This document shows positions 1-64,000 of a stretch of 64,000 bases of DNA, piece after piece. The notes under the pieces were generated by a model. That model did no database searches, was not told where the DNA came from, and worked only from the letters and a program-made list of their open reading frames with translations. Location: assembly GCF_040362765.1 (NCBI RefSeq), contig NZ_BAABWK010000001.1, positions 372,001-436,000 of the forward strand. The letters run 5' to 3'. The stretch comes from Pyruvatibacter sp. HU-CL02332. GTDB lineage: Bacteria; Pseudomonadota; Alphaproteobacteria; CGMCC-115125. Positions within the stretch are counted from its first letter, which is position 1. The number at the start of each line of letters is the position of its first letter. Both the position numbers and the translations under genes were made by a program.

Positions 1-375
1 AGCTTCTTCGCGCGTAACCACGCGCCCTTCCGCCACCGGCATGCCGGTATTGGCCAGCAAGTGCTTCGCCCGCTGCTTGTCGATGGCAAGCGCGGACGCC
101 AGCACGCCTGAATGGGTGTACGGCAATTCCAGAACCTCGAGTAGTCCCTGCACACAGCCGTCTTCGCCCCATGGTCCGTGCAGTGCGTTGAACGCCACAT
201 CAGGTTTGAGGTCAGCGAGCACCTGCGCGAGATCATGTCCCGCATCTACATCGGTGACGGTGAAGCCTGCTTCGCGCAATGCCGCAGAGCATCCCCTGCC
301 CGAAGACAGCGAAACCTCACGCTCTGCGGACCAGCCGCCCATGAGGACGGCCACATGTGTGTCAGCGCGGCTCAT
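1..375 (-). CDS. ddl: D-alanine--D-alanine ligase, N-terminal part (cut by window edge)
   Basis: ATP-dependent cytoplasmic ligase that makes D-Ala-D-Ala for MurF. Only the first 125 codons are in the window, running off its left edge. The translation from ATG at 375 begins [20 protein letters not shown], which is the Ddl N-terminal strand and Gly-rich loop (GGxSxERE). Further on, [18 protein letters not shown] and [15 protein letters not shown] match the substrate-binding segments of the family. The start codon overlaps the murB stop (ATGA), so the gene is the downstream end of the visible dcw operon. Family assignment is firm; the ATP-grasp core is not visible. Confidence 0.93.
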
Positions 376-1313
376 GTCTGCGCCTCCCGCCCAACCCGTT
401 TGATCTCCCACTGGAGTTCAATGCCACTCGTTTCTTTCACGCGGGCCCGCACCTCTTCACCAAGCCCCTCAAGGTCGCTGCCGGTGGCATCGCCCGTATT
501 GATGAGGAAATTGCAGTGCTGCTCCGAGACCTGCGCTCCGCCACGCTTGAGGCCGCGTGCACCCGCAGCATCAATGAGCTTCCAGGCCTTGGGGCCGTCC
601 GGATTGGTTCCACCGGGATTCTTGAAGGTTGACCCGCCGGTACGGCTTTTGATCGGCTGGCTGTCTTCGCGCGACGAGGTGATCTCGTCCATGCGCGCCT
701 TGATCTCGTCCTTGTCGCCGGGGGCGGCCTGAAACAGAGCTGAGGTAAAGATAAGATCATCAGCCACCTCAGAGTGGCGATAGGAATACCCAAAATCCGC
801 ATTGCTCAAGGTGACGCGCTCCCCATTGCGGGAGACCGCTTCAGCTTCAATCAGCACATCCTTGGTTTCACGACCATAGGCACCGGCATTCATGCGCAAC
901 GCGCCACCCAGCGCACCGGGAATGCCGCGATAAAACTCAAGACCGGTCAGTCCCGCATCAAGCGCCGCCTTGGCCAACATAATGTCAGGCACAGCGCAGC
1001 CGGCGCGCATTCTGGTGTCATCAACTTTTTCAATTGATGTGAAGCCGGACCCAAGCCGGATCACCACGCCGTCGATGCCACCGTCGCGCACAAGCAGGTT
1101 CGACCCAACACCCACAACGAGAACCGGTATGTCGTCAGGACAACCGGCAAGGAAGGTCGCAAGGTCATCAGCGTCTGCAGGCGTAAACAAAATATCTGCC
1201 GCGCCGCCGACGCGGAACCAGGTCAAAGGTGCCAGTGGTGCATTCTCCTTGTAGGAGCCGCGCACAGTTGGCAGGCGATCAATCAATGAAGGGAGGGCAT
1301 GTGTCTGCGTCAT
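372..1313 (-). CDS. murB: UDP-N-acetylenolpyruvoylglucosamine reductase MurB
   Basis: FAD- and NADPH-dependent reductase that completes UDP-MurNAc synthesis in the cytoplasm. The 313-residue product has the FAD-binding segment [12 protein letters not shown] near residue 68, the [18 protein letters not shown] segment near 128, and the C-terminal GGSTFKNP motif that carries the catalytic serine. The compact length and this motif arrangement fit the type II MurB class. The start overlaps the murC stop by 4 nt and the stop overlaps the ddl start, so translation is probably coupled. Nothing unusual is seen. Confidence 0.97.
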
Positions 1314-2725
1314 GCAGCCCCTCCCTTGCTTTCAAGTTCGCCCGGCAGCGCATTTGCCCACTGGGTGATATTGCCAGCCCCCAGGAAGACAACCATGTCG
1401 CCATCCTTGGCTTCCGCAGCAACAAGCGTGGCCAGATCATCGGGCGACGCCAGTTGGACAGCGTTCTTGTGGCCGTGATCAATCAGGCCCTGCGTAAGCG
1501 TAGCTGCGGAATAGCCTTCCAGCGGCTCCTCACCGGCCGGGAACACATCCGCAACCAGGACCAGATCCGCATCATTGAAACAGCTGCAGAATTCTTCAAA
1601 CAAATCACGCAAGCGCGTGTACCGGTGTGGCTGAACAACCGCGATGATGCGGCCCTTGGCAGCCGACCGGGCAGCAGCAAGCACCGCAGAGATTTCAACC
1701 GGGTGATGGCCGTAGTCATCATAGATGGCCACACCGTTCCAGGTGCCCGTCAACGTGAAGCGGCGCTTCACCCCGCCAAAGCGCGACAGGCCTTCAACAA
1801 TCTTGTCGTCCGGCACACCCATTTCGCGGGCGACGGTGATGGCAGCGGCTGAATTGAGAACATTGTGTTCGCCCGGCATGGGGAGCGCGAGACCATCAAT
1901 GCGGCGTGTGTCGCCTTTGACGCGATCGCTCAGCTCAACTGAGAACACGGACCGGCCATCCACGAAATCAAGATCAACAACGCGCACATCCGCCTGCGGG
2001 CTGAGGCCGTAGGTCACAACGCGGCGATCACGCACGCGACCAAGCAGCGCTTGCACTTCGGGATGATCAATGCAGAGCACCGCAAATCCATAGAACGGCA
2101 CCTGCTCGACGAAGGAACGGAACGCCTCCCGCAACGTGTCGAAGTCGCCATAGTGATCCAGATGTTCCGGATCAATGTTTGTCACCACCGCAACGGTAGA
2201 CGGCAGCTTGATAAATGTACCGTCGGACTCATCCGCCTCGACGACCATCCACTCACCCTGCCCCAGATAGGCATTGGTGCCATGAGCGTTGATGATGCCT
2301 CCATTAATCACGGTAGGGTCAAAACCCGCCGCATCCAGCAGTGACGACACCAGCGAGGTGGTTGTCGTCTTGCCATGGGTTCCGGCAATGGAGACGCAGC
2401 TCTTAAGGCGCATCAGCTCGGCCAGCATGTCGGCACGGCGCACGACCGGCAGCTTTGCTTCACGGGCTGCAATGACTTCTGCATTGTCGTCTTTGACGGC
2501 AGATGAAATGACGATGCAGGCAGCACCTTCCAGATTTTCAGCCCGCTGACCGATGAACACATGGATACCCAGGTCGCGCAGCCGCTTGACGTTGGCGTTG
2601 TCGGACAGGTCAGACCCCTGCACCGTATAGCCAAGATTGTGCATGACTTCGGCAATGCCGCTCATGCCAATGCCGCCGATACCGGCAAAGTGGATGGTTC
2701 CAAAAGTGCGGGCGAGATCGCTCAC
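1310..2725 (-). CDS. murC: UDP-N-acetylmuramate--L-alanine ligase MurC
   Basis: First of the four Mur ligases; adds L-Ala to UDP-MurNAc using ATP. The 471-residue protein opens with a Rossmann-like GIGGIGMSG segment (residues 15-23), has the P-loop GTHGKTTTT at 115-123, and the central-domain signature [10 protein letters not shown]-terminal [10 protein letters not shown] and [11 protein letters not shown] are typical of MurC. Length is normal. Start and stop overlap its neighbours murG and murB by 4 nt. Confidence 0.98.
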
Positions 2726-3828
2726 TGCTTCGTACTCCCCGAGGCGAGCGCCTCAACTAGATCAGCCAGACGCGCTGCAGCGTCGGGCCGGGCAACAGAC
2801 TTGGCGCAGGCGGCCGCTGTTTCCAGCTGGTCCGGCGCAACCATGAGATGTTCAAGTTCAGCCGAAACCAAATCCGGCGTGAAGTGTTTTTGCTGCATCA
2901 GCCACGCACCGCCCGCATCACTGAGCACCTGCGCATTGGCAAGCTGGTCCTGATCTATGGCGTGCGGCAAAGGCACAAGGAAAGAAGGACGGCCAACAAC
3001 CGCCAGCTCCGTTACTGTCGAGGCGCCAGAGCGCGCCACCACAAGCTGCGCGGCGGCAATATGCTCATGCATGTCTTCGAAGAATGACGCGACTTCGCAG
3101 GTGACACCCGCGTCGGCATAGGCCTGGGAAACGCGTTCTACATCTTCTGGTCGTGCCTGTTGAACGACACGCAAGCGGTTCCGCTGTGCTTCCGACAATT
3201 GAGCGACGGCTGCGGGTACAATGTCACTCATGACACGTGCGCCCTGACTCCCACCAAAAACCAGCAGATTGAAGGCACTGTCACCACCACTCGCCACATA
3301 GCTTCGGTCGGCAACCTTGATGATTTGGTCACGCACGGGATTGCCCGTGAGCGACAGTTTCGGTGCGTCCTTTTCCGTCAGATATTTCGGCTCAGCAAAA
3401 GTAGACGCAATGGCGTTCACCCGCGGCCCCATGAGGCGATTGACGCGACCCAGCACAGCATTCTGCTCATGTACCGCTGTAGGGATTCCGCGCATATAGG
3501 CTGCAACCAGCGGCGGCAGTGTCGGGTAGCCACCAAAGCCGATAACAACGCTGGCATCGAGTTTCGCCAGCACCTTACGCGACGCCAGAATGCCACGAAT
3601 GATCGGAATGACCGATGAAATCATGCCCACCAGGCCACCGCCGGAGGGCGTAGCAGACGGGACTGAGAAGACTTCTGCATCCGGAAACCGTGCCTGCACA
3701 CCAGAAACGCGATGATCCGTAATTACAGCGATCTTCTGGCCACGCCGCATAAGCTCCTGCGCCAGCGCCTGACCGGGGAAGAGATGACCACCGGTCCCGC
3801 CAGCTGCAATGACGATTGGCTTACTCAT
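2722..3828 (-). CDS. murG: UDP-GlcNAc:lipid I transferase MurG
   Basis: Peripheral membrane GT28 glycosyltransferase that converts lipid I to lipid II on the cytoplasmic face. I start it at ATG 3828, giving 368 residues beginning [19 protein letters not shown]. The longer open frame to 4164 runs through ftsW in another frame and lacks homology. The G-loop GGTGGH is at residues 10-15, the second G-loop at FGGSQGA, and the UDP-GlcNAc site at [11 protein letters not shown]. The start forms an ATGA overlap with the ftsW stop, which supports it. Confidence 0.96.
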
Positions 3829-5006
3829 GCCACACCTCCAGCCAGCCGTGCGGGGCGCAGTCCCGGAATGATCCGCGACGTCAATGCCGCCTGACTGCCA
3901 ACGCGGCGTCGGGTGAGAGAAAGGAGCATGCCCATGGAAATGGCCAGCGCGATCAAAGACGACCCGCCATAGGAAACGAATGGAAGTGTCATGCCCTTGG
4001 CCGGCAGCAGATTGAGGTTCACACCCAGATTGATGATCGACTGCACCCCGAAGAGCACTGCAAGACCGCAGGCTGACAGCTGCACAAACTTGTCCGTTTC
4101 GCCCATGACCCGAGCAAAAGACCGCAGCACGACGAAACCGAAGATGGCGAGCACCAAAAGGCACATGAGTGCGCCGAACTCTTCAGCAGTGACGGCATAA
4201 ATGTAATCTGTATGTGCATCCGGCAGCACACGCTTGATCGTGCCTTCGCCCGGCCCCATACCCAAAAAGCCGCCGCGCGAAAACGCATCAAGCGCGGTGT
4301 CAATCTGATAGGTGTCACCGGAGGCCGGATCCAGAAAACGGTCAATGCGGCTCGCCACATGCGGCATCATGATATAGGCGCCATAAGCACCCGCCATCGC
4401 CAGCGATGCCAGAAGCACAATCCAGATCCAGGGAATACCGGCGAGGAAAAACAGCGCGCCCCACGTGCCCGTCACCAGCAGCGCCTGACCAAAGTCCGGC
4501 TGCAGGACAAGGATACCAATCGTGGCAACCCACAAAGCCGCAGCAATGGTGTTGCCGGGAATGCCGGACTCCCGGTTGCTGCCCTCCGCAAACATCCACG
4601 CGCAGACAACCACAAAACCGGCCTTCGCAAACTCGGAAGGTTGCAGCGAGAACGGGCCCACATAGAGCCAGCGGGTCGCGCCCTTGATCTCCGGGCCGAT
4701 CAGCAGTGTGGCAACCATAAGAACCAGGGCACCAGCGAAAATGAGTGTCGCCAGTCGCCGCACACCACGTGGGCTCAGCAGGGAAACCCCGAACATGATG
4801 AGCAGAGCGGGCACCAGATAAATGAGATGCCGATAGAAGAAGTGATAGGGCTCAAGACCAATGCGCGTGGCCACAGCCGGGCTTGCGGCAAGCGACATGA
4901 CGGTCCCCAGACCCAGCAGCAGGATCAGGGCTGCAAATGTCCAGCGATCAACTGTCCACCACCATTGTGCGATCGCGCTTTTATCTGTGCGGGCAAGACG
5001 GATCAT
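3825..5006 (-). CDS. ftsW: SEDS peptidoglycan polymerase FtsW
   Basis: Septal glycosyltransferase of the SEDS family, working with the class B PBP FtsI encoded in the same operon. The 393-residue product has about ten hydrophobic segments and the SEDS landmarks GARWLY-like GATRWLYVGPFSLQPSEFAK, then GEGTIKRVLPDAHTDYI and the C-terminal PFVSYGGSSL signature. It lies between murD and murG with 4-nt overlaps on both sides. Position between murD and murG and septal context favour FtsW over RodA. Confidence 0.96.
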   Translation of the reverse strand: MIRLARTDKSAIAQWWWTVDRWTFAALILLLGLGTVMSLAASPAVATRIGLEPYHFFYRHLIYLVPALLIMFGVSLLSPRGVRRLATLIFAGALVLMVATLLIGPEIKGATRWLYVGPFSLQPSEFAKAGFVVVCAWMFAEGSNRESGIPGNTIAAALWVATIGILVLQPDFGQALLVTGTWGALFFLAGIPWIWIVLLASLAMAGAYGAYIMMPHVASRIDRFLDPASGDTYQIDTALDAFSRGGFLGMGPGEGTIKRVLPDAHTDYIYAVTAEEFGALMCLLVLAIFGFVVLRSFARVMGETDKFVQLSACGLAVLFGVQSIINLGVNLNLLPAKGMTLPFVSYGGSSLIALAISMGMLLSLTRRRVGSQAALTSRIIPGLRPARLAGGVA

Positions 5007-6448
5007 GCTGCTGCCCCCCCGCCCTGCTTGGCCTTGTCAGACGCCTGAGCCAAAGCGCGCACAGCGTCGCGGAACGCATCGCCGCGCTTTTCAAAGTCCG
5101 GAAACTGGTCAAATGACGCACAGGCAGGCGACAACAGCACCACGGCATTGTCGTCCTTGGCTGCATCATGTGCCGCCTGCAGCACCGCTTCGTCGAGCGT
5201 TCCTGAAAGCGTGTGTTTGACGCGCCCATCAAGAGTGGCTCCAAAGTCCTGTGCTGAATTGCCAATCAGATAGGCCTTGGCAATTTTTGGGAAATACTCA
5301 GCAAGCGGCTCAATGCCCCCCGCTTTGGCAACGCCACCAGCAATCCAGTAAATCTTGTCATACGTCGCCAGAGCACGTGCCGCAGCATCCGCATTGGTTG
5401 CCTTGCTGTCATTCACAAACCGCACGCCATTGTGCTCGCCAACCTGCTCCATGCGATGCGCGAGACCGGGGAACCGCTTAAGCCCGTCCGCGATCTTGGC
5501 GGGGTCAATCCCGAGCACGCGAACGGCAGCAAATGCTGCCGCTGCATTTTCCCAGTTGTGAGATCCCTGCAGTGTGGTGATGCCGTTCAGGTCCGCACCC
5601 TCTTCAACGCGGCTTGAGCGGGAGTGATAAATCTTGCCCCCAAGCACATAGACGCCGCGGCCCAGCGACTTACGCGCTGAAATAGGAATGACCTTTGGGC
5701 CGCCGTCGTTTGATCCAGCCGCGGCCTGTTGACCACACCGGTTGGTGCACAGGCGCGCCACCGGTTCACTGTCGATGCCGAACACCGCATATCCACGGGC
5801 CGTCTGATTGGCAAAAATCCGATCCTTGATGGCAATGTAGTTTTCAAAACTGCCATGGCGATCAAGATGGTCCGGCGTGATGTTCAGCAGCACAGACACG
5901 TCCGGGCGAAAGCTCGGTGCCAGATCAAGCTGGTAGGACGAAATCTCGATGACATAGATCGTCTGATCTTCCGGCGGATCGAGGTCGAGCACCGCGCGAC
6001 CAATATTGCCACCGATCTGCGCATTACCACCGGCCTGCCGAATGAGATGACCGATAAGAGCCGTGGTTGTTGATTTGCCGTTGGTGCCGGTGATTGCAAC
6101 CATCCGCGCGCGTTTGCCCGAGGCATCAAGCGCACGCTGGAACAATTCCATGTCACCAATGATCGGCACATCAGCAGCTTTGGCTGCAAGCACAAGGGCG
6201 TGCGGCGCAGGATGCGTCAGAGGAACACCCGGGCTTAGAACCAGCGCTTCAATCTGCGACCAGTCTGTGCTGTAGAGATCATGCAGTTCCAGACCTTCGG
6301 CCTGCGCTTCATCACGCCGCGCTTCTCCGTCGTCCCAGCACAGCACCGTCGCGCCACCTGCTTCCAGCGCCCGCGCAACACCAAGCCCTGTCCGGCCAAG
6401 GCCGAACATTGCAACGCGTTTTGCTTCAAATCCTGGAACAGGGATCAT
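5003..6448 (-). CDS. murD: UDP-MurNAc-L-alanine--D-glutamate ligase MurD
   Basis: Mur ligase that adds D-Glu. The 481-residue product has the N-terminal FGLGRTGLG motif, the ATP P-loop GTNGKSTTT at residues 121-129, the central signature EISSYQLDL and the C-terminal HRMEQVGEHNGVRFVNDSKATN. A segment around residues 228-265 (NRCGQQAAAGSNDGGPK and following) is longer than in the E. coli enzyme as I recall it, a modest lineage insertion. It starts 21 nt after the mraY stop and overlaps ftsW by 4 nt. Confidence 0.97.
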   Translation of the reverse strand: MIPVPGFEAKRVAMFGLGRTGLGVARALEAGGATVLCWDDGEARRDEAQAEGLELHDLYSTDWSQIEALVLSPGVPLTHPAPHALVLAAKAADVPIIGDMELFQRALDASGKRARMVAITGTNGKSTTTALIGHLIRQAGGNAQIGGNIGRAVLDLDPPEDQTIYVIEISSYQLDLAPSFRPDVSVLLNITPDHLDRHGSFENYIAIKDRIFANQTARGYAVFGIDSEPVARLCTNRCGQQAAAGSNDGGPKVIPISARKSLGRGVYVLGGKIYHSRSSRVEEGADLNGITTLQGSHNWENAAAAFAAVRVLGIDPAKIADGLKRFPGLAHRMEQVGEHNGVRFVNDSKATNADAAARALATYDKIYWIAGGVAKAGGIEPLAEYFPKIAKAYLIGNSAQDFGATLDGRVKHTLSGTLDEAVLQAAHDAAKDDNAVVLLSPACASFDQFPDFEKRGDAFRDAVRALAQASDKAKQGGGAAA

Positions 6449-6469
6449 GACGAGGCGGTTCTTTTCTTT

Positions 6470-7558
6470 CTATCGAAGCTTGAGGGTGGAGAGGCCAATC
6501 ATCGCCAGGATGATGGCAACGATCCAAAAACGAATAACGATGGTGGGCTCGGCCCAGCCAAGTTGCTCAAAGTGATGGTGGATGGGCGCCATCTTGAAGA
6601 CGCGCTTGCCGGTCAGCTTGAAGGACGCGACCTGCACGATGACCGACAGGGCCTCAACCACGAACAGACCACCGATGATGACCAGAACAAGCTCGTGCTT
6701 GGTGGCAACAGCCATGGAACCAATGGCGCCACCTAGAGCAAGCGACCCGGTATCGCCCATGAAAACCATGGCCGGTGGTGCATTGAACCAGAGGAAGCCA
6801 AGACCCGCGCCAATGATGGCGCCGCAGATAATGGCAAGCTCACCCGTGCCCAGCACGAAGTGGATCTGTAGATAGTCCGAGAACACGGCATTGCCGATGA
6901 GATAGGCAATGAGGCCAAAGCTGGCGGCCGCAATCATGACAGGCACAATCGCCAGACCATCCAGACCGTCTGTCAGATTGACCGCGTTGGACGCACCAAC
7001 AATGACCAGACCGCCAAACACGATATAGAACAGGCCCAGCTGGATCAGCACATCCTTGAAGAACGGCACAGCAACAGCGCCGCCAAGTCCATCCGTTGAA
7101 AGCTGCATCATGAAAACAACAGCGACGAACGCGATGGCAAACTCGATCGCAAGCCGGACGCGGCCCGACACACCCGCATGGCTTGCCCGTGTCACCTTGC
7201 GGTAGTCGTCGGCAAACCCCACAAGACCAAAGCCAACCGTGACACCAAGCACCGCCCAGACATATCCGTTGGTAAGATCAGCCCACAGCAACGTTGCAAC
7301 CACGATCGACATCAGGATCAGTCCGCCGCCCATGGTCGGTGTGCCGGCTTTGGCCACGATATGGCTCTGCGGGCCATCTTCCCGAATGGGCTGGCCCTGC
7401 TTCTGTTTCTTCTTCAACCAGCGAATGAATGCCGGGCCCATCAGGAAGGCCACGAGCAGCGCCGTCATGGTGGCGCCGCCAGTTCTGAACGTGATGTAAC
7501 GGAACACGTTGAAGAAGGAGACCTGATCAGCCAGATCAGCAAACAATATGTAGAGCAT
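6470..7558 (-). CDS. mraY: Phospho-MurNAc-pentapeptide transferase MraY
   Basis: Integral membrane enzyme that makes lipid I from UDP-MurNAc-pentapeptide and undecaprenyl phosphate. The 362-residue sequence has about ten membrane segments. The catalytic aspartates are in FADDYRKV (residues 115-122) and [10 protein letters not shown], and the [11 protein letters not shown] histidine motif is near the C terminus. Its ATG overlaps the murF stop by one base (TGATG), so the pair is probably translationally coupled. Confidence 0.98.
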
Positions 7559-9012
7559 CAGACCAGCTCCTCTTTGGTGTTCTTGTTGGATTGGGTCTCG
7601 GGCCCAAGATCTTTGAGCGCCTTGAGGACAACCGCCATGCGGCTGCCAAGTGACCCCTTGATCATCACGACATCACCCGGCGCAATTTCGTCGGCCACGC
7701 GTGCAGCCAGTTCGGCGGATGTGTCCGCATAGGCACCGCGGACGCCTTTTGGCAAAGCGTCCCAGAGGTTTTCCATCAGGGGGCCGCAGGCAAACACGAG
7801 ATCAATTTCGTTTTCAGCAATCGGCGCAGCCAGACCCGCATGATCTGCTGGACCCTGGTCGCCCAGTTCCAGCATATCCCCCACCACCGCAATACGGCGA
7901 CCATGTGGGCCCGGAGGCGTGTTACCAAGCGCCTGCATGACAGCCCGCATCGATGTCGGGTTGGCGTTGTAGCTTTCATCAATGATGAGGAACGATCCGC
8001 GCGGCACATCAATTTCGATGCGACTGCCCCGTCCTTCCGGTGGCAACAGCTTGCCAAGCGCGAGGCCGGCCAAAGCCAGATCAGCCCCCAGCTCATGAAC
8101 ACAGGCCAGCATGGCCAGCGAGTTCATGACAATGTGCTCACCGGGCACGCCAAGCTTGTAAGTCATCTCATGATCACAGATCGACGCGGTGACATAGGAT
8201 GCATCTGATTGAAGCGACATCCGCGTCACCCGGGCATCCGCCAGTTCGGATTTGCCAAAGGCGATGATTTTGCCCGCCCCGCACGCCAGAGCACGTGACC
8301 GGAGCCGATCAAAATGCGGATTGTCCTGATTGAGGATCGCGGTTCCACCAGCCTGCAATCCATCAAAGATTTCAGCCTTGGCATCGGCGATCTCCTCAAC
8401 CGACCCGAAGTTCTCGATGTGGACAGCTTCAACTGTTGTGATGATGACCGCTTCAGGTCGCACCATTTTTACCAGTGGCGAAATCTCGTTGGCGTGATTC
8501 ATGCCAATTTCAAAAATGCCGTACTGGGCATCTGCAGGCATACGGGCAAGGGTAATCGGCACCCCGATATGATTGTTGTAGGAAGCAACGGATGCGTGCG
8601 TCCGGCCCTGCCCGCTTAGAATATGAAGCAGGCCTTCCTTTGTACCGGTCTTGCCGACAGAGCCCGTCACCGCACAGATGCGGGCGCTGCTGCGCGCGCG
8701 GGCGGCCAGTCCCAGTTTTTCAAGCGCCTTCAGGGTGTCATCCACCTGCACAAGCGGCGCATCCGGCTTCAACCCGTCAACCGGACGGGAAATCACAGCA
8801 CAGGCAGCGCCTTTGTCGAGCGCCTGCGCCACATAGTCATGACCGTCATTGCCATCACCCAGCAGGGCAAAAAAGAGGTCGCCGGGCTGCAGCGTACGCG
8901 TATCAATGGAAATGCCATGAGCCTGCCATTCGGCATCGCCGAGCAGCGGGGCACCCATGGCGGTTGCCGCATCCTGGGCTGTCCAAAGAGCTTTTGCGGG
9001 ACTAGAGGTCAT
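7558..9012 (-). CDS. murF: UDP-MurNAc-tripeptide--D-Ala-D-Ala ligase MurF
   Basis: Last cytoplasmic Mur ligase; adds the D-Ala-D-Ala dipeptide made by Ddl. The 484-residue protein has [17 protein letters not shown] at the N terminus, the P-loop GSVGKTGTK at residues 117-125, and [12 protein letters not shown] and [13 protein letters not shown] in the central and C-terminal domains. It begins 5 nt after the murE stop, and its own stop overlaps mraY. Length is normal for the family. Confidence 0.97.
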
Positions 9013-9017
9013 GGGCG

Positions 9018-10484
9018 TTACGCACCCTCCCGAACATCTTGCAGCGCGGCCTTGACCTGCGCGCGATCATCAAATGGACGGACCTCATCGCCCACAATCT
9101 GGCCGGTTTCATGACCCTTGCCAGCCACGAGCAAGACATCGCCTTCGCCAAGCCCCTCAAGACCCGCCTTGATGGCTTGCGCCCGGTCGCCAATGTCGCG
9201 CGCCCCGGGGGCTGCGGCCATGATTTCAGCCCGAATGGCTGCCGCATCTTCAGAGCGCGGATTATCGTCAGTCACGATGGCTGCATCAGCGAGGCGGACG
9301 GCGATCTCGCCCATTTGCGGACGCTTGCCCGCATCACGGTCCCCGCCGCAGCCGAACACAACGACCAACCGACCGGCCGTATGGGGCCGCAGGGCGGTGA
9401 TGGCAGTCTCAAGGGCATCCGGCGTATGGGCGTAATCCACATAGGCAGCCGCGCCTGTTTTCGAAGTTCCCATCATCTCAAGACGACCGGCAGCGCCTTC
9501 AAGGGACGAGAGCGCAGCAAGCGCCCGATCCACCGGCGCTCCTGTTGCCGCAACCAGCCCCACAGCGACCAGCGCATTGGAGGCCTGAAAGTCCCCGACC
9601 AGAGGCAGTGCAATGTCATGGGACTGGCCTTTATGCAGGACAGTCAGGTTTTGACCATGAGCCGTCGGCGTCAGCTTTTCGAGCTTCAGGGACGTGCCTT
9701 CAAAACCGACCGAGATGACTTTTTGCGCCCGCGCCCAAGCCACCGCTGCAATCTCCTTGGAGAGCGGCGCATCTGCATTCAGCACGACAGTGCCGCCCGG
9801 CGGCAGCACTTCACCGAACAGACGCATCTTGGCGTAGGCATAGTCCTCAAACGTCTCGTGATAATCCATGTGATCACGAGTGATGTTGGTAAAGGCCGCC
9901 GCGGTCAGCTCAACGCCATCCATGCGATGTTGCACCAGCCCATGGCTGGAGGCTTCAACAGCGACCGCCTGAATGCCTTCCGCAGCAAGCTCGGCGAGTG
10001 CCGCATGAAGCGTCACTGGGTCAGGCGTTGTGTGAATGAGCTTGCGCGTTTCACTGGCGGTCATCACCCCCAGCGTGCCAACGGATGCAGCCGGTGTTCC
10101 AAGTCGCTCCCAGATCTGGCGCACAAATGAAGCAACCGACGTCTTGCCGTTGGTCCCCGTCACCGCAACGGCTGTGTGCGGCTGAGCATGATAGAAATTG
10201 GCCGCCGCCAGCGCGAACCGACGACGCGGATTTCGGTCTGCAATCAGCGTCACATCGGGATAGTCAGCAGGCATGTCCGTTCCCGGCAGCGCAAGAATGG
10301 CAACAGCCCCCTGCTCGCACGCCTTGGGAATGAATTTGGCACCGTCTGCCTGCGTACCCGGCAAGGCAGCAAACAGGAAGCCGGGTTTCACCTTGCGGCT
10401 GTCTTCGGTGAGGCCTGCAATATCGAGTGTGCCCGCCCCTTGAGGGATGGAGACACGTGCGCCGAGGAGGTGAGCCAGATCCAT
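9018..10484 (-). CDS. murE: UDP-MurNAc-tripeptide synthetase MurE, meso-DAP type
   Basis: Adds the third residue of the stem peptide. The 488-residue protein carries the P-loop GTNGKTS at residues 110-116, EASSHGL in the central domain, and DDNPRSED in the C-terminal domain. The DNPR motif is the known marker of meso-diaminopimelate-adding MurE, rather than the lysine type, as expected for a Gram-negative cell. It starts 4 nt downstream of the ftsI stop in the same operon. Confidence 0.97.
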   Translation of the reverse strand: MDLAHLLGARVSIPQGAGTLDIAGLTEDSRKVKPGFLFAALPGTQADGAKFIPKACEQGAVAILALPGTDMPADYPDVTLIADRNPRRRFALAAANFYHAQPHTAVAVTGTNGKTSVASFVRQIWERLGTPAASVGTLGVMTASETRKLIHTTPDPVTLHAALAELAAEGIQAVAVEASSHGLVQHRMDGVELTAAAFTNITRDHMDYHETFEDYAYAKMRLFGEVLPPGGTVVLNADAPLSKEIAAVAWARAQKVISVGFEGTSLKLEKLTPTAHGQNLTVLHKGQSHDIALPLVGDFQASNALVAVGLVAATGAPVDRALAALSSLEGAAGRLEMMGTSKTGAAAYVDYAHTPDALETAITALRPHTAGRLVVVFGCGGDRDAGKRPQMGEIAVRLADAAIVTDDNPRSEDAAAIRAEIMAAAPGARDIGDRAQAIKAGLEGLGEGDVLLVAGKGHETGQIVGDEVRPFDDRAQVKAALQDVREGA

Positions 10485-10488
10485 ATCG

Positions 10489-12273
10489 CTACCTCACCAA
10501 TCCGGCTTCAACGATCGCGGGACCTGGCATCCGGGTCTTCACAGGGCTGACGCCAAGAATAGGCGCAACGCGGCGAATGACGTTGCCCGCTGTCGGAGCA
10601 GCATTCCAACCCGCCGTCGCATAGCCATAGGTGTCTTTTGTAGCTTGCGGCTCATCGAGCAGCACAAGCACAAGATATTCAGGCGCCGACGCAGGAAAAA
10701 CAGACAGGAAGGACGTGATCAGCCGATCCTTACGGTATCCGCCGCGACCTGGTTTTTCAGCAGTGCCGGTCTTGCCGGCAACTTCATAGCCCGGCACGTC
10801 CGCCTTGCTGCCCGTGCCTTCGGATACGACCATGCGCATCAGATCAACCACATCATTGGCAGTGCGCGTGTCCAGCACCCGCTCGCGCTTGGGTTCACGA
10901 TCGCGCATCGCCAGGAGCGTGGGAGACACTTTGAAGCCGCCATTGGCGATGGCGGATCCAGCGGCAGCCAGTTGCAGCGGCGAGACGGCAAGGCCATGAC
11001 CAAAGGAGATGGTCATGGTTTCAACCTCATGCCACTGCCGCGGCTTAAGCGGCTGCGCCACTTCTGGAATTTCAAGTTCCGGACGGTCAAGCAGGCCAAG
11101 ACGCGCCAGATATTCCTTATGCTGAGCAACGCCGATATCCATAGCCATCTTCGCGGTACCGATGTTGGAAGAATGCATGACAACTTCCGGCACCGTCAGC
11201 CAGCGCTCTTCCGCGTGGTAGTCATGGATCGTGTGACCGGAAACTTTCAGCGGCTGCCGTGCATCGTAGCGTGAGGTCAATGTTGCGACGCCCGCATCAA
11301 GCGCGATGGCGGCGGTAAACACCTTGAAGGTAGACCCCATTTCATAGACAGCACGGGTGGCCGTGTTGAACCGCGCCTTGTCATCAGAGGCCATGGGCGC
11401 GTTGGGGTCGTAGTCCGGCAGGGATGCAAGCGCACGCACCTCACCGGTATGCACATCAAGAACAATCCCCACCGCACTCTTGGCGTTGAACGTTTCCATT
11501 GCGCTGGCGAGTTCTTCTTCCACCGCATGCTGAACGCCCATGTCGAGCGACAGCACGACAGGCGACGCCTCGTTATAGTCGTCCGTCTGGCGGATCAGAT
11601 CATCAAGTCCACGTTCGATGCCCGCGATACCGGTATTGTCCATGTCGACATAGCCAAGCACATGCGCCGCTGACATCGCCTTGGGGTACACCCGCTTTGG
11701 CTCGCGCTTGAAGGCGATACCCGGCAGGCCCAGCGCGTGCACTGCCGCTTGCTGCCGGGGGCCAAGCTGACGCTTGATCCACTGAAAGGCTCGCCCGCTT
11801 GTGAGCTGTGAAATCAGTTTTTCGCGATTGAGGTCCGGCAGCACTGTCAGCAATGCGTCAGCCGTTGCGACAGGCTCGATGACTTTGCGTGCGTCCACAT
11901 AAAGCGATGGCACGGCAACATCCGTTGCCAGCACATTGCCATTGCGGTCCGTGATCGACGCGCGATGAATCGGGCCGGATTGCACAGGCGCGCTGCGCGC
12001 TGTCATTTGCGGCGCGTCCGCAAGCGTAAGCTCAAGAACACGCATCCCAAGAATGACGAAGGCGGCCAGGAAGCAGGCCGCCAGAAGTGCCATTCGGTTG
12101 CGACCGTTTTCCGCCGCTTGCGCCTTGGTGCCGGTGAACTCCATCTCCAGCACATCGAACCCTTGCGGGGCGTCACTTGCTGAAGAGGGCCGCTGCCCCC
12201 TTGCTGCTACGGTGGGAGCATCAAGATCAATAGTGACCCAGGCGCTGGATGGTGGTGATGCGTTCATTGCCAT
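10489..12273 (-). CDS. ftsI: Septal class B penicillin-binding protein FtsI (PBP3)
   Basis: Transpeptidase that crosslinks septal peptidoglycan with FtsW. The 594-residue protein has an N-terminal cytoplasmic tail of about 60 residues, one membrane segment at about 61-85, a dimerisation domain, and the transpeptidase motifs STFK (314-317), SSN (368-370) and KTGT further on. The tail is somewhat long for the family. It lies 7 nt after ftsL. The alternative start MNASPP (two codons in) cannot be excluded. Confidence 0.96.
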   Translation of the reverse strand: MAMNASPPSSAWVTIDLDAPTVAARGQRPSSASDAPQGFDVLEMEFTGTKAQAAENGRNRMALLAACFLAAFVILGMRVLELTLADAPQMTARSAPVQSGPIHRASITDRNGNVLATDVAVPSLYVDARKVIEPVATADALLTVLPDLNREKLISQLTSGRAFQWIKRQLGPRQQAAVHALGLPGIAFKREPKRVYPKAMSAAHVLGYVDMDNTGIAGIERGLDDLIRQTDDYNEASPVVLSLDMGVQHAVEEELASAMETFNAKSAVGIVLDVHTGEVRALASLPDYDPNAPMASDDKARFNTATRAVYEMGSTFKVFTAAIALDAGVATLTSRYDARQPLKVSGHTIHDYHAEERWLTVPEVVMHSSNIGTAKMAMDIGVAQHKEYLARLGLLDRPELEIPEVAQPLKPRQWHEVETMTISFGHGLAVSPLQLAAAGSAIANGGFKVSPTLLAMRDREPKRERVLDTRTANDVVDLMRMVVSEGTGSKADVPGYEVAGKTGTAEKPGRGGYRKDRLITSFLSVFPASAPEYLVLVLLDEPQATKDTYGYATAGWNAAPTAGNVIRRVAPILGVSPVKTRMPGPAIVEAGLVR

Positions 12274-12280
12274 GCCCCCA

Positions 12281-12640
12281 TCACTGAATATCCGGCCCGG
12301 TCATGCCGCCAACACCGGCATAGCCGCCAAGCGACGGATCGGCTTCGAGACCCGGCAACGCCTTGGGACGCGCGGGCAGGTCCGCCATGGTGACAATCTG
12401 TGCAGGCGCAAGCGGCTGCAGCTGGGTATGACGTTTGACGAGTTGCTCCAGACGCTCAGGCTGGTTCAGCAGGCTCCACTCGGCACGCAACACCTGAATG
12501 GCGTCCTGCTCGGTGGCAAGGTCAGCCGTCAGCGCACGAATTTGCTTCTGCTCTGCCTGCGTCTCGTATTTCACGTGATAGAGCGCAAAGGCCAGCGCCA
12601 GCGTGATCATGATGGCTGCAGTATTGACGACACGCATCAT
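12281..12640 (-). CDS. ftsL: Cell division protein FtsL
   Basis: Small bitopic division protein of 119 residues. It has an N-terminal membrane segment at about residues 6-22 followed by a heptad-rich stretch from about 30 to 60, which fits the periplasmic coiled coil that partners FtsB and FtsQ. Sequence conservation of FtsL is poor, so the call rests on size, topology and its position between rsmH and ftsI. The ATG overlaps the rsmH stop by 4 nt. A proline- and glycine-rich C-terminal tail follows the coiled coil. Confidence 0.88.
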   Translation of the reverse strand: MMRVVNTAAIMITLALAFALYHVKYETQAEQKQIRALTADLATEQDAIQVLRAEWSLLNQPERLEQLVKRHTQLQPLAPAQIVTMADLPARPKALPGLEADPSLGGYAGVGGMTGPDIQ

Positions 12641-13719
12641 GACGCACCTCCAGTACCCGCATGGGCATCAAGCACACCGCTCATCATGCGCGGTAGACCA
12701 AGAGCAACCATGCCCGCGTCACTTGCATCCACCGCATGTACAGGGGCGCCCGTGCGTTCCACTGACCGCAGCTTTGCGGACCGGGCGCGCGGGTTGCGAT
12801 TGATCTCGTCTTCTGTCGGCTCCTGCGCCTTGCGTGTCAGCAGTTTGAACGACGGTGCGGGACCAGAATGCGCCTCAGGCATGTGCCGCGACGGATTGGA
12901 GACAGCGCCGGCACGAGATGCAAAGAAGCGCTTCACCACGCGGTCTTCCAATGAGTGGAATGAAACGACAGCAAGCCGGCCACCTTCTGCCAGAAGCTTT
13001 TCTGCCGCGATCAAACCGCGTGCCAACTCTCCCAGCTCGTCATTGACGTAGATGCGCAGTGCCTGAAAGACGCGCGTGGCCGGGTGAATACGTTGTGGCT
13101 TGCCGCCAATGACGCGCGACACCAGGTCCGCGAGATCAGCGGTGCGGGTAAAGGGCTCGTCTTCGCGACGACGCACAATGGCATTGGCAATGCGCTTGGC
13201 CTGACGTTCTTCACCCAGCACTTTGAAAATCTGAGCCAGGTCGCGCGGCTCGTAGGTGTTCACAACGTCCGCAGCACTTGGCGTGTCGCTGGAGCCTGCG
13301 TCCATGCGCATATCCAGCGGACCATCATTGCGGAAAGAAAATCCCCGCTCGGCCTGATCCAGCTGCATGGACGACACGCCAAGATCCAGCGCAATGCCGT
13401 CCGGCGCCTCGGCCTGCCATGCGCGCAGCACCGGCGGGACCAGATCATCCATGTCACCGAAACAACCCGTGACCAATGCCAAGCGGCCTGAGGAGCTATC
13501 AACAAGCACCTGCCCCGCTTCGATGGCATTGGGGTCGCGATCAATCGCAACGACGCGGGCGTCATCAGCCGCATCGAGCATGCCGCGCGTATAGCCGCCA
13601 TTGCCGAAGGTGCCATCCACATAGATGCCGCCCTTATGCGGCACCAGCGCGTCGAGCACCTGATCCAGCATGACCGGCACATGCGGTTCGTTTTGGGTGG
13701 AGGATGCGATGTCGGTCAT
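12637..13719 (-). CDS. rsmH: 16S rRNA m4C1402 methyltransferase RsmH
   Basis: SAM-dependent N4-methyltransferase acting on 16S rRNA C1402 (formerly MraW). The 360-residue protein begins with HVPVMLDQVLDAL and has the SAM-binding DGTFGNGGYTRG at residues 35-46, LDLGVSSMQLDQAERGFSF, and the C-terminal ISFHSLEDRxVK signature, here VSFHSLEDRVVKRF. It is second in the operon and its start overlaps the mraZ stop (ATGA). Confidence 0.97.
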   Translation of the reverse strand: MTDIASSTQNEPHVPVMLDQVLDALVPHKGGIYVDGTFGNGGYTRGMLDAADDARVVAIDRDPNAIEAGQVLVDSSSGRLALVTGCFGDMDDLVPPVLRAWQAEAPDGIALDLGVSSMQLDQAERGFSFRNDGPLDMRMDAGSSDTPSAADVVNTYEPRDLAQIFKVLGEERQAKRIANAIVRRREDEPFTRTADLADLVSRVIGGKPQRIHPATRVFQALRIYVNDELGELARGLIAAEKLLAEGGRLAVVSFHSLEDRVVKRFFASRAGAVSNPSRHMPEAHSGPAPSFKLLTRKAQEPTEDEINRNPRARSAKLRSVERTGAPVHAVDASDAGMVALGLPRMMSGVLDAHAGTGGAS

Positions 13720-14192
13720 GCCGCGCCTCCTTCCGGAGCCTTGCGCGGGCGCAAAAGCAGCGCGCGCTTTTCAGCAGCACGTCTGCGCGCATGGGCGCGG
13801 TGTTCAGCAAAAGATTTGGGTTCCCAGATTTCAAAGCTGTCGCCCATGCCGACGAAAACCACCGTCTCGCCAAAGCCACCTGTCTCGATCAGGTCCTTGG
13901 TGAGCGTCACACGCCCGTCACCATCGAGCGCCAGGGGTGTGGAGCCGGAGAGAAGCGTCGTCGCAAAGTCATCCTGGTCATCGGTGAGCGGGTCAAAGAC
14001 CTGTTCAATGGCGGACTGGAGCATCTCGATATAGCTCTGGCCGCCACCCTGAATGCAGGGCTTGGAGAGGTGTTCAAAGCAATAGATGCCGTCAAAGGAC
14101 TCGCCTTCCAGCGCCTTGCGGAATGCCGCAGGCACCGAAACCCGGCCTTTCTTGTCGACCTTGTTCTCATAGGTCGAGACGAACAACGCCAC
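13716..14192 (-). CDS. mraZ: Transcriptional regulator MraZ
   Basis: First gene of the dcw operon; MraZ proteins form ring-like oligomers with two AbrB-type domains that bind TGGGN repeats upstream of their own gene. I start it at GTG 14192, giving 158 residues beginning (V)ALFVSTYENKVDKKGRVSVP. This matches the usual MraZ N terminus, and an AGGGGG ribosome-binding site sits 7 nt upstream. An in-frame GTG at 14249 would add 19 mainly hydrophobic residues that other MraZ proteins lack. The second DxxGR repeat reads LDGDGRVTL. Autoregulation is implied by the operator at 14305-14338. Confidence 0.93.
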   Translation of the reverse strand: MALFVSTYENKVDKKGRVSVPAAFRKALEGESFDGIYCFEHLSKPCIQGGGQSYIEMLQSAIEQVFDPLTDDQDDFATTLLSGSTPLALDGDGRVTLTKDLIETGGFGETVVFVGMGDSFEIWEPKSFAEHRAHARRRAAEKRALLLRPRKAPEGGAA

Positions 14193-14304
14193 TGCAAAGC
14201 CCCCTGATACAGCCACCGAAACCACAAGGTTCAGCAGCACTCCCCTCACACGCGTCCGCTACGGCCAGATACAGGGCCAAAGACGGACTGCCCCAACAGT
14301 GATT

Positions 14305-14338
14305 TGGGACATCATGGGATATCATGGGATTAACTGGG
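14305..14338. promoter_or_regulatory. MraZ operator: four TGGG repeats at 10-nt spacing
   Basis: On the plus strand TGGG occurs at 14305, 14315, 14325 and 14335, an exact 10-nt period and therefore one face of the helix. MraZ of E. coli is known to bind TGGGN direct repeats separated by 5 nt. Here there are four repeats, and they cover the spacer, -10 and expected start of the promoter of the mraZ operon. Repression by occlusion is inferred. Confidence 0.85.
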
Positions 14339-14344
14339 CGTCAA
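14316..14344 (-). promoter_or_regulatory. Predicted dcw operon promoter
   Basis: Minus-strand TTGACG (14344-14339), a 17-nt spacer and TATCCC (14321-14316). The -35 matches the alphaproteobacterial housekeeping consensus; the -10 is weak. It would start transcription near 14309, leaving a leader of about 117 nt before mraZ. The MraZ repeats lie directly over it. Confidence 0.6.
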
Positions 14345-14400
14345 CGAAACGGTAGGGTTTTGGGCGGCCTCGGCGAGCCATTTCAGGCACTTAGGGGCCC

Positions 14401-14416
14401 AAAGCGTTAACGCTTT
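14401..14416. repeat. 16-bp perfect palindrome upstream of mraZ
   Basis: AAAGCGTTAACGCTTT reads the same on both strands. It lies about 55 nt upstream of the predicted mraZ promoter -35, so it may be a binding site for a dimeric regulator. A TTAA-N7-TTAT element (14415-14429), one base short of the CtrA consensus TTAA-N7-TTAA, overlaps its end. Function is unknown. Confidence 0.5.
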
Positions 14417-14462
14417 AAGCTATTGTTATCCTTAGACTTTAAGACTTCGTAAATCGAAGTGT

Positions 14463-14477
14463 GAACGTAATAGGAAC
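14463..14477 (-). promoter_or_regulatory. Possible LexA (SOS) box
   Basis: On the minus strand the sequence is GTTC-N7-GTTC, the direct-repeat form used by alphaproteobacterial LexA. It lies in the mraZ-rnpB intergenic region, about 120 nt upstream of the predicted mraZ -35. Eight fixed bases give roughly two chance matches per 64 kb on both strands, so the intergenic position is the main support. Confidence 0.35.
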
Positions 14478-14612
14478 AAACCACTGCAAGTGGAGCCCCT
14501 GGCCTGCCCTTGGCCGGTTTACTGACATCGAACCAAATTCACAGGAGCGGTAATCGCGAAGCCCGGATCACGCCCGTGCCCCTGCAAAACAGCCAATTTT
14601 TGATAGATATGA

Positions 14613-14986
<374 letters not shown>

Positions 14987-14992
14987 GTTGGC

Positions 14993-15022
14993 TATAAGCC
15001 TGATGGGTGCAGTACTGGTCAA
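14993..15022 (-). promoter_or_regulatory. rnpB: Predicted rnpB promoter
   Basis: Minus-strand TTGACC (15022-15017), 18-nt spacer and CTTATA (14998-14993). The -10 lies 6 nt before the 5' end of P1, the right distance for a start at 14986. The -10 is imperfect. Confidence 0.55.
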
Positions 15023-15103
15023 GCTCATTGGCATCTTGCACCCTGACGTGAAGCCACCATGTGACCCAACGTCAGATATTTAAAAACCAAGGAAACGCCT
15101 GTC

Positions 15104-16066
15104 ATGAAAGCTGCGGTCTATTACGAAAACGGTCCTCCGTCCGTCCTCAAATATGAAGACGTGCCAGACCCTGAAATGTTCGATGACGGCATTCTGGTCG
15201 AGAACAAGGTCATTTCCATTGAAGGCGGTGACACCCTGAACCGGTTGCGGGGCGATCTTGCTGCCAATCCGCACATTGTTGGCTACCAGTCCGCTGGTGT
15301 GGTGCTCGAAGTGGGCAAGAACGTGTCAGGCTTTGCGCCCGGCGACGAAGTCGTGTGCATCAACTTCCATGGCAGCCATGCTGAAAAACGCCTGACCCTG
15401 CCACAGACGGCGTGGAAAATTCCCAAGGGCATGGACATGAAGCAGGCCTCTGCTGTGCCCATCCCGTTTGGCACTGCTGATGACTGCCTGTTTGAATTCG
15501 GACGCCTGAAGTCAGGAGAGACAGCTCTCATTCAGGCCGGCGCCAGTGCCGTTGGCATCGCCGCCATCCAATTGGCAAAACGCGCCGGGGCAACAGTCAT
15601 CGCCACCGCATCCTCTGAAGCTAAACTCGAAAAGCTGAAGGCACTGGGGCTTGATCACGGCATCAACTATGTCGAGCAGGACCTTGTGGAAGAATCCAAG
15701 AAACTCACCGGTGGCAAAGGTGTGGACGTCGTGGTGGACCCCGTTGGCGGCCCGACGCTACAGCAGAGCATTTATGCCCTGGGATATCGCGGACGTGTTT
15801 CAACGGTCGGCGATGCTGGTCGCGAGTTCATCAAGTTTGATCTGTCGACGCTGCGCGAAGGCAATCGCTCCATCACCGGGGTTTTCCAGGGCGCTGAAAT
15901 CTTCACCGACCGGATGCACAATCTCGTGGCAACGCATCTCGATGCTGTTGCCAAGGGCGAGCTGAAAGTTGTGATTGATAGCGAGTACGCCCTAAAGGAT
16001 GCCGCAGGCGCCCACGAACACATCGAAAGCCGTAAGGCCTTCGGTCGCGTCCTTCTTATTCCGTAG
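15104..16066 (+). CDS. Zinc-independent quinone oxidoreductase (MDR family)
   Basis: Predicted cytosolic NADPH-dependent reductase of the zeta-crystallin/QOR branch of medium-chain dehydrogenases, 320 residues. The GroES-like N-terminal domain is followed by the nucleotide-binding loop AGASAVGIAAIQLAK at about 145-159 and DVVVDPVGGPTLQQS. The cysteine and histidine ligands of zinc alcohol dehydrogenases are absent. True substrate unknown. It is monocistronic; its 3' end overlaps the convergent amidase gene by 11 nt. Confidence 0.85.
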   Translation: MKAAVYYENGPPSVLKYEDVPDPEMFDDGILVENKVISIEGGDTLNRLRGDLAANPHIVGYQSAGVVLEVGKNVSGFAPGDEVVCINFHGSHAEKRLTLPQTAWKIPKGMDMKQASAVPIPFGTADDCLFEFGRLKSGETALIQAGASAVGIAAIQLAKRAGATVIATASSEAKLEKLKALGLDHGINYVEQDLVEESKKLTGGKGVDVVVDPVGGPTLQQSIYALGYRGRVSTVGDAGREFIKFDLSTLREGNRSITGVFQGAEIFTDRMHNLVATHLDAVAKGELKVVIDSEYALKDAAGAHEHIESRKAFGRVLLIP

Positions 16067-16799
16067 ACGGACTTTTCAGGACAGCCAGAAATGCAGCCAG
16101 CGTCTTGAGGGTGGATAGATCGGCAATGCCGTCCACACTCTCAGGCCGCTGGCGGCGCTGGAATGCGGTCACCGTCTCCATCGTCGTTTCACCATATGTG
16201 CCGTCCACCTCAATGCCATACCCGGCCAGCGCCAGTGCGGATTGCAGGTCACGGACGCCATCACCACTGTCCCCAGGCCCAAGCGTGGGGCCAGCGGTCA
16301 GCGGTGCAGGATTAACCCAAAGCGCAAAACCGGCGTCAGCCAGCGTCTTCCACGGAAACTTCTCTCCGGGGTCCGCCTTTCGGCCGGGCGCCACGTCGGA
16401 GTGACCAACCACCCTGCCCGGCTGCATCGGCCAGCGCCCGAAAATCTCAGCCATCAGATCAACAAGTGTCGCAATCTGCGGTGCAGGAAAATCCGGGTAG
16501 CCAAACTCGTGACCCGTGTTCGCCAGCTCAATGCCGATGGACAGTGAATTGACGTCCGTTTCGCCATCCCACGACGACACGCCCGCATGCCATGCGCGCT
16601 CGAACTCAGGCACAAGCGCATAGGCTCGCCCTGCTTCATCGATAAGATAATGCGCGGAGACTTTGGCGTCGGGGTCCTGTAGACGCTCCAGCGCTGCCTC
16701 GGCGGTGTCCATGCCGGTGTAATGGATCACCACCATGTCCGGTGCCCGATTATCAGCACGCGTATCAAAATTAGGCGACCAGCGTCCGGCGATATCCAT
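16056..16799 (-). CDS. N-acetylmuramoyl-L-alanine amidase, AmpD-like, with peptidoglycan-binding domain
   Basis: Amidase_2 zinc hydrolase that cleaves MurNAc-L-Ala bonds, acting on cell-wall turnover fragments. In 247 residues the predicted zinc ligands are H26 (VIHYTG), H132 (GHSDVAPGRK) and D142. A C-terminal PG_binding_1 domain (about 175-235; GDSGDGVRDLQSAL and VDGTYGETTMETVTAFQ) is present, as in AmiD/AmpDh2 proteins. No signal peptide is visible, so a cytoplasmic recycling role is likelier than an outer-membrane one. It sits next to two EamA genes on the same strand. Confidence 0.88.
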   Translation of the reverse strand: MDIAGRWSPNFDTRADNRAPDMVVIHYTGMDTAEAALERLQDPDAKVSAHYLIDEAGRAYALVPEFERAWHAGVSSWDGETDVNSLSIGIELANTGHEFGYPDFPAPQIATLVDLMAEIFGRWPMQPGRVVGHSDVAPGRKADPGEKFPWKTLADAGFALWVNPAPLTAGPTLGPGDSGDGVRDLQSALALAGYGIEVDGTYGETTMETVTAFQRRQRPESVDGIADLSTLKTLAAFLAVLKSPSTE

Positions 16800-16823
16800 T
16801 GATCTTACCCTCTGAGCCCAACT

Positions 16824-17702
16824 CTAGGCTCCGCGCGTCACACGCTCGGTGAACTCTTTTTCCCGCATGGAGATAATGAGCACACCTGCCAGCGTGATCA
16901 AACCACCAATGATCATACGCTCGGTTAACATGTCACCCAGCAGCCAGACACCAAAGGTGACGGTGAACAGCGGCGCAAGCAACGTATAGGGCGCGGTCTG
17001 CGAGACCTCATAGCGCTGCAGCAGCCAGTAAATGCCCGCATGCCCCACGAGACTGGACGCAAAAGCGACATAGATGATGCCGCCCCACTCAATCCAGTCG
17101 GCACTGGCCATCAAGGCAACCGGGTCGCCTGTCTCGAACAGGAATGTCGCTGCAAGAGAGAACGGCAACGCGACTGTTGCGACCCAGGCCTGCAGCTCGA
17201 AGGTGCCAACGCCCTTGATCCGCCGCTGCAGGATTGTGCCAAACGAGCCGACAATGGCCGAGCACAGAACAAAGATCAGACCTTCAATGTAGCTGAACAC
17301 CCGTGGGTCAAAGCTGATCACCATGACGCCCAGAAAGGCGAGCGTAATGCCAAGCCACCGCCGCCAGCGTATTCGCTCGCCCAGGAACATGACCGAGAAG
17401 ATGGTGGAAATCGGCACCGCCATTTGCGACGCGATGGCCACCACCGACGCTTCTGCGATGGCGAGGCCGGCGAAGAAGAAGCCAAACCCGATGGGCCCCG
17501 CACACAGCGCAATCAGAATGACATCGCGCATGCGTCCCCAGTGAATGGAGAGGAACGGCAGCAGCACCAGTGCTACCAAACCAAAGCGAATTGCCATGAA
17601 CAGGAATGGCGGAAAATGCTCCAGCGAGCCCTTGCCCGCCACAAGCGCGAACCCCCAGATCAGATTGATCAGGACCATGAAGGCCAGATGCGGCGTCGTC
17701 AT
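16824..17702 (-). CDS. EamA-family permease (DMT superfamily), copy 1
   Basis: Integral membrane transporter of 292 residues with about ten hydrophobic segments arranged as two EamA repeats. Substrate unknown. I start it at ATG 17702 (MTTPHLAFMVLINLIWGFAL); the 23 extra residues upstream overlap the preceding gene and are Arg-rich. The start lies 4 nt after the stop of the upstream paralogue, whose 3' end provides a GAGG ribosome-binding site, so the two are coupled. EamA proteins are often amino-acid or metabolite exporters. Confidence 0.87.
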   Translation of the reverse strand: MTTPHLAFMVLINLIWGFALVAGKGSLEHFPPFLFMAIRFGLVALVLLPFLSIHWGRMRDVILIALCAGPIGFGFFFAGLAIAEASVVAIASQMAVPISTIFSVMFLGERIRWRRWLGITLAFLGVMVISFDPRVFSYIEGLIFVLCSAIVGSFGTILQRRIKGVGTFELQAWVATVALPFSLAATFLFETGDPVALMASADWIEWGGIIYVAFASSLVGHAGIYWLLQRYEVSQTAPYTLLAPLFTVTFGVWLLGDMLTERMIIGGLITLAGVLIISMREKEFTERVTRGA

Positions 17703-17706
17703 ACGC

Positions 17707-18582
17707 TCAGGCCTCCTGCGCCGCAGCAGGGTCTGGCGGCTTGCGCAGGGCAATCGCCAGCACACCTGCAAGCGTCATGATACCGCCCACCACCATGCGC
17801 CACGACAACTCATCGCCCCACAGGGTGACACCGAAGAAGACACCAATAACCGGCGCCAGTAGCGTGATCGGTGAGATCAACGACACTTCATAGCGTTGCA
17901 ACAGATAGAACATGGCCGCGTGGCCGAACAGGCTCGCGCCAACAGCGGTGTAGAGAATGGCACTCCACGCCAGCCAGCTCGCATTCAGCGTGGCCGCAAA
18001 CTCATGCGGCTCGATCAGTGCGGTCAGCAGGAACATCGGCGGCCAGGAAAAAATGGCGATCCATGCCTGAAGCGTAAAGACACCAACGCCTGACAGCTGC
18101 CGCATGGTGACCATGCCAACAGCCGCCATGAAGGCTGCCGTAATCACCAGCGCCATACCACCCAGCGAGTCGAAGACCGCCGGATCAAAGCTGATAAGGA
18201 CGACGCCGGAAAACGCGATTCCCATCCCCAGCCACCGCCGCCACCCAACGGCCTCATGAAGGATGAAAACGGAGAGCAGCGTCGCAAAAGGCACATTGAG
18301 TTGGACGCCAATAGCAACCACGGAAACCGTGTCAGAGATATCCAGCGCCGCGAACATCAACGCGAAGTGAATCCCGCCCATGGTCATCGCAACGACAAAG
18401 ATGCGCCACATCTGGCCCGGCACAATTTTGAGGAACGGAATAAGCGCCAGCGACAGGAGCGCGAACCGCGAGCCAGTCAGCATCATCGGCGACACCTCGA
18501 CGACCCCAAACTTCGCGACAACGAAGTTGAAGCCCCAGGCAAGGCAGATCAGCAGAATGAGGATGAGATGCGGCGGGGTCAT
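17707..18582 (-). CDS. EamA-family permease (DMT superfamily), copy 2
   Basis: Paralogue of the next gene, 291 residues, about ten membrane segments in two EamA repeats (MTPPHLILILLICLAWGFNF). Shared segments such as VVAIG/VVAIAS, RRWLG, ISFDP and LLQRYEVS show that the pair arose by tandem duplication, although they are now clearly diverged. They may form a heterodimer, as paired small DMT proteins do, but each is already full length. Substrate unknown. Confidence 0.87.
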   Translation of the reverse strand: MTPPHLILILLICLAWGFNFVVAKFGVVEVSPMMLTGSRFALLSLALIPFLKIVPGQMWRIFVVAMTMGGIHFALMFAALDISDTVSVVAIGVQLNVPFATLLSVFILHEAVGWRRWLGMGIAFSGVVLISFDPAVFDSLGGMALVITAAFMAAVGMVTMRQLSGVGVFTLQAWIAIFSWPPMFLLTALIEPHEFAATLNASWLAWSAILYTAVGASLFGHAAMFYLLQRYEVSLISPITLLAPVIGVFFGVTLWGDELSWRMVVGGIMTLAGVLAIALRKPPDPAAAQEA

Positions 18583-18670
18583 AATACCCAGCGCTCTAAC
18601 ACGCCAAACCGGGAACCGGCGAGCGACACTTTCGCAACGCAGCCGTGCTTCCCCTCCCCTTGAAGTCGGC

Positions 18671-19345
18671 TCAGGTGATGTCGCGCTGCTTTTTCAGTTC
18701 CGCCCACGCCGCATTGATGGCGGCCAGTTTGTCGTTCGCAAGTGCAACAAATTCTTCCGGCACGCCACGCGCCATCATCCTGTCCGGATGATTTTCCGAC
18801 ACCGCCCGGCGATAGGCCTTTTTGAGATCAGCATTGCTCGCATCCGGTGTTACCCCCAGCACCAGGAAGGGGTCAGCCACAGCTTTGCCCGTGTTCGAGG
18901 CCTGAATGCGTGCGAATTCAAAATCAGAGAACCCGAAGATCGCGGAAACCTTTTTCAGAAATGCCAGCTCATCGTCATGCACGACGCCGTCGGCCAGCGC
19001 GATATGAAACAGGCCATCAACCACGTCTTCCAGCACGCCGGGGCGGTCCTTGAACATGCCGGCCACCTGACGGGCATAGCTTTCAAAGCCTGCCACATCC
19101 TGTCGCGCAAGGTTGAACACTCGAGCCACATGAGCCTCATCACCGGGTTCTACGGTGAAAACCTGTGAGAAGGCCTCCACCTCATCCGGCGTCACGATGC
19201 CGTCTGCTTTTGCCATCTTGGCGGAGAGCGCAATCACGGCAATGGTGAAGGCAACACCGGACGCGCCTTCGCCGCTTCCGACAAGGCCCCGCAGTGTTTC
19301 AAGGACAGACTGTGCCGTCCCGGCGATGCGATCCCACAGACTCAT
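18671..19345 (-). CDS. TerB-DnaJ domain protein (DjlA-like)
   Basis: Co-chaperone-like protein of 224 residues starting at ATG 19345 (MSLWDRIAGT). Residues about 30-150 form a TerB-like helical domain (KADGIVTPDEVEAF, LADGVVHDDELAFL). Residues 160-224 are a C-terminal J domain with the HPD motif in ENHPDRM, so it should stimulate DnaK. E. coli DjlA has an N-terminal membrane anchor; none is evident here, so this is probably soluble. The longer open frame to 19510 has no domain support and would run into the divergent oxoprolinase gene. Confidence 0.86.
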   Translation of the reverse strand: MSLWDRIAGTAQSVLETLRGLVGSGEGASGVAFTIAVIALSAKMAKADGIVTPDEVEAFSQVFTVEPGDEAHVARVFNLARQDVAGFESYARQVAGMFKDRPGVLEDVVDGLFHIALADGVVHDDELAFLKKVSAIFGFSDFEFARIQASNTGKAVADPFLVLGVTPDASNADLKKAYRRAVSENHPDRMMARGVPEEFVALANDKLAAINAAWAELKKQRDIT

Positions 19346-19488
19346 GGGGGCACTGTATAGAGGCATGGACGGCGATGCGACATTGCACACGGCGCCGCAG
19401 CCCCTAAATGCATGACGGCGCTTCCCCCGCTCCTGCCATGCGCTCCCCATCTCGCACTCTGGATCAAAACGCAGTATCACCGTCCCCA

Positions 19489-22400
19489 ATGACACAACAC
19501 AGCAGTTCAAAATGGGATTTCTGGATCGACCGTGGGGGCACCTTCACGGATGTGGTGGCACGTGACCCTGCGGGCCAGCTGCACACAGCCAAACTGCTGT
19601 CTGAAAATCCTGACAACTATGAGGACGCGGCGCTTGAGGCCATCCGCCGTTTTCTCGGAGTTGAATCGGACGCACCCCTGCCCGCCGGCAAAATCGACGC
19701 GGTAAAGATGGGGACGACGGTTGCCACCAATGCCCTGCTCGAGCGCAAGGGCGAGCGCACGCTGTTTGTCACCACCAAAGGCTTCAAGGATGCCTTGCGC
19801 ATTGGCTATCAGGCGCGACCGGACATCTTCAAACTCGCCATTGAACTGCCCGAGCTTCTGTACGCTGATGTGGTGGAAGCAACGGAACGCTACTCGTCCA
19901 GCGGCGAAGTTCTGATTCCCCTGGACGAAGCCCGCGCGCGCGCGGACATGCAGGCTGTGTTTGATCAGGGCACAAGAGTGGTCGCGATCTGCTTGATGCA
20001 CGGCTACCGCTATCAGGCGCACGAACAACGGCTTGCCGAGATTGCCCGTGACATCGGCTTCACCCAGATCTCCACCAGCCATGGCACCAGCCCCCTGATG
20101 AAATTTGTCAGCCGTGGCGACACGACTGTTGTGGATGCGTATCTGTCCCCCATCCTGCGTCGCTATGTGGATCGCGTGGCATCCGCATTGGACCGGGAAG
20201 CGACAGGCACCCGATTGATGTTCATGCAATCCTCCGGCGGCCTGACCGATGCTGATCTGTTTCACGGCAAGGATGCCATTTTGTCGGGACCGGCAGGCGG
20301 CGTGGTTGGCGCGGTGGAAACAAGCCACCTTGCCGGACATGACAAGATCATCGGCTTTGACATGGGCGGCACATCGACGGATGTGTGCCACTACGATGGC
20401 ACCTTTGAGCGTGCCTTTGAAACAGAAGTGGCGGGCGTGCGGATGCGTGCCCCCATGATGCGCATTCATACGGTTGCCGCAGGCGGCGGATCGCTGCTGC
20501 AGTTTGACGGCAGCCGCATGCGCGTTGGTCCCGACAGCGCTGGTGCAGACCCCGGCCCAACTGCCTATAGGCGCGGTGGACCGTTGACGGTGACGGACGC
20601 CAACGTGATGACCGGCAAACTGATGCCGCATCATTTTCCAAAGATCTTTGGGCCCAATGCGGACCAAACCCTGGACCTTGAAGCGGTGACGCAGAAGTTC
20701 AAGAAACTCGCGTCGGACATTTCATCGGCCACCGGCACAAAGTCAACGCCTGAGGAAATTGCCCAGGGCTTTTTGATGATCGCCGTTGAGAACATGGCCC
20801 AGGCCATCAAGAAGATTTCCGTTCAGCGCGGCTACGATGTAACGCGTTACGCCCTCACAAGCTTTGGCGGCGCCGGTGGTCAGCATGCGTGCTTGGTTGC
20901 CGATGCACTGGGCATGGAAACCTGCATCATCCACCCCATGTCCGGACTGCTATCTGCCTATGGCATGGGCCTCGCGGACATTCGCGCCACGCGGGCGGAA
21001 GCCTTGAACGTGCGGCTCGACGAAGAAGGTCATGCGAAATTGTCTGCCCTGCTGGATCGTTTGGGCAAGACAGCGGGCGCTGAGGTTGAAGCACAGGGGG
21101 TCTCCACCGATCACATCTCGCTGCAGCCAACCGTGCACGCGCGATACGAAGGCACCGACACGGCACTCGAGATTCCGTTTGGCAGCATCAACGCCATCAA
21201 GACATCCTTCGAGGACGCCCACCGCGCGCGCTTTGGGTTCTTTTCGCCTGACCATGCCATCACTCTTGAGGCAGGTGCGCAGGAAGCGATTGGGGCCGAG
21301 CCACGTCCGGCAGAAGAACAGGCCACCAACGCATCTGCACAGATCGAAGCGCCCACCAAAGAGACCGCCCGCGTGTATATGGAAAGCGCCTGGCACGACG
21401 CGCCGATCGTCAACCGGGCAGATGCAAAGCCCGGCACATACGTGTCGGGGCCAGCCATCCTGATTGAGCCCCACCAGACAATCGTCATTGAGCCCGGCTG
21501 GCGGGCCGATGTAACGCCACTCAATCACGTGATCCTGACCCGGACACACAAGAAACAACGCGCTGAAGCGCTCGGCACGTCAGCAGACCCGGTGATGCTG
21601 GAGGTGTTCAACAATCTCTACATGTCCGTCGCCGAGCAGATGGGCTTCACCCTCGAAAAGACAGCGCACTCGGTGAACATCAAGGAGCGCCTTGATTTCT
21701 CCTGCGCGATTTTTGACCGCGACGGACATTTGGTCGCGAACGCGCCACACATTCCTGTGCATCTGGGCTCCATGGGCGCCACCGTTGAAAGCGTCATTGA
21801 GCAACACCCTGACATGCAACCCGGCGACGTTTTTGTTCTCAACGCCCCCTACAATGGCGGCACCCATCTGCCGGACATAACGGTGGTGACGCCGGTTTTT
21901 GACGACACCGGGTCCAAGCGTCTTTTCTTCACCGCCGCGCGCGGCCACCACGCAGACATCGGCGGCCTGACGCCGGGCTCCATGCCGTCCAACTCCCGGA
22001 CGGTGGAAGAAGAAGGCATTCTCATTGACGGGTTCAAGCTGGTTGACGCCGGTGTCTTCCAGGAAGACGCCATGCGCACCCTTCTGACGTCAGGCCCCTA
22101 CCCGGCCCGCAACCCGGACCAGAATATCGCCGACCTGCGCGCGCAGATTGCCGCCTGCGAAAAAGGCGCTCAGGAACTGCGCAAGATGGTCGGGCAGTTC
22201 GGTCTTGAAGCGGTGCAGGCCTATATGGGTCACGTGCAGGACAATGCAGAAGAGGCCGTGCGGCGGGTCATCACAACGTTGAAGCCCAGCACCTTTGAGC
22301 TGACGATGGACAATGGCGCCACCATCAAACTCGCAGTCGAGATTGATGCCGACACGCGCGCCGCCACGATTGATTTCACGGGCACCAGTGCCCAGGTCGC

Positions 22401-23118
22401 AAGCAACTTCAACGCGCCGGATGCTGTGGCGCGCGCGGCGGTGCTCTACGTCTTCCGCTGCCTTGTTGACGACGCCATTCCGCTCAATGCGGGGTGCCTC
22501 AAGCCGATTACGCTGATCATTCCCGATGGGTGTTTCCTCAAGCCGCAGCACCCGGCAGCTGTGGTGGCGGGCAATGTGGAAACCAGTCAGGCCATTACCG
22601 ACGCGCTCTTCGGTGCGCTGGGTGTCATGTCAGCGGCCCAGGGCACCATGAACAACCTGACATTCGGCAACGAGACCTATCAGTACTATGAGACGATTGC
22701 AGGCGGGTCCGGCGCCGGGGCAACCTTCGACGGCGCAAGCGCCGTCCAGTCTCACATGACCAATTCCCGTCTCACAGACCCTGAAGTTCTTGAGGGTCGT
22801 TTTCCGGTTCTGCTCCGTCGCTTTGATATCCGCAAAGGATCAGGCGGTGATGGCGTACACAAAGGCGGCGACGGTGTCATTCGCGAAATCACCTTCCGCG
22901 AAAAAATGTCGGTCTCCATTCTGTCCGGCAGACGCACGACACACCCGTTCGGTCTGAGCGGAGGCGGAGACGCCCTGCCGGGAAGCAACGCCGTTGAGCG
23001 CGCAGGCGGGCATCGTGAAGCCTTGGCGGCCTGCGACGCTGCGGACATGGGTGCCAATGACACGATCATTATCGAGACACCGGGCGGCGGCGGTTTTGGC
23101 CCCCCATCAGGAGACTAA
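19489..23118 (+). CDS. Fused hydantoinase/5-oxoprolinase (HyuA-HyuB)
   Basis: ATP-dependent cyclic-amide hydrolase of 1209 residues. The first half is HyuA-like (FWIDRGGTFTDVVA near the N terminus, DMGGTSTDVCHYDG, the Gly-rich FGGAGGQHAC). The second half is HyuB-like (LDFSCAIFD, YNGGTHLPDITVV, GHHADIGG, ending GGGGFG). The fused architecture and length match eukaryote-type 5-oxoprolinases, which open 5-oxoproline to glutamate. I chose ATG 19489; upstream ATGs at 19408 and 19438 give weakly plausible extensions, and no strong ribosome-binding site decides. An SDR gene follows after 3 nt. Confidence 0.88.
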   Translation: MTQHSSSKWDFWIDRGGTFTDVVARDPAGQLHTAKLLSENPDNYEDAALEAIRRFLGVESDAPLPAGKIDAVKMGTTVATNALLERKGERTLFVTTKGFKDALRIGYQARPDIFKLAIELPELLYADVVEATERYSSSGEVLIPLDEARARADMQAVFDQGTRVVAICLMHGYRYQAHEQRLAEIARDIGFTQISTSHGTSPLMKFVSRGDTTVVDAYLSPILRRYVDRVASALDREATGTRLMFMQSSGGLTDADLFHGKDAILSGPAGGVVGAVETSHLAGHDKIIGFDMGGTSTDVCHYDGTFERAFETEVAGVRMRAPMMRIHTVAAGGGSLLQFDGSRMRVGPDSAGADPGPTAYRRGGPLTVTDANVMTGKLMPHHFPKIFGPNADQTLDLEAVTQKFKKLASDISSATGTKSTPEEIAQGFLMIAVENMAQAIKKISVQRGYDVTRYALTSFGGAGGQHACLVADALGMETCIIHPMSGLLSAYGMGLADIRATRAEALNVRLDEEGHAKLSALLDRLGKTAGAEVEAQGVSTDHISLQPTVHARYEGTDTALEIPFGSINAIKTSFEDAHRARFGFFSPDHAITLEAGAQEAIGAEPRPAEEQATNASAQIEAPTKETARVYMESAWHDAPIVNRADAKPGTYVSGPAILIEPHQTIVIEPGWRADVTPLNHVILTRTHKKQRAEALGTSADPVMLEVFNNLYMSVAEQMGFTLEKTAHSVNIKERLDFSCAIFDRDGHLVANAPHIPVHLGSMGATVESVIEQHPDMQPGDVFVLNAPYNGGTHLPDITVVTPVFDDTGSKRLFFTAARGHHADIGGLTPGSMPSNSRTVEEEGILIDGFKLVDAGVFQEDAMRTLLTSGPYPARNPDQNIADLRAQIAACEKGAQELRKMVGQFGLEAVQAYMGHVQDNAEEAVRRVITTLKPSTFELTMDNGATIKLAVEIDADTRAATIDFTGTSAQVASNFNAPDAVARAAVLYVFRCLVDDAIPLNAGCLKPITLIIPDGCFLKPQHPAAVVAGNVETSQAITDALFGALGVMSAAQGTMNNLTFGNETYQYYETIAGGSGAGATFDGASAVQSHMTNSRLTDPEVLEGRFPVLLRRFDIRKGSGGDGVHKGGDGVIREITFREKMSVSILSGRRTTHPFGLSGGGDALPGSNAVERAGGHREALAACDAADMGANDTIIIETPGGGGFGPPSGD

Positions 23119-23121
23119 CAA

Positions 23122-23799
23122 ATGACCACCATCGTCATCACCGGCGCAAGCCGCGGGATCGGTCGCGAGTTGGCCAGCCAGTATGCGACAGCAGGTGCCA
23201 CGGTCATCGCCACCTGCCGCACGCAGGACGCAGCGGATGCCCTCAAGGCTGAGTTGGGATCAGAGGCGGTCTCGACACCAATCCTTGATGTCTCAGATGG
23301 TGCATCTGTATCCGCGTTTGCCAGTGGCCTGGGCGATACGCCAATAGATGTGCTGATCAACAATGCAGGTGTCCTGGGCGACCAGTTTTCGTTCGGCAAC
23401 ATGGATTACGATGCGTGGACCAATGCCTTTGCCATCAACACCCTTGGCCCTATGCGCGTGACAGAAGCACTCGCCGGCAATTTGGTAGAGGGCGCCAAAG
23501 TCGCAACCATCTCCAGCCAGATGGGTTCCCTCCTCCGCGATACGCAGGGGTCCTACGCCTATCGGAGCACCAAGGCCGCAGTGAACAAGGTTGTTCAGTT
23601 GATGGCGCATGACCTCAAACCCCGCAGCATCACCTGCATCACCATGCATCCAGGCTGGGTGCAAACCGATATGGGCGGCCCAAGTGCATCCATCACCCCT
23701 GAGGAAAGCGCGAGCGGTATCCGAAAGGTGATAGACGGCCTGACGCCGGAGCAGACCGGCAGCTTCATCCAATGGAACGGCGAAACACACCCCTGGTAG
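23122..23799 (+). CDS. Short-chain dehydrogenase/reductase
   Basis: Classical SDR of 225 residues with the cofactor motif TGASRGIG at about 7-14, NNAG near 75, and the catalytic YRSTK (YxxxK). Members of this subfamily resemble C-factor/sniffer-type carbonyl reductases. It follows the oxoprolinase gene by 3 nt with an AGGAGA ribosome-binding site across the junction, so the two are co-transcribed. Substrate unknown; the link to 5-oxoproline metabolism is only positional. Confidence 0.86.
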   Translation: MTTIVITGASRGIGRELASQYATAGATVIATCRTQDAADALKAELGSEAVSTPILDVSDGASVSAFASGLGDTPIDVLINNAGVLGDQFSFGNMDYDAWTNAFAINTLGPMRVTEALAGNLVEGAKVATISSQMGSLLRDTQGSYAYRSTKAAVNKVVQLMAHDLKPRSITCITMHPGWVQTDMGGPSASITPEESASGIRKVIDGLTPEQTGSFIQWNGETHPW

Positions 23800-23890
23800 A
23801 CTGGCCTTGGGATTGGTCTTGGCCTTTTGCGACGGAATCCCGAGCGCCCTGCGTTTGACCCAATGGCATCAATGTCATTTGGGGGAAAAC

Positions 23891-24475
23891 GTGACCTTTC
23901 TGAACCTGTCGAAAATCTCCATCGTGCTGCTGAGCACAGTTCTTCTCGCAGCCTGCGGTGGTCCGGGTAGCAGCCGCGATGATCGCCGCGCTCAGGGCAC
24001 CGGTGACCCCGGCCTTCAGCATGGGGCTATTGTCGTCAAGCCAACCGGCTTGCTGCTGGCGGACATGGATATCAATCATGATCAGGAGACGGATCGAGAC
24101 GAACTCGGCAAGGCTGTGCCGATGCTGTTTGCCCAGATAGATCAGGACAATGGCGGCATCGTCAGCGGCATTGAATTTGCTGACTGGGCGCAAACGGCTC
24201 TTGGTGCCCGCTACCCCGTGCAGGGCCTCGCCAGCTTCGACACTGACAACTCGCTGGCGATTGAAGCAGATGAGTTTGCCAACGGTCTGAATGCGCTGTT
24301 CGCAACTTACGACAAAGACAATAACGGCCGCGTCACGCGAGCTGAGCTTTTTACGCAGCTCAACATTGATTCCCGCAACAGCAGGCGTGGCGGACAAGGT
24401 GGCGGTGCCGGAGGTGGACAGGGTGACAAACCGGGCGATGGCAGGCCTGACGGCGGTGGCCGACCGGCTGCCTGA
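23891..24475 (+). CDS. EF-hand calcium-binding lipoprotein
   Basis: Predicted lipoprotein of 194 residues starting at GTG 23891, preceded by GGGGGAAAAC. The signal peptide ends in the lipobox LAAC (Cys22). Four EF-hand-type loops follow: DINHDQETDRDEL near 61, DQDNGGIVSGIEF near 85, DTDNSLAIEADEF near 117 and DKDNNGRVTRAEL near 141. The C-terminal 40 residues are a Gly/Arg/Asp-rich tail of low complexity. Role unknown; calcium sensing at the envelope is inferred. The open frame extending to 23807 lacks a signal for translation. Confidence 0.75.
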   Translation: MTFLNLSKISIVLLSTVLLAACGGPGSSRDDRRAQGTGDPGLQHGAIVVKPTGLLLADMDINHDQETDRDELGKAVPMLFAQIDQDNGGIVSGIEFADWAQTALGARYPVQGLASFDTDNSLAIEADEFANGLNALFATYDKDNNGRVTRAELFTQLNIDSRNSRRGGQGGGAGGGQGDKPGDGRPDGGGRPAA

Positions 24476-24590
24476 CCCCTCTTCGCACCTGCACTGTAAG
24501 GGTGCGCCGCAGCGACGAATCCTGCTTCCCAAGCCGTAATCGGACTGTCACGCTTTGAGTCCCAAGAGGCTAATGCGGGAGGCCCCTCAC

Positions 24591-24683
24591 ATGACTGCAC
24601 GCGCTTCGAGACATGCGGCACTCTGGTTCTTCACAAGCGCAAGTTTTGCGTTTGTGGGTGCTGTCATTTTTGGCTTGATCTGA
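24591..24683 (+). CDS. Small predicted membrane protein (30 aa)
   Basis: An ATG at 24591 preceded by GGGAGG at a good distance opens a 30-residue frame, MTARASRHAALWFF and then a hydrophobic helix to a TGA. It lies in the gap between the EF-hand gene and the convergent metF. The basic N terminus and single hydrophobic stretch fit a small inner-membrane protein. It could be a chance frame; no homologue is recognised. Confidence 0.4.
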   Translation: MTARASRHAALWFFTSASFAFVGAVIFGLI

Positions 24684-24742
24684 GCCCGATCCACACTTTC
24701 AGCGACCCCGGACAGGTCTCCTGCTGCGACTAGGTTGTCACC

Positions 24743-25639
24743 TTATGCAGCAAGGGATTTGCCCGGACGCACGCCGAGAATATGGCACAGCGCAAACGCC
24801 GTCTCTGCCCGGTTGAGGGTATAGAGGTGGAATTGCTGAATGCCCTGATCCGCCAGCTTCTGAACCTGTTCAGCAGCCACCGACAACGCCACCAGCTGGC
24901 GTGTTTCCGGGTCATCATCCAGACCGTCAAACCGCTCCTTGAACCAGTCCGGCACACTCGTACCTGTGGCTGCAGACATGCGCAGATATCCCGCAACATT
25001 CCCCACCGGCATGATGCCCGGCACAATAGGTATATCGATGCCCGCACTGCGGGCACGGTCGACAAAGCGCAGGAAATTGTCGGTCTCGACAAAGAACTGA
25101 CTGATGGCACGCGTCGCGCCGCCATCAATCTTGGCTTTCAGCAGATCAATATCCGCATCAAACGAAGCGCTCTCGGGATGCTTTTCAGGGTAGCAGCCGA
25201 CCGAAATCTCAAATGGCGCGATCTTGGTGATGCCCGCCGCAAGCTCCGCTGCATTTGCATAGCCCCCTTCAAACGGGACGTATTTTTCACCGATACCGGA
25301 GGGCGGATCCCCGCGAAGGGCCACGATGTGCCGAATGCCCGCATCCCAATAATCCTGAATGACACCGTCAATCTCTTCCCGTGTCGCTTCCACGCAGGTG
25401 AGATGGGCAGCAGGCTTCAATGAGGTTTCATCCACAATGCGCTTCACTGTGGAATGCGTCCGCTCTCGCGTGGAACCGCCGGCACCATAGGTAACCGACA
25501 CAAATCGGGGGTTCAGCGGGGCAAGCTTCTCAATGGACGCCCACAGGGTCTGTTCCATCTTTTCCGTTTTGGGCGGAAAGAACTCGAAAGACACCTCAAT
25601 GGCATTCTCGGAAGACTGGTCGTCGGTACGCGTCGCCAT
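24743..25639 (-). CDS. metF: 5,10-methylenetetrahydrofolate reductase
   Basis: Flavoprotein that makes 5-methyl-THF for methionine synthesis. The 298 residues form the MetF TIM barrel: SFEFFPPKTEKME at the N terminus, FVSVTYGAGGSTRERT, HLTCVEATREEI, ALRGDPP and PGIMPV are all family signatures. Its ATG overlaps the stop of the upstream ArsR-methyltransferase gene by one base (TGATG), so it is the second gene of a coupled operon. Regulation by that ArsR protein is likely. Confidence 0.97.
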   Translation of the reverse strand: MATRTDDQSSENAIEVSFEFFPPKTEKMEQTLWASIEKLAPLNPRFVSVTYGAGGSTRERTHSTVKRIVDETSLKPAAHLTCVEATREEIDGVIQDYWDAGIRHIVALRGDPPSGIGEKYVPFEGGYANAAELAAGITKIAPFEISVGCYPEKHPESASFDADIDLLKAKIDGGATRAISQFFVETDNFLRFVDRARSAGIDIPIVPGIMPVGNVAGYLRMSAATGTSVPDWFKERFDGLDDDPETRQLVALSVAAEQVQKLADQGIQQFHLYTLNRAETAFALCHILGVRPGKSLAA

Positions 25640-26646
25640 CAGGCGCTCTCCTTCACGGACTGTTTGGTCCCTGGCCGGGACGGAGTTGCAAGGGCATCTC
25701 CTGCCGCGCCTTTCGCGGCCAGCCAGATTGATACGGTAAGTTGTGCTGTGTCGTCTTCGCCCGGCGCCAGATCGCGCACGGCTGCCATTTCCAGACCGGC
25801 CGCGCTGACAAAGTCAGCCATTTCGGACCGCGGAAAGCCAAGCCGCCGATGCGCATGCCGCTCACGCAGCGCTTCGATTTCATGGGGCGCAAAATCAACA
25901 ATCAAAAGCCGTCCGCCGGGCTTGAGCAGGCGAGCGGCTTCCTGGACGGCAGAGCGCGGATCATCGAGATAATGCAGGACCTGATGGATGATCACGATAT
26001 CGGCAGAACCGGCAGGCTCAGGCATTGAGAGAATGTCGCCATAGCGCACATGACAATGGGACAGACCCTTTTGCTCCAGATTGGCGCGGGCAATGTTGAG
26101 CATGTCGTGATTGGTGTCGTAGCCGATTGCCGTGTCAGCTACACCAGCGAGCAGCTCCAGCATCTGTGCGGTACCCGTTCCAAGATCGACAAGGACGGAT
26201 ACCTTTTCATCACCAACCATGGCGGTGACGGCTGCTTCCACATCCTTCTCGGAAACATAAAGGGCACGGACCTGCCCCCACTCGGCTGCATTGCGCTTGA
26301 AATACTCAGCAGCAAGCTCGGACCGTTCCGCGCGAACATCTGCGAGGCGCTCACGGTCGCGCATCACCACCGGATCATCCGGTGGCAGGAAATCCATCAA
26401 GGTATGAGCCAGTTGGCCGAAAGGTCCGCGTGTCTCCAGCCGATAGAACACCCAGCTGCCTTCCCGGAAACGGGTGATCAGCCCTGCATCTGACAAAAGC
26501 TTGAGATGCCGGCTGACGCGGGGCTGGCTTTGACGCAGAACATGGGTGATTTCAGAGACAGAGAGTTCACTTTCACTCAGGATGGCGAGCAGCCGCAGGC
26601 GGGTCGTTTCCCCCGCCGCGCGCAGCACCTGCAACAATGTTTCCAT
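25639..26646 (-). CDS. ArsR-family regulator fused to SAM-dependent methyltransferase
   Basis: Bifunctional protein of 335 residues starting at ATG 26646 with an AGGAG ribosome-binding site. Residues 1-90 are a winged helix of the ArsR type (SVSEITHVLRQSQPRVSRHLKLL); there is no metal-binding ELCVCDL motif. Residues about 105-335 are a class I methyltransferase with motif I VDLGTGTAQML at 153-163 and DIVIIHQVLHYLDDP. The fusion directly upstream of metF suggests a sensor of SAM or its product SAH that controls methionine synthesis; this is inference. Confidence 0.88.
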   Translation of the reverse strand: METLLQVLRAAGETTRLRLLAILSESELSVSEITHVLRQSQPRVSRHLKLLSDAGLITRFREGSWVFYRLETRGPFGQLAHTLMDFLPPDDPVVMRDRERLADVRAERSELAAEYFKRNAAEWGQVRALYVSEKDVEAAVTAMVGDEKVSVLVDLGTGTAQMLELLAGVADTAIGYDTNHDMLNIARANLEQKGLSHCHVRYGDILSMPEPAGSADIVIIHQVLHYLDDPRSAVQEAARLLKPGGRLLIVDFAPHEIEALRERHAHRRLGFPRSEMADFVSAAGLEMAAVRDLAPGEDDTAQLTVSIWLAAKGAAGDALATPSRPGTKQSVKESA

Positions 26647-26689
26647 GGTTTGCTCCTGATCAGCCGACCCGTTCGGCTTAGCACAGACT

Positions 26690-26701
26690 ATATAAAGATA
26701 T
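26690..26701. promoter_or_regulatory. Candidate ArsR operator, AT-rich near-palindrome
   Basis: ATATAAAGATAT lies 44 nt upstream of the ArsR-methyltransferase start in an otherwise GC-rich area. Near-palindromic AT-rich sites of this kind are typical ArsR operators, and it overlaps the likely -10 region (TATAGT on the minus strand). Autoregulation is inferred. Confidence 0.4.
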
Positions 26702-27195
26702 GTGCATGTCCAATAGCAATGAATGTGCCTTACGACACGTAAATGCACCAGCGATGGGCAAGTGGCTGGAAATCAAGCTATTTTGTAGGCGGAGGTCACC
26801 TGGATGGGGCCAAGAACGCGACATTTCCGCCACATTTTGAAGGGTCTGTGGGACCACACTATTTCGTTTATGGCGGCCACACCCCCCATATGATAGCTAA
26901 GAATCGGCGATAATGATGCACAGACTCAAAGTTGCTGGGGTTGAGCAGATTGCTCAGTCCATAGTCCAATTGGCCGATTGAAAAACGCGCGTGATCCCCA
27001 CTTAAAAGCCACGCGCGCTTCTCAGGGCCACAAGACACAGCGACGCTTGCAGACGATGTACATAGATGAGCCGCGGAACAGGGTAATTTCCCCAAATAAC
27101 CGCTGCCCCGTACACGATTGCGTAAGTGGAGTGGATCAGAATTGAGCCTAATGCGCGGATGATTTCATTATCGCGCAACCTGGAGGCGGATCGGC
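26702..27195. other. Gene-poor stretch upstream of mlaA
   Basis: About 490 nt without a convincing protein gene. Apart from the minus-strand terminator-like hairpin at 26981-27017 and the mlaA ribosome-binding site (GGAGG at 27182), I see nothing identifiable. Confidence 0.6.
26981..27017 (-). terminator. Intrinsic terminator-like hairpin in the mlaA upstream region
   Basis: Read on the minus strand: CGCGCGTG, a 16-nt loop, CACGCGCG and then TTTTT. No minus-strand gene ends here, so it may close an unannotated short transcript that starts between 27018 and 27195. Confidence 0.5.
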
Positions 27196-28101
27196 GTGAC
27201 GAAGATGGCGGCAGACAAGATTTTTGGCGGAAGTGCGTTCCATTCCGCAAACGGCAAGTCCGGACGGACTTTGGCGATTGGCCTGATTGCGACCCTGGCG
27301 TTTACGCTGGGTGCGTGCGCAACACGGCCTGATCCCGGCGATCAGGCAGCCATGGCGGCCTATCAGGAAGCCAATGACCCCGTGGAGCCGCTGAACCGCT
27401 ATTTCTTCGCCGTCAATGACCAGCTCCTTGATGGCCTGATCCTCAAGCCTGCAGCGCAGGGCTATGACGCCGTACTGCCTGGCTTTGCGAAAGATTCCGT
27501 TCGCCACTTCCTCGACAACCTGCGCACTCCGGTCATCCTCGTGAATGACGTGCTGCAGGGTGAGTGGGACCGCGCCGGCACAACCATCACCCGCTTCGGG
27601 ATCAATTCGACAGTTGGCGTTGGCGGCCTTCTCGACCCTGCAACCGGCTGGGGCTACGAGCGCCATGGCGAAGACTTTGGCCAGACACTGGCTGTGTGGG
27701 GCACTGGTGAAGGCCCGTATGTCTTCCTGCCACTGCTTGGCCCCGCCCCACCCCGCGACCTTGCAGGCTTTGTCGTCGATCAGGCATTTGATCCACTGAC
27801 ATATGTGTTCTGGAACCGCGACAGCGTCATCCCGCCGACACGTTTCGTTGTGAATGGTCTGGACCTTCGCGCACGGAACCTGGACACGCTCGACGAGATC
27901 GAACGCACATCAGTTGACTACTACGCTGCCCTGCGCAGCCTCTATCGCCAGAGCCGCAACAACGAAATCGCCAATGGTGAGATCGATCCGGACAATCTCC
28001 CGGATATCTCCGACATTGATTACGAGTTCGACTATGAAGACGGCAGTGATGCAATCGAGACAGAACCCGCGCCTGCTGCAGGCAACAATACGGGCATATA
28101 G
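27196..28101 (+). CDS. mlaA: Outer-membrane lipid asymmetry lipoprotein MlaA (VacJ)
   Basis: Outer-membrane lipoprotein that removes misplaced phospholipids from the outer leaflet. The 301-residue product has a signal peptide ending in the lipobox LGAC, then NDPVEPLNRYFFAVND, the GINSTVGVGGLLDPA segment and HGEDFGQTLAVWG, all MlaA signatures. GTG 27196 is preferred because GGAGG lies 9 nt upstream; the ATG at 27205 would be too far. The C terminus has an acidic extension. mlaC follows; the MlaFED transporter is not in the window. Confidence 0.93.
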   Translation: MTKMAADKIFGGSAFHSANGKSGRTLAIGLIATLAFTLGACATRPDPGDQAAMAAYQEANDPVEPLNRYFFAVNDQLLDGLILKPAAQGYDAVLPGFAKDSVRHFLDNLRTPVILVNDVLQGEWDRAGTTITRFGINSTVGVGGLLDPATGWGYERHGEDFGQTLAVWGTGEGPYVFLPLLGPAPPRDLAGFVVDQAFDPLTYVFWNRDSVIPPTRFVVNGLDLRARNLDTLDEIERTSVDYYAALRSLYRQSRNNEIANGEIDPDNLPDISDIDYEFDYEDGSDAIETEPAPAAGNNTGI

Positions 28102-28269
28102 CGACACGACCGATCTTTGCAGAGCCGGGTGAGTTGCATGTCAGCTTCGCCAGCTCACGCACAAGTGTGTGTACGCACCTTCATGAACGGTTCATTTGGA
28201 TGCTGATCTAAGTATTCTTGCATCTGAAATAGATTTCACAGCGTTTCGATCCGCCGGGGATATGGCACC

Positions 28270-29001
28270 ATGTATGTGACACAGAAACTATCTCTTCCAA
28301 GCTTCAGCATCTCTGCTGCAATTGCAGCGGCGTTTGCCCTTGCTCTCCTCTCCTTCTCTGCACCAGCCAAAGCCGATGAAGCTGCTGAAGCTTTTGTCGC
28401 GGAGCTTGGTGGTAAGGCGATCGAGATTCTGAGCAATGAAGAGCTGACACCAGAAGAGACAGAAGCAAACTTCCGCACCCTGCTACTGGACGCCATGGAC
28501 ATCCGGCGCGTCGGCCTGTTCGCCCTTGGCCAGTACGCACGCCTTCCAACAAAGGAAGAAAGAACCACCTACTTCGACCTGCTCGGTGAGTTCATCGTCA
28601 AAGTCTATCTTGGTCGTCTGACTGGCTACTCTGATCAGGAGTTTGTCGTCACCTCTTCCAAGGAGAAAGGCAAGAAGGGCCGCGAAGTGATCGTCGATAG
28701 TCGCATCGATTTCGGCGAGGGCCGTGAGCCTCTGACTGTTGACTGGTGGCTGCTTCGCAACAAGGACGGCAGCTTCAAGGTCTTTGACGTCAACGTCGCA
28801 GGCATCTGGATGGCGCAGGAACAACGCGGCGCATTCTCCTCACACATCCGCAACAATGGCGGCAAGTTTGAGGCTCTTCTGGCGCACCTGCGTGCACAGA
28901 CGCAATCTGCGACCACCAATGCTGCAGCCGACACCTCTATAGACGAGGATGCTGGTGAAGAGGCAGAAGCAGACGCCCCTGCCGAAGAAACCGCGAGCTA
29001 A
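28270..29001 (+). CDS. mlaC: Periplasmic phospholipid carrier MlaC-type protein
   Basis: Periplasmic shuttle between MlaA and the inner-membrane complex. The 243-residue protein has an N-terminal signal peptide (cleavage probably after AKA-DE near residue 36), then the MlaC fold: TEANFRTLLLDAMDIRRVGLFALGQ, YFDLLGEFIVKVY, VDWWLLRNKDGSFKVFDVNVAGIWM. The last 35 residues are an acidic Ala/Glu tail. It lies 168 nt after mlaA on the same strand, consistent with a shared function. Confidence 0.92.
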   Translation: MYVTQKLSLPSFSISAAIAAAFALALLSFSAPAKADEAAEAFVAELGGKAIEILSNEELTPEETEANFRTLLLDAMDIRRVGLFALGQYARLPTKEERTTYFDLLGEFIVKVYLGRLTGYSDQEFVVTSSKEKGKKGREVIVDSRIDFGEGREPLTVDWWLLRNKDGSFKVFDVNVAGIWMAQEQRGAFSSHIRNNGGKFEALLAHLRAQTQSATTNAAADTSIDEDAGEEAEADAPAEETAS

Positions 29002-29010
29002 GCTGCCGCG

Positions 29011-30669
29011 CTAGGCGCGGGCAAAGCGCTTGTACTTGATACGCGTCGGCACAGCGGCCTTTTCGCCGAGGCGACGCTTGCGGTCTTCCTCATAGTCTTC
29101 GTAGTTGCCTTCGAACCATTCCACATGGCTGTCGCCTTCAAAGGCGAGGATGTGGGTGCAGATGCGGTCGAGGAACCAGCGATCATGGCTGATGATAACG
29201 GCGCAGCCGGCGAAGTTGGCCAATGCGTCTTCAAGCGCGCGCAACGTATCCACATCAAGATCATTGGTGGGCTCATCGAGCAGCAGCAAATTGGCCCCCG
29301 ACTTGAGCATCTTGGACAGATGCACGCGATTTCGTTCACCACCTGACAGCAGACCAACCTTGCGCTGCTGGTCTGTGCCCTTGAAGTTGAAGGCACTGAC
29401 ATAGGCGCGGCTGTTCATTTCACGCTCGCCGAGCTTCACAATGTCCAGCCCGTCCGACACTTCTTCCCAGACAGTCTTTTCCGGGTCCAGCGCATCACGG
29501 CTTTGGTCCACATAGCCAAGCACAACCGTGTCACCAATCGTCAGCTCCCCTGAGTCAGGCGTCTCCTGGTCTGTCAGCATGCGGAACAGCGTGGTCTTAC
29601 CCGCGCCGTTGGGGCCAATGACGCCCACAATGCCGCCGGGCGGCAGCGTAAACGACAGATCATCAATCAGCAGACGCTCGCCAAAGCCTTTTGTAAGGCC
29701 CTTGGCTTCAATCACATTGCCGCCAAGACGGGGACCGGCAGGAATAACGATCTGGCCCTTCTTCTCCATGTCGCGGGTATCCGCGTTGAGGAGCTCGTCA
29801 TAGGCCTGAATACGCGCCTTTGACTTGGCCTGCCGCGCCTTGGGGCTGGACCGCACCCACTCCACTTCGCGGGCAAGGGTGCGCTGGCGCGCCACATCTT
29901 CGCGGGCTTCCTGTTCCAGGCGCTTTTGCTTCTGTTCAAGCCAGGAGGAGTAATTGCCTTCGTAGGGAATGCCGCTGCCCCGGTCGATTTCCAAAATCCA
30001 GCCCGTGATGTTGTCGAGGAAATAGCGGTCATGGGTCACGAGCACGACAGTGCCTGCATATTCCTTGAGGTAGTTCTCAAGCCACGCAACAGACTCCGCA
30101 TCCAGATGGTTGGTCGGCTCATCGAGCAACAACAGGTCCGGTTTCGCGAGCAGCAATTTGCACAGCGCCACGCGGCGGCGCTCACCACCTGACAGCTTGG
30201 TGACATCTGCATCCGGCTCCGGGCATCTCAGGGCGTCCATGGCCATCTCGACCTGGCTGTCCAGATCCCAGAGGTTCTTGGCGTCGATCTCGTCTTGAAG
30301 CTGCGACATCTCCTCGGCCGTTTCCTCCGAGTAATTCATCGCCAGCTCATTGTAGCGTTCAAGCTTGGCTGTTTGCTCGGCCACGCCTTCCATGACGTTC
30401 TCACGGGCATTCTTGGCCGGGTCCAGCTCGGGTTCCTGTTGCAGGTAACCAACCTTGACGCCCTCAGCCGCCCACGCCTCACCCTGATACTCTTTGTCCG
30501 TACCAGCCATGATGCGCAGCAAGGTGGATTTACCGGCACCGTTGAGGCCAACCACACCAATCTTCACACCGGGCAGGAATGACAGGCGGATGTTGTCCAG
30601 CACCTGCTTACCGCCGGGATAGGCCTTGGAGAGGCCATCCATCACATAGACGTACTGATATGAAGCCAT
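29011..30669 (-). CDS. ettA: ABC-F translational throttle EttA
   Basis: Ribosome-associated ABC-F ATPase that gates entry into elongation according to the ATP/ADP ratio. The 552-residue product has two nucleotide-binding domains with Walker [10 protein letters not shown] and GPNGAGKTT, signatures LSGGERRRV and LSGGERNRV, and a linker with the charged PtIM-like helix ([20 protein letters not shown]). The N terminus [15 protein letters not shown] is characteristic of EttA rather than Uup. No membrane domain. Convergent with mlaC, 9 nt away. Confidence 0.96.
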
Positions 30670-30824
30670 GGTGCGGAACCTTGTATTGGGAAGGCGGCAG
30701 GTCGCCGAAGGGCGCGCCGCTCAAGCATCTGAGTTGGCTGGTTTCTAGCCGAATGGGCGCACCGCTTCAATGCGTGTCAGACCGCAAAGCGAAGTGCCGC
30801 CTTGCGTCAACGACAGCCGCGCTG

Positions 30825-31718
30825 TCAGGCAGCCAGGTGTTTCAAAAGAAACCGGGCCTGCTGGCCCACCACATCCTCAAACAGCGGGGGCATGTAGACC
30901 TCAAAATGCCCGGCATCAAAGGCTGTTACTTCAGCCTTTGGCATTCTTGAGGCGGCAGCACGCGCCAGGTCCGGTGGCGTTGTCTCATCGGTTTCGCCCA
31001 CAACCACCAAAGCAGGACAGGTCACCTGGTCCGCGACGTCTCCGGGTTGGTAATCCCCCAGCGTGACCAGCGCCCGTGCAGGCACGCGATTGTTCCACGC
31101 TGAACCATCGTCAACGATATCAAGGAACTGCATGGCCTCCGACGATGCCATGCAGGCGAACGACCCCTCCGGCCCCACGATTGGAACCGTAACCGCGCCG
31201 CCAAACAGGGCGGCGATCTTGTCACCAATGATGCTCATTGCAGCCTTGAGCGTGTTCATGAAAGACAGCTCTACTTCGATACCACCAACATAAGGCACCT
31301 GCGCAACCAGTGCCTTTATGTCCGGATCCTCCGCAGCGATGGTGATGACATGGCCGCCGGAAAACGATGACCCCCAAAGCGCGATCCGGTCATTGTCCAC
31401 TTCCGGCAGCGAGCGGGCATAGGCCACCGCCTGCTGCCAGTCTTCTACGTGTCGAGCAGGATCAACCAGAAAGCGCGGTTCACCATCACTGTCGCCGAAA
31501 TTTCGATAGTCGAAGAGCAGCACTGCCAATCCGGCATCTGCGAATTTTTCAGCATATGCCGGAAGCCGGAATGTTCGCTCGGCTGAAAACCCGTGCGCCA
31601 TGACAACAACCGGGGCCGGTTTCACCCCATCAGGCAGGTAAAACCACCCCCGGCAGGTATCTCCATCGTTCACAAAAGAAATATCTCGACGCTGGTGACC
31701 CACGTCCCCACTCCCCAC
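30825..31718 (-). CDS. Alpha/beta hydrolase, dienelactone-hydrolase-like
   Basis: Soluble esterase-like hydrolase of 297 residues. The nucleophile elbow is GSSFSGG, the oxyanion region VVMAHGFSAERTF, and the predicted acid and base are in VVGETDETTPPD and DAGHFEVY. This matches the branch annotated as dienelactone hydrolase or acetyl-xylan-esterase-like. Substrate unknown. It stands alone downstream of nothing obvious; a PLDc_N-like small gene is divergent. Confidence 0.8.
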   Translation of the reverse strand: MGSGDVGHQRRDISFVNDGDTCRGWFYLPDGVKPAPVVVMAHGFSAERTFRLPAYAEKFADAGLAVLLFDYRNFGDSDGEPRFLVDPARHVEDWQQAVAYARSLPEVDNDRIALWGSSFSGGHVITIAAEDPDIKALVAQVPYVGGIEVELSFMNTLKAAMSIIGDKIAALFGGAVTVPIVGPEGSFACMASSEAMQFLDIVDDGSAWNNRVPARALVTLGDYQPGDVADQVTCPALVVVGETDETTPPDLARAAASRMPKAEVTAFDAGHFEVYMPPLFEDVVGQQARFLLKHLAA

Positions 31719-31794
31719 ATATGGTATTCACGACCAACCGCCGTGATGCTTCCAAAGCATACCGGCACACAAGAAAAACGAAAGGGAACACCAC

Positions 31795-31977
31795 ATGCTT
31801 GGATTAGAAGTCACGGGCATCTTCAGCCTCATATGGTTCGTTGTCCTGCTATGGGCGATCATCAAGGTCTTTCAGTCCAATGCCAGTGCGCTTGGCAAGG
31901 CCATCTGGGTTGCAGCCCTGCTCTTCCTGCCTATTCTGGGCCTCATTGCATGGCTGATATTCGGCCCCCGCGGATAA
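31795..31977 (+). CDS. Small PLDc_N-type membrane protein
   Basis: A 60-residue protein with two membrane helices (about residues 6-25 and 36-56). LGKAIWVAALLFLPILGLIAW and the FGPRG end match the Phospholipase_D-nuclease N-terminal (PLDc_N) domain that also occurs on its own. Such proteins have no known enzymatic role; an envelope or quality-control function is possible. Confidence 0.75.
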   Translation: MLGLEVTGIFSLIWFVVLLWAIIKVFQSNASALGKAIWVAALLFLPILGLIAWLIFGPRG

Positions 31978-32098
31978 CGCAAAGCACCGGTTTGCACCGT
32001 CCGTCCGACGGACTAACGGGCCTCTACCCGTGAGGTAATTGGTCGAAGAATGCAGCTTGCGGACATAGACTCCCCAAACCGAACAAACGCAGGAACAC

Positions 32099-33421
32099 AT
32101 GATGCAGACTGACAGGCAGGGCCTCTCCCTCAACAATGCTACCGCCGAAGCAGCCAAGCTTTTTGCCGACGCCATTGACGATTTCAACCGGTATGCCGGC
32201 GATCCGGTGTCCAAGGTGGACGCTGCGATTGAGGCCGCTCCGGACTTCACGATGGCGCATCTGTTCAAGGCGCACATGTACGCAACCGCGACAGAACCCG
32301 GCGCCACCAAAGAAGCCGCATCTATCCTCAAGCATGTGTCGACGCTCTCACTGGATGAGCGTGAGGCAAGCCATGCCGCAGCCGCAGCCCATGTGGTGGC
32401 AGGCGACTGGACCAAGGCAGCTCTCCAGCTTGATCGACATTCAATGGACTGGCCCCATGACATTCTTGCCCTTCAGACAGGCCACCTGATTGATTTCTTC
32501 CGGGCCAATGCCCGCGATCTGCGCGATCGCATTTCCCGCGCGCTGCCGCAATGGCCTGAAGACATGCACGGACGTTCATTCCTGCTTGGCATGCATGCTT
32601 TTGGCCTGGAGGAATCCGGCGACTACGAAGCAGCTGAAGCGTCAGGCCGCGAAGCCATTGCGCAAAACCCCGCCGACGCATGGGCGCATCATGCGGTTGC
32701 TCATGTCATGGAAATGCAGGGCCGTGCGGAAGACGGCATCGGCTGGATGATTGCCCGCGAACCCCACTGGGCCGACGATGGAAACTTCTTCCAAGTCCAC
32801 AATTGGTGGCACCGTGCCCTGTTCCATCTGGATATCGAACAAAACGCCGAGGCACTGGAGCTCTATGACGACCACGTGCGCGGTGAGCCAAGCTCCATTG
32901 CCGTAGATCTCGTGGATGCCGCTGCCCTGCTCTGGCGGTTTGACCTTCAGCGGATTGATACAGGCCCGCGATGGACGGAAGTAGCGGACGCCTGGAAGGA
33001 ACACGCCGACGGCGCGCTCTATCCCTTCAACGATCTGCATGCGGCTATGGCCTATCTGGGCGCAGACAGAATGAACGATGTCGACGACCTGCTTGCGGAC
33101 TACAGATCAAATGCCACTGATGTCAGCGAAGTCGGACGCTGGTGGCATACCTATGGACTGCCTTTGATCGAGGGTTTTGTGGCCTTCAAGAAGGGCGACT
33201 ATGCCGCCGCCGTCGAGCTGCTTCATCCCGCGCGGTACATCGTGAATGCCTATGGCGGCAGCCACGCCCAGCGGGATGTCATTGACTGGACGCTGATGGA
33301 AGCGGCCCTGCGCGGCAACATGCAGGGCACGGCTGAAGCACTCGCTCACGAGCGCCTGACACAAAAACCGCTCAGCCCCGTCAACCGGTCCTTCATCGCC
33401 CGTGCGCAGCTAATTGGCTGA
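32099..33421 (+). CDS. TTC38-like tetratricopeptide repeat protein
   Basis: Protein of 440 residues built of TPR-like helical repeats, without signal peptide. NPADAWAHHAVAHVMEMQGR and FFQVHNWWHRALFHLD are hallmark segments of the TTC38 family, which is shared by alphaproteobacteria and animals. Molecular role is unknown. Ends in an 12-nt convergent overlap with the DUF389 gene. Start at ATG 32099 or 32102. Confidence 0.85.
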   Translation: MMQTDRQGLSLNNATAEAAKLFADAIDDFNRYAGDPVSKVDAAIEAAPDFTMAHLFKAHMYATATEPGATKEAASILKHVSTLSLDEREASHAAAAAHVVAGDWTKAALQLDRHSMDWPHDILALQTGHLIDFFRANARDLRDRISRALPQWPEDMHGRSFLLGMHAFGLEESGDYEAAEASGREAIAQNPADAWAHHAVAHVMEMQGRAEDGIGWMIAREPHWADDGNFFQVHNWWHRALFHLDIEQNAEALELYDDHVRGEPSSIAVDLVDAAALLWRFDLQRIDTGPRWTEVADAWKEHADGALYPFNDLHAAMAYLGADRMNDVDDLLADYRSNATDVSEVGRWWHTYGLPLIEGFVAFKKGDYAAAVELLHPARYIVNAYGGSHAQRDVIDWTLMEAALRGNMQGTAEALAHERLTQKPLSPVNRSFIARAQLIG

Positions 33422-34492
33422 CTGGCCTATGGCACTTGCGGCTCCCGGCGACGTAAAGCCCTGATCGGTGGCGACACCGCCGCTTTCACGCGCATACCAG
33501 ATAGCAGCAGACAGGATCAGCACCGTCAGCAGCCAAACGGTGACGTTGATGTAGCGTGCGGGCCGGGCGGCTTTCTTTTCAGCCCAGGTGCGCGGCCCCA
33601 CGCCTTTCGCCACGAAAACGATCTGAGCCACCAGGTTCACACAGGCAATGTTGACTGCAAGCAGCAGGGCAGCGCTTGCGGCTGCATCCATGTTGCCCGC
33701 GCCCAGCATGATCCCGAAGGTAGCCGCAGGAGGTAGCAGCGCCACGGCGACCATCACGCCCACCAGCGTCGCAGACAGGCCGGTCGTCAAAGACAGAACC
33801 GCAGCAGCCCCCGCGGCAAGCGCCAACGCCACACTGTCGAACCCGACCACCGCACGGCTCAACAGCTCGGGCGAGTCCAGACTGCCCGTCCATAAGGCAC
33901 CAATCGTGATGGAAAGGGCAAAGGCAATAATGATGCCGATGGCGTTGGTGCCAAACGCCCGTCCCATCAACTGCCGGTCGCCAATGGCCGCGGCAAATGC
34001 AAAAGCGAGATTTGGTCCAAGCAATGGTGCAATCACCATGGCGCCGATGACCACGGCCACATTGTCCGTCAACAAACCAATGGCCGCCGTGATGGTGGAC
34101 AGGACGGTGAGAATGAGAAAATTGAGATCAAGCCGCGCACCCTTGTTGACCTCATTGAGGATCACTTCGCGGCTGACAGTGATCGACGACAGGGAAAACC
34201 GTCGGCTCTCGTCATCCGACTTTGGTGTTTTTGCAGCGTCAGCCGGCACGGGAACACTGGCCTGCACCGGCAACACAACGGCGCGCCAATGGGCCTGTGC
34301 CCCAATGGCCGCCTGAATGGCATCCAGCAAATCCTGAACGCGCTTGGTGGAGATGACAAAGCGCACCAGACACCGGTCCATCTGACTACGTTCGTCTGCA
34401 TAGATATCCATGGCGCCCTGCTGCTCACCCAGTGCGACCAGCGTATCCACATGTCCGTGATCAGCGGTCACCTCGACGAGCTGCAATGCCAT
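33410..34492 (-). CDS. DUF389 membrane protein
   Basis: Integral membrane protein of 360 residues starting at ATG 34492 (MALQLVEVTADHGH). The first 110 residues are a soluble ferredoxin-like region; the rest holds about seven membrane helices with the DUF389 signature NxAVVIGAMVIAPLLGP (DNVAVVIGAMVIAPLLGP) and LLPPAATFG. Function unknown; transport is suspected for the family. It begins one base after the phaZ stop, so it is translationally coupled to the PHA genes. The upstream extension to 34666 overlaps phaZ and lacks homology. Confidence 0.88.
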   Translation of the reverse strand: MALQLVEVTADHGHVDTLVALGEQQGAMDIYADERSQMDRCLVRFVISTKRVQDLLDAIQAAIGAQAHWRAVVLPVQASVPVPADAAKTPKSDDESRRFSLSSITVSREVILNEVNKGARLDLNFLILTVLSTITAAIGLLTDNVAVVIGAMVIAPLLGPNLAFAFAAAIGDRQLMGRAFGTNAIGIIIAFALSITIGALWTGSLDSPELLSRAVVGFDSVALALAAGAAAVLSLTTGLSATLVGVMVAVALLPPAATFGIMLGAGNMDAAASAALLLAVNIACVNLVAQIVFVAKGVGPRTWAEKKAARPARYINVTVWLLTVLILSAAIWYARESGGVATDQGFTSPGAASAIGQSAN

Positions 34493-34493
34493 T

Positions 34494-35318
34494 TCAGACT
34501 GCCTGTTCCAGAAAATCCCGAACTTTAGGAATGGCAGCTTCAGGGTTGGACAGCAAGAACAAGTGCCCGCCTTCGATGACTTCCATCTGGCTGTTGGGAA
34601 TAAGCCTCGCCAGAAAACGACCATTGACCGCAGGAACGATGCTGTCGCGGTCACCCGACATGACAAGTGTCGGCTGCTTCAGGAAGGGCAGAAACGGCAC
34701 ACTGGTCCAGCCGGCACCTGCGGTCAGTTGATAGAGATAGCTGCGCAACGTCGGCGCGGTAAGACGGCTCGTATGATCATCCGCAATGCGCATGTCATCG
34801 CCATACAGCTTGGTAAAATTCTTCAGCATGAAGCTGGGGTCCACATAGCGACGTGGATTGACCATCTTGGCGATGGACCCCAGACGCCCCGGCACCATCA
34901 GGACACCGGCACTGGTGGCGACCAGCACCAACCGGCGCGCCCGCTTTGGATACTGGAACGCAAACTGCTGAGCCATGGCCCCGCCCCACGAGATGCCCAT
35001 GGCATCAACCGTCTCGATATCCAGTTCATCAAGAATATTGCGAGCATGCCGGGCGAGCATCCAGGGACGATACGGCAACGACGATTCTTCAGAGCCACCA
35101 ACACCAGGTGCATCAAAGGCGATAATCGTCCGGCCGGTGAGGTGGTCTGCCAGAGGCGCCAGCAGCTCCAGATTGGCGCCGATGCCATTGAAGACAAGCA
35201 GAGGCACATGCTCGCCCTGACCTTGGCCTTCACCCTCATCCGCGCCATGCCATGTGGCCGTCTTGAAGCGAATCCGGCCGGACTTGATGTGACGTATCTC
35301 TGGCACAATGTCGGTCAA
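34494..35318 (-). CDS. phaZ: Intracellular medium-chain PHA depolymerase
   Basis: Alpha/beta hydrolase of 274 residues that mobilises stored polyhydroxyalkanoate. The sequence tracks the Pseudomonas PhaZ closely: LLVFNGIGANLELLAPL, FDAPGVGGSEES, the nucleophile elbow GISWGGAMAQQFA, LVATSAGVLMVPGRLG, NPRRYVDP and GGHLFLLSNPEA. The catalytic Ser is in GISWGG, with Asp in SGDRDSIVP and His in GGHLF. It follows phaC by 51 nt, the order also found in Pseudomonas pha operons. Confidence 0.92.
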   Translation of the reverse strand: MTDIVPEIRHIKSGRIRFKTATWHGADEGEGQGQGEHVPLLVFNGIGANLELLAPLADHLTGRTIIAFDAPGVGGSEESSLPYRPWMLARHARNILDELDIETVDAMGISWGGAMAQQFAFQYPKRARRLVLVATSAGVLMVPGRLGSIAKMVNPRRYVDPSFMLKNFTKLYGDDMRIADDHTSRLTAPTLRSYLYQLTAGAGWTSVPFLPFLKQPTLVMSGDRDSIVPAVNGRFLARLIPNSQMEVIEGGHLFLLSNPEAAIPKVRDFLEQAV

Positions 35319-35369
35319 TAGAACCCTGCCCTTCTGGGTGTGTTGTATGCATCCAGCGGTGGCGGGCAG

Positions 35370-37043
35370 CTAGTCAAACACGTAACTGCCCGGCGCGGCT
35401 TCAATCACACGGTATTTGCGGTCACCAGCCTTTTTGGGTGCGGGCACCTGTTCGCCTGACCGCTCATTCAACCAGCCAAGCCAACGCACCCACCAGGACT
35501 CATTAACCGCTTCCGCCCCTTCTAGCCACTCATCCGCATCACCGGAAAGATCCGGGTTGGTGAAATACTTCGCCTTGGGGTTTTCCGGTGGGTTGAGGAT
35601 CGACTGAATGTGCCCGCTGTTGGACAACACGAACTCGATATTGCCCGGGAGCATTGTCGTTGTTCGATAGCACGCCTTCCACGGCGTGATGTGGTCTGTC
35701 GTCCCCGCCACAATGAAGGCATCCATGTCGACCTGACTGATGTCCAGCGGCTGATCGAGCAGGTCCATGGATCCCGGGTTCACGAAGGGACGCTTGATGT
35801 AGAGATCGAGATAGTCCGAGTGCAGCTGCGCACTGAGATTGGTCGAATCCTGATTCCAGAACAGCACATCAAATGCCGGCGGCTTGCGCCCCATCAGGTA
35901 ATTATTGACCACATAGTTCCAGATCAGGTCATTGGGCCGAAGCCACGCAAAGATCGTCGACAGATCACGCCCCGTCAGGACGCCCTTCGACTTGGAGCGA
36001 TTGCGCGCGATCTCGATACTTGATGGTGAAATCAGTGACCCAAGATCACTGTCATCGGGCTGTGGATCCAGCACACAGACCCAGAATGTAGCAGAGTTGA
36101 CCCGCTTATCGTTCTTGGTCGCCAGATGACTGAGGAATGCTGCCTGCGTGATGCCGCCGGAACACCCGCCCGACACGTTCAGGCTGTCTGACTTCGTGAT
36201 CTTGAGAATGGCATCAACGGCCTGATCCAGTTCGGTGACATAATCACCAAGACCCCAGTCGCGATGTTCAGGCTGCGGGTTGCGCCAGCTTGCCACGAAA
36301 ATCTGATGGCCCTGCGACACCAGATATTTGACCAGGCTCTTTTCAGGCGAGAGATCCAGCACATAGAATTTGTTGATCTGCGGCGGAATGAAAAGCAATG
36401 GCCGCGCATACACCTTCGGCGTTTGCGGGGTGTACTGAATAAGCTCCAGCATGTCCGTGCGATAAACAACCGACCCCGGGGTGCTGGCGACATTCTCGCC
36501 GACCTTGAACGGCTCCGTATCCACCATGCGTGGCAACATGCCGTTGGTCCGCACATCCGAGACCAGATTGCTCGCCCCATTGAGGAGCGATGCACCGCCG
36601 GTGTCGATCGCCTGTTTCAAGGCAGCAGGATTGAGCAGCGTGTTGGATGGTGCCAGTGCATCCGTAAAAATGCGGGTGACAATCTGGGTGCGGGTCTTCT
36701 CAGAGCCTTCAAACCCGAAATCATCCACCAGTGCATCGGCCTGGTCAGCCAGAGTTTCCCATGCCTGAAAGAGACGTCGATGCAGCGGACTGCCCGTCCA
36801 TGCAGGATCAGCAAACCGTCTGTCCTTGGGATTGGGCTTCTTGTCATCCAGACCGAGCAGAACATCAGCCATGCCTCGACCTAGCGCACCCCCATGCTTC
36901 ATGACCGTAAAGGGATGTCGGATGGCACCGCTGAGAATAGACCCGGCTGCCGCCATCAGATCCTGCTGGTTGATCCCCACAAGCGGACTGAGCGCGCTTG
37001 GACTTTCTGAGGCCGTACTGGCGATTTCGCTCTTCTTGACCAT
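35370..37043 (-). CDS. phaC: Class II (medium-chain) PHA synthase
   Basis: Polymerises (R)-3-hydroxyacyl-CoA into polyhydroxyalkanoate granules. Start ATG 37043 (MVKKSEIAS) has an AGGGGA site; 557 residues equals the Pseudomonas PhaC1 length. Landmarks include DRRFADPAW, LELIQYTP, PPQINKFYVLDLSPEKSL, the Cys nucleophile box GGCSGG, FAWLRPNDLIWNYVVNNYL, the acid in GTTDHITPWKACY and the base in SNSGHIQSILNPPENPK. These are class II rather than class I features. No separate PhaE/PhaR or phasin gene is seen nearby. Confidence 0.94.
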   Translation of the reverse strand: MVKKSEIASTASESPSALSPLVGINQQDLMAAAGSILSGAIRHPFTVMKHGGALGRGMADVLLGLDDKKPNPKDRRFADPAWTGSPLHRRLFQAWETLADQADALVDDFGFEGSEKTRTQIVTRIFTDALAPSNTLLNPAALKQAIDTGGASLLNGASNLVSDVRTNGMLPRMVDTEPFKVGENVASTPGSVVYRTDMLELIQYTPQTPKVYARPLLFIPPQINKFYVLDLSPEKSLVKYLVSQGHQIFVASWRNPQPEHRDWGLGDYVTELDQAVDAILKITKSDSLNVSGGCSGGITQAAFLSHLATKNDKRVNSATFWVCVLDPQPDDSDLGSLISPSSIEIARNRSKSKGVLTGRDLSTIFAWLRPNDLIWNYVVNNYLMGRKPPAFDVLFWNQDSTNLSAQLHSDYLDLYIKRPFVNPGSMDLLDQPLDISQVDMDAFIVAGTTDHITPWKACYRTTTMLPGNIEFVLSNSGHIQSILNPPENPKAKYFTNPDLSGDADEWLEGAEAVNESWWVRWLGWLNERSGEQVPAPKKAGDRKYRVIEAAPGSYVFD

Positions 37044-37306
37044 TGGTATCCCCTGAGACTTACCAAACATGGGACCGTTGTCATGCGCTTGCCTTGTTTG
37101 GCTAGGTTCTTCCACAACAACAGTCTGGCAGAACAACTCTCCTCTGACGCGCACAGCTAAGTCAAACTTCGCGCTTTGACAAAAATCTCCATGCACAGAG
37201 CCGCCACACAGCGGTGTGGGAGGAGATGTGGTGGGCTGGACAGAGTCTAAACCAGGATATGCCACAACTGGTACCTCGGGGAGAGCTGCGCTCGCCTGGT
37301 AAGCCC

Positions 37307-37855
37307 CTAGGTTTGGGGTGATCGGCGGCGCAGATCCATCAACGAGTGCGGATGCCATGTCTCACCGTCGTCGACACTCATGGTGTGTTCCCAGGACAGT
37401 GAGTTCGCGGTGATTTTGAAAAACCGGATGCGCGAGTGAACAACCGGCCCGTCCGGCACCACCTGTTCGCCCGTAAGACGCATTTCACCGTCGATCATGT
37501 TTCCGACGAAATTTTTCAGCCCGGGCACCGGTTGCTGAGCCCATAAAAACACCATCTCCCATTGTTGGGAGGCAACGCAGTACGTACGCAGTGTCACAAC
37601 AGCCCCAATGTCACCCTCAGAGGTGTTGGGAACAAAACGATCTTCGATCATTCGCCCATCAAAAAGCGACTGCGCTGTCCAGCTTGCTTCATGCTCGAGT
37701 AGAATACCGCCGTCGTCTGCATAGCGAATGACACTGGCGTCCCATTCACCCAGAAAGAAATCAAAATCACTTCCATTGGGTCCCGGTCCGTCCGCATAAG
37801 CCTGAGCGATGACCAGCGGATCATTGTTAGCTTTTGGTATCTTGAGTGACATCAA
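37307..37855 (-). CDS. DUF1579-like hypothetical protein
   Basis: A 182-residue protein without signal peptide. FDFFLGEWDASV near the N terminus followed by a series of beta-strand-like segments (RMIEDRFV, WEMVFLWAQ, MRLTGEQV, SRIRFFKITANSLSWEHTMSVDDG) resembles DUF1579-type lipocalin-like proteins. Function unknown. It lies downstream of a secreted hypothetical gene on the same strand and upstream of phaC. Confidence 0.65.
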   Translation of the reverse strand: MMSLKIPKANNDPLVIAQAYADGPGPNGSDFDFFLGEWDASVIRYADDGGILLEHEASWTAQSLFDGRMIEDRFVPNTSEGDIGAVVTLRTYCVASQQWEMVFLWAQQPVPGLKNFVGNMIDGEMRLTGEQVVPDGPVVHSRIRFFKITANSLSWEHTMSVDDGETWHPHSLMDLRRRSPQT

Positions 37856-37907
37856 TCGACTCCTGATTTGTCAGATGTGCATTTGCGCAAGGCAAGGCAG
37901 CGGCACG

Positions 37908-38318
37908 TTATTCAAAAGTGAAAGGCTGAAATCCCTTTTGCACGACGAACTCTGAAACAGTTCCGTTGGGACGCTGGAAGAAGTGCTTTCCTGAGGAGTC
38001 ATCCCGGCTGATGCGGTAGCAAATGACGCCACTTTCAGCCCAGTCCTCACAATAGGAGCCTGGTTCTTCGACGAACCACGGAATGAGACGCGCTGGTGTC
38101 CCCTCAATATTGACGACAGCCATTCCGTTCCGATGATTGCGCTGCGCGTACCGGGTGTTCTCCTCGCCAAAGACCCCTGAGAAAGTATTGCCCGCCAGGG
38201 CATCGGAGATTTCCGCCGCGGTAAGCACGCGTTCCCCTTCGGCATGACTTGCGCCAATCGGCATCAGCGCCAGAACGGCTCCGACCACCGCGAGATTCAC
38301 CCATCTGTTTCTTTTCAT
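37908..38318 (-). CDS. Secreted hypothetical protein
   Basis: A 136-residue product with a clear signal peptide (basic start MKRNRW, hydrophobic core, cleavage after SHA near residue 26) and a GAGGGA ribosome-binding site. The mature part has two cysteines (YCED and VICYR), likely disulphide-bonded, and AGNTFSGVFGEENTRYA. I do not recognise a function. It is divergent from the CGNR gene, and the operator repeats at 38367-38431 lie between them, so it is a probable target of that regulator. Confidence 0.7.
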   Translation of the reverse strand: MKRNRWVNLAVVGAVLALMPIGASHAEGERVLTAAEISDALAGNTFSGVFGEENTRYAQRNHRNGMAVVNIEGTPARLIPWFVEEPGSYCEDWAESGVICYRISRDDSSGKHFFQRPNGTVSEFVVQKGFQPFTFE

Positions 38319-38366
38319 GCTGGTTCCCTCATAGCGGCAAGCTGGAGCAAGAACGCCCAGCAGATT

Positions 38367-38431
38367 ATTACCATCTATATGTTATAGATGGTAATTTCAT
38401 GAATTGCCACCTAATAGCAATAGATGGTGAT
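38367..38431. promoter_or_regulatory. Twin 29-bp operators in the CGNR divergent promoter
   Basis: Copy 1 (38367-38395) is a perfect inverted repeat, ATTACCATCTATA-TGT-TATAGATGGTAAT. Copy 2 (38403-38431) has the same 29-nt length and agrees at 21 positions, with right arm TAGATGGTGAT. Start-to-start distance is 36 nt. They fill most of the 125-bp divergent intergenic region. A TACAAT -10 at 38431-38436 would place the transcript start at the A of the CGNR start codon. Confidence 0.75.
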
Positions 38432-38442
38432 ACAATCATTCA

Positions 38443-39009
38443 ATGGACAACAAAGCAGCCGTTGCAGACCTCAGAGTCGGCACTCCCCCTGCCCCCGGTG
38501 GACTCATCCTGGTGGAAGGGTTTCTCAACACGTGGTCTGAGGAACTGAACATTGATGATCTGGAAACAGCGCAGTCAGCAGAGGCATGGCTGAGAAACAC
38601 GTCTCTTTGGGACGGCACCCAAAAGCTGAAGCAAGACCAACATCAAAAACTCATCAAGTTCCGCAGCGACCTACGCAGCTGGATTCTCGATGAAACACTT
38701 TTTCAGCCCCTCAACGATCTGTTTGCTGACATTGCCTTCCATGCGGAATTTGCTCCGTCAGGCCATATTCAGTTTGTGTCAGGCCGTCACCCATTCGACC
38801 ACGCCCTGGGCAAGCTTGTCGGCGCAATACTGGAAGGCCAGCAGGACGGCACATGGGACCGCCTGAAGTGCTGTGAACTGGAGAGCTGTGGCTGGGCGTT
38901 TTATGACTCGACCCGCAGTCGCACGAAACGGTGGTGCTCCATGAAGACTTGTGGATCACGCCACAAGGCGAGGGAATACTACAAGCGCAAAAGGTCTGTC
39001 TCCGACTGA
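38443..39009 (+). CDS. CGNR zinc-finger (ABATE-domain) transcriptional regulator
   Basis: A 188-residue protein with an N-terminal ABATE-like region (LVEGFLNTWSEEL, AQSAEAWL) and a C-terminal CGNR zinc finger: CCELESCGWAFYDSTRS and then WCSMKTCGSRHKAREYY. The usual CGNR motif reads CGSR here. Family members are thought to be stress-induced DNA-binding regulators. There is no Shine-Dalgarno sequence before ATG 38443, and a TACAAT box ends 6 nt upstream, so the mRNA may be leaderless. Twin operators overlap its promoter, implying autoregulation. Confidence 0.82.
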   Translation: MDNKAAVADLRVGTPPAPGGLILVEGFLNTWSEELNIDDLETAQSAEAWLRNTSLWDGTQKLKQDQHQKLIKFRSDLRSWILDETLFQPLNDLFADIAFHAEFAPSGHIQFVSGRHPFDHALGKLVGAILEGQQDGTWDRLKCCELESCGWAFYDSTRSRTKRWCSMKTCGSRHKAREYYKRKRSVSD

Positions 39010-39061
39010 CAGACTTGCAACAGGTACACATGTTCCCTGCCGCGTCTCAGTGCACCCAGTC

Positions 39062-39095
39062 TGCACCCAAAATAGGAAGATTCTTTTTGGGTGCA
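39062..39095. repeat. Inverted repeat downstream of the tRNA gene
   Basis: TGCACCCAAAA (39062-39072) and TTTTGGGTGCA (39085-39095) form an 11-bp stem with a 12-nt loop. TGCACCCA also occurs at 39051-39058. On the minus strand it lies 40 nt past the tRNA 3' end. No U-tract follows the stem, so a terminator role is uncertain. Confidence 0.5.
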
Positions 39096-39135
39096 TCGTC
39101 AGGTGGAGAAAATCCCCGGCAGCCAGTAGGAAATT

Positions 39136-39212
39136 TGGTGGGCCGGGCAGGACTTGAACCTGCGACCAATCCGTTATGAGCGGACCGCTCTAACCAGCTG
39201 AGCTACCGGCCC
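39136..39212 (-). tRNA. tRNA-Ile2 (anticodon CAU)
   Basis: On the minus strand a 77-nt cloverleaf: acceptor GGGCCGG paired with CCGGCCC, D arm GCTC-AGCTGGTTA-GAGC, anticodon arm GTCCG-CTCATAA-CGGAT with anticodon CAT, T arm GCAGG-TTCAAGT-CCTGC, discriminator A and encoded CCA. The segment TTGGTCGCAGGTTCAAGTCC resembles E. coli ileX rather than elongator or initiator tRNA-Met, so the anticodon C is probably lysidinylated by TilS to read AUA. Met-elongator identity is the alternative. Confidence 0.9.
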
Positions 39213-39420
39213 CACCGTCGCATGGCGGGGCCTGCACACATCAGTGCGGGCTGCGCCATACCAAGGGGCCTATAGCAGATCACATGGGGGGCGCGAAACC
39301 GTCATGATGCGGGCATATTTTGATCCGCATTATTGACATGATCAGACATGATAGTGGTTGCCAGTTCGCCGGTGCCCGGCACATGACAAGAAGCGTTCAC
39401 GACTTAACAGGAGGCCGCCC

Positions 39421-40173
39421 ATGCGCGCCCGTATTTCCCCGAAATTCATTGCTCATCCTGCCTCGTTGGCCGCAGCCTTTGCTGCAGCCTTGATGCTCGC
39501 AGCCCCTGCCGCATATGCGCAGACTGTAGAGCCAAAGCGCACCATCACTGTTCAGGGTGAAGGCTCCGTCTCCGCCAAGCCGGACACGGCCAGCGTCAAT
39601 GCCGGCGTGCTGGCGGAAGCCAAGACGGCACGCGAAGCCCTGACCGCCAACACCGAAAAAATGACCAAGGTGTTTGAGGCCATCAAGAAGGCCGGTATCA
39701 AGGAAGAAGACATCCGCACGTCCGGCTTCTCCATCAATGCCAAATACTCCCACTCCCCCCGCAAGCCCGACGGCAGCCACGAAGATCCCAAGATCGTCGG
39801 CTACCGCGCTTCCAACAACGTGACCGTCATCATCCGTGACCTCGACAATGTGGGTGGTGTGCTGGATGAGCTGGTGACAGCCGGCGCCAACAACGTGAAT
39901 GGCGTGAACTTCTTCATTGAAAACCCGCAATCCCTCATGGATGAAGCCCGCCGCATTGCCGTCAAGGACGCCCTGCGCCGCGCAACCATTCTTGCTGGGA
40001 CCGCTGGTGCCAATCTCGGCCCGGTCATGACCATCAGCGAGAATGGCGGCTATCGCCCGCAGCCGATGATGATGCGCTCCATGGCGATGGACGAGTCGGC
40101 GAAATCCGTACCGGTTGCTGCCGGCACACAGGAAATCCGCTCGAACGTGAACATCGTCATCGAACTCGAGTAG
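39421..40173 (+). CDS. SIMPL-domain (DUF541) periplasmic protein
   Basis: A 250-residue exported protein starting at ATG 39421 after an AGGAGG site. The signal peptide is cleaved after AYA near residue 34. The mature region is a SIMPL/DUF541 domain (ITVQGEGSVSAKPDTASVNAG, EEDIRTSGFSINAKY, NVTVIIRDLDNVGGVLDELV, RRIAVKDALRRATILA). Family members such as BP26/Omp28 form channel-like oligomers and are linked to stress; role here unknown. Confidence 0.88.
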   Translation: MRARISPKFIAHPASLAAAFAAALMLAAPAAYAQTVEPKRTITVQGEGSVSAKPDTASVNAGVLAEAKTAREALTANTEKMTKVFEAIKKAGIKEEDIRTSGFSINAKYSHSPRKPDGSHEDPKIVGYRASNNVTVIIRDLDNVGGVLDELVTAGANNVNGVNFFIENPQSLMDEARRIAVKDALRRATILAGTAGANLGPVMTISENGGYRPQPMMMRSMAMDESAKSVPVAAGTQEIRSNVNIVIELE

Positions 40174-40177
40174 GTCG

Positions 40178-40762
40178 CTGGCACCCTCTGCCACAACAAC
40201 GATCTGGCTGGTCCGCCACGCAAAGGCGGGTCAGCCAATTGGCGTTCCGGAGCCTGACTGGCCCCTCACCGATGAGGGTGAACGGCAAGCCGACGCATTG
40301 GCCTCCTTTCTGGAAGCCCAGGGCATAGATCATATCTATGCCAGTCCATTCTTAAGGGCGCAGCAGACCTTGGCACCGACAGCTGACCTGATGGGTCACA
40401 CAACACACATCCTCGATGACCTGCGAGAACGGCGTCTTGCCGACATCCTGATTGAAGACTTCGTGTCAGCGCTGCGTGACAGCTTCGCCGACGACACTCT
40501 GCGTCTGCCCGGCGGTGAAACCCTCGCGGAGTGTCGCACCCGCGTCAAAGGTGCCATCAGGCAGATGAGTGCAGCGCACGAGGGTCAGTCCATTGCGGCA
40601 TGCTCCCACGGTGCCGCCATTGCCTCGCTCATCAGCGATCTGGACGATGTGGAGGGTTTTGGCTTTTGGCAAAGCCTGAAAAACCCGCACGTCATCAAAC
40701 TCACAATCGAAGACGGCGTGATTGGCTGGCGCGATGTTGGCAGGGCAGACGGCTACGTCTGA
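40178..40762 (+). CDS. Histidine phosphatase family protein with non-canonical start
   Basis: Phosphoglycerate-mutase-like phosphatase of about 194 residues. The catalytic motif LVRHAKAG is encoded at 40208-40231, and the second histidine is in ACSHGAAIA. No ATG, GTG or TTG exists in frame between the stop at 40148 and this motif. The first usual start is TTG 40298, which would delete the catalytic histidine. CTG 40178 is the best candidate: GAGTAGG, at the stop of the preceding SIMPL gene, lies just upstream. Start is therefore uncertain. Confidence 0.72.
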   Translation: MAPSATTTIWLVRHAKAGQPIGVPEPDWPLTDEGERQADALASFLEAQGIDHIYASPFLRAQQTLAPTADLMGHTTHILDDLRERRLADILIEDFVSALRDSFADDTLRLPGGETLAECRTRVKGAIRQMSAAHEGQSIAACSHGAAIASLISDLDDVEGFGFWQSLKNPHVIKLTIEDGVIGWRDVGRADGYV

Positions 40763-41112
40763 TCCGTTTCATTTGCCCATTGCTCTGCCCACAGGCGAAG
40801 TGGCAGCAGCATGGCCAGAAGATCGGCGCCCTCCGGCGTCAGGCTGTAGCCCTGGTCTCCCAGGATCACGACCCGTGCGCTGCGCAGCTCCTTGAGGCGC
40901 GCATTGAGGGTGGACGGGTTCAGGTCTGCTGCCTCCTGCAACGCACGAAATGTCAGCGCCCCCTCCCGCAACTCCCAGATCAATCGCAAGGCGCCGCGCC
41001 GCCCCAGCATATCGAGCAGGGCCATGATCGGCATGCCGGTCTGCGACCCGCGAACGGGGGATCCGGGTCTGGGCGGGAGCTTGCTTGAAGGCGACACGAA
41101 TTTTCCTTGCAA
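40753..41112 (-). CDS. HxlR-type winged-helix regulator
   Basis: A 119-residue DNA-binding protein. RRGALRLIWELREGALTFRALQEAADLNPSTLNARLKEL-type sequence (helix-turn-helix at about 50-85) and YSLTPEGADLLAML match the HxlR wing. There is no conserved redox cysteine in the N-terminal region as in YodB/HypR. It is divergent from an AhpD-like gene, with repeated GTAGC half-sites between them, so it probably represses that gene. Convergent 10-nt overlap with the phosphatase gene. Confidence 0.82.
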   Translation of the reverse strand: MQGKFVSPSSKLPPRPGSPVRGSQTGMPIMALLDMLGRRGALRLIWELREGALTFRALQEAADLNPSTLNARLKELRSARVVILGDQGYSLTPEGADLLAMLLPLRLWAEQWANETDQT

Positions 41113-41118
41113 AAATCG

Positions 41119-41159
41119 GTAGCGCTATTATTTTCATAGCACGCTACAAAATACGTAGC
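41119..41159. promoter_or_regulatory. GTAGC half-site cluster, candidate HxlR operator
   Basis: Half-sites: GTAGC at 41119, GCTAT at 41124, ATAGC at 41136, GCTAC at 41143 and GTAGC at 41155. The last two form GCTAC-N7-GTAGC. All lie in the 68-bp gap between the divergent regulator and the AhpD-like gene. Binding by the HxlR protein is inferred. Confidence 0.55.
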
Positions 41160-41180
41160 ACCCTAGCATGGAGACTTCCG

Positions 41181-41747
41181 ATGGCTCAACACACACAGGC
41201 CCCGCGGCTTGCCCCCTTGCGTCCGCCTTATGACGGCGCAATCCAGAAACGCTTGGACGCAATCATGCCCGACGGCGTGCCCCCTCTCACCCTGTTCACA
41301 ACGCTGGCCCGCAACCCGCGCGTGTTTGAGCGCATGATGAGCGGTGGCCTGCTCGACAAGGGAACGCTGACCCTGCGCCAGCGCGAGTTGATGATTGATC
41401 GCACGACGGCACGCTGCGGCGCTGAATATGAGTGGGGCGTGCACATGACGTTCTTTGGCGACCGCGTGGCGATCACCAAAGAGCAGTCCGCGTCCATTAT
41501 CCGCGGTACGCCGCAGGATGCCTGCTGGGACACTGAAAATGATCGACTGATCCTGCGAATGGCGGACGCCCTGCATGACACCAGCACCATCGATGACGCG
41601 CTGTGGGCCGACCTTGCTGCTGAGTTTTCAGACGAACAGATCATCGAGCTGGTGGTTCTGGCAGGCTACTACCACACCATTTCGTTCTGCTGCCGGGCGT
41701 TCAATCTGGACATGGAAGAGTTCGGCGCACGCTTTGACGCCGCGTGA
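41181..41747 (+). CDS. Carboxymuconolactone decarboxylase/AhpD-like protein
   Basis: A 188-residue all-helical protein starting at ATG 41181 (MAQHTQAPRLAPL). The CMD core is RQRELMIDRTTARCGAEYEWGVHMTFFGD followed by DDALWADLAAEFSDEQIIELVVLAGYYHTISF. The usual ExxxCxxC pair is reduced to a single cysteine (RCGAEYEW), so peroxidatic AhpD activity is unlikely; it fits the 4-carboxymuconolactone-decarboxylase-like branch. Probably controlled by the divergent HxlR gene. Confidence 0.83.
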   Translation: MAQHTQAPRLAPLRPPYDGAIQKRLDAIMPDGVPPLTLFTTLARNPRVFERMMSGGLLDKGTLTLRQRELMIDRTTARCGAEYEWGVHMTFFGDRVAITKEQSASIIRGTPQDACWDTENDRLILRMADALHDTSTIDDALWADLAAEFSDEQIIELVVLAGYYHTISFCCRAFNLDMEEFGARFDAA

Positions 41748-41753
41748 CCACTC

Positions 41754-42230
41754 TTAAGGCTGCAATACGCTCTCAGCCGTCCAGCTGATCTCGACTGCTT
41801 CGGCCTTGGCCTCATGCAGCGGGATCAGCTCTGAGACCCAGCATTCCTGCATGTATGGCAGGTGGCCGGCACACCGGGCCTTGAGTTCAGCGAGAACAGC
41901 TTCACGGTTGGGAGACCCGCAGGTGACGGTGGTGAAGTGGATTTCCTGCAGCATGACGCCCATCACGCCGACCCAGCCACCCGCATCACAGGCTGCAAGG
42001 ATGTAGCAGTCCTCGGGGTATCCGCTCGCATCCGCACAGGCCTTGAGCGCACAGTCAATCGCCTCGGCCGCGCGGGTGCCCCGGCAGGATTCAAACGCTG
42101 CTTCAGGGGCATAGGCTGCCGCATAGGCAGGCTGACCCTGTGCGGTACCCTCTTCTGCGTGAGCCTGGGGCACAAACGCAGCAAGGCTGATTGAAATCGT
42201 GAGGGCAAACAGAGCGAGTAGCGGGCGCAT
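41754..42230 (-). CDS. Secreted cysteine-rich hypothetical protein
   Basis: A 158-residue exported product from ATG 42230 with a GGAGA site. The signal peptide ends at AHA near residue 25. The mature part carries at least eight cysteines (SCRG, DCALKACAD, DCYILAACD, TCGSPN, RCAG, ECWVS), suggesting multiple disulphides. No family is recognised. It lies just downstream of panD on the same strand, but a functional link is not evident. Confidence 0.65.
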   Translation of the reverse strand: MRPLLALFALTISISLAAFVPQAHAEEGTAQGQPAYAAAYAPEAAFESCRGTRAAEAIDCALKACADASGYPEDCYILAACDAGGWVGVMGVMLQEIHFTTVTCGSPNREAVLAELKARCAGHLPYMQECWVSELIPLHEAKAEAVEISWTAESVLQP

Positions 42231-42258
42231 CGGGCGTTCTCCAGTGGAGGAAACGAAT

Positions 42259-42615
42259 CTACGCCGCAGTCTGAACCTCGTTGCCGTCCCCGAGCAACAC
42301 CACCGCCGGATTGTAATTGCGGGCTTCATCCGCATCCAGCTGGGCGTAGGCGGCAATAATCACCTTGTCGCCAACGCATACCTTGCGGGCGGCCGCGCCA
42401 TTGAGCGCAATCACCTTGCTGCCGCGCGCGCCTTCGATGATGTAGGTCGTGAACCGCTCGCCATTGTCGATGTTGTAGATATCGACCTGCTCATTGGGCA
42501 GAAGCCCCGCGAGGTCCATGAGATCACGGTCAATGGCAATGGAGCCTTCATAGTGAAGGTCCGCGCCGGTGACAGTGGCACGGTGCAGCTTGGCCTTCAG
42601 CATGGTCAGCAACAT
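42259..42615 (-). CDS. panD: Aspartate 1-decarboxylase PanD
   Basis: Makes beta-alanine for pantothenate and CoA. The 118-residue proenzyme starts at ATG 42615 ([20 protein letters not shown]) with GGGAG upstream. The self-cleavage site is G24-S25 in HYEGS, where the pyruvoyl group forms on Ser25. ITxYxx-equivalent [19 protein letters not shown] and [11 protein letters not shown] follow. An in-frame ATG at 42636 adds seven residues and cannot be ruled out. Confidence 0.95.
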
Positions 42616-42899
42616 GGGAAACTCCCGGATTTTCATCTCGCACCTGCGAGACAACCGCCCGGGTTTTACCCCTGTCGGGCGGCCAAGTCCACTCATCACA
42701 GATGTGCGAATTTGAACCCCAAAACCGCCATTTCTTGAGCAGTCCCACCCGGTAACGCGCACCTCACGGCAACATCACGCCCTGTTTCATCGCGTGTGAT
42801 CCAGCCACCCCCTATCTCCTGACCACAGACAAGACATCAAGGGATGCCGCCCACCGCGCAGACCCGCCATCACCAACCATCAAGACGTCAGGACACATC

Positions 42900-43313
42900 A
42901 TGACCTTCAAGACTTTCTTTGCCGCTGCGGCCATTGCCGTCTCCAGCCTCTTCGCCGTCGCCCTGCCCGCCTCCGCCGACACCCATAACGCTGCCCGCGC
43001 CTTTGACGTGGCAGAAAAGCCGCTGGACGGCTCCTGGTCCATCGAGACGCGCGACGACGGTGCCTACATCGTGCTCAGCGATGATTTCCGCACCAGCAAC
43101 GCCCCCGACCTCAAGATTTTCCTCTCCCAGCAGGACGTGAACGACGTGCGCGACAACACCGCCACCAACAATGCCGTCCTCGTCTCCAAGCTCGACAGCA
43201 CATCCGGTGCCCAGGAATACAAACTGCCTGCAGACTTCAGCACCGACGCCTATACATCCGTGCTCATCCACTGCGAGCAGTTCTCTGTCTTCTGGGGCGG
43301 CGCCAACCTCTAG
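42900..43313 (+). CDS. DM13-domain periplasmic protein
   Basis: A 137-residue exported protein with a signal peptide cleaved after ASA near residue 26. The mature domain (FDVAEKPLDGSWSIETRDDGAY, DLKIFLS, YKLPADFSTDAYTSVLIHCEQFSVFWGGANL) is DM13, an electron-transfer or extracellular-binding domain with the conserved near-C-terminal cysteine. Role unknown. A strong bidirectional terminator separates it from rpoD. Confidence 0.82.
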   Translation: MTFKTFFAAAAIAVSSLFAVALPASADTHNAARAFDVAEKPLDGSWSIETRDDGAYIVLSDDFRTSNAPDLKIFLSQQDVNDVRDNTATNNAVLVSKLDSTSGAQEYKLPADFSTDAYTSVLIHCEQFSVFWGGANL

Positions 43314-43333
43314 GCACCCGCAATCAGACAAAG

Positions 43334-43370
43334 AAAAACCCCGATGGTGAAATCACCATCGGGGTTTTTT
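43334..43370. terminator. Bidirectional intrinsic terminator
   Basis: AACCCCGATGGTGA and TCACCATCGGGGTT form a 14-bp perfect stem with a 2-nt loop, flanked by A-tract on the left and T6 on the right. It serves the DM13 gene on the plus strand and rpoD on the minus strand. Confidence 0.92.
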
Positions 43371-43393
43371 GTGTCTTCAGGTCGCAGACAAAC

Positions 43394-45436
<2,043 letters not shown>

Positions 45437-45571
45437 GTGGTCGTGCCACTCCGTATATGCGTCCTAAAACGGGGCATCGCCATGCCGCCGCGTCAGGTAA
45501 TTTGTGTTGCGTTCGACGCCTTGCGCCCTGCAATCGCAAGGGATTGCCGGGTAAAGCGCCTGATTCCACGT

Positions 45572-45600
45572 TGTCAGCGCGCGAAGCCAAGCGCCTGACA
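45572..45600. repeat. Hairpin between dnaG and rpoD
   Basis: TGTCAG-c-GCGC, 8-nt loop, GCGC-CTGACA: ten pairs with one bulged base and no U-tract. It sits in the 250-nt gap and may be an RNA processing or attenuation structure. Confidence 0.45.
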
Positions 45601-45689
45601 GACAAATCGCGAGCAATCCGCGTGCCGGTTGGAGCTATTTGCTTCCTGCAACCGGTACCTGCGCTGCCCGCGCTTGAATTTCGTGCCAG

Positions 45690-47585
45690 CTAACTGGCGG
45701 TATCCTTCAGGTCCTGCTCAAGCATCATCCGCTTGATCTGCTCAAGCCGGGACCAGTTTTCCTCGCTCGGATCCACCTCGAAATCAGCCTGTGCGCGTTG
45801 CAGATCGGCTTCAAAACCGCCTGCCGCGCACTCCTTCAACGTAGCGTCAAAGCCCTCCTCGGCAACCGCCGGGTCCGCTTCACCGCTCGAAAAAGCGACT
45901 GTTTTCAAGGCTTGATCAGACAAAAGCCGATGCGCCACGTGGCTCAATCCATGAGATTCCAAGTGGGTGTGCAGCGCCGTCTTGTCAAGATGGTCCCCTT
46001 GCGTCGATACATCTATGATTTCATTAAGCAAACTGTCAAGCGACGGGTCTGAAATGCTGACCCCCGCCAGAGCCTCTGCATGGTCCGCCACAAGCCAGGG
46101 ATGGTTGAGCACAGTCAGGACCAGCAACTCATGCGCGCGACTGGTAGCCGGGGCCCCGCCGCGGCCCAAAGAACTGCGCATAAGCGACGGTGTGGCACCC
46201 AAAGCAGCCTTGTTGAACCCGCCTCTGCCAAAACCGCCGCCGCCGCGTCGATCACCACCTGAACGTCCACCAAAGGCACTGGTGCGACCGCGTCCACCGG
46301 GCAAATTGCCCTGCTGGCCGCCAAAGAAGGTCTGCAACTGCTGCTCGAAGGTCTGGGCATAATGCTCGCGCACCGCTTCATCGCGAATGACCCGGGGCAT
46401 CGCCCGAATGGATTTTTGAAATTCGGCGCGCTGTTCCGGCGTCTCGATGCGCCGGTCGGTCACTTCCTTTTCCCACAGCACTTTGTAGAGCGGCTGCGCC
46501 TGCGCAATCACGTCGCGCATGGCGTCCGGCCCGGCTGTCTTGATGAGATCATCCGGGTCCTTGCCGTCGGGAAGGAAGGCAAAGCGAACCGAGTGACCGG
46601 GCTTGAGCACCGGCAAGGCACGCTCGGCGGCCCGGTAGGCTGCTGCCTGCCCGGCCCTGTCGCCGTCGAAACACAGCACCGGCTCAGGCGCCAGCCGCCA
46701 CAGCAGCGCAATCTGGTCTTCCGTCAGCGCTGTACCAAGAGGCGCAACCGCGTGCGCAAGCCCCGCCTGCGCCAGAGCGATGACATCCATGTAGCCTTCC
46801 GCCACCAGCACCGCCTGCGCATCAAAGGCCGGCTTACGGGCGCGGGCGAAGTTGTAGACAATCGACCCTTTATGAAAAAGCGGCGTGTCCGGACTATTCA
46901 GATACTTGGCTGGTACGTCAGCGGAGAGCGCGCGACCACCAAAGGCAATGGTACGCCCACGGGCATCGCCAATGGGAAACATGATGCGATCACGAAAGCG
47001 GTCATAGGGTTCGCGAATGTCTTCCCCATGAATAATGAGACCCGCTTCGGCCATCTGTGCATCAGTGATATTGCGTGCTGACAGATGACCGCGCAGCGCC
47101 TGGCGGTCTGCGGGCGCATAGCCAATGCCGAACTCGGCAATTGTCTTGGCAGACAGCCCGCGCCGCTCGATATAGGCCCGCGCGTCTTTCGCCCGGCCAC
47201 CCTTGAACTGATCACGAAAAAACGCGTCCGCCATTTCCATGACGTCGATGAGCCCGGCGCGTTTCTTTTCGCGCTCCATGTCCTGAGGCGTCGCCTTGGG
47301 CAGCTCGACCCCCGCCTCGCCCGCCAGCCGTTCAACAGCTTCGGGAAAGGACAGGCCTTCCATCTCCATCATCCATTTGAAGATGTCGCCATGCTTGCCG
47401 GACGAAAAGCAGTGATAAAACTGCTTTTCATCATTCACAAAGAAACTCGGCGTCTTCTCCTGATTGAACGGAGAGAGCCCCGCAAACTCACGCCCCTTGC
47501 GCTTGAGCCCGACCTTGCGCCCAACCACCTCCGACACGCGAATGCGCGCGCGGATATCGTCCAGCAACTGGTCAGAAAACTTCAT
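45690..47585 (-). CDS. dnaG: DNA primase DnaG with degenerate zinc-binding domain
   Basis: Synthesises RNA primers at the replication fork. From ATG 47585 (MKFSDQLLDDIRARI) 631 residues. The TOPRIM core (VLVAEGYMDVIAL, CFDGDRAGQ) and RNA polymerase domain are intact. In the N-terminal CHC2 domain the ligand positions are S38, N41, C59 and S62 instead of Cys, His, Cys, Cys. A Gly/Arg-rich linker lies near 435-470 before the DnaB-binding C-terminal domain. No clear ribosome-binding site precedes this start; an in-frame ATG at 47621 would add 12 residues. Confidence 0.95.
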   Translation of the reverse strand: MKFSDQLLDDIRARIRVSEVVGRKVGLKRKGREFAGLSPFNQEKTPSFFVNDEKQFYHCFSSGKHGDIFKWMMEMEGLSFPEAVERLAGEAGVELPKATPQDMEREKKRAGLIDVMEMADAFFRDQFKGGRAKDARAYIERRGLSAKTIAEFGIGYAPADRQALRGHLSARNITDAQMAEAGLIIHGEDIREPYDRFRDRIMFPIGDARGRTIAFGGRALSADVPAKYLNSPDTPLFHKGSIVYNFARARKPAFDAQAVLVAEGYMDVIALAQAGLAHAVAPLGTALTEDQIALLWRLAPEPVLCFDGDRAGQAAAYRAAERALPVLKPGHSVRFAFLPDGKDPDDLIKTAGPDAMRDVIAQAQPLYKVLWEKEVTDRRIETPEQRAEFQKSIRAMPRVIRDEAVREHYAQTFEQQLQTFFGGQQGNLPGGRGRTSAFGGRSGGDRRGGGGFGRGGFNKAALGATPSLMRSSLGRGGAPATSRAHELLVLTVLNHPWLVADHAEALAGVSISDPSLDSLLNEIIDVSTQGDHLDKTALHTHLESHGLSHVAHRLLSDQALKTVAFSSGEADPAVAEEGFDATLKECAAGGFEADLQRAQADFEVDPSEENWSRLEQIKRMMLEQDLKDTAS

Positions 47586-47639
47586 GGGGGAATGATGCGA
47601 CCGAGGCGCGCGTGAGTCCATAAGGACCCGATGCGGATG

Positions 47640-48089
47640 CTAGCTCAGCAAATCCTTCACGGACTTGCTCGCCTGGGCGAAATCCATCTGCCCGGCATAT
47701 TTGTCTTTGAGCACGCCCATGCATTTGCCCATGTCCTTGAGGCCATCGGCACCAAGCTCGGCAATCACTTCCTTGCAGGCGGCTTCCACTTCCGCGTCAC
47801 CCAGCTGGGTCGGCAGGAAACCTTCAATGATGTCGATCTCTTCGCGCTCCTGAGTCGCAAGCTCGAGACGGCCAGCCTCCTCATAGGTGGTGGCTGATTC
47901 GCGGCGCTGCTTGATCATCTTCGCGAGGATCTGGAGGATTTCACCGTCGCTGACCGGGTCCTTGCCCTCAGACCGGGCATTGATGTCCCGATCCTTGATG
48001 GCAGCCGTGATCAGGCGCAGCGTCGCCAGACGTCGCTTGTCACCAGCCTTGAGCGCGTCCTTGAGGGCCGCTTTGAACGTGTCACGCAT
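47640..48089 (-). CDS. GatB/YqeY domain protein
   Basis: A 149-residue cytoplasmic protein from ATG 48089 (MRDTFKAALKDALKAGDKRR). It is a stand-alone YqeY domain, related to the tRNA-binding tail of GatB (ATLRLITAAIKDRDI, ILAKMIKQRRESA, EEIDIIEGFLPTQL, MGKCMGVLKDKYAGQMD). Exact role unknown. In many bacteria it sits directly upstream of dnaG, as here, 55 nt away. The upstream extension to 48368 has no homology and overlaps the carA promoter. Confidence 0.92.
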   Translation of the reverse strand: MRDTFKAALKDALKAGDKRRLATLRLITAAIKDRDINARSEGKDPVSDGEILQILAKMIKQRRESATTYEEAGRLELATQEREEIDIIEGFLPTQLGDAEVEAACKEVIAELGADGLKDMGKCMGVLKDKYAGQMDFAQASKSVKDLLS

Positions 48090-48390
48090 ATCAGTGTCTT
48101 CCGGTTGAACCTGAGACTCACAGTTGAGACTCACATCATGTGTGCATGCAGGGGCAAGAAGGCAAATGACACTTCTTTCGCGGCACCACGCCGCAACCCC
48201 CTGTAAGCCATTGATTTTAAATAAAAAATCAGGGCAAATCACAGGTTGACGCGGGAGAGGGCTCCCGCTAATTTCCGCGCCAATTTGCGCATGCTTGCCG
48301 CTTTTACAAGCCCCCACGCGCAAAACCCTGTTATCACTCTCGCGCATACCCTTTGAGGTGTGCGCCAAATGTCCCCAAGGGAGCCTTCAA
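48090..48390. other. Divergent promoter region between yqeY-like gene and carA
   Basis: About 300 nt with no gene. It contains the carA promoter at 48246-48274 and a 110-nt carA leader, including the AAGGGAG ribosome-binding site. I see no recognisable riboswitch. Confidence 0.6.
48246..48274 (+). promoter_or_regulatory. carA: Predicted carA promoter with a palindrome in its spacer
   Basis: TTGACG (48246-48251), a 17-nt spacer and TAATTT (48269-48274). Most of the spacer is the inverted repeat GCGGGAG-AGGG-CTCCCGC (48251-48268), well placed for a repressor that would block the promoter, or for a structure-dependent regulator. Confidence 0.65.
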
Positions 48391-49644
48391 ATGGCCGAGC
48401 CCAATTCTGACGCCCGCCCGCCCGTATCCGGGATGGGGGGAGTCGGATCTGGCTCCACACCATCCGGCACCTTGGCTTGGGAAGCTGAAGACAAACCCAC
48501 CACAGCCCGCCTCGTGCTTGCAGACGGCACCGTCTTTGAAGGCTATGGCGTGGGTGCCACGGGTGCTGCTGCGGGCGAGGTCTGCTTCAACACCGCCATC
48601 ACCGGATATCAGGAAGTGCTGACGGACCCGTCCTATGCGGGCCAGATCATCACCTTCACCTTCCCCCACATTGGCAATGTCGGCACCAATGACGAGGACA
48701 TTGAAACCTCCAACCTTGAGGCCAAGGCTGGCGTCATGGGCTGCATCCTCAAGGCGGATATCACAGACCCGTCCAATTACCGCTCGTCGCAGCATCTGGA
48801 CGCATGGCTCAAGACCCAGGGCATCATCGGTATTTCGGGCCTTGATACCCGCGCGCTCACAAACCTCATCCGCGAAAACGGCATGCCCAACGGGGTCATC
48901 GCCTACGCAGAAGACGGCAAGTTCGACATTGATGCGCTGACGGCACAGGCCAAGGCCTTCCCCGGCCTTGAAGGCATGGAGCTGGCGAAGGACGTCACCA
49001 CAGCTGAACCTTACCAGTGGGATGAAACCAGCTGGAGCTGGGGCGACGGCTATGGCCGCCTTGCCAAAGCCAAATACAAGGTCGTGGCGCTGGACTTCGG
49101 TGCCAAGCGCAACATTTTGCGGCTATTGGCAGATCAGGGCTGCGCCGTCACGGTCATGCCCTCCACATCCACAGCAGAAGACGTGCTGGCGCAAAACCCG
49201 GACGGCATCTTCCTGGCCAACGGCCCCGGCGACCCCGCTGCCACCGGCGAATACGCCCTGCCGGAAATCAAGAAGCTGGTAGAGAGCGGCAAGCCCATCT
49301 TCGGCATCTGCCTTGGCCACCAGTTGCTCGGCCGCGCGCTGGGCGCCACCACCAAAAAAATGCATCAGGGCCACCACGGCGCCAACCATCCGGTGAAGGA
49401 TTTCACGACCTCCAAGGTCGAGATCACCTCCATGAACCATGGCTTTGCAGTGGAAGCCGGCTCCCTGCCCGACGGCGTGACCGAAACACACCGGTCGCTG
49501 TTCGACAGCTCCAATGCCGGCCTTGAAGCCGACGGCGGCCGGATCTTCTCCGTGCAGCACCACCCCGAAGCCTCACCGGGCCCGCAGGACAGCCACTACC
49601 TCTTCGCACGCTTCGTTGAGCGTATGGCGGAGGCAAAAGGCTAG
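48391..49644 (+). CDS. carA: Carbamoyl-phosphate synthase small (glutaminase) subunit
   Basis: Hydrolyses glutamine and passes ammonia to CarB for arginine and pyrimidine synthesis. The 417-residue protein starts at ATG 48391. Its class I glutaminase domain has nucleophile C307 in FGICLGHQLLG and the His-Glu pair in QHHPEASPGP. The N-terminal 35 residues before TTARLVLADG are a Gly/Ser/Pro-rich extension absent from E. coli CarA. carB follows 345 nt later, with a small gene on the opposite strand in between. Confidence 0.96.
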   Translation: MAEPNSDARPPVSGMGGVGSGSTPSGTLAWEAEDKPTTARLVLADGTVFEGYGVGATGAAAGEVCFNTAITGYQEVLTDPSYAGQIITFTFPHIGNVGTNDEDIETSNLEAKAGVMGCILKADITDPSNYRSSQHLDAWLKTQGIIGISGLDTRALTNLIRENGMPNGVIAYAEDGKFDIDALTAQAKAFPGLEGMELAKDVTTAEPYQWDETSWSWGDGYGRLAKAKYKVVALDFGAKRNILRLLADQGCAVTVMPSTSTAEDVLAQNPDGIFLANGPGDPAATGEYALPEIKKLVESGKPIFGICLGHQLLGRALGATTKKMHQGHHGANHPVKDFTTSKVEITSMNHGFAVEAGSLPDGVTETHRSLFDSSNAGLEADGGRIFSVQHHPEASPGPQDSHYLFARFVERMAEAKG

Positions 49645-49664
49645 TGACGTCCGCTGCCCACATA

Positions 49665-49955
49665 TCACGCAAGGGCCTGCGCCGTATCGAGCAGGGTCTG
49701 ACGGATCGATCCGGGATCGTCGCGGACCTGCGCACCGGAGAGCGCGAGGACACGCCAGCCGGTGTCGATCAGCTCATCCGTACGCGGATCGTCGGGCGCC
49801 GTATCCAGAAGGATGGCGAGGCGCAGGGGCGCGCTCGCAAAGTCGGCCTTCGGGCAGCCCGCAACGGCACCTTCCGCAAATCCGTGCGGACGAAGCCGGT
49901 AGTACAAAAACATGTCGGCCAGCATTCGCCGCGCCAAGGCGTGATCGTTGGTCAT
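49665..49955 (-). CDS. Small DUF559/Vsr-like protein, degenerate
   Basis: A 96-residue frame antisense to the carA-carB direction. RRMLADMFLYYRLRPHGFAEG, KADFASAPLRLAILLDTAPDD and DTGWRVLALSGAQVRDDPGSI align by eye with the DUF559 restriction-endonuclease-like fold (ADFACPEARLVVELDG, GYRVLRFWNxEV). The catalytic D/E-x-K residues do not look intact, so it may be inactive. It could still be a chance frame, but the residue pattern is protein-like. Function unknown. Confidence 0.55.
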   Translation of the reverse strand: MTNDHALARRMLADMFLYYRLRPHGFAEGAVAGCPKADFASAPLRLAILLDTAPDDPRTDELIDTGWRVLALSGAQVRDDPGSIRQTLLDTAQALA

Positions 49956-49988
49956 GAATCAAACCTAGTTCGCAAAGCCCGTTAAACC

Positions 49989-53243
<3,255 letters not shown>

Positions 53244-53264
53244 ACCTCAGAGAATGTGGTTCGT

Positions 53265-53279
53265 CTGACATAATGTCAG
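53265..53279. repeat. 15-bp palindrome downstream of carB
   Basis: CTGACAT-A-ATGTCAG, a perfect inverted repeat 22 nt after the carB stop. It could be a regulator site upstream of greA or a small hairpin. Confidence 0.4.
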
Positions 53280-53353
53280 GAAACCAAAGGGTTTTTGCTG
53301 TCCGCACGGAATATATTGACGCGGCGCAAAAATTATTCTGAAGTACGTGCCCT

Positions 53354-53385
53354 CGCCGGGGCCAAGCCCCGGCGTCCTTATTTTT
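53354..53385 (+). terminator. Intrinsic terminator of carB
   Basis: CGCCGGGG, 5-nt loop, CCCCGGCG, then TCCTTATTTTT. Stem of 8 GC-rich pairs with a U-rich tail in the 349-nt carB-greA gap. The rest of that gap (to 53592) shows only the palindrome at 53265 and no gene. Confidence 0.82.
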
Positions 53386-53592
53386 CGGCCTCAGGGACCT
53401 CCCGGTCAGGCGCGCGCACCGGTTACAGCGCAGCGCGGGACAGGGTCCCAAAGGTCTTATTCGCCAGTTGATGCGAAGCGTTGCATGTCTCCAAGGGATA
53501 CGGAGGCTGGCGCTGACCTTGACGCAAATGCCCCGGAATTCGCCGGTGCGCATCGGCGGCGGGGTCATATTCTTTTGTGAGTGGAATACGTG

Positions 53593-54066
53593 ATGGAAAA
53601 GATACCCATGACCAGCGAAGGACACGCGGCCATGGAGACGGAACTCAAGCAGCTCAAATCCGTTGAGCGCCCGCGCATCATCGCGGCGATTTCCGAAGCC
53701 CGTAAACACGGCGATCTCTCTGAAAATGCAGAATATCACGCCGCCAAAGAGCAGCAGGGCCTCAACGAAGCCCGCGTTGCCGAACTGGAAGACGCCCTTG
53801 CCCGCGCTGACGTGATCGACGTCACCAAGCTCTCCGGCAAGAACGTGACCTTTGGGGCCTTCGTCGAGATTGTTGACGAAGATACCGACGACGAAGTGAC
53901 CTATCAGATTGTCGGCGACAACGAAGCCAGCGTGAAGGACGGCAAGATTTCGATCTCCTCCCCCATCGCCCGCGCGCTCATCGGCAAGACAGCAGGCGAC
54001 AGCGTCGAGGTGGCAACACCCGGCGGTGGCAAGAGCTACGAAATTCTGAAAGTCCGCTTCAAGTAG
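53593..54066 (+). CDS. greA: Transcription elongation factor GreA
   Basis: Rescues backtracked RNA polymerase by stimulating transcript cleavage. The 157-residue protein from ATG 53593 begins [18 protein letters not shown], the standard GreA N terminus. The coiled-coil tip acidic pair is in [20 protein letters not shown] (D and E of GDLSENAEY), and the C-terminal FKBP-like domain ends with [20 protein letters not shown] at 53581 would add four residues; the ATG fits the family. Confidence 0.96.
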
Positions 54067-54069
54067 CAG

Positions 54070-54561
54070 CTAAGCCTCAATCGGCTCCATCAGATCTACC
54101 GGCACGCCCGGGTCATATTTTGACCGGCGGATGGTGAGTGACGTGCGCACATGGGCCACGTTGGGCGCCGGCGTGAGACTTTCCGTCAGGAAATTCTGGA
54201 AGCTGGCCAGATCCGGCGCGACGCATTTGAGGATGAAGTCGATCTCGCCATTGAGCATGTGGCATTCACGGACCAGCGGCCACGCGTTGACCCGCTCTTC
54301 AAAGGCGCGCAGGTCTGCTTCCGCCTGGCTGTGCAGCCCCACCATGGCGAACACCGTGACGTCAAAACCCAGATCCCGCTCAGACAGCTGGGCGTGATAG
54401 CCCTCAATCAGACCTGCTTCTTCCAGTGCGCGGACACGGCGCAGACAGGGCGGTGCCGAGATACCGACCCGGTTGGACAGCTCCACATTTGTCATGCGGC
54501 CGTCCGCCTGAAGCTCAGCCAGTATCTTTCGGTCAATGGCGTCGAGTTTTACCCGCTGCAT
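54070..54561 (-). CDS. Lrp/AsnC-family transcriptional regulator
   Basis: A 163-residue regulator. The N-terminal helix-turn-helix is LDAIDRKILAELQADGRMTN with LSNRVGISAPPCLRRVRALE; the C-terminal RAM ligand domain covers about 65-145 (VTVFAMVGLHSQAEADLRAFEE, ECHMLNGEIDFILKCVA). Probably senses an amino acid. It is convergent with greA, 3 nt apart, and divergent from the ELM1-like gene about 110 nt away. Targets unknown. Confidence 0.92.
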   Translation of the reverse strand: MQRVKLDAIDRKILAELQADGRMTNVELSNRVGISAPPCLRRVRALEEAGLIEGYHAQLSERDLGFDVTVFAMVGLHSQAEADLRAFEERVNAWPLVRECHMLNGEIDFILKCVAPDLASFQNFLTESLTPAPNVAHVRTSLTIRRSKYDPGVPVDLMEPIEA

Positions 54562-54672
54562 GAAAGCGTGCGTCCCTGCTAGAAGAGTGGTGGTCGCGAC
54601 TCGTAAGAGCCAGCGAACTCATAGCGCAGCCCTCGGGACCCGCGCAATAAAATTGCGCATACACGAACGATT

Positions 54673-55752
54673 ATGTCTCAAGACCCTACGGAATCAGGCG
54701 GCTCAACCGCACCGGCCTCACAATCGGACCCGGCCACTTTGGCCGATAGACCGGTCGCATGGGCAATCAGCGGTGGCGCGCGGGGCATGGAGAACCAATG
54801 CCTGGCGCTGGCAGAGGCCGCAGGCTTTGCGCCGGTCCCCCTGCGGGTTGCCGCCAAGGCACCGTGGCGCTGGCTTCCGGAGAAAGCGTGGTCCCTGTGG
54901 GGCAAGGTGCCGTCACGACTCTCAGCTGAAAACCGACAGATGCTGGATGGCCCCTGGCCTGACCTTGTCGTCGCCTGTGGTCGTCAGTCTGTGCCTCTTG
55001 CCATCCACATCAAGCGGGTCTCGCAGGGACGGACATTTGTCGTCCAGTGTCAGGACCCCCGTGTGACACCGGCCCTGTTCGATCTCGTCGTGCCGCCGGA
55101 CCACGACAATGTCGCCCCGGCGCAAAACGTCCTGTCGATCATCGGCTCCCCCAATCTCGCCCTACCCTGGCGACTGGCCGAGGCATCGGACAAATGGGCA
55201 TCAAAGTTCGACGCCCTCGGGCGCCCGCTGGTTGCTGTTGCCATCGGCGGGTCCAGCAGTGCCTACCGCCTGAATCGCAGCACGATCGACGAGCTGTTCC
55301 GGTGCCTTGAGAAGATGCAAACCGAGTCCGGCGCACGCCTCGCCATTACCACGTCCCGGCGGACAGGCACCGACAACGAAGCGCTCATTCAAGCGCACGC
55401 CAAACGTCTGGGTGCGTGGGTATGGGACGGGTCCGGCGACAGCCCCATTTTGGGTCTGTATGCGTGCGCCGACGCCATCGTCGTGACCGAGGACAGCGTG
55501 AACATGGCGGCCGAAGCCGCCGCCAGTGGCAAGCCGCTTTATGTGGCCGAACTCGACGGAGGCTCCGAGAAGTTCGACCATTTCCATGACGTGCTGAAGG
55601 CCCGTGGCATCGCCCGCTCGCTGACCCATGCTCCCCTCGACGCGTGGAGCTACCCCCCGCTGACCGAAACACTTCGCGCCGCGCAGGAAGTCCGTCAGCG
55701 TATGAGCGACAGGGGCTTCGCGCTTCCTGCAGCACCTGGCACCGGGCAATAG
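54673..55752 (+). CDS. ELM1/DUF1022-family protein
   Basis: A 359-residue protein of the mitochondrial-fission-ELM1-like family, named after a plant protein but common in alphaproteobacteria. VAWAISGGARGMENQCLALAEA, the VVACGRQSVPLAIHIKR, QCQDPRVTPALFDLVVPPDHD, AIGGSSSAYRL and VTEDSVNMAAEAAASGKPLYV segments fit a glycosyltransferase-like (GT-B) fold. Bacterial function is not known. The first 25 residues are low-complexity. It precedes a non-coding region with DnaA boxes. Confidence 0.86.
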   Translation: MSQDPTESGGSTAPASQSDPATLADRPVAWAISGGARGMENQCLALAEAAGFAPVPLRVAAKAPWRWLPEKAWSLWGKVPSRLSAENRQMLDGPWPDLVVACGRQSVPLAIHIKRVSQGRTFVVQCQDPRVTPALFDLVVPPDHDNVAPAQNVLSIIGSPNLALPWRLAEASDKWASKFDALGRPLVAVAIGGSSSAYRLNRSTIDELFRCLEKMQTESGARLAITTSRRTGTDNEALIQAHAKRLGAWVWDGSGDSPILGLYACADAIVVTEDSVNMAAEAAASGKPLYVAELDGGSEKFDHFHDVLKARGIARSLTHAPLDAWSYPPLTETLRAAQEVRQRMSDRGFALPAAPGTGQ

Positions 55753-55776
55753 GCTCAATTCATTGCCAGCGCTGGC

Positions 55777-56049
55777 GATTCAGTAGGCGGATCAATATCA
55801 TCCGCTAACTGACTCTCCGGACTCTGATATTTCGACTTATCCACAGGTCAGTACACAGAAGAAGCCTCATGCCGGCAGTCCCGGCCGCAGGGCACGATTC
55901 ACCGCCACAATCCCAAGGCGTAAGCGACTCTAAAGACTCGCAGTTTTGAGTTATCCACACCCCGGCCAATTGTCATCCCCAGCGATTCAAATGGGTCAGC
56001 AACGCCCTGCAAGACGACCCGTGGATTCCGTGTTCGTCAGCCATCCACA
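55777..56049. other. Origin-like DnaA-box and GANTC cluster
   Basis: Non-coding DNA with two perfect DnaA boxes TTATCCACA (55837-55845 and 55951-55959, same orientation) and a third related CCATCCACA (56041-56049). GANTC methylation sites lie at 55777, 55811, 55820, 55896, 55926, 55935, 55984 and 56024, about eight times the random rate. An AT-rich block follows at 56161-56190. It may be a replication origin, a DnaA-titrating site or a DnaA/CcrM-controlled regulatory region. The entire 55753-56296 gap has no gene. Confidence 0.6.
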
Positions 56050-56167
56050 GGGCCCCGCGGCAACGCATCGTCGGGCGCGCCGGATAGGTGATCTAAGGGT
56101 CCTTGGCAGGCCGCACGAAACTGCATGGCAGGTGCGACCAGATGCCCCCGAACGGCCTCTTGTATTT

Positions 56168-56186
56168 AATTAGAAGAATTCTAATT
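56168..56186. promoter_or_regulatory. Irr/ICE-like box upstream of the peroxiredoxin gene
   Basis: AATTAGAA-GAA-TTCTAATT, a perfect inverted repeat in an AT-rich island 110 nt upstream of the peroxiredoxin start. The core TTAGAA-N3-TTCTAA equals the iron-control element bound by Irr in alphaproteobacteria, as far as I recall that consensus. Iron- or peroxide-linked control of the gene is inferred. Confidence 0.5.
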
Positions 56187-56296
56187 TGCATCTCACAGAA
56201 GATGCGGGATTCGCCTGCATGGCCCGGCCGCCCTCCCCGGCTGCGGCACCTTCTGTGGTTTTTGATCTCCAAGTTGCTTTTAAGGAGCCACGCATA

Positions 56297-56899
56297 ATGA
56301 CTGTCCTCGTAGGCAAAACCGCCCCGGATTTCACAGCTGCCGCCGTCATGGAAGACGGCTTCATCAAGGAAGATTTCCACCTGATGGAGCACCTCAAGGG
56401 CTCCTACGGCGTGGTGTTCTTCTGGCCGCTGGATTTCACATTTGTCTGCCCCAGCGAAATCCTCGCCTACTCCAACCGCGTCGAGAAGCTGTCGGCCATG
56501 AACACCAAGGTCGTCGGCATCTCCATCGACAGCCAGTTCACCCACTACGCCTGGCGCAACACAGCCCCCAAGGACGGTGGCCTGGGACCGGTCAAATTCC
56601 CGATGGTTGCGGACGTCTCCAAGCAGATCACCCGTGAATACGGCATCCTGCATCAGGATGAAGTAGCCCTGCGCGGGACCTTCGTGATCGATCGGGACGG
56701 CATCGTCCGCCACCAGCTTGTGAATGACCTGCCGCTGGGCCGCAATGCGGACGAGACCGTTCGTATGGTGGAAGCACTGCAGTTCCATGAAGAAGTGGGC
56801 GAAGTCTGCCCTGCTGGCTGGCAGAAGGGCGATGAAGGCATGAAAGACACCGCTGCGGGCGTTGCTGACTACCTTGGCAAGCACGCAGAGGCCCTCTAA
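56297..56899 (+). CDS. Typical 2-Cys peroxiredoxin (AhpC/Prx1 type)
   Basis: Thiol peroxidase of 200 residues from ATG 56297 with a TAAGGAG ribosome-binding site. The peroxidatic cysteine is C51 in DFTFVCPSEI and the resolving cysteine C171 in GEVCPAGW, the arrangement of Prx1/AhpC enzymes. The next gene is trxB, so electrons probably come from the thioredoxin system; no ahpF is seen. An Irr-like box lies upstream. Confidence 0.94.
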   Translation: MTVLVGKTAPDFTAAAVMEDGFIKEDFHLMEHLKGSYGVVFFWPLDFTFVCPSEILAYSNRVEKLSAMNTKVVGISIDSQFTHYAWRNTAPKDGGLGPVKFPMVADVSKQITREYGILHQDEVALRGTFVIDRDGIVRHQLVNDLPLGRNADETVRMVEALQFHEEVGEVCPAGWQKGDEGMKDTAAGVADYLGKHAEAL

Positions 56900-56910
56900 G
56901 CCCTAAAAAG

Positions 56911-57003
56911 CCCTCAATATGGGTCTTGTCATATCCGCGTGATCTACCGCGTCTCTATGGGATGAGGTAATTGATCTTGGAGCGACAAGACCCATGTTGA
57001 GGG
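56911..57003 (+). repeat. 20-bp inverted repeat between peroxiredoxin gene and trxB
   Basis: CCCTCAATATGGGTCTTGTC (56911-56930) pairs with GACAAGACCCATGTTGAGGG (56984-57003), loop 53 nt. The one non-Watson-Crick position is a U-G pair in plus-strand RNA and an A-C mismatch in the opposite RNA, so the structure is favoured in the direction of the two genes. It lies 11 nt after the first stop and 104 nt before trxB. Confidence 0.75.
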
Positions 57004-57107
57004 CACTCATTCGGCTATTATGTCGGCAACCGGGGATTCGCCCCGACCCATCCAAAGACGCCGACACCGTACGCACACCACGACTAAGATGGCGAAAGGC
57101 CCAGAAA

Positions 57108-58088
57108 ATGGCCACCGAACAGACAAAACACGCAAAAGTTCTCATCATTGGTGCCGGCCCCGCAGGCTACACAGCCGCGATCTATGCCGCGCGCGCCATG
57201 CTTGAGCCGGTCATGGTCCGCGGCCTTCAGCCCGGCGGCCAGCTGACAATCACCACCGAAGTGGAAAACTATCCAGGCTTCGCAGATGTGATCCAGGGCC
57301 CCTGGCTGATGGAGCAGATGGAAGCTCAGGCCAAGCATGTGGGCACGGAGATGATCGACGACACGATCATGTCGGTTGACCTCAAGGCCCGACCCTTCCG
57401 CGCGGTTGGCGACGGCGGCGTCGTCTACACCGCTGATTCAGTCATCATCGCAACCGGTGCCCAGGCTCAGTGGCTTGGCCTGCCTTCGGAAGACAAGTTC
57501 CAGGGCTTTGGTGTGTCTGCCTGCGCAACCTGCGACGGGTTCTTCTATCGCGGCAAGAAGGTGGTCGTGGTTGGCGGTGGCAACACCGCTGTGGAAGAAG
57601 CCCTGTTCCTTACCAACTTTGCTGAGCACGTAACGCTGGTGCATCGCCGCGATGAACTGCGCGCCGAACGCATCCTTCAGGAGCGTCTCTTCAAGCATGA
57701 GAAAATCTCCGTCGAGTGGAGCCACGAGGTGGATGAAATTCTCGGCAAGGGTGAGATCCAGGGCGTGACACACATTCGCCTCAAGGACACCAAGTCCGGT
57801 GAGACCAAGGAAGTGGAAGCCGACGGCATCTTCATTGCCATCGGGCACAAGCCATCGACGGAAATTTTCCGCGATCAGGTGGAGATGAAAGACTCCGGCT
57901 ACATCATCACCAAGCCGGATTCGACAGCGACAAACATTCCCGGCGTGTATGCGGCAGGGGATGTGACGGACGAAACCTATCGGCAGGCCGTAACAGCTGC
58001 CGGCATGGGCTGCATGGCCGCCCTTGAGGCTGAAAAGTTCATCGCTGAAAACGAAGCAAATGACACCAAGGCAGCGGCAGCAGAGTAA
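57108..58088 (+). CDS. trxB: Thioredoxin-disulphide reductase
   Basis: NADPH- and FAD-dependent reductase of 326 residues from ATG 57108 (MATEQTKHAKVLIIGAGPAGYTA). The FAD-binding GAGPAGYTAAIYAAR is at 15-29, the redox pair C139-C142 in SACATCDGFFY, the NADPH-binding VVGGGNTAVEEAL follows, and the second FAD segment is GVYAAGDVTDETYRQAVTAAG. It lies 208 nt after the peroxiredoxin gene. A 14-bp hairpin follows its stop. Confidence 0.97.
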   Translation: MATEQTKHAKVLIIGAGPAGYTAAIYAARAMLEPVMVRGLQPGGQLTITTEVENYPGFADVIQGPWLMEQMEAQAKHVGTEMIDDTIMSVDLKARPFRAVGDGGVVYTADSVIIATGAQAQWLGLPSEDKFQGFGVSACATCDGFFYRGKKVVVVGGGNTAVEEALFLTNFAEHVTLVHRRDELRAERILQERLFKHEKISVEWSHEVDEILGKGEIQGVTHIRLKDTKSGETKEVEADGIFIAIGHKPSTEIFRDQVEMKDSGYIITKPDSTATNIPGVYAAGDVTDETYRQAVTAAGMGCMAALEAEKFIAENEANDTKAAAAE

Positions 58089-58120
58089 GCAGCTCTCAAA
58101 CCGCACCTAAAACGTCACAA

Positions 58121-58170
58121 AACCCCATTGTTGCCCGTCTGGTTCGCGTCGGTGCAACAATGGGGTTCTT
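58121..58170 (+). terminator. Hairpin terminator after trxB
   Basis: AACCCCATTGTTGC (58121-58134) and GCAACAATGGGGTT (58154-58167) form a perfect 14-bp stem with a 19-nt loop, followed by CTT and only a short U-tail. Termination or 3'-end protection of the trxB message is likely. Confidence 0.65.
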
Positions 58171-58212
58171 CGTGGCCAACTGCCTCGACAACAAAAACGA
58201 CAGGGGGAAGAC

Positions 58213-59184
58213 ATGGGCAAGACAGGTCTCAGGATTTTCTTCGGCCTTTGGGCGCTGGCAATGCTACTGGGCGCAGCCTATCTCTTCCGCACACCGCTGA
58301 TGCTGCAACTGGTGAGCCTTGAAGGCGAGCCACCGCTGCTGGACAGGGCGGATGTCGTGCTCGGCGACAAGGAGCTGTGGGCGGACGACTTTTACACTGT
58401 TGAGGAAGTGGGCCCGGGCACGTTCGTTATTGCCGAGCCGCTTTATCATCAAGACGTCCACTCCTATCTGCTGGTCGGCAGCGAGCGTGCTCTGCTCATT
58501 GATACGGGGTCGCCTGCAGGCAAGATTGCTCCGGTGGTTGCCTCGCTCACAGACAAGCCCGTGAGCGTCATCTCCAGCCACCTCCACTATGACCATGTCG
58601 GCAACCACGACGCCTTTGACACGATCCTGATGCCGGACCTGCCGCATCTGCGCGCACGTGTGCCAGATGGTGTGTTCACCCCTACCAGCAACGAGCATCT
58701 GGGATTTGTTGAAGGGTATGACGTGCCAAGCTGGCCGGTTGCGGGCTGGTGGGCACCGAACACCGAATTGGATCTGGGCGACCGCCAGGTAACCCTGCTC
58801 TCGATCCCCGGCCACACGCCGGAGTCCATTGCGGTGTGGGACAAGCGGGCTGATCAGTTCTTCATGGGTGACTATTCAGGCGATGGCGCGATCTATGCCT
58901 TCATGCCCAATTCCAGCCTCAGGACCTATCTGGCCACCACACGGCAGCTGGTCGCAGACCTGCCGGAGACCATCAACATTTATGCGGCCCATGGGGATGC
59001 CAAATCCGGTGTGCCTGTGACAGGCCTCCAGTCCCTGCGCGATCTGGAAACAGCACTGGCTGCCTTTGAAGATGGCACCGCCGAGGGAACAGGGTTCTGG
59101 CCCCGGGCCTTTACCGTCAACGACACCACCAGCATCCTGACGGACCTGCCCGGCCCTCTATCCGCCTCCCGCGACCTACCCTAG
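58213..59184 (+). CDS. Metallo-beta-lactamase-fold hydrolase, membrane-anchored
   Basis: A 323-residue protein with an N-terminal hydrophobic segment (residues about 7-25) that is a signal anchor. The dinuclear metal motif is SHLHYDHVGNH (HxHxDH), with further ligands in SIPGHTPES, FFMGDYSGDG and YAAHGD. The catalytic domain would be periplasmic. Substrate unknown. GGGGGA precedes the ATG. Its 3' end overlaps the convergent HAD gene by 9 nt. Confidence 0.86.
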   Translation: MGKTGLRIFFGLWALAMLLGAAYLFRTPLMLQLVSLEGEPPLLDRADVVLGDKELWADDFYTVEEVGPGTFVIAEPLYHQDVHSYLLVGSERALLIDTGSPAGKIAPVVASLTDKPVSVISSHLHYDHVGNHDAFDTILMPDLPHLRARVPDGVFTPTSNEHLGFVEGYDVPSWPVAGWWAPNTELDLGDRQVTLLSIPGHTPESIAVWDKRADQFFMGDYSGDGAIYAFMPNSSLRTYLATTRQLVADLPETINIYAAHGDAKSGVPVTGLQSLRDLETALAAFEDGTAEGTGFWPRAFTVNDTTSILTDLPGPLSASRDLP

Positions 59185-59853
59185 GCCCAAAAGCGCTGGC
59201 ACCTCGGCCATGTCACCAACAACCACCGCGCCAGCATCTGCAAGCGCGTTTCCATCCGTGTTCGGATCACCGGCATAGCCAATGACACGCATGCCGGCGG
59301 CCATGCCGGCCTGAACACCCGGCACGGTGTCCTCAATCACCACCGCTCTGTGTGGCACATGGCCCATCTGAGACGCTGCAAACAAAAACAGGTCCGGCGC
59401 CGGTTTGCCCTTGGCCACCATCGTTGCGCTGAAGACGGCCTCCCCAAAGTGATGATCAAGCCCGGCACGCCCCAGCACATGCGCCAGATAGTCCGGCTGG
59501 CTGGAGGAGCCGACGCATCGCGGAATGTTCTCGGCTTCGACCCGCGCAACCACATCGGCGACACCGGGAATGGCGGTCACGGTCTCGTAAATGGAAGTGT
59601 GCATTCTTTCGCGGGACCGCTGCACCCACTCTTCAGGAACAGATTTCCCGATTTCATCTTCAATAATGGCGATCGTTGACGGCCACGACAGGCCCCGAAA
59701 CCGGCGATGGCTGTCAGCGGTCGTTGTCGGCCAGCCAAGCTCGCTCACCGCGACCGCGAGCACTTCATTGGCAATCGTCTCGCTGTCCACCAGAACGCCG
59801 TCACAATCAAAGATGACGAGGTCCGGTCGCGTGGATAAGGGATCATGTGTCAT
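59176..59853 (-). CDS. HAD-superfamily phosphatase, beta-phosphoglucomutase-like
   Basis: Cytosolic hydrolase of 225 residues. Motif I is FDCDGVLVDSE (nucleophile D), motif II GSSSQPDY, Lys motif in AKGKPAPDLFLFAA and motif III VIEDTVPGVQAG. The alpha-helical C1 cap between motifs I and II places it with beta-PGM-like and sugar-phosphatase enzymes (YieH/GS1-like). Substrate unknown. Located alone between the metallo-hydrolase and a divergent LysR gene. Confidence 0.88.
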   Translation of the reverse strand: MTHDPLSTRPDLVIFDCDGVLVDSETIANEVLAVAVSELGWPTTTADSHRRFRGLSWPSTIAIIEDEIGKSVPEEWVQRSRERMHTSIYETVTAIPGVADVVARVEAENIPRCVGSSSQPDYLAHVLGRAGLDHHFGEAVFSATMVAKGKPAPDLFLFAASQMGHVPHRAVVIEDTVPGVQAGMAAGMRVIGYAGDPNTDGNALADAGAVVVGDMAEVPALLGLG

Positions 59854-60066
59854 GCCAGCGATGTAGGCGGGTCGCCTCCAAAGAGCCAGTCACATCGGTT
59901 TTCCAACCATTGCAGAATGCACCGCAATCCGGCTCGCAAGTGGGATATGCAAAATGACTGTTACATTTGGCAGGCATTGCCCTTGCGCCGAATCGCTTCC
60001 CGTCGGATATAGGGCCGAACCAAAAGCGAATAACGCTGCGGCAAGCAGGCGGGAGCTAGGGGCGTC

Positions 60067-60960
60067 ATGGACTGGGACAAGCTGCGCATATTTCATGCGG
60101 CCGCAGAGGCTGGCAGCTTTACCCATGCAAGTGAGCAGCTGAACCTCAGCCAGTCCGCCGTCAGCCGCCAGATCTCCGCTCTGGAAGAATCGCTGGGTCT
60201 CACCCTGTTCCATCGCCATGCCCGCGGCCTGCTGCTGACGGAAACCGGCGAAGTGCTGTATGGCACCACCCGCGAGGTGTTTACGCGCCTGGCGGATACG
60301 GAAAGCCGCCTGCGTGAAACCAAGGGCGAGCCCTCCGGCGACCTCAAACTCACCACCACTGTGGGCTTTGGGGCGAACTGGCTGGTGCCGCGCCTCAAGG
60401 AATTCACTGACCGCTACCCCAAGATCAACCTGCATCTCATCGTGGATGACCGTGAGCTTGATCTGGCGATGCGTGAGGCGGACGTTGCCGTGCGCTTCCA
60501 CCCGCCAGTGCAGCAGGACCTGGTGCAGCGCAAGCTGTTCCGCGTCCACTATCACCTCTATGCCACCAAGGATTATCTGGCGCGCAAGGGCGGCGAGCCC
60601 AAGACGCTTGCCGACATCGATAACCACGACATCGTGGTTTATGGCGATGCAGCACCGGCAGCGCTGCAGGAAGTGAACTGGCTGCAGACAGCGGGCCTTG
60701 AAGATGGCCGGGCCCGTGAGCCGTTTTTCCGGGTGAACAACATCTACGGGGTGCTCAAGGCCGTTGAATCAGGCTTTGGCATCGGTGCCCTGCCCGACTA
60801 CATCATCCGCCACCACCCCGATGTGGTGCGGGTGCTGCCGGACGTGGAAGTCCCCCATTTCGACACGTTTTTTGTGTATCCAGCCGAGCTTCGGGACACA
60901 AAACGGATCACCGTCATGCGTGATTTCCTGCTCGAAAAAGCCCGGGAATGGACCTACTAG
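60067..60960 (+). CDS. LysR-family transcriptional regulator
   Basis: A 297-residue regulator with the N-terminal helix-turn-helix MDWDKLRIFHAAAEAGSFTHA and LNLSQSAVSRQISALEESLGLTLF. The C-terminal ligand domain shows GDLKLTTTVGFGANWLVPRLKEF and ALPDYIIRHH. The WDxLRxFxxxA start groups it with GcvA-like members. Targets are unknown; the divergent gene is the HAD phosphatase 213 nt away. No downstream partner on the same strand. Confidence 0.9.
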   Translation: MDWDKLRIFHAAAEAGSFTHASEQLNLSQSAVSRQISALEESLGLTLFHRHARGLLLTETGEVLYGTTREVFTRLADTESRLRETKGEPSGDLKLTTTVGFGANWLVPRLKEFTDRYPKINLHLIVDDRELDLAMREADVAVRFHPPVQQDLVQRKLFRVHYHLYATKDYLARKGGEPKTLADIDNHDIVVYGDAAPAALQEVNWLQTAGLEDGRAREPFFRVNNIYGVLKAVESGFGIGALPDYIIRHHPDVVRVLPDVEVPHFDTFFVYPAELRDTKRITVMRDFLLEKAREWTY

Positions 60961-61111
60961 GGTCGTTCGACATCCAGCTATCGACAATCTGTCAGTAAAA
61001 TCAGTGCCTTGCGTTTGAGCCAGGGCTGAATCCTGAGCTATGCGTTCAGTGCATGGTTGCTTTGAAGGCAGTCTGCTTGAATGCAGTGCAGCAAAAGCCT
61101 ATTTTTTCGTC
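60961..61111. other. Gap after the LysR gene
   Basis: About 150 nt without a gene. It carries the promoter of the sRNA candidate at its right end and otherwise nothing I can identify. Confidence 0.5.
61077..61105 (+). promoter_or_regulatory. Predicted promoter of the sRNA candidate
   Basis: TTGAAT (61077-61082), 17-nt spacer, TATTTT (61100-61105), predicting a start near 61112. No protein gene follows before the terminator at 61258-61300. Confidence 0.6.
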
Positions 61112-61300
61112 ATCAGCAGTTCACATAACTGCACTCCTTCGAAGCGTCCTCTCCCCAAGACGTTGCTTCGAGGCAGCATGGAAGCCACTCCTCCCCTTGA
61201 GGCTTGCATGCGCCGGTAGCCAGGCACCCCCCCATTAGCCTGCTACCCAAGGACTAGGGCCGGGCCTGCACGAGTAACGCAGGTCCGGCCTTTTTCTTTT
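61112..61300 (+). ncRNA. Candidate regulatory sRNA with C-rich anti-SD loops
   Basis: About 190 nt between a promoter and a terminator. Hairpin 1: GCAGTT/AACTGC (61116-61132). Hairpin 2: CTTCGAAGC with GCTTCGAGG plus GTC/GAC (61137-61173), loop CTCTCCCCAA. Hairpin 3: GCATG-g-AAGCC with GGCTT-g-CATGC (61176-61211), loop ACTCCTCCCCTTGA. Hairpin 4: GGTAG-c-CAGGC with GCCTGCTACC (61215-61247), loop ACCCCCCCATTA. The C-rich loops resemble those of alphaproteobacterial sRNAs (alpha-r14/15, CcsR, GsrN) that pair with ribosome-binding sites. Family membership is not established. Confidence 0.7.
61258..61300 (+). terminator. Intrinsic terminator of the sRNA candidate
   Basis: GGCCGGGCCTGC (61258-61269), 9-nt loop, GCAGGTCCGGCC (61279-61290), then TTTTTCTTTT. 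Twelve pairs including one G-U, with a strong U-tract. The nearest protein gene upstream ends 300 nt before it. Confidence 0.93.
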
Positions 61301-61385
61301 CCGCTGGTTCCTTTCTTGATGCCTCCACATTTTGTTGCCGCATTTCGCCGTGCTGATGCGCCCTGCAACGTGTTTGGAGGCCCCC

Positions 61386-61811
61386 ATGCCCACAGCTGAG
61401 TTCAATGTCCCCTTTGAAGGCGGATGCACCTGCGGCGCCGTGCGCTATATCTGCACGGCGGCGCCGGTGTGGAGTTCGAACTGCCATTGCCATGCCTGCC
61501 AGGCGGGCAGTGGTGCCCCCTATGTGTCGGCCATCTCTGTTCCCGCAAACGCCATCACGATCACCGGTGAGCGGGTGGAGTTCCAACGTATGTCAGAGAG
61601 TGGTCACGGCGTCACAACCGCCCTGTGTGCTCGCTGCGGCACGCGTATCCACGCCCAGTCCCAGGGCAATAAGGTACTGTTGAACCTCTTTGCCTCGACG
61701 CTGGATGAACCGGAGGCCTTCACGCCGATTTCAAATGTCTATGTGAGTGAAAAAGCCCATTGGGTGACCCTGGACCCGGATATCCCGGCCTTTGAAAAAA
61801 TGCCGGGCTAA
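61386..61811 (+). CDS. GFA-family glutathione-dependent formaldehyde-activating-like protein
   Basis: A 141-residue zinc protein from ATG 61386 with a GGAGG site. The zinc ligands are in GGCTCGAVRY, NCHCHACQ and CARCGTRIHAQ, the standard CxCG, CxxC and CxxC pattern of the Mss4-like GFA fold. Family members are mostly uncharacterised; formaldehyde activation is not established for most. It starts 86 nt after the sRNA terminator and is convergent with the MFS gene. Confidence 0.9.
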   Translation: MPTAEFNVPFEGGCTCGAVRYICTAAPVWSSNCHCHACQAGSGAPYVSAISVPANAITITGERVEFQRMSESGHGVTTALCARCGTRIHAQSQGNKVLLNLFASTLDEPEAFTPISNVYVSEKAHWVTLDPDIPAFEKMPG

Positions 61812-61816
61812 AGGGT

Positions 61817-63100
61817 TCAGTCCGCGTCCTGCGGTGCGACCGGCGGCATCGCCAGATCATCGTCCGCCCCAAAGAGGCTGCCGCCCTCTGCCATGGCAAC
61901 GCACGCAATGGCCCCAAGGGCGAGCATCAAATAGCCCGCAAACAAAGGAACCGCCGTGCCGTCATACATGTAGCCGATGGTGGCCCCCAGCACGCCGCCC
62001 ACAAATGTTTGCAGGAACCCAAGCACAGACGATGCGGTGCCAGCCACATGGCCCAGCGGGTCCATGGCCAGCGCGTTGAAATTGGTGCCGATAAAACCAA
62101 AGCACGCAAAGATCGACGCGATCATCAAGCTGAACAGCCAGAACGGGAACGCATCTCCCAAGCCAAGTGCCAGAGCAAGCGCCAGCAGAATAAGACCGGC
62201 AAAGCACATGAGGGCTGTATGCGACAGCCGCCGCATCCCCATGCGCTCCACGAGCCGTGAATTCATGAAACTGGCCGCTGCCATGAACACAACCGTGCCG
62301 CTGAAGGCGAGCGTGAATAAGTCCCCAAGACCAAATGTCTGGGTAAACAGCTGCTCTGCCTGACTGATGAAGGCAAAGAGCACGGCAAAGGTAAGCGCGG
62401 TGGCGAGCGCATAGCCAAATGACGCCCGCGTTGTGACAACCACCTTGAAGGCTGACGACACACGCGTGAATGTCAGCGGCATGCGGTACTCAGGATGCAG
62501 TGTCTCCGGCAGGCGGATGTAGCTCCACACTGCCATGACGGCACCAAGAATGCCGGTGACCCAGAAGACCGACTGCCAGTCGCCGAACAGGATGATGAGC
62601 TGACCGATATTGGGTGCGATCAGCGGCACCGCCATGAACACCATCATCACCAGCGACATAACTGAGGCCATGCGCGCGCCCCCAAACGTATCCCGCACAA
62701 TCGACACCGCAATGACCCGCGTTGCCGCCGTGCCAATGCCCTGTATGAAACGGATCGCCAGCAGGGATTCAAAATTGGGAACGTAGGACGCAAGCGCCGA
62801 CGCGCCCACATAGACCGCCAGCCCGAACATCAGGACCGGGCGCCGGCCAAACCTGTCCGAGATGGTGCCGTAAAAAAGCTGCGCGATGCCAAAGCCCATG
62901 ATGTAGGCGGTAATCACAAACTGACGGCGGTTCTCGTCTTCCACGCTGAGCGCTTCGCCAATGTCCTGCAGCGCCGGGATAAACACATCAATCGCCAGCG
63001 CATTGAGCGCCATAAGCGCTGCCACCATGGCCACAAGCTCCCAGCGCGGAAGCGCAAGGGCCGGGCTCGATGCCGGTTCGGGTGCTGACGGGGAAGACAT
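61817..63100 (-). CDS. Bcr/CflA-family MFS exporter
   Basis: Inner-membrane drug/proton antiporter-like protein of 427 residues from ATG 63100, with twelve predicted helices. ALNALAIDVFIPALQDI in TM1, the motif-A loop GTISDRFGRRPVLMFG between TM2 and TM3 and RFIQGIGTAATRVIAVSIVRD in TM4 are characteristic of Bcr/CflA exporters. Substrate unknown. The frame extends 15 codons upstream but without a better start. Confidence 0.9.
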   Translation of the reverse strand: MSSPSAPEPASSPALALPRWELVAMVAALMALNALAIDVFIPALQDIGEALSVEDENRRQFVITAYIMGFGIAQLFYGTISDRFGRRPVLMFGLAVYVGASALASYVPNFESLLAIRFIQGIGTAATRVIAVSIVRDTFGGARMASVMSLVMMVFMAVPLIAPNIGQLIILFGDWQSVFWVTGILGAVMAVWSYIRLPETLHPEYRMPLTFTRVSSAFKVVVTTRASFGYALATALTFAVLFAFISQAEQLFTQTFGLGDLFTLAFSGTVVFMAAASFMNSRLVERMGMRRLSHTALMCFAGLILLALALALGLGDAFPFWLFSLMIASIFACFGFIGTNFNALAMDPLGHVAGTASSVLGFLQTFVGGVLGATIGYMYDGTAVPLFAGYLMLALGAIACVAMAEGGSLFGADDDLAMPPVAPQDAD

Positions 63101-63215
63101 GAATGGCAGCCTTGAGACGCGGCCGGAATAGGCCGGACCCCACACTTAAAGGTTCATGCCGGAGCTGCAACCCCGAGACCGCATGGCAGATGTGTAGCGG
63201 TCATCACATCCATAT

Positions 63216-63305
63216 CCGTGTCTCCGGACTTGATCCGGAGCCTACTCGCCGACAAACACATCTAAGCAAATGAGAGTGGACTCCGGATCAAGTCCGGAGA
63301 TACGG
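63216..63305. repeat. REP-like inverted pair
   Basis: CTCCGGACTTGATCCGGAG (63222-63240) and its exact reverse complement (63281-63299). With flanks the arms match over 25 nt (63216-63240 and 63281-63305) with one mismatch, 40 nt apart. Each unit is also internally palindromic (CTCCGGA-N5-TCCGGAG). This is the layout of paired REP elements in intergenic DNA. Confidence 0.75.
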
Positions 63306-63354
63306 GAGGGTGTGACTGGCCGGGATCATCCACGCAGCGTGGCAGACAAACAGG

Positions 63355-64000
63355 TCACCGATACAGGTTCTGTCCCTCAAGGCCCTTGTAGAGGCCTGCC
63401 ACCTGTTCTTCATAGCCATTGAACATCAAGGTCGGCACGCGGCGGCCTGTGCCCAGCACTTCTTCCGTGGCCTGGCTCCAGCGCGGGTGTGGCACGTCGG
63501 GATTCACATTTGCCCAGAAGCCATATTCCTTGGGCGCAATCTCTTCCCAGAAGCTGGTGGGCTTCTTGCCAGTGAACTCGAATTTCACAATCGACTTGAT
63601 GGACTTGAAGCCATATTTCCACGGCACAGCGAGACGAATGGGCGCGCCGAACTGCTCACCCAGAGGTTTGCCGTAAATGCCGGTCGCCATGAAGGCCAGA
63701 TCATTGCGCGCCTCAGCCATGGTGAGGCCTTCAGTATAGGGCCACGGATACCAGGATTGCTTCTGGCCGCTGGCAACGCTGGGCTGCATGAAGGTCTGCA
63801 TCTTCAAATAGCGCGCTGACGATTTGGGTTTGGCAAAGTCAACAAGAGCTGCCAGCGGGAAGCCTGACCACGGCACGGTCATGGACCATGCTTCCACACA
63901 CCGGTGGCGGTAGATGCGTTCTTCAAGGGGCATCTGCGCAATCAGTTGATCCACATCCAGCGTTATGGGGGTGTCGACTTCGCCTGTGATTTCAATTTTC
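63355..64000 (-). CDS. msrP: Protein-methionine-sulfoxide reductase catalytic subunit MsrP (N-terminal part beyond window)
   Basis: Periplasmic molybdoenzyme that repairs oxidised methionines, fed by the haem protein MsrQ. The visible 214 codons are the C-terminal part and stay open to the window edge ([20 protein letters not shown] at the edge). The molybdenum-ligand cysteine is in [58 protein letters not shown] and [24 protein letters not shown] are typical. msrQ would be expected downstream but is not visible between this gene and the MFS gene. Confidence 0.94.

Follow-up and report, generated by a model that had tools for sequence, protein, structure and literature searches.

A conserved array of DnaA boxes and GANTC sites in Candidatus Phaeomarinobacter is probably an unrecognised cell-cycle control site

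The closest described counterparts of the locus presented here are datA, DARS1 and DARS2 of E. coli, intergenic groups of DnaA boxes lying off oriC, in which binding sites for accessory proteins are held at fixed spacing between freely varying spacers and whose place along a single replication arm is likewise conserved (PMC4585315). A limited literature search found no datA/DARS-like DnaA control site in Alphaproteobacteria; the combinations of DnaA box and GANTC site known from this class are promoters (PMC4287350), which counts against a stand-alone site. Among the Caulobacter-type cell-cycle promoters (ctrA P1, podJ, mipZ and ftsZ) sites for DnaA and CcrM/GcrA are found close together (PMC4287350; PMC3708114), with a single site or a handful immediately ahead of a cell-cycle gene in the reported cases. 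Further parallels are the crtS site of Vibrio, a short non-coding element that carries methylation sites together with a putative DnaA box and whose place on the chromosome is conserved (PMC6090056), the repABC origins, where GANTC sites cluster in an alphaproteobacterial replication region (PMC6090056), and the hemE-type alphaproteobacterial oriC with its DnaA boxes and GANTC sites.

The window, meaning the whole stretch of DNA that was analysed (64 kb; positions are window coordinates unless a contig, C1 or C2, is named), comes from the source genome G000, and was compared with its congeners G001, G002 and G003. The four belong to Candidatus Phaeomarinobacter, a marine, algae-associated genus (described in PMC4110880). 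The gap between an ELM1-family gene and a peroxiredoxin gene contains the following features:

54673..55752, + strand: flanking gene of the ELM1 family (PF06258)
55753-56296: intergenic gap of 544 bp; ELM1 stops at 55752 and the ATG of the peroxiredoxin gene is at 56297
55777..55845, + strand: module 1, with GATTC 55777-55781, GACTC 55811-55815, GACTC 55820-55824 and a TTATCCACA box 55837-55845
55777-55792 and 55800-55815, + strand: inverted repeat GATTCAGTAGGCGGAT / ATCCGCTAACTGACTC, 24 nt after the ELM1 stop
55896..55959, + strand: module 2, with GATTC 55896-55900, GACTC 55926-55930, GACTC 55935-55939 and a TTATCCACA box 55951-55959
55984..56049, + strand: module 3, degenerate, with GATTC 55984-55988, GATTC 56024-56028 and the weak box CCATCCACA 56041-56049
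56169-56185, no strand: palindrome ATTAGAAGAATTCTAAT, within the probable promoter region of the peroxiredoxin gene
56297..56899, + strand: flanking gene for an AhpC/TSA-type peroxiredoxin (PF00578, PF10417)

All eight GANTC sites and all three boxes of the gap are taken in by the three tandem modules, which share one plan consisting of a GATTC, a GANTC-N4-GANTC pair (a single GANTC in module 3), N11/12 and a + strand DnaA box. The two sites of each pair in modules 1 and 2 are spaced 9 nt apart, the start of the last GANTC precedes the start of the box by 16-17 nt in all three modules, and the boxes, all in one orientation, are 90-114 nt apart.

The initial annotation had described a non-coding gap of about 540 bp with ELM1-like and peroxiredoxin neighbours, two perfect TTATCCACA boxes in the same orientation 114 nt apart, a weaker third box and eight GANTC sites in 252 nt, and each of these held when measured; the GANTC stretch, 55777-56028, is exactly 252 nt long and the third box fits the Caulobacter DnaA-box consensus [TC][TCG][AG]TCCACA quoted in PMC2877005. 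Its estimate of about 0.5 perfect 9-mers per window was also right, since the whole G000 genome contains 26 perfect boxes, or ~0.48 per 64 kb, and the two in the gap are the only ones in the window. Perfect boxes show no clear overall enrichment, the reversed box pattern giving 21 matches genome-wide against 26 true ones. The expectation of about one GANTC in 252 nt was too high: the genome is poor in GANTC (the window has 87, its shuffles 254; 1.17/kb in the 1.72 Mb of G000 scanned) and the expected number is therefore ~0.3. A Poisson estimate for at least eight sites is ~1e-9 per stretch.

Base-by-base scanning extended over roughly half the genome (1.72 Mb, all in contig 1), and pattern searches alone covered contig 2 and the remainder of contig 1. 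Within the scanned part the array is the densest GANTC cluster, with eight sites against six for the next, and nowhere in its first 1.33 Mb, except at the array and at the gcrA promoter, do two TTWTCCACA boxes come within 250 bp of each other. In 5 Mb of first-order random sequence no perfect box pair within 120 bp was found, but one 252-nt stretch with eight GANTC did arise because the random GANTC density is 3.4 times the real one. The GANTC count alone is thus a weaker argument than the footprint across species, and conservation is the decisive evidence; chance clustering is ruled out by the density in the 1.72 Mb scanned together with the footprint in four species.

When analysing the congeners, the same ELM1/peroxiredoxin gap was found to bear the same modules in G001, G002 and G003, and each of the four genomes has a single copy of module 1 and of module 2, both in this gap. 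A strict search pattern, GANTC-N4-GANTC-N10-14-TTWTCCACA, was run against 385 Alphaproteobacteria (the four congeners and 381 others) and gave two matches in each congener, all in this gap. The array is absent from the 381 others, a set holding no sister genus of the same family, where the sole match was a single isolated one in an unrelated context (genome G119); nor did the array turn up at the peroxiredoxin genes of more distant Alphaproteobacteria whose upstream loci were examined. With a relaxed box and one GANTC the array accounts for 3/4 of the genome-wide matches in G000, 3/6 in G003, 3/10 in G002 and 2/6 in G001, the search also recovering module 3 in G000, G002 and G003.

The most diverged pair is G000 and G001, whose ELM1 proteins are 65% identical. 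In modules 1 and 2 of this pair the specified bases are identical at 42/42 positions, compared with 3/6 of the free N and 57/133 (43%) of the spacers, a footprint with a Fisher p of 3e-13. Changes within GANTC between these two species fall on the free N while the other four letters are kept, as selection for a CcrM site would predict. None of the four congeners departs from the start-to-start spacings of module 1 (34, 9 and 17 nt) or from those of module 2 (9 and 16 nt). In module 2 the first GANTC lies 30 or 25 nt before its pair and is displaced in G002, where the module-2 box reads TTTTCCACA. Spacing within modules is fixed whereas the distance between them varies, module 1 to module 2 being longer in G001. 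Module 3, GANTC-N11/12-NNATCCACA, is kept in G000, G002 and G003 and lost in G001. The array stands directly upstream of the peroxiredoxin gene in G000, G001 and G002; in G003 a SnoaL-like gene and a TetR gene (L036:1600-2667, minus strand) form an insertion that separates the array from the promoter region of the peroxiredoxin gene, so placed that both genes next to the array end towards it, and 57/57 specified bases are nevertheless identical to those of G000.

We consider the array to be probably a cell-cycle control site that had gone unrecognised. The two functions other than an origin that the initial annotation had proposed, a DnaA-titration locus and a cell-cycle promoter, both still stand and are backed by the conservation in four congeners. 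Our leading reading, which we hold tentatively, takes the gap for a conserved control site that stands alone, binds DnaA, is gated by CcrM methylation and would resemble datA/DARS in working but not in construction. The fixed sites between free spacers and the G003 insertion with all 57 bases kept fit such a site. The proteins that would act on it are encoded in these genomes, namely DnaA with the signature GGRDHTTVLHG, GcrA, and a methylase of CcrM architecture, its domains being N6_N4_Mtase and RAMA. DnaA would bind the module boxes, and the GANTC pairs, fully methylated before replication, would become hemimethylated on fork passage; the hemimethylated state would shift the occupancy of DnaA and/or GcrA, by which the array may contribute, once in every cycle, to resetting the DnaA that is free or active, like datA/DARS in E. 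coli.

The array shares with datA, DARS1 and DARS2 that it is a non-coding group of DnaA boxes off oriC whose sites and arm position are conserved, the position being taken from three genomes; it lies about two thirds along one replication arm if the terminus is opposite hemE, and this position may have been kept through synteny of the neighbourhood alone. It differs in that GANTC methylation pairs occupy the place of the IHF sites of datA and DARS2 and of the Fis sites of DARS2, and in that its three boxes all point the same way at intervals of 90-114 nt. Sites of the datA/DARS type act by stimulating ATP hydrolysis or nucleotide exchange on DnaA; the array is not known to have either activity. 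Two or three boxes are also few for simple titration, against the 26 perfect ones in the genome. A more specific version of the stand-alone reading, which we think rather unlikely, is a new replication-timed DnaA switch in which phased CcrM pairs would make DnaA binding dependent on fork passage and the methylation state would replace IHF/Fis. If DnaA binding outside an origin were directly tied to CcrM methylation, this would to our knowledge be new. As the locus is compact and conserved, with both types of site in rigid register, the question is open to experiment.

The close rival of a stand-alone site, possible though less favoured by us, is a cell-cycle promoter region, in which each module is or regulates a rightward promoter and CcrM/GcrA and DnaA time the peroxiredoxin gene or an unannotated RNA; sequence alone cannot settle which of the two applies. 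The three proteins that this type of promoter requires are present, and the array adjoins the peroxiredoxin gene in three of the four congeners. With the promoter geometry a GANTC would fall between -35 and -10, at about -29, and the DnaA box would cover the -10 region; cell-cycle promoters of Caulobacter are marked by a GANTC located at -24 to -29, and 19 of 77 DnaA-motif promoters have a CcrM site as well (PMC4287350). Other intergenic DnaA boxes of the genome are situated at gene starts, including those of gcrA and uvrC. A sigma-70-like promoter was looked for at the gap and none was found, although cell-cycle promoters can be atypical. Also against a promoter is the conserved palindrome of the peroxiredoxin gene itself, which sits between that gene and the array. 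Nor does anything point to a conserved RNA beyond the boxes, Rfam giving no match up to E = 1 and the spacers being only 43% identical between G000 and G001. The two oppositely directed genes that separate array and peroxiredoxin gene in G003 point the same way, but they may have been inserted recently, in which case the conserved array in G003 would not prove it independent of the downstream gene, and the insertion does not decide between the readings. Compared with the Caulobacter-type promoters the array has three rigid modules, no obvious cell-cycle gene and no detected promoter.

The palindrome corresponds to the AT-rich block that the initial annotation had placed beside the boxes; the block is indeed present at ~56160-56190, but it is a separate conserved element and lends no support to an origin. 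The ATTAGAAGAATTCTAAT core is kept in G000, G002 and G003 and carries two changes in G001, and G004, a genome without the array, has a similar one ahead of a peroxiredoxin gene (L189). The palindrome is thus a feature of the region upstream of the peroxiredoxin gene and not an origin unwinding element. It appears to resemble the alphaproteobacterial Irr/ICE box, which would suggest that control of the gene is linked to iron or peroxide. A search for plasmid relatives gave only distant plasmid matches to the peroxiredoxin gene.

That the gap works chiefly as RNA, either as a terminator hairpin for ELM1 or as a small RNA, with the DNA sites being incidental, is improbable. The inverted repeat forms a strong hairpin (55777-55815; the fold of 55760-55850 has -32 kcal/mol, z -3.9) with a few paired changes, and it is possibly the end of the ELM1 transcript, its outer bases being GANTC sites, but a search for a T-run terminator at the hairpin found none. 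Modules 2 and 3 fold no better than shuffles, so that an RNA structure of the whole array is ruled out with the module-1 hairpin alone exceeding them; a known RNA is likewise ruled out, the Rfam search of the gap being without match. The conserved bases are moreover the letters of GANTC and the DnaA boxes, with variation at the free N.

A checkpoint like crtS, where fork passage triggers a second replicon, would have comparable ingredients and a conserved mid-arm position, but is very improbable, since the genomes of G001 and G003 each consist of one contig (3.3-3.4 Mb, 100% complete), apparently leaving no second chromosome to control; the methylation sites also differ, GATC in Vibrio and GANTC in the array. 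As for repABC origins, no rep genes adjoin the array.

Least credible of all is the chromosomal replication origin, which the initial annotation had proposed from the DnaA boxes (two perfect, one weak), the GANTC sites and the neighbouring AT-rich stretch, naming cumulative GC skew as a check. In G000 hemE, found by search, is located at C1:1574744-1575760 in the neighbourhood rho-hemH-hemE | PPSR-maf-aroE-coaE-dnaQ-secB (other names from translations), and the gap upstream of it holds a CtrA-type site TTAACACTTCRTTAA followed by GATTC, conserved in 4/4 species. The GC skew steps at this gap (-0.048 before, -0.007 after) and is flat at the array (-0.063 and -0.075); sampled skew in G001 and G003, relative to the genome mean, likewise shifts near hemE/dnaA and not at the array. 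The array is 1.15 Mb from hemE in G000, 1.08 Mb in G003 and 1.06 Mb in G001, ~1.2 Mb from dnaA in all three, and has neither a CtrA site nor hemE as neighbour, while its AT-rich block is the palindrome tied to the peroxiredoxin gene. Judged by the hemE gap, skew and distance, the array is not oriC.

Among the other boxes of the genome, the gcrA promoter (L112, G000 C1:1964539-1964591) has two convergent perfect copies of TTATCCACA 44 bp apart in 4/4 species, together with CtrA-type and GANTC sites in most of the four congeners, and TTATCCACA is by this conservation a conserved site elsewhere in the genus. Ten perfect boxes lie outside ORFs of at least 120 aa, nine of them with a GANTC at most 90 nt away. 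At C1:154385-154640 a perfect box with four GANTC within 40 nt was found near the start of a thioesterase-like gene, and perfect boxes with GANTC lie at C1:1561452 and C1:1563452 between mnmE, mnmG and rsmG-parA. Two more, at C1:472270 near the uvrC start and at C2:539199 between tig and clpP, each have GANTC within 65 nt (all these names are from translations). The runner-up GANTC clusters, six sites in 252 nt at C1:1532631 and C1:242372, are without perfect DnaA boxes. Elsewhere in the window, the minus strand at 14612-14983 encodes a class A RNase P RNA (Rfam RF00010).

Follow-up and report, generated by a model that had tools for sequence, protein, structure and literature searches.

Does the DNA between a gene for a LysR-type regulator and a GFA gene in the marine bacterium Pyruvatibacter sp. 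HU-CL02332 encode a regulatory RNA, and if so, what would control it and what would it act on? We analyzed the locus within its surrounding 64,000 nucleotides (the window) and in related genomes.

A structured RNA is conserved across the genus

The initial annotation read this locus as a transcription unit without a protein, made up of four hairpins and a 12-bp terminator, and our analysis bears this out. A predicted transcript from 61112-61300 on the plus strand is well supported as the product of an undescribed small RNA (sRNA) gene with C-rich loops. Its features are:

61112..61300, plus strand: sRNA of about 185 nt, with its 5' end predicted at 61112 (from the fold and covariation)
61116..61132, plus strand: 5' mini-hairpin (from the fold), with one compensated pair
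61139..61171, plus strand: hairpin 1, with the C-run UCCUCUCCCC at 61147-61156, partly open
61172..61214, plus strand: hairpin 2, with the open loop CUCCUCCCCUU at 61188-61198 and two compensated pairs
61215..61247, plus strand: hairpin 3, with CCCCCCC in an open loop at 61227-61233 and three compensated pairs
61258..61300, plus strand: intrinsic terminator, with a 12-bp stem (61258-61269/61279-61290) and a loop of 9, followed by TTTTTCTTTT

The minimum free energy of 61112-61300 is -87.6 kcal/mol (z = -7.2), and none of 200 dinucleotide shuffles equaled it. Three exposed C-rich loops had been proposed. The loops of hairpins 2 and 3 are indeed open (probability of being unpaired, 0.90 and 0.97), but loop 1 is only partly so (0.66). 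The loop of hairpin 2 includes CCUCC, which is the complement of GGAGG. A scan of the locus for promoters and terminators reported nothing: the terminator loop (9) exceeds the limit of 8, and the promoter falls below the 9-of-12 cutoff. Elsewhere, the minus strand of the window carries a bacterial class A RNase P RNA (14612-14983; 328 bits), and one tRNA lies at 39139-39212.

We aligned the locus across four genomes of the genus: the window and three others, G001 to G003. (One GTDB record gives the name of the genus as Ca. Phaeomarinobacter.) The RNA is kept in all three of the other genomes. In this alignment, standard pairs make up 98.3% of pair cells, and 8 pairs are compensated on both sides, which none of 500 shuffles matched; sliding the alignment destroys the signal. 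The C-runs are nearly invariant across the four species. Comparing homologous intergenic regions, which had been suggested as a check on the structure, showed that the stems and the C-rich loops are conserved among congeners. The transcript has no conserved open reading frame. We rejected the idea that it encodes a small protein, as the four species do not share a reading frame. By DNA similarity and promoter pattern, the organism's own genome has just one such locus.

Could the functional transcript be the minus strand? It would present GGGGAGGA and GGGGGGG in its loops and might act as a sponge for a CsrA-type protein. The minus strand does fold, although less distinctively (z = -2.7). However, the relatives have G-U pairs (for example, columns 73/106, 74/105, and 85/96) that can pair on the plus strand only, which fixes the plus strand as the RNA strand, and the promoter and the T-run terminator are on the plus strand as well. 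We consider a functional minus strand to be highly improbable.

The RNA might also act in cis on the GFA gene, as a leader or attenuator. This gene lies just downstream on the same strand (ATG at 61386), and its ribosome-binding site (61376-61380) is GGAGG, as originally annotated. But a strong terminator separates the RNA from this gene. Furthermore, the GFA gene is found downstream of the RNA only in the window and in G003; G001 and G002 keep the RNA and lack the GFA gene there, so the GFA gene is not part of the sRNA unit. It would be very surprising if the RNA were a leader, and the proposed repression of the GFA gene by the sRNA found no support.

The neighboring regulator is very probably LsrB/VtlR

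The gene upstream of the sRNA had been described only as a LysR gene. Judging by its sequence, it is very probably the orthologue of the rhizobial regulator LsrB/VtlR:

56994..58088, plus strand: trxB, thioredoxin reductase, with a CATCDG motif; two genes lie between it and lsrB
60067..60960, plus strand: lsrB/vtlR orthologue, a LysR-type regulator of 297 amino acids with no cysteine

The protein is 49% identical over 296 amino acids (338 bits) to PDB entry 9HH1, which is LsrB from A. tumefaciens (PMC11975290), and the next PDB match scores just 100 bits. The helix-turn-helix domain (residues 1-65) is 77% identical. When we searched the organism's own genome with the 9HH1 protein (a one-way search), the window's gene was the best of 17 LysR-like places, with 338 bits versus 108 bits for the next LysR. 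Synteny between trxB and lsrB/vtlR has been reported (PMC7486931, PMC11975290). Among 67 orthologues of the window's LysR, 64 have the thioredoxin reductase motif CA[VT]CD[GA] at most 1,500 nt upstream, and none have it downstream. This matches the synteny in the literature and fits the assignment of the window's protein to LsrB/VtlR.

In the window, trxB and lsrB are parted by a metallo-beta-lactamase-fold-like gene (plus strand) and a HAD-hydrolase-like gene (minus strand), at 58213-59853, whereas rhizobia are reported to have trxB and lsrB as a pair. A peroxiredoxin-like gene (56186-56899) lies just before trxB, so a group of thiol-redox genes is close to lsrB. (These genes were named by eye.)

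In the Rhizobiales, LsrB has been described as sensing redox state through thiols. The redox cysteines of A. tumefaciens LsrB are C144, C236, C244, and C273, of which C144 and C273 are conserved in that order (PMC11975290). At these positions, the window's protein has V140 (C144), V233 (C236), A241 (C244), and V270 (C273). The absence of all four suggests that the input signal of LsrB in this organism should differ from that in A. tumefaciens. The lack of cysteine is common: 51 of 80 LsrB orthologues (from the window's gene at 60067-60960 and loci L038-L117) have none. These cysteine-less proteins offer a concrete test case for what LsrB senses.

The sRNA promoter carries predicted LsrB boxes

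Upstream of the sRNA, we found:

61040..61054, plus strand: predicted LsrB box ATGC-N7-GCAT (ATGCGTTCAGTGCAT), at -72 to -58, conserved in four species
61051..61063, plus strand: match to the LsrB/VtlR consensus GCAT-N3-TG-N3-T (GCATGGTTGCTTT), at -61 to -49, conserved in four species
61076..61104, plus strand: predicted promoter CTTGAA-N17-CTATTT, similar to the alphaproteobacterial sigma-70 form CTTGAC-N17-CTATAT (PMC8844928)

A promoter had been noted here, but as TTGAAT-N17-TATTTT; the alphaproteobacterial form fits better. We looked for the boxes with motifs that were known in advance. Their distances are counted from the predicted start at 61112, which had been proposed when the boxes were still unrecognized.

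In S. meliloti, LsrB activates the sRNA AbcR1 via GCAT-N3-TG-N3-T at -61 to -49 (PMC8844928), and it activates the sRNA NfeR1 via TGCA-N6-GCAT at -72 to -57 (PMC10746234). Compared to the NfeR1 box, the window's box agrees in its position and in its GCAT half, but its first half is TGCG instead of TGCA. Each of the four genomes has the composite pattern GCAT-N3-TG ... CTTG ... CTA at the position of the sRNA; G003 has one additional, stray match. As a control, the reversed pattern gave 0-2 matches in each of the four genomes. Both the identity of the regulator and the boxes were missed by the initial annotation; together, they tie the RNA to the AbcR1/NfeR1 circuit.

Might the hairpins be merely the end of the lsrB mRNA? 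They are on the same strand as lsrB, 150 nt behind its stop codon, so they could be a 3' untranslated region and terminator with no promoter or regulatory role of their own. Or, an sRNA could be cut from the lsrB mRNA, as is known of 3'-derived alphaproteobacterial sRNAs such as SorX. However, in all four species, the stop codon and the RNA are separated by a conserved promoter that carries LsrB boxes, and compensated pairs in three conserved C-loop hairpins are more than a plain terminator would need. This makes a 3'-UTR origin unlikely.

It is similarly doubtful that the sRNA is real but has a promoter that LsrB does not control, whether constitutive or dependent on a heat-shock sigma factor. 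Written as CTTGAA-N16-CCTATTT, the window's promoter is also similar to that of abcR2, which has the RpoH1 form CTTGAA-N16-CCTATAT; in S. meliloti, AbcR2 is encoded at the same locus and depends on RpoH1 (PMC8844928). But both LsrB motifs are at their published distances, are conserved in the four species, and are enriched behind LsrB genes.

Similar elements recur behind LsrB orthologues

We collected 80 LysR orthologues, from Sneathiella, Minwuia, Oceanibacterium, Kiloniella, Magnetovibrio, Roseibium, Kaistia, and others, and we tested those with at least 300 nt behind the stop codon. A box, a C-run, and a terminator were found together in 33 of 74 regions downstream of LsrB, from many orders, versus 4 of 1,004 control windows. 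The strict ATGC-N7-GCAT box was present in 26 of 75 downstream regions (including the window's own), versus 1.6% of control windows and 1.1% of shuffles. Either box was present in 38/75 regions, versus 3.6% of control windows. Two or more C-runs were found on the plus strand in 49/75 regions, on the minus strand in 9/75, and in 13.8% of control windows. Because these loci are related by descent, p-values would overstate their independence.

Some of these regions contain recognizable RNAs. Two Roseibium loci have sub-threshold matches to the ar15 family of Rfam behind lsrB (29.6 and 25.7 bits; the gathering threshold is 40). SorX-like RNAs (Rfam; up to 46 bits) lie behind lsrB in Oceanibacterium, Sneathiella, Minwuia, and others, and there are further SorX-like copies in Sneathiella and Oceanibacterium, one of which is above the gathering threshold. 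Judged by sequence, then, a C-rich sRNA of one form or another is often encoded behind lsrB.

In two Sneathiella loci (L041, 4063-4629, and L042, 4060-4659), three SorX-like sRNAs are in tandem behind lsrB. One is above the gathering threshold, and the first two are preceded by LsrB-type boxes. It is possible that the sRNA was amplified at the lsrB locus.

We also built covariance models of the window's RNA. Outside the genus, the model of the body without the terminator (R2) matched at the right place in L073 only (17.1 bits, E = 0.076). Much of the signal of the full model (R1) comes from the terminator, and in the four genome-wide R1 matches outside the genus that we inspected, the terminator alone matched, so we discarded them. 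Because R2 finds one weak match and R1 leans on the terminator, homology of these RNAs across orders is not proven.

LsrB has been called unique to the Rhizobiales, from a small tree (PMC11975290). Its orthologues in other orders, along with their trxB synteny, argue against this. LsrB is paired with an sRNA gene predicted to target Shine-Dalgarno sequences (anti-SD) in Phaeomarinobacter, Sneathiella, Kiloniella, Magnetovibrio, and others, which suggests a module that is both widespread and older. We see about even odds that LsrB is an old alphaproteobacterial regulator, rather than a redox regulator of the Rhizobiales only, whose original output was an anti-SD sRNA encoded right behind it. 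The RNA would have diverged by lineage (ar15-like, SorX-like, three-loop, or tandem copies), and sensing by cysteine thiols would be a later, lineage-specific addition. Also, many candidate sRNAs that the Rfam models miss might be found by their position and their promoter box.

Proposed mechanism and targets

The computations show a structured and conserved RNA, the orthology of LsrB, promoter motifs at published distances, and a recurrent arrangement. In our main reading, the window's RNA is an LsrB-activated and probably Hfq-assisted anti-SD sRNA that acts in trans, like AbcR1 and NfeR1, and it is one lineage's form of a widespread LsrB-sRNA module. We give this reading a probability of about 0.77. 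From it, we infer transcription, LsrB binding, use of Hfq, anti-SD repression, and targets as follows. LsrB, bound to the tandem boxes (-72 to -49), would recruit sigma-70 RNA polymerase, and transcription would yield an RNA of about 185 nt that ends at the terminator. The C-rich loops of this RNA, chiefly those of hairpin 2 (CUCCUCCCC) and hairpin 3 (CCCCCCC), should then prevent the translation of several mRNAs by base-pairing with their G-rich ribosome-binding sites, probably with Hfq. The genome does contain an hfq gene. Reporter assays with AbcR1 and NfeR1 showed that their C-rich motifs act at the ribosome-binding site to silence mRNAs (PMC8844928, PMC10746234). The multi-target repression that had been suggested for the window's sRNA is plausible.

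In rhizobia, the targets are ABC transporters; the targets predicted here are not enriched in them. Using heuristic start codons and gene calls, five ABC substrate-binding genes had no unusual complementarity to the sRNA (percentiles 11-76 of 378 background genes). Elsewhere in the genome, there are eight perfect GGGGAGGA sites before an ATG, and no ABC transporter was among the genes that we read. These include amidohydrolase-like, P450-like, MetW-like, and cytochrome b561-like genes (named by eye).

Comparison with known sRNA families

The sRNA had been likened in its design to known alphaproteobacterial sRNAs. The resemblance to ar14 holds up, but Rfam thresholds, motif tests, and a context test for CcsR do not support membership in ar14, ar15, or CcsR. 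In the suggested covariance comparison with Rfam, ar14 (RF02344) scored 18.5 bits against the window's RNA (E = 0.25; the gathering threshold is 58.8 bits), and ar15 (RF02345) had no match at E up to 10. An ar15 search of 190 genomes, including the organism's own, also gave no match, but the controls were likewise silent, so it is uninformative. The ar15 family was described from Rhizobiaceae and Brucellaceae (PMC3712013), and in the open-licence literature, we found no report of such an RNA outside these families.

SorX (RF02784) has no match in the window; in Sneathiella, Minwuia, and Oceanibacterium, the corresponding position behind lsrB is occupied by SorX-like RNAs. The CcsR or cuckoo RNAs of Rhodobacter share the C-rich anti-SD loops in hairpins. 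However, they are cut from the transcript of the ccaF1 (DUF1127) operon, behind an RpoH promoter, while the window has one RNA with its own predicted promoter, beside lsrB. Reading through the list of open reading frames, we saw no small DUF1127 gene near the RNA; upstream are the LysR gene and then the HAD hydrolase.

NfeR1 from Sinorhizobium (ar14) also has three hairpins with C-rich loops, its LsrB box at -72 is matched in part by the window's box, and the best alignment of ar14 to the window's RNA spans the whole model. But NfeR1 has three identical CCUCCUCCC loops, whereas the loops of the window's RNA differ (UCCUCUCCCC, CUCCUCCCC, and CCCCCCC). Also, the third hairpin of NfeR1 doubles as the terminator, whereas the window's RNA has a separate terminator hairpin, and its gene, unlike that of NfeR1, adjoins lsrB.

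AbcR1 and AbcR2 (ar15; from Sinorhizobium, Agrobacterium, and Brucella) share with the window's RNA a C-rich motif in a hairpin loop (CUCCUCCC in AbcR) and an intrinsic terminator. In Sinorhizobium and Agrobacterium, their genes are also straight downstream of lsrB/vtlR, and AbcR1 has GCAT-N3-TG-N3-T at the same distance, -61 to -49 (61051-61063 in the window, relative to the predicted start at 61112). In AbcR, however, the first anti-SD motif (CUCCUCCC) is in the loop of the 5' hairpin, while the window's CUCCUCCCC is in the third hairpin (hairpin 2 in our numbering). The second motif of AbcR, the linker UUCCCCUC between hairpins, is absent from the window's RNA. AbcR RNAs are 114-121 nt long and come as a tandem pair or in several copies per genome; the window's RNA is single-copy, is about 185 nt long, and has three C-loop hairpins plus a separate terminator. 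In our main reading, the window's sRNA would work like AbcR1 and NfeR1 of Sinorhizobium, from the gene position of AbcR1, yet as a separate lineage form.
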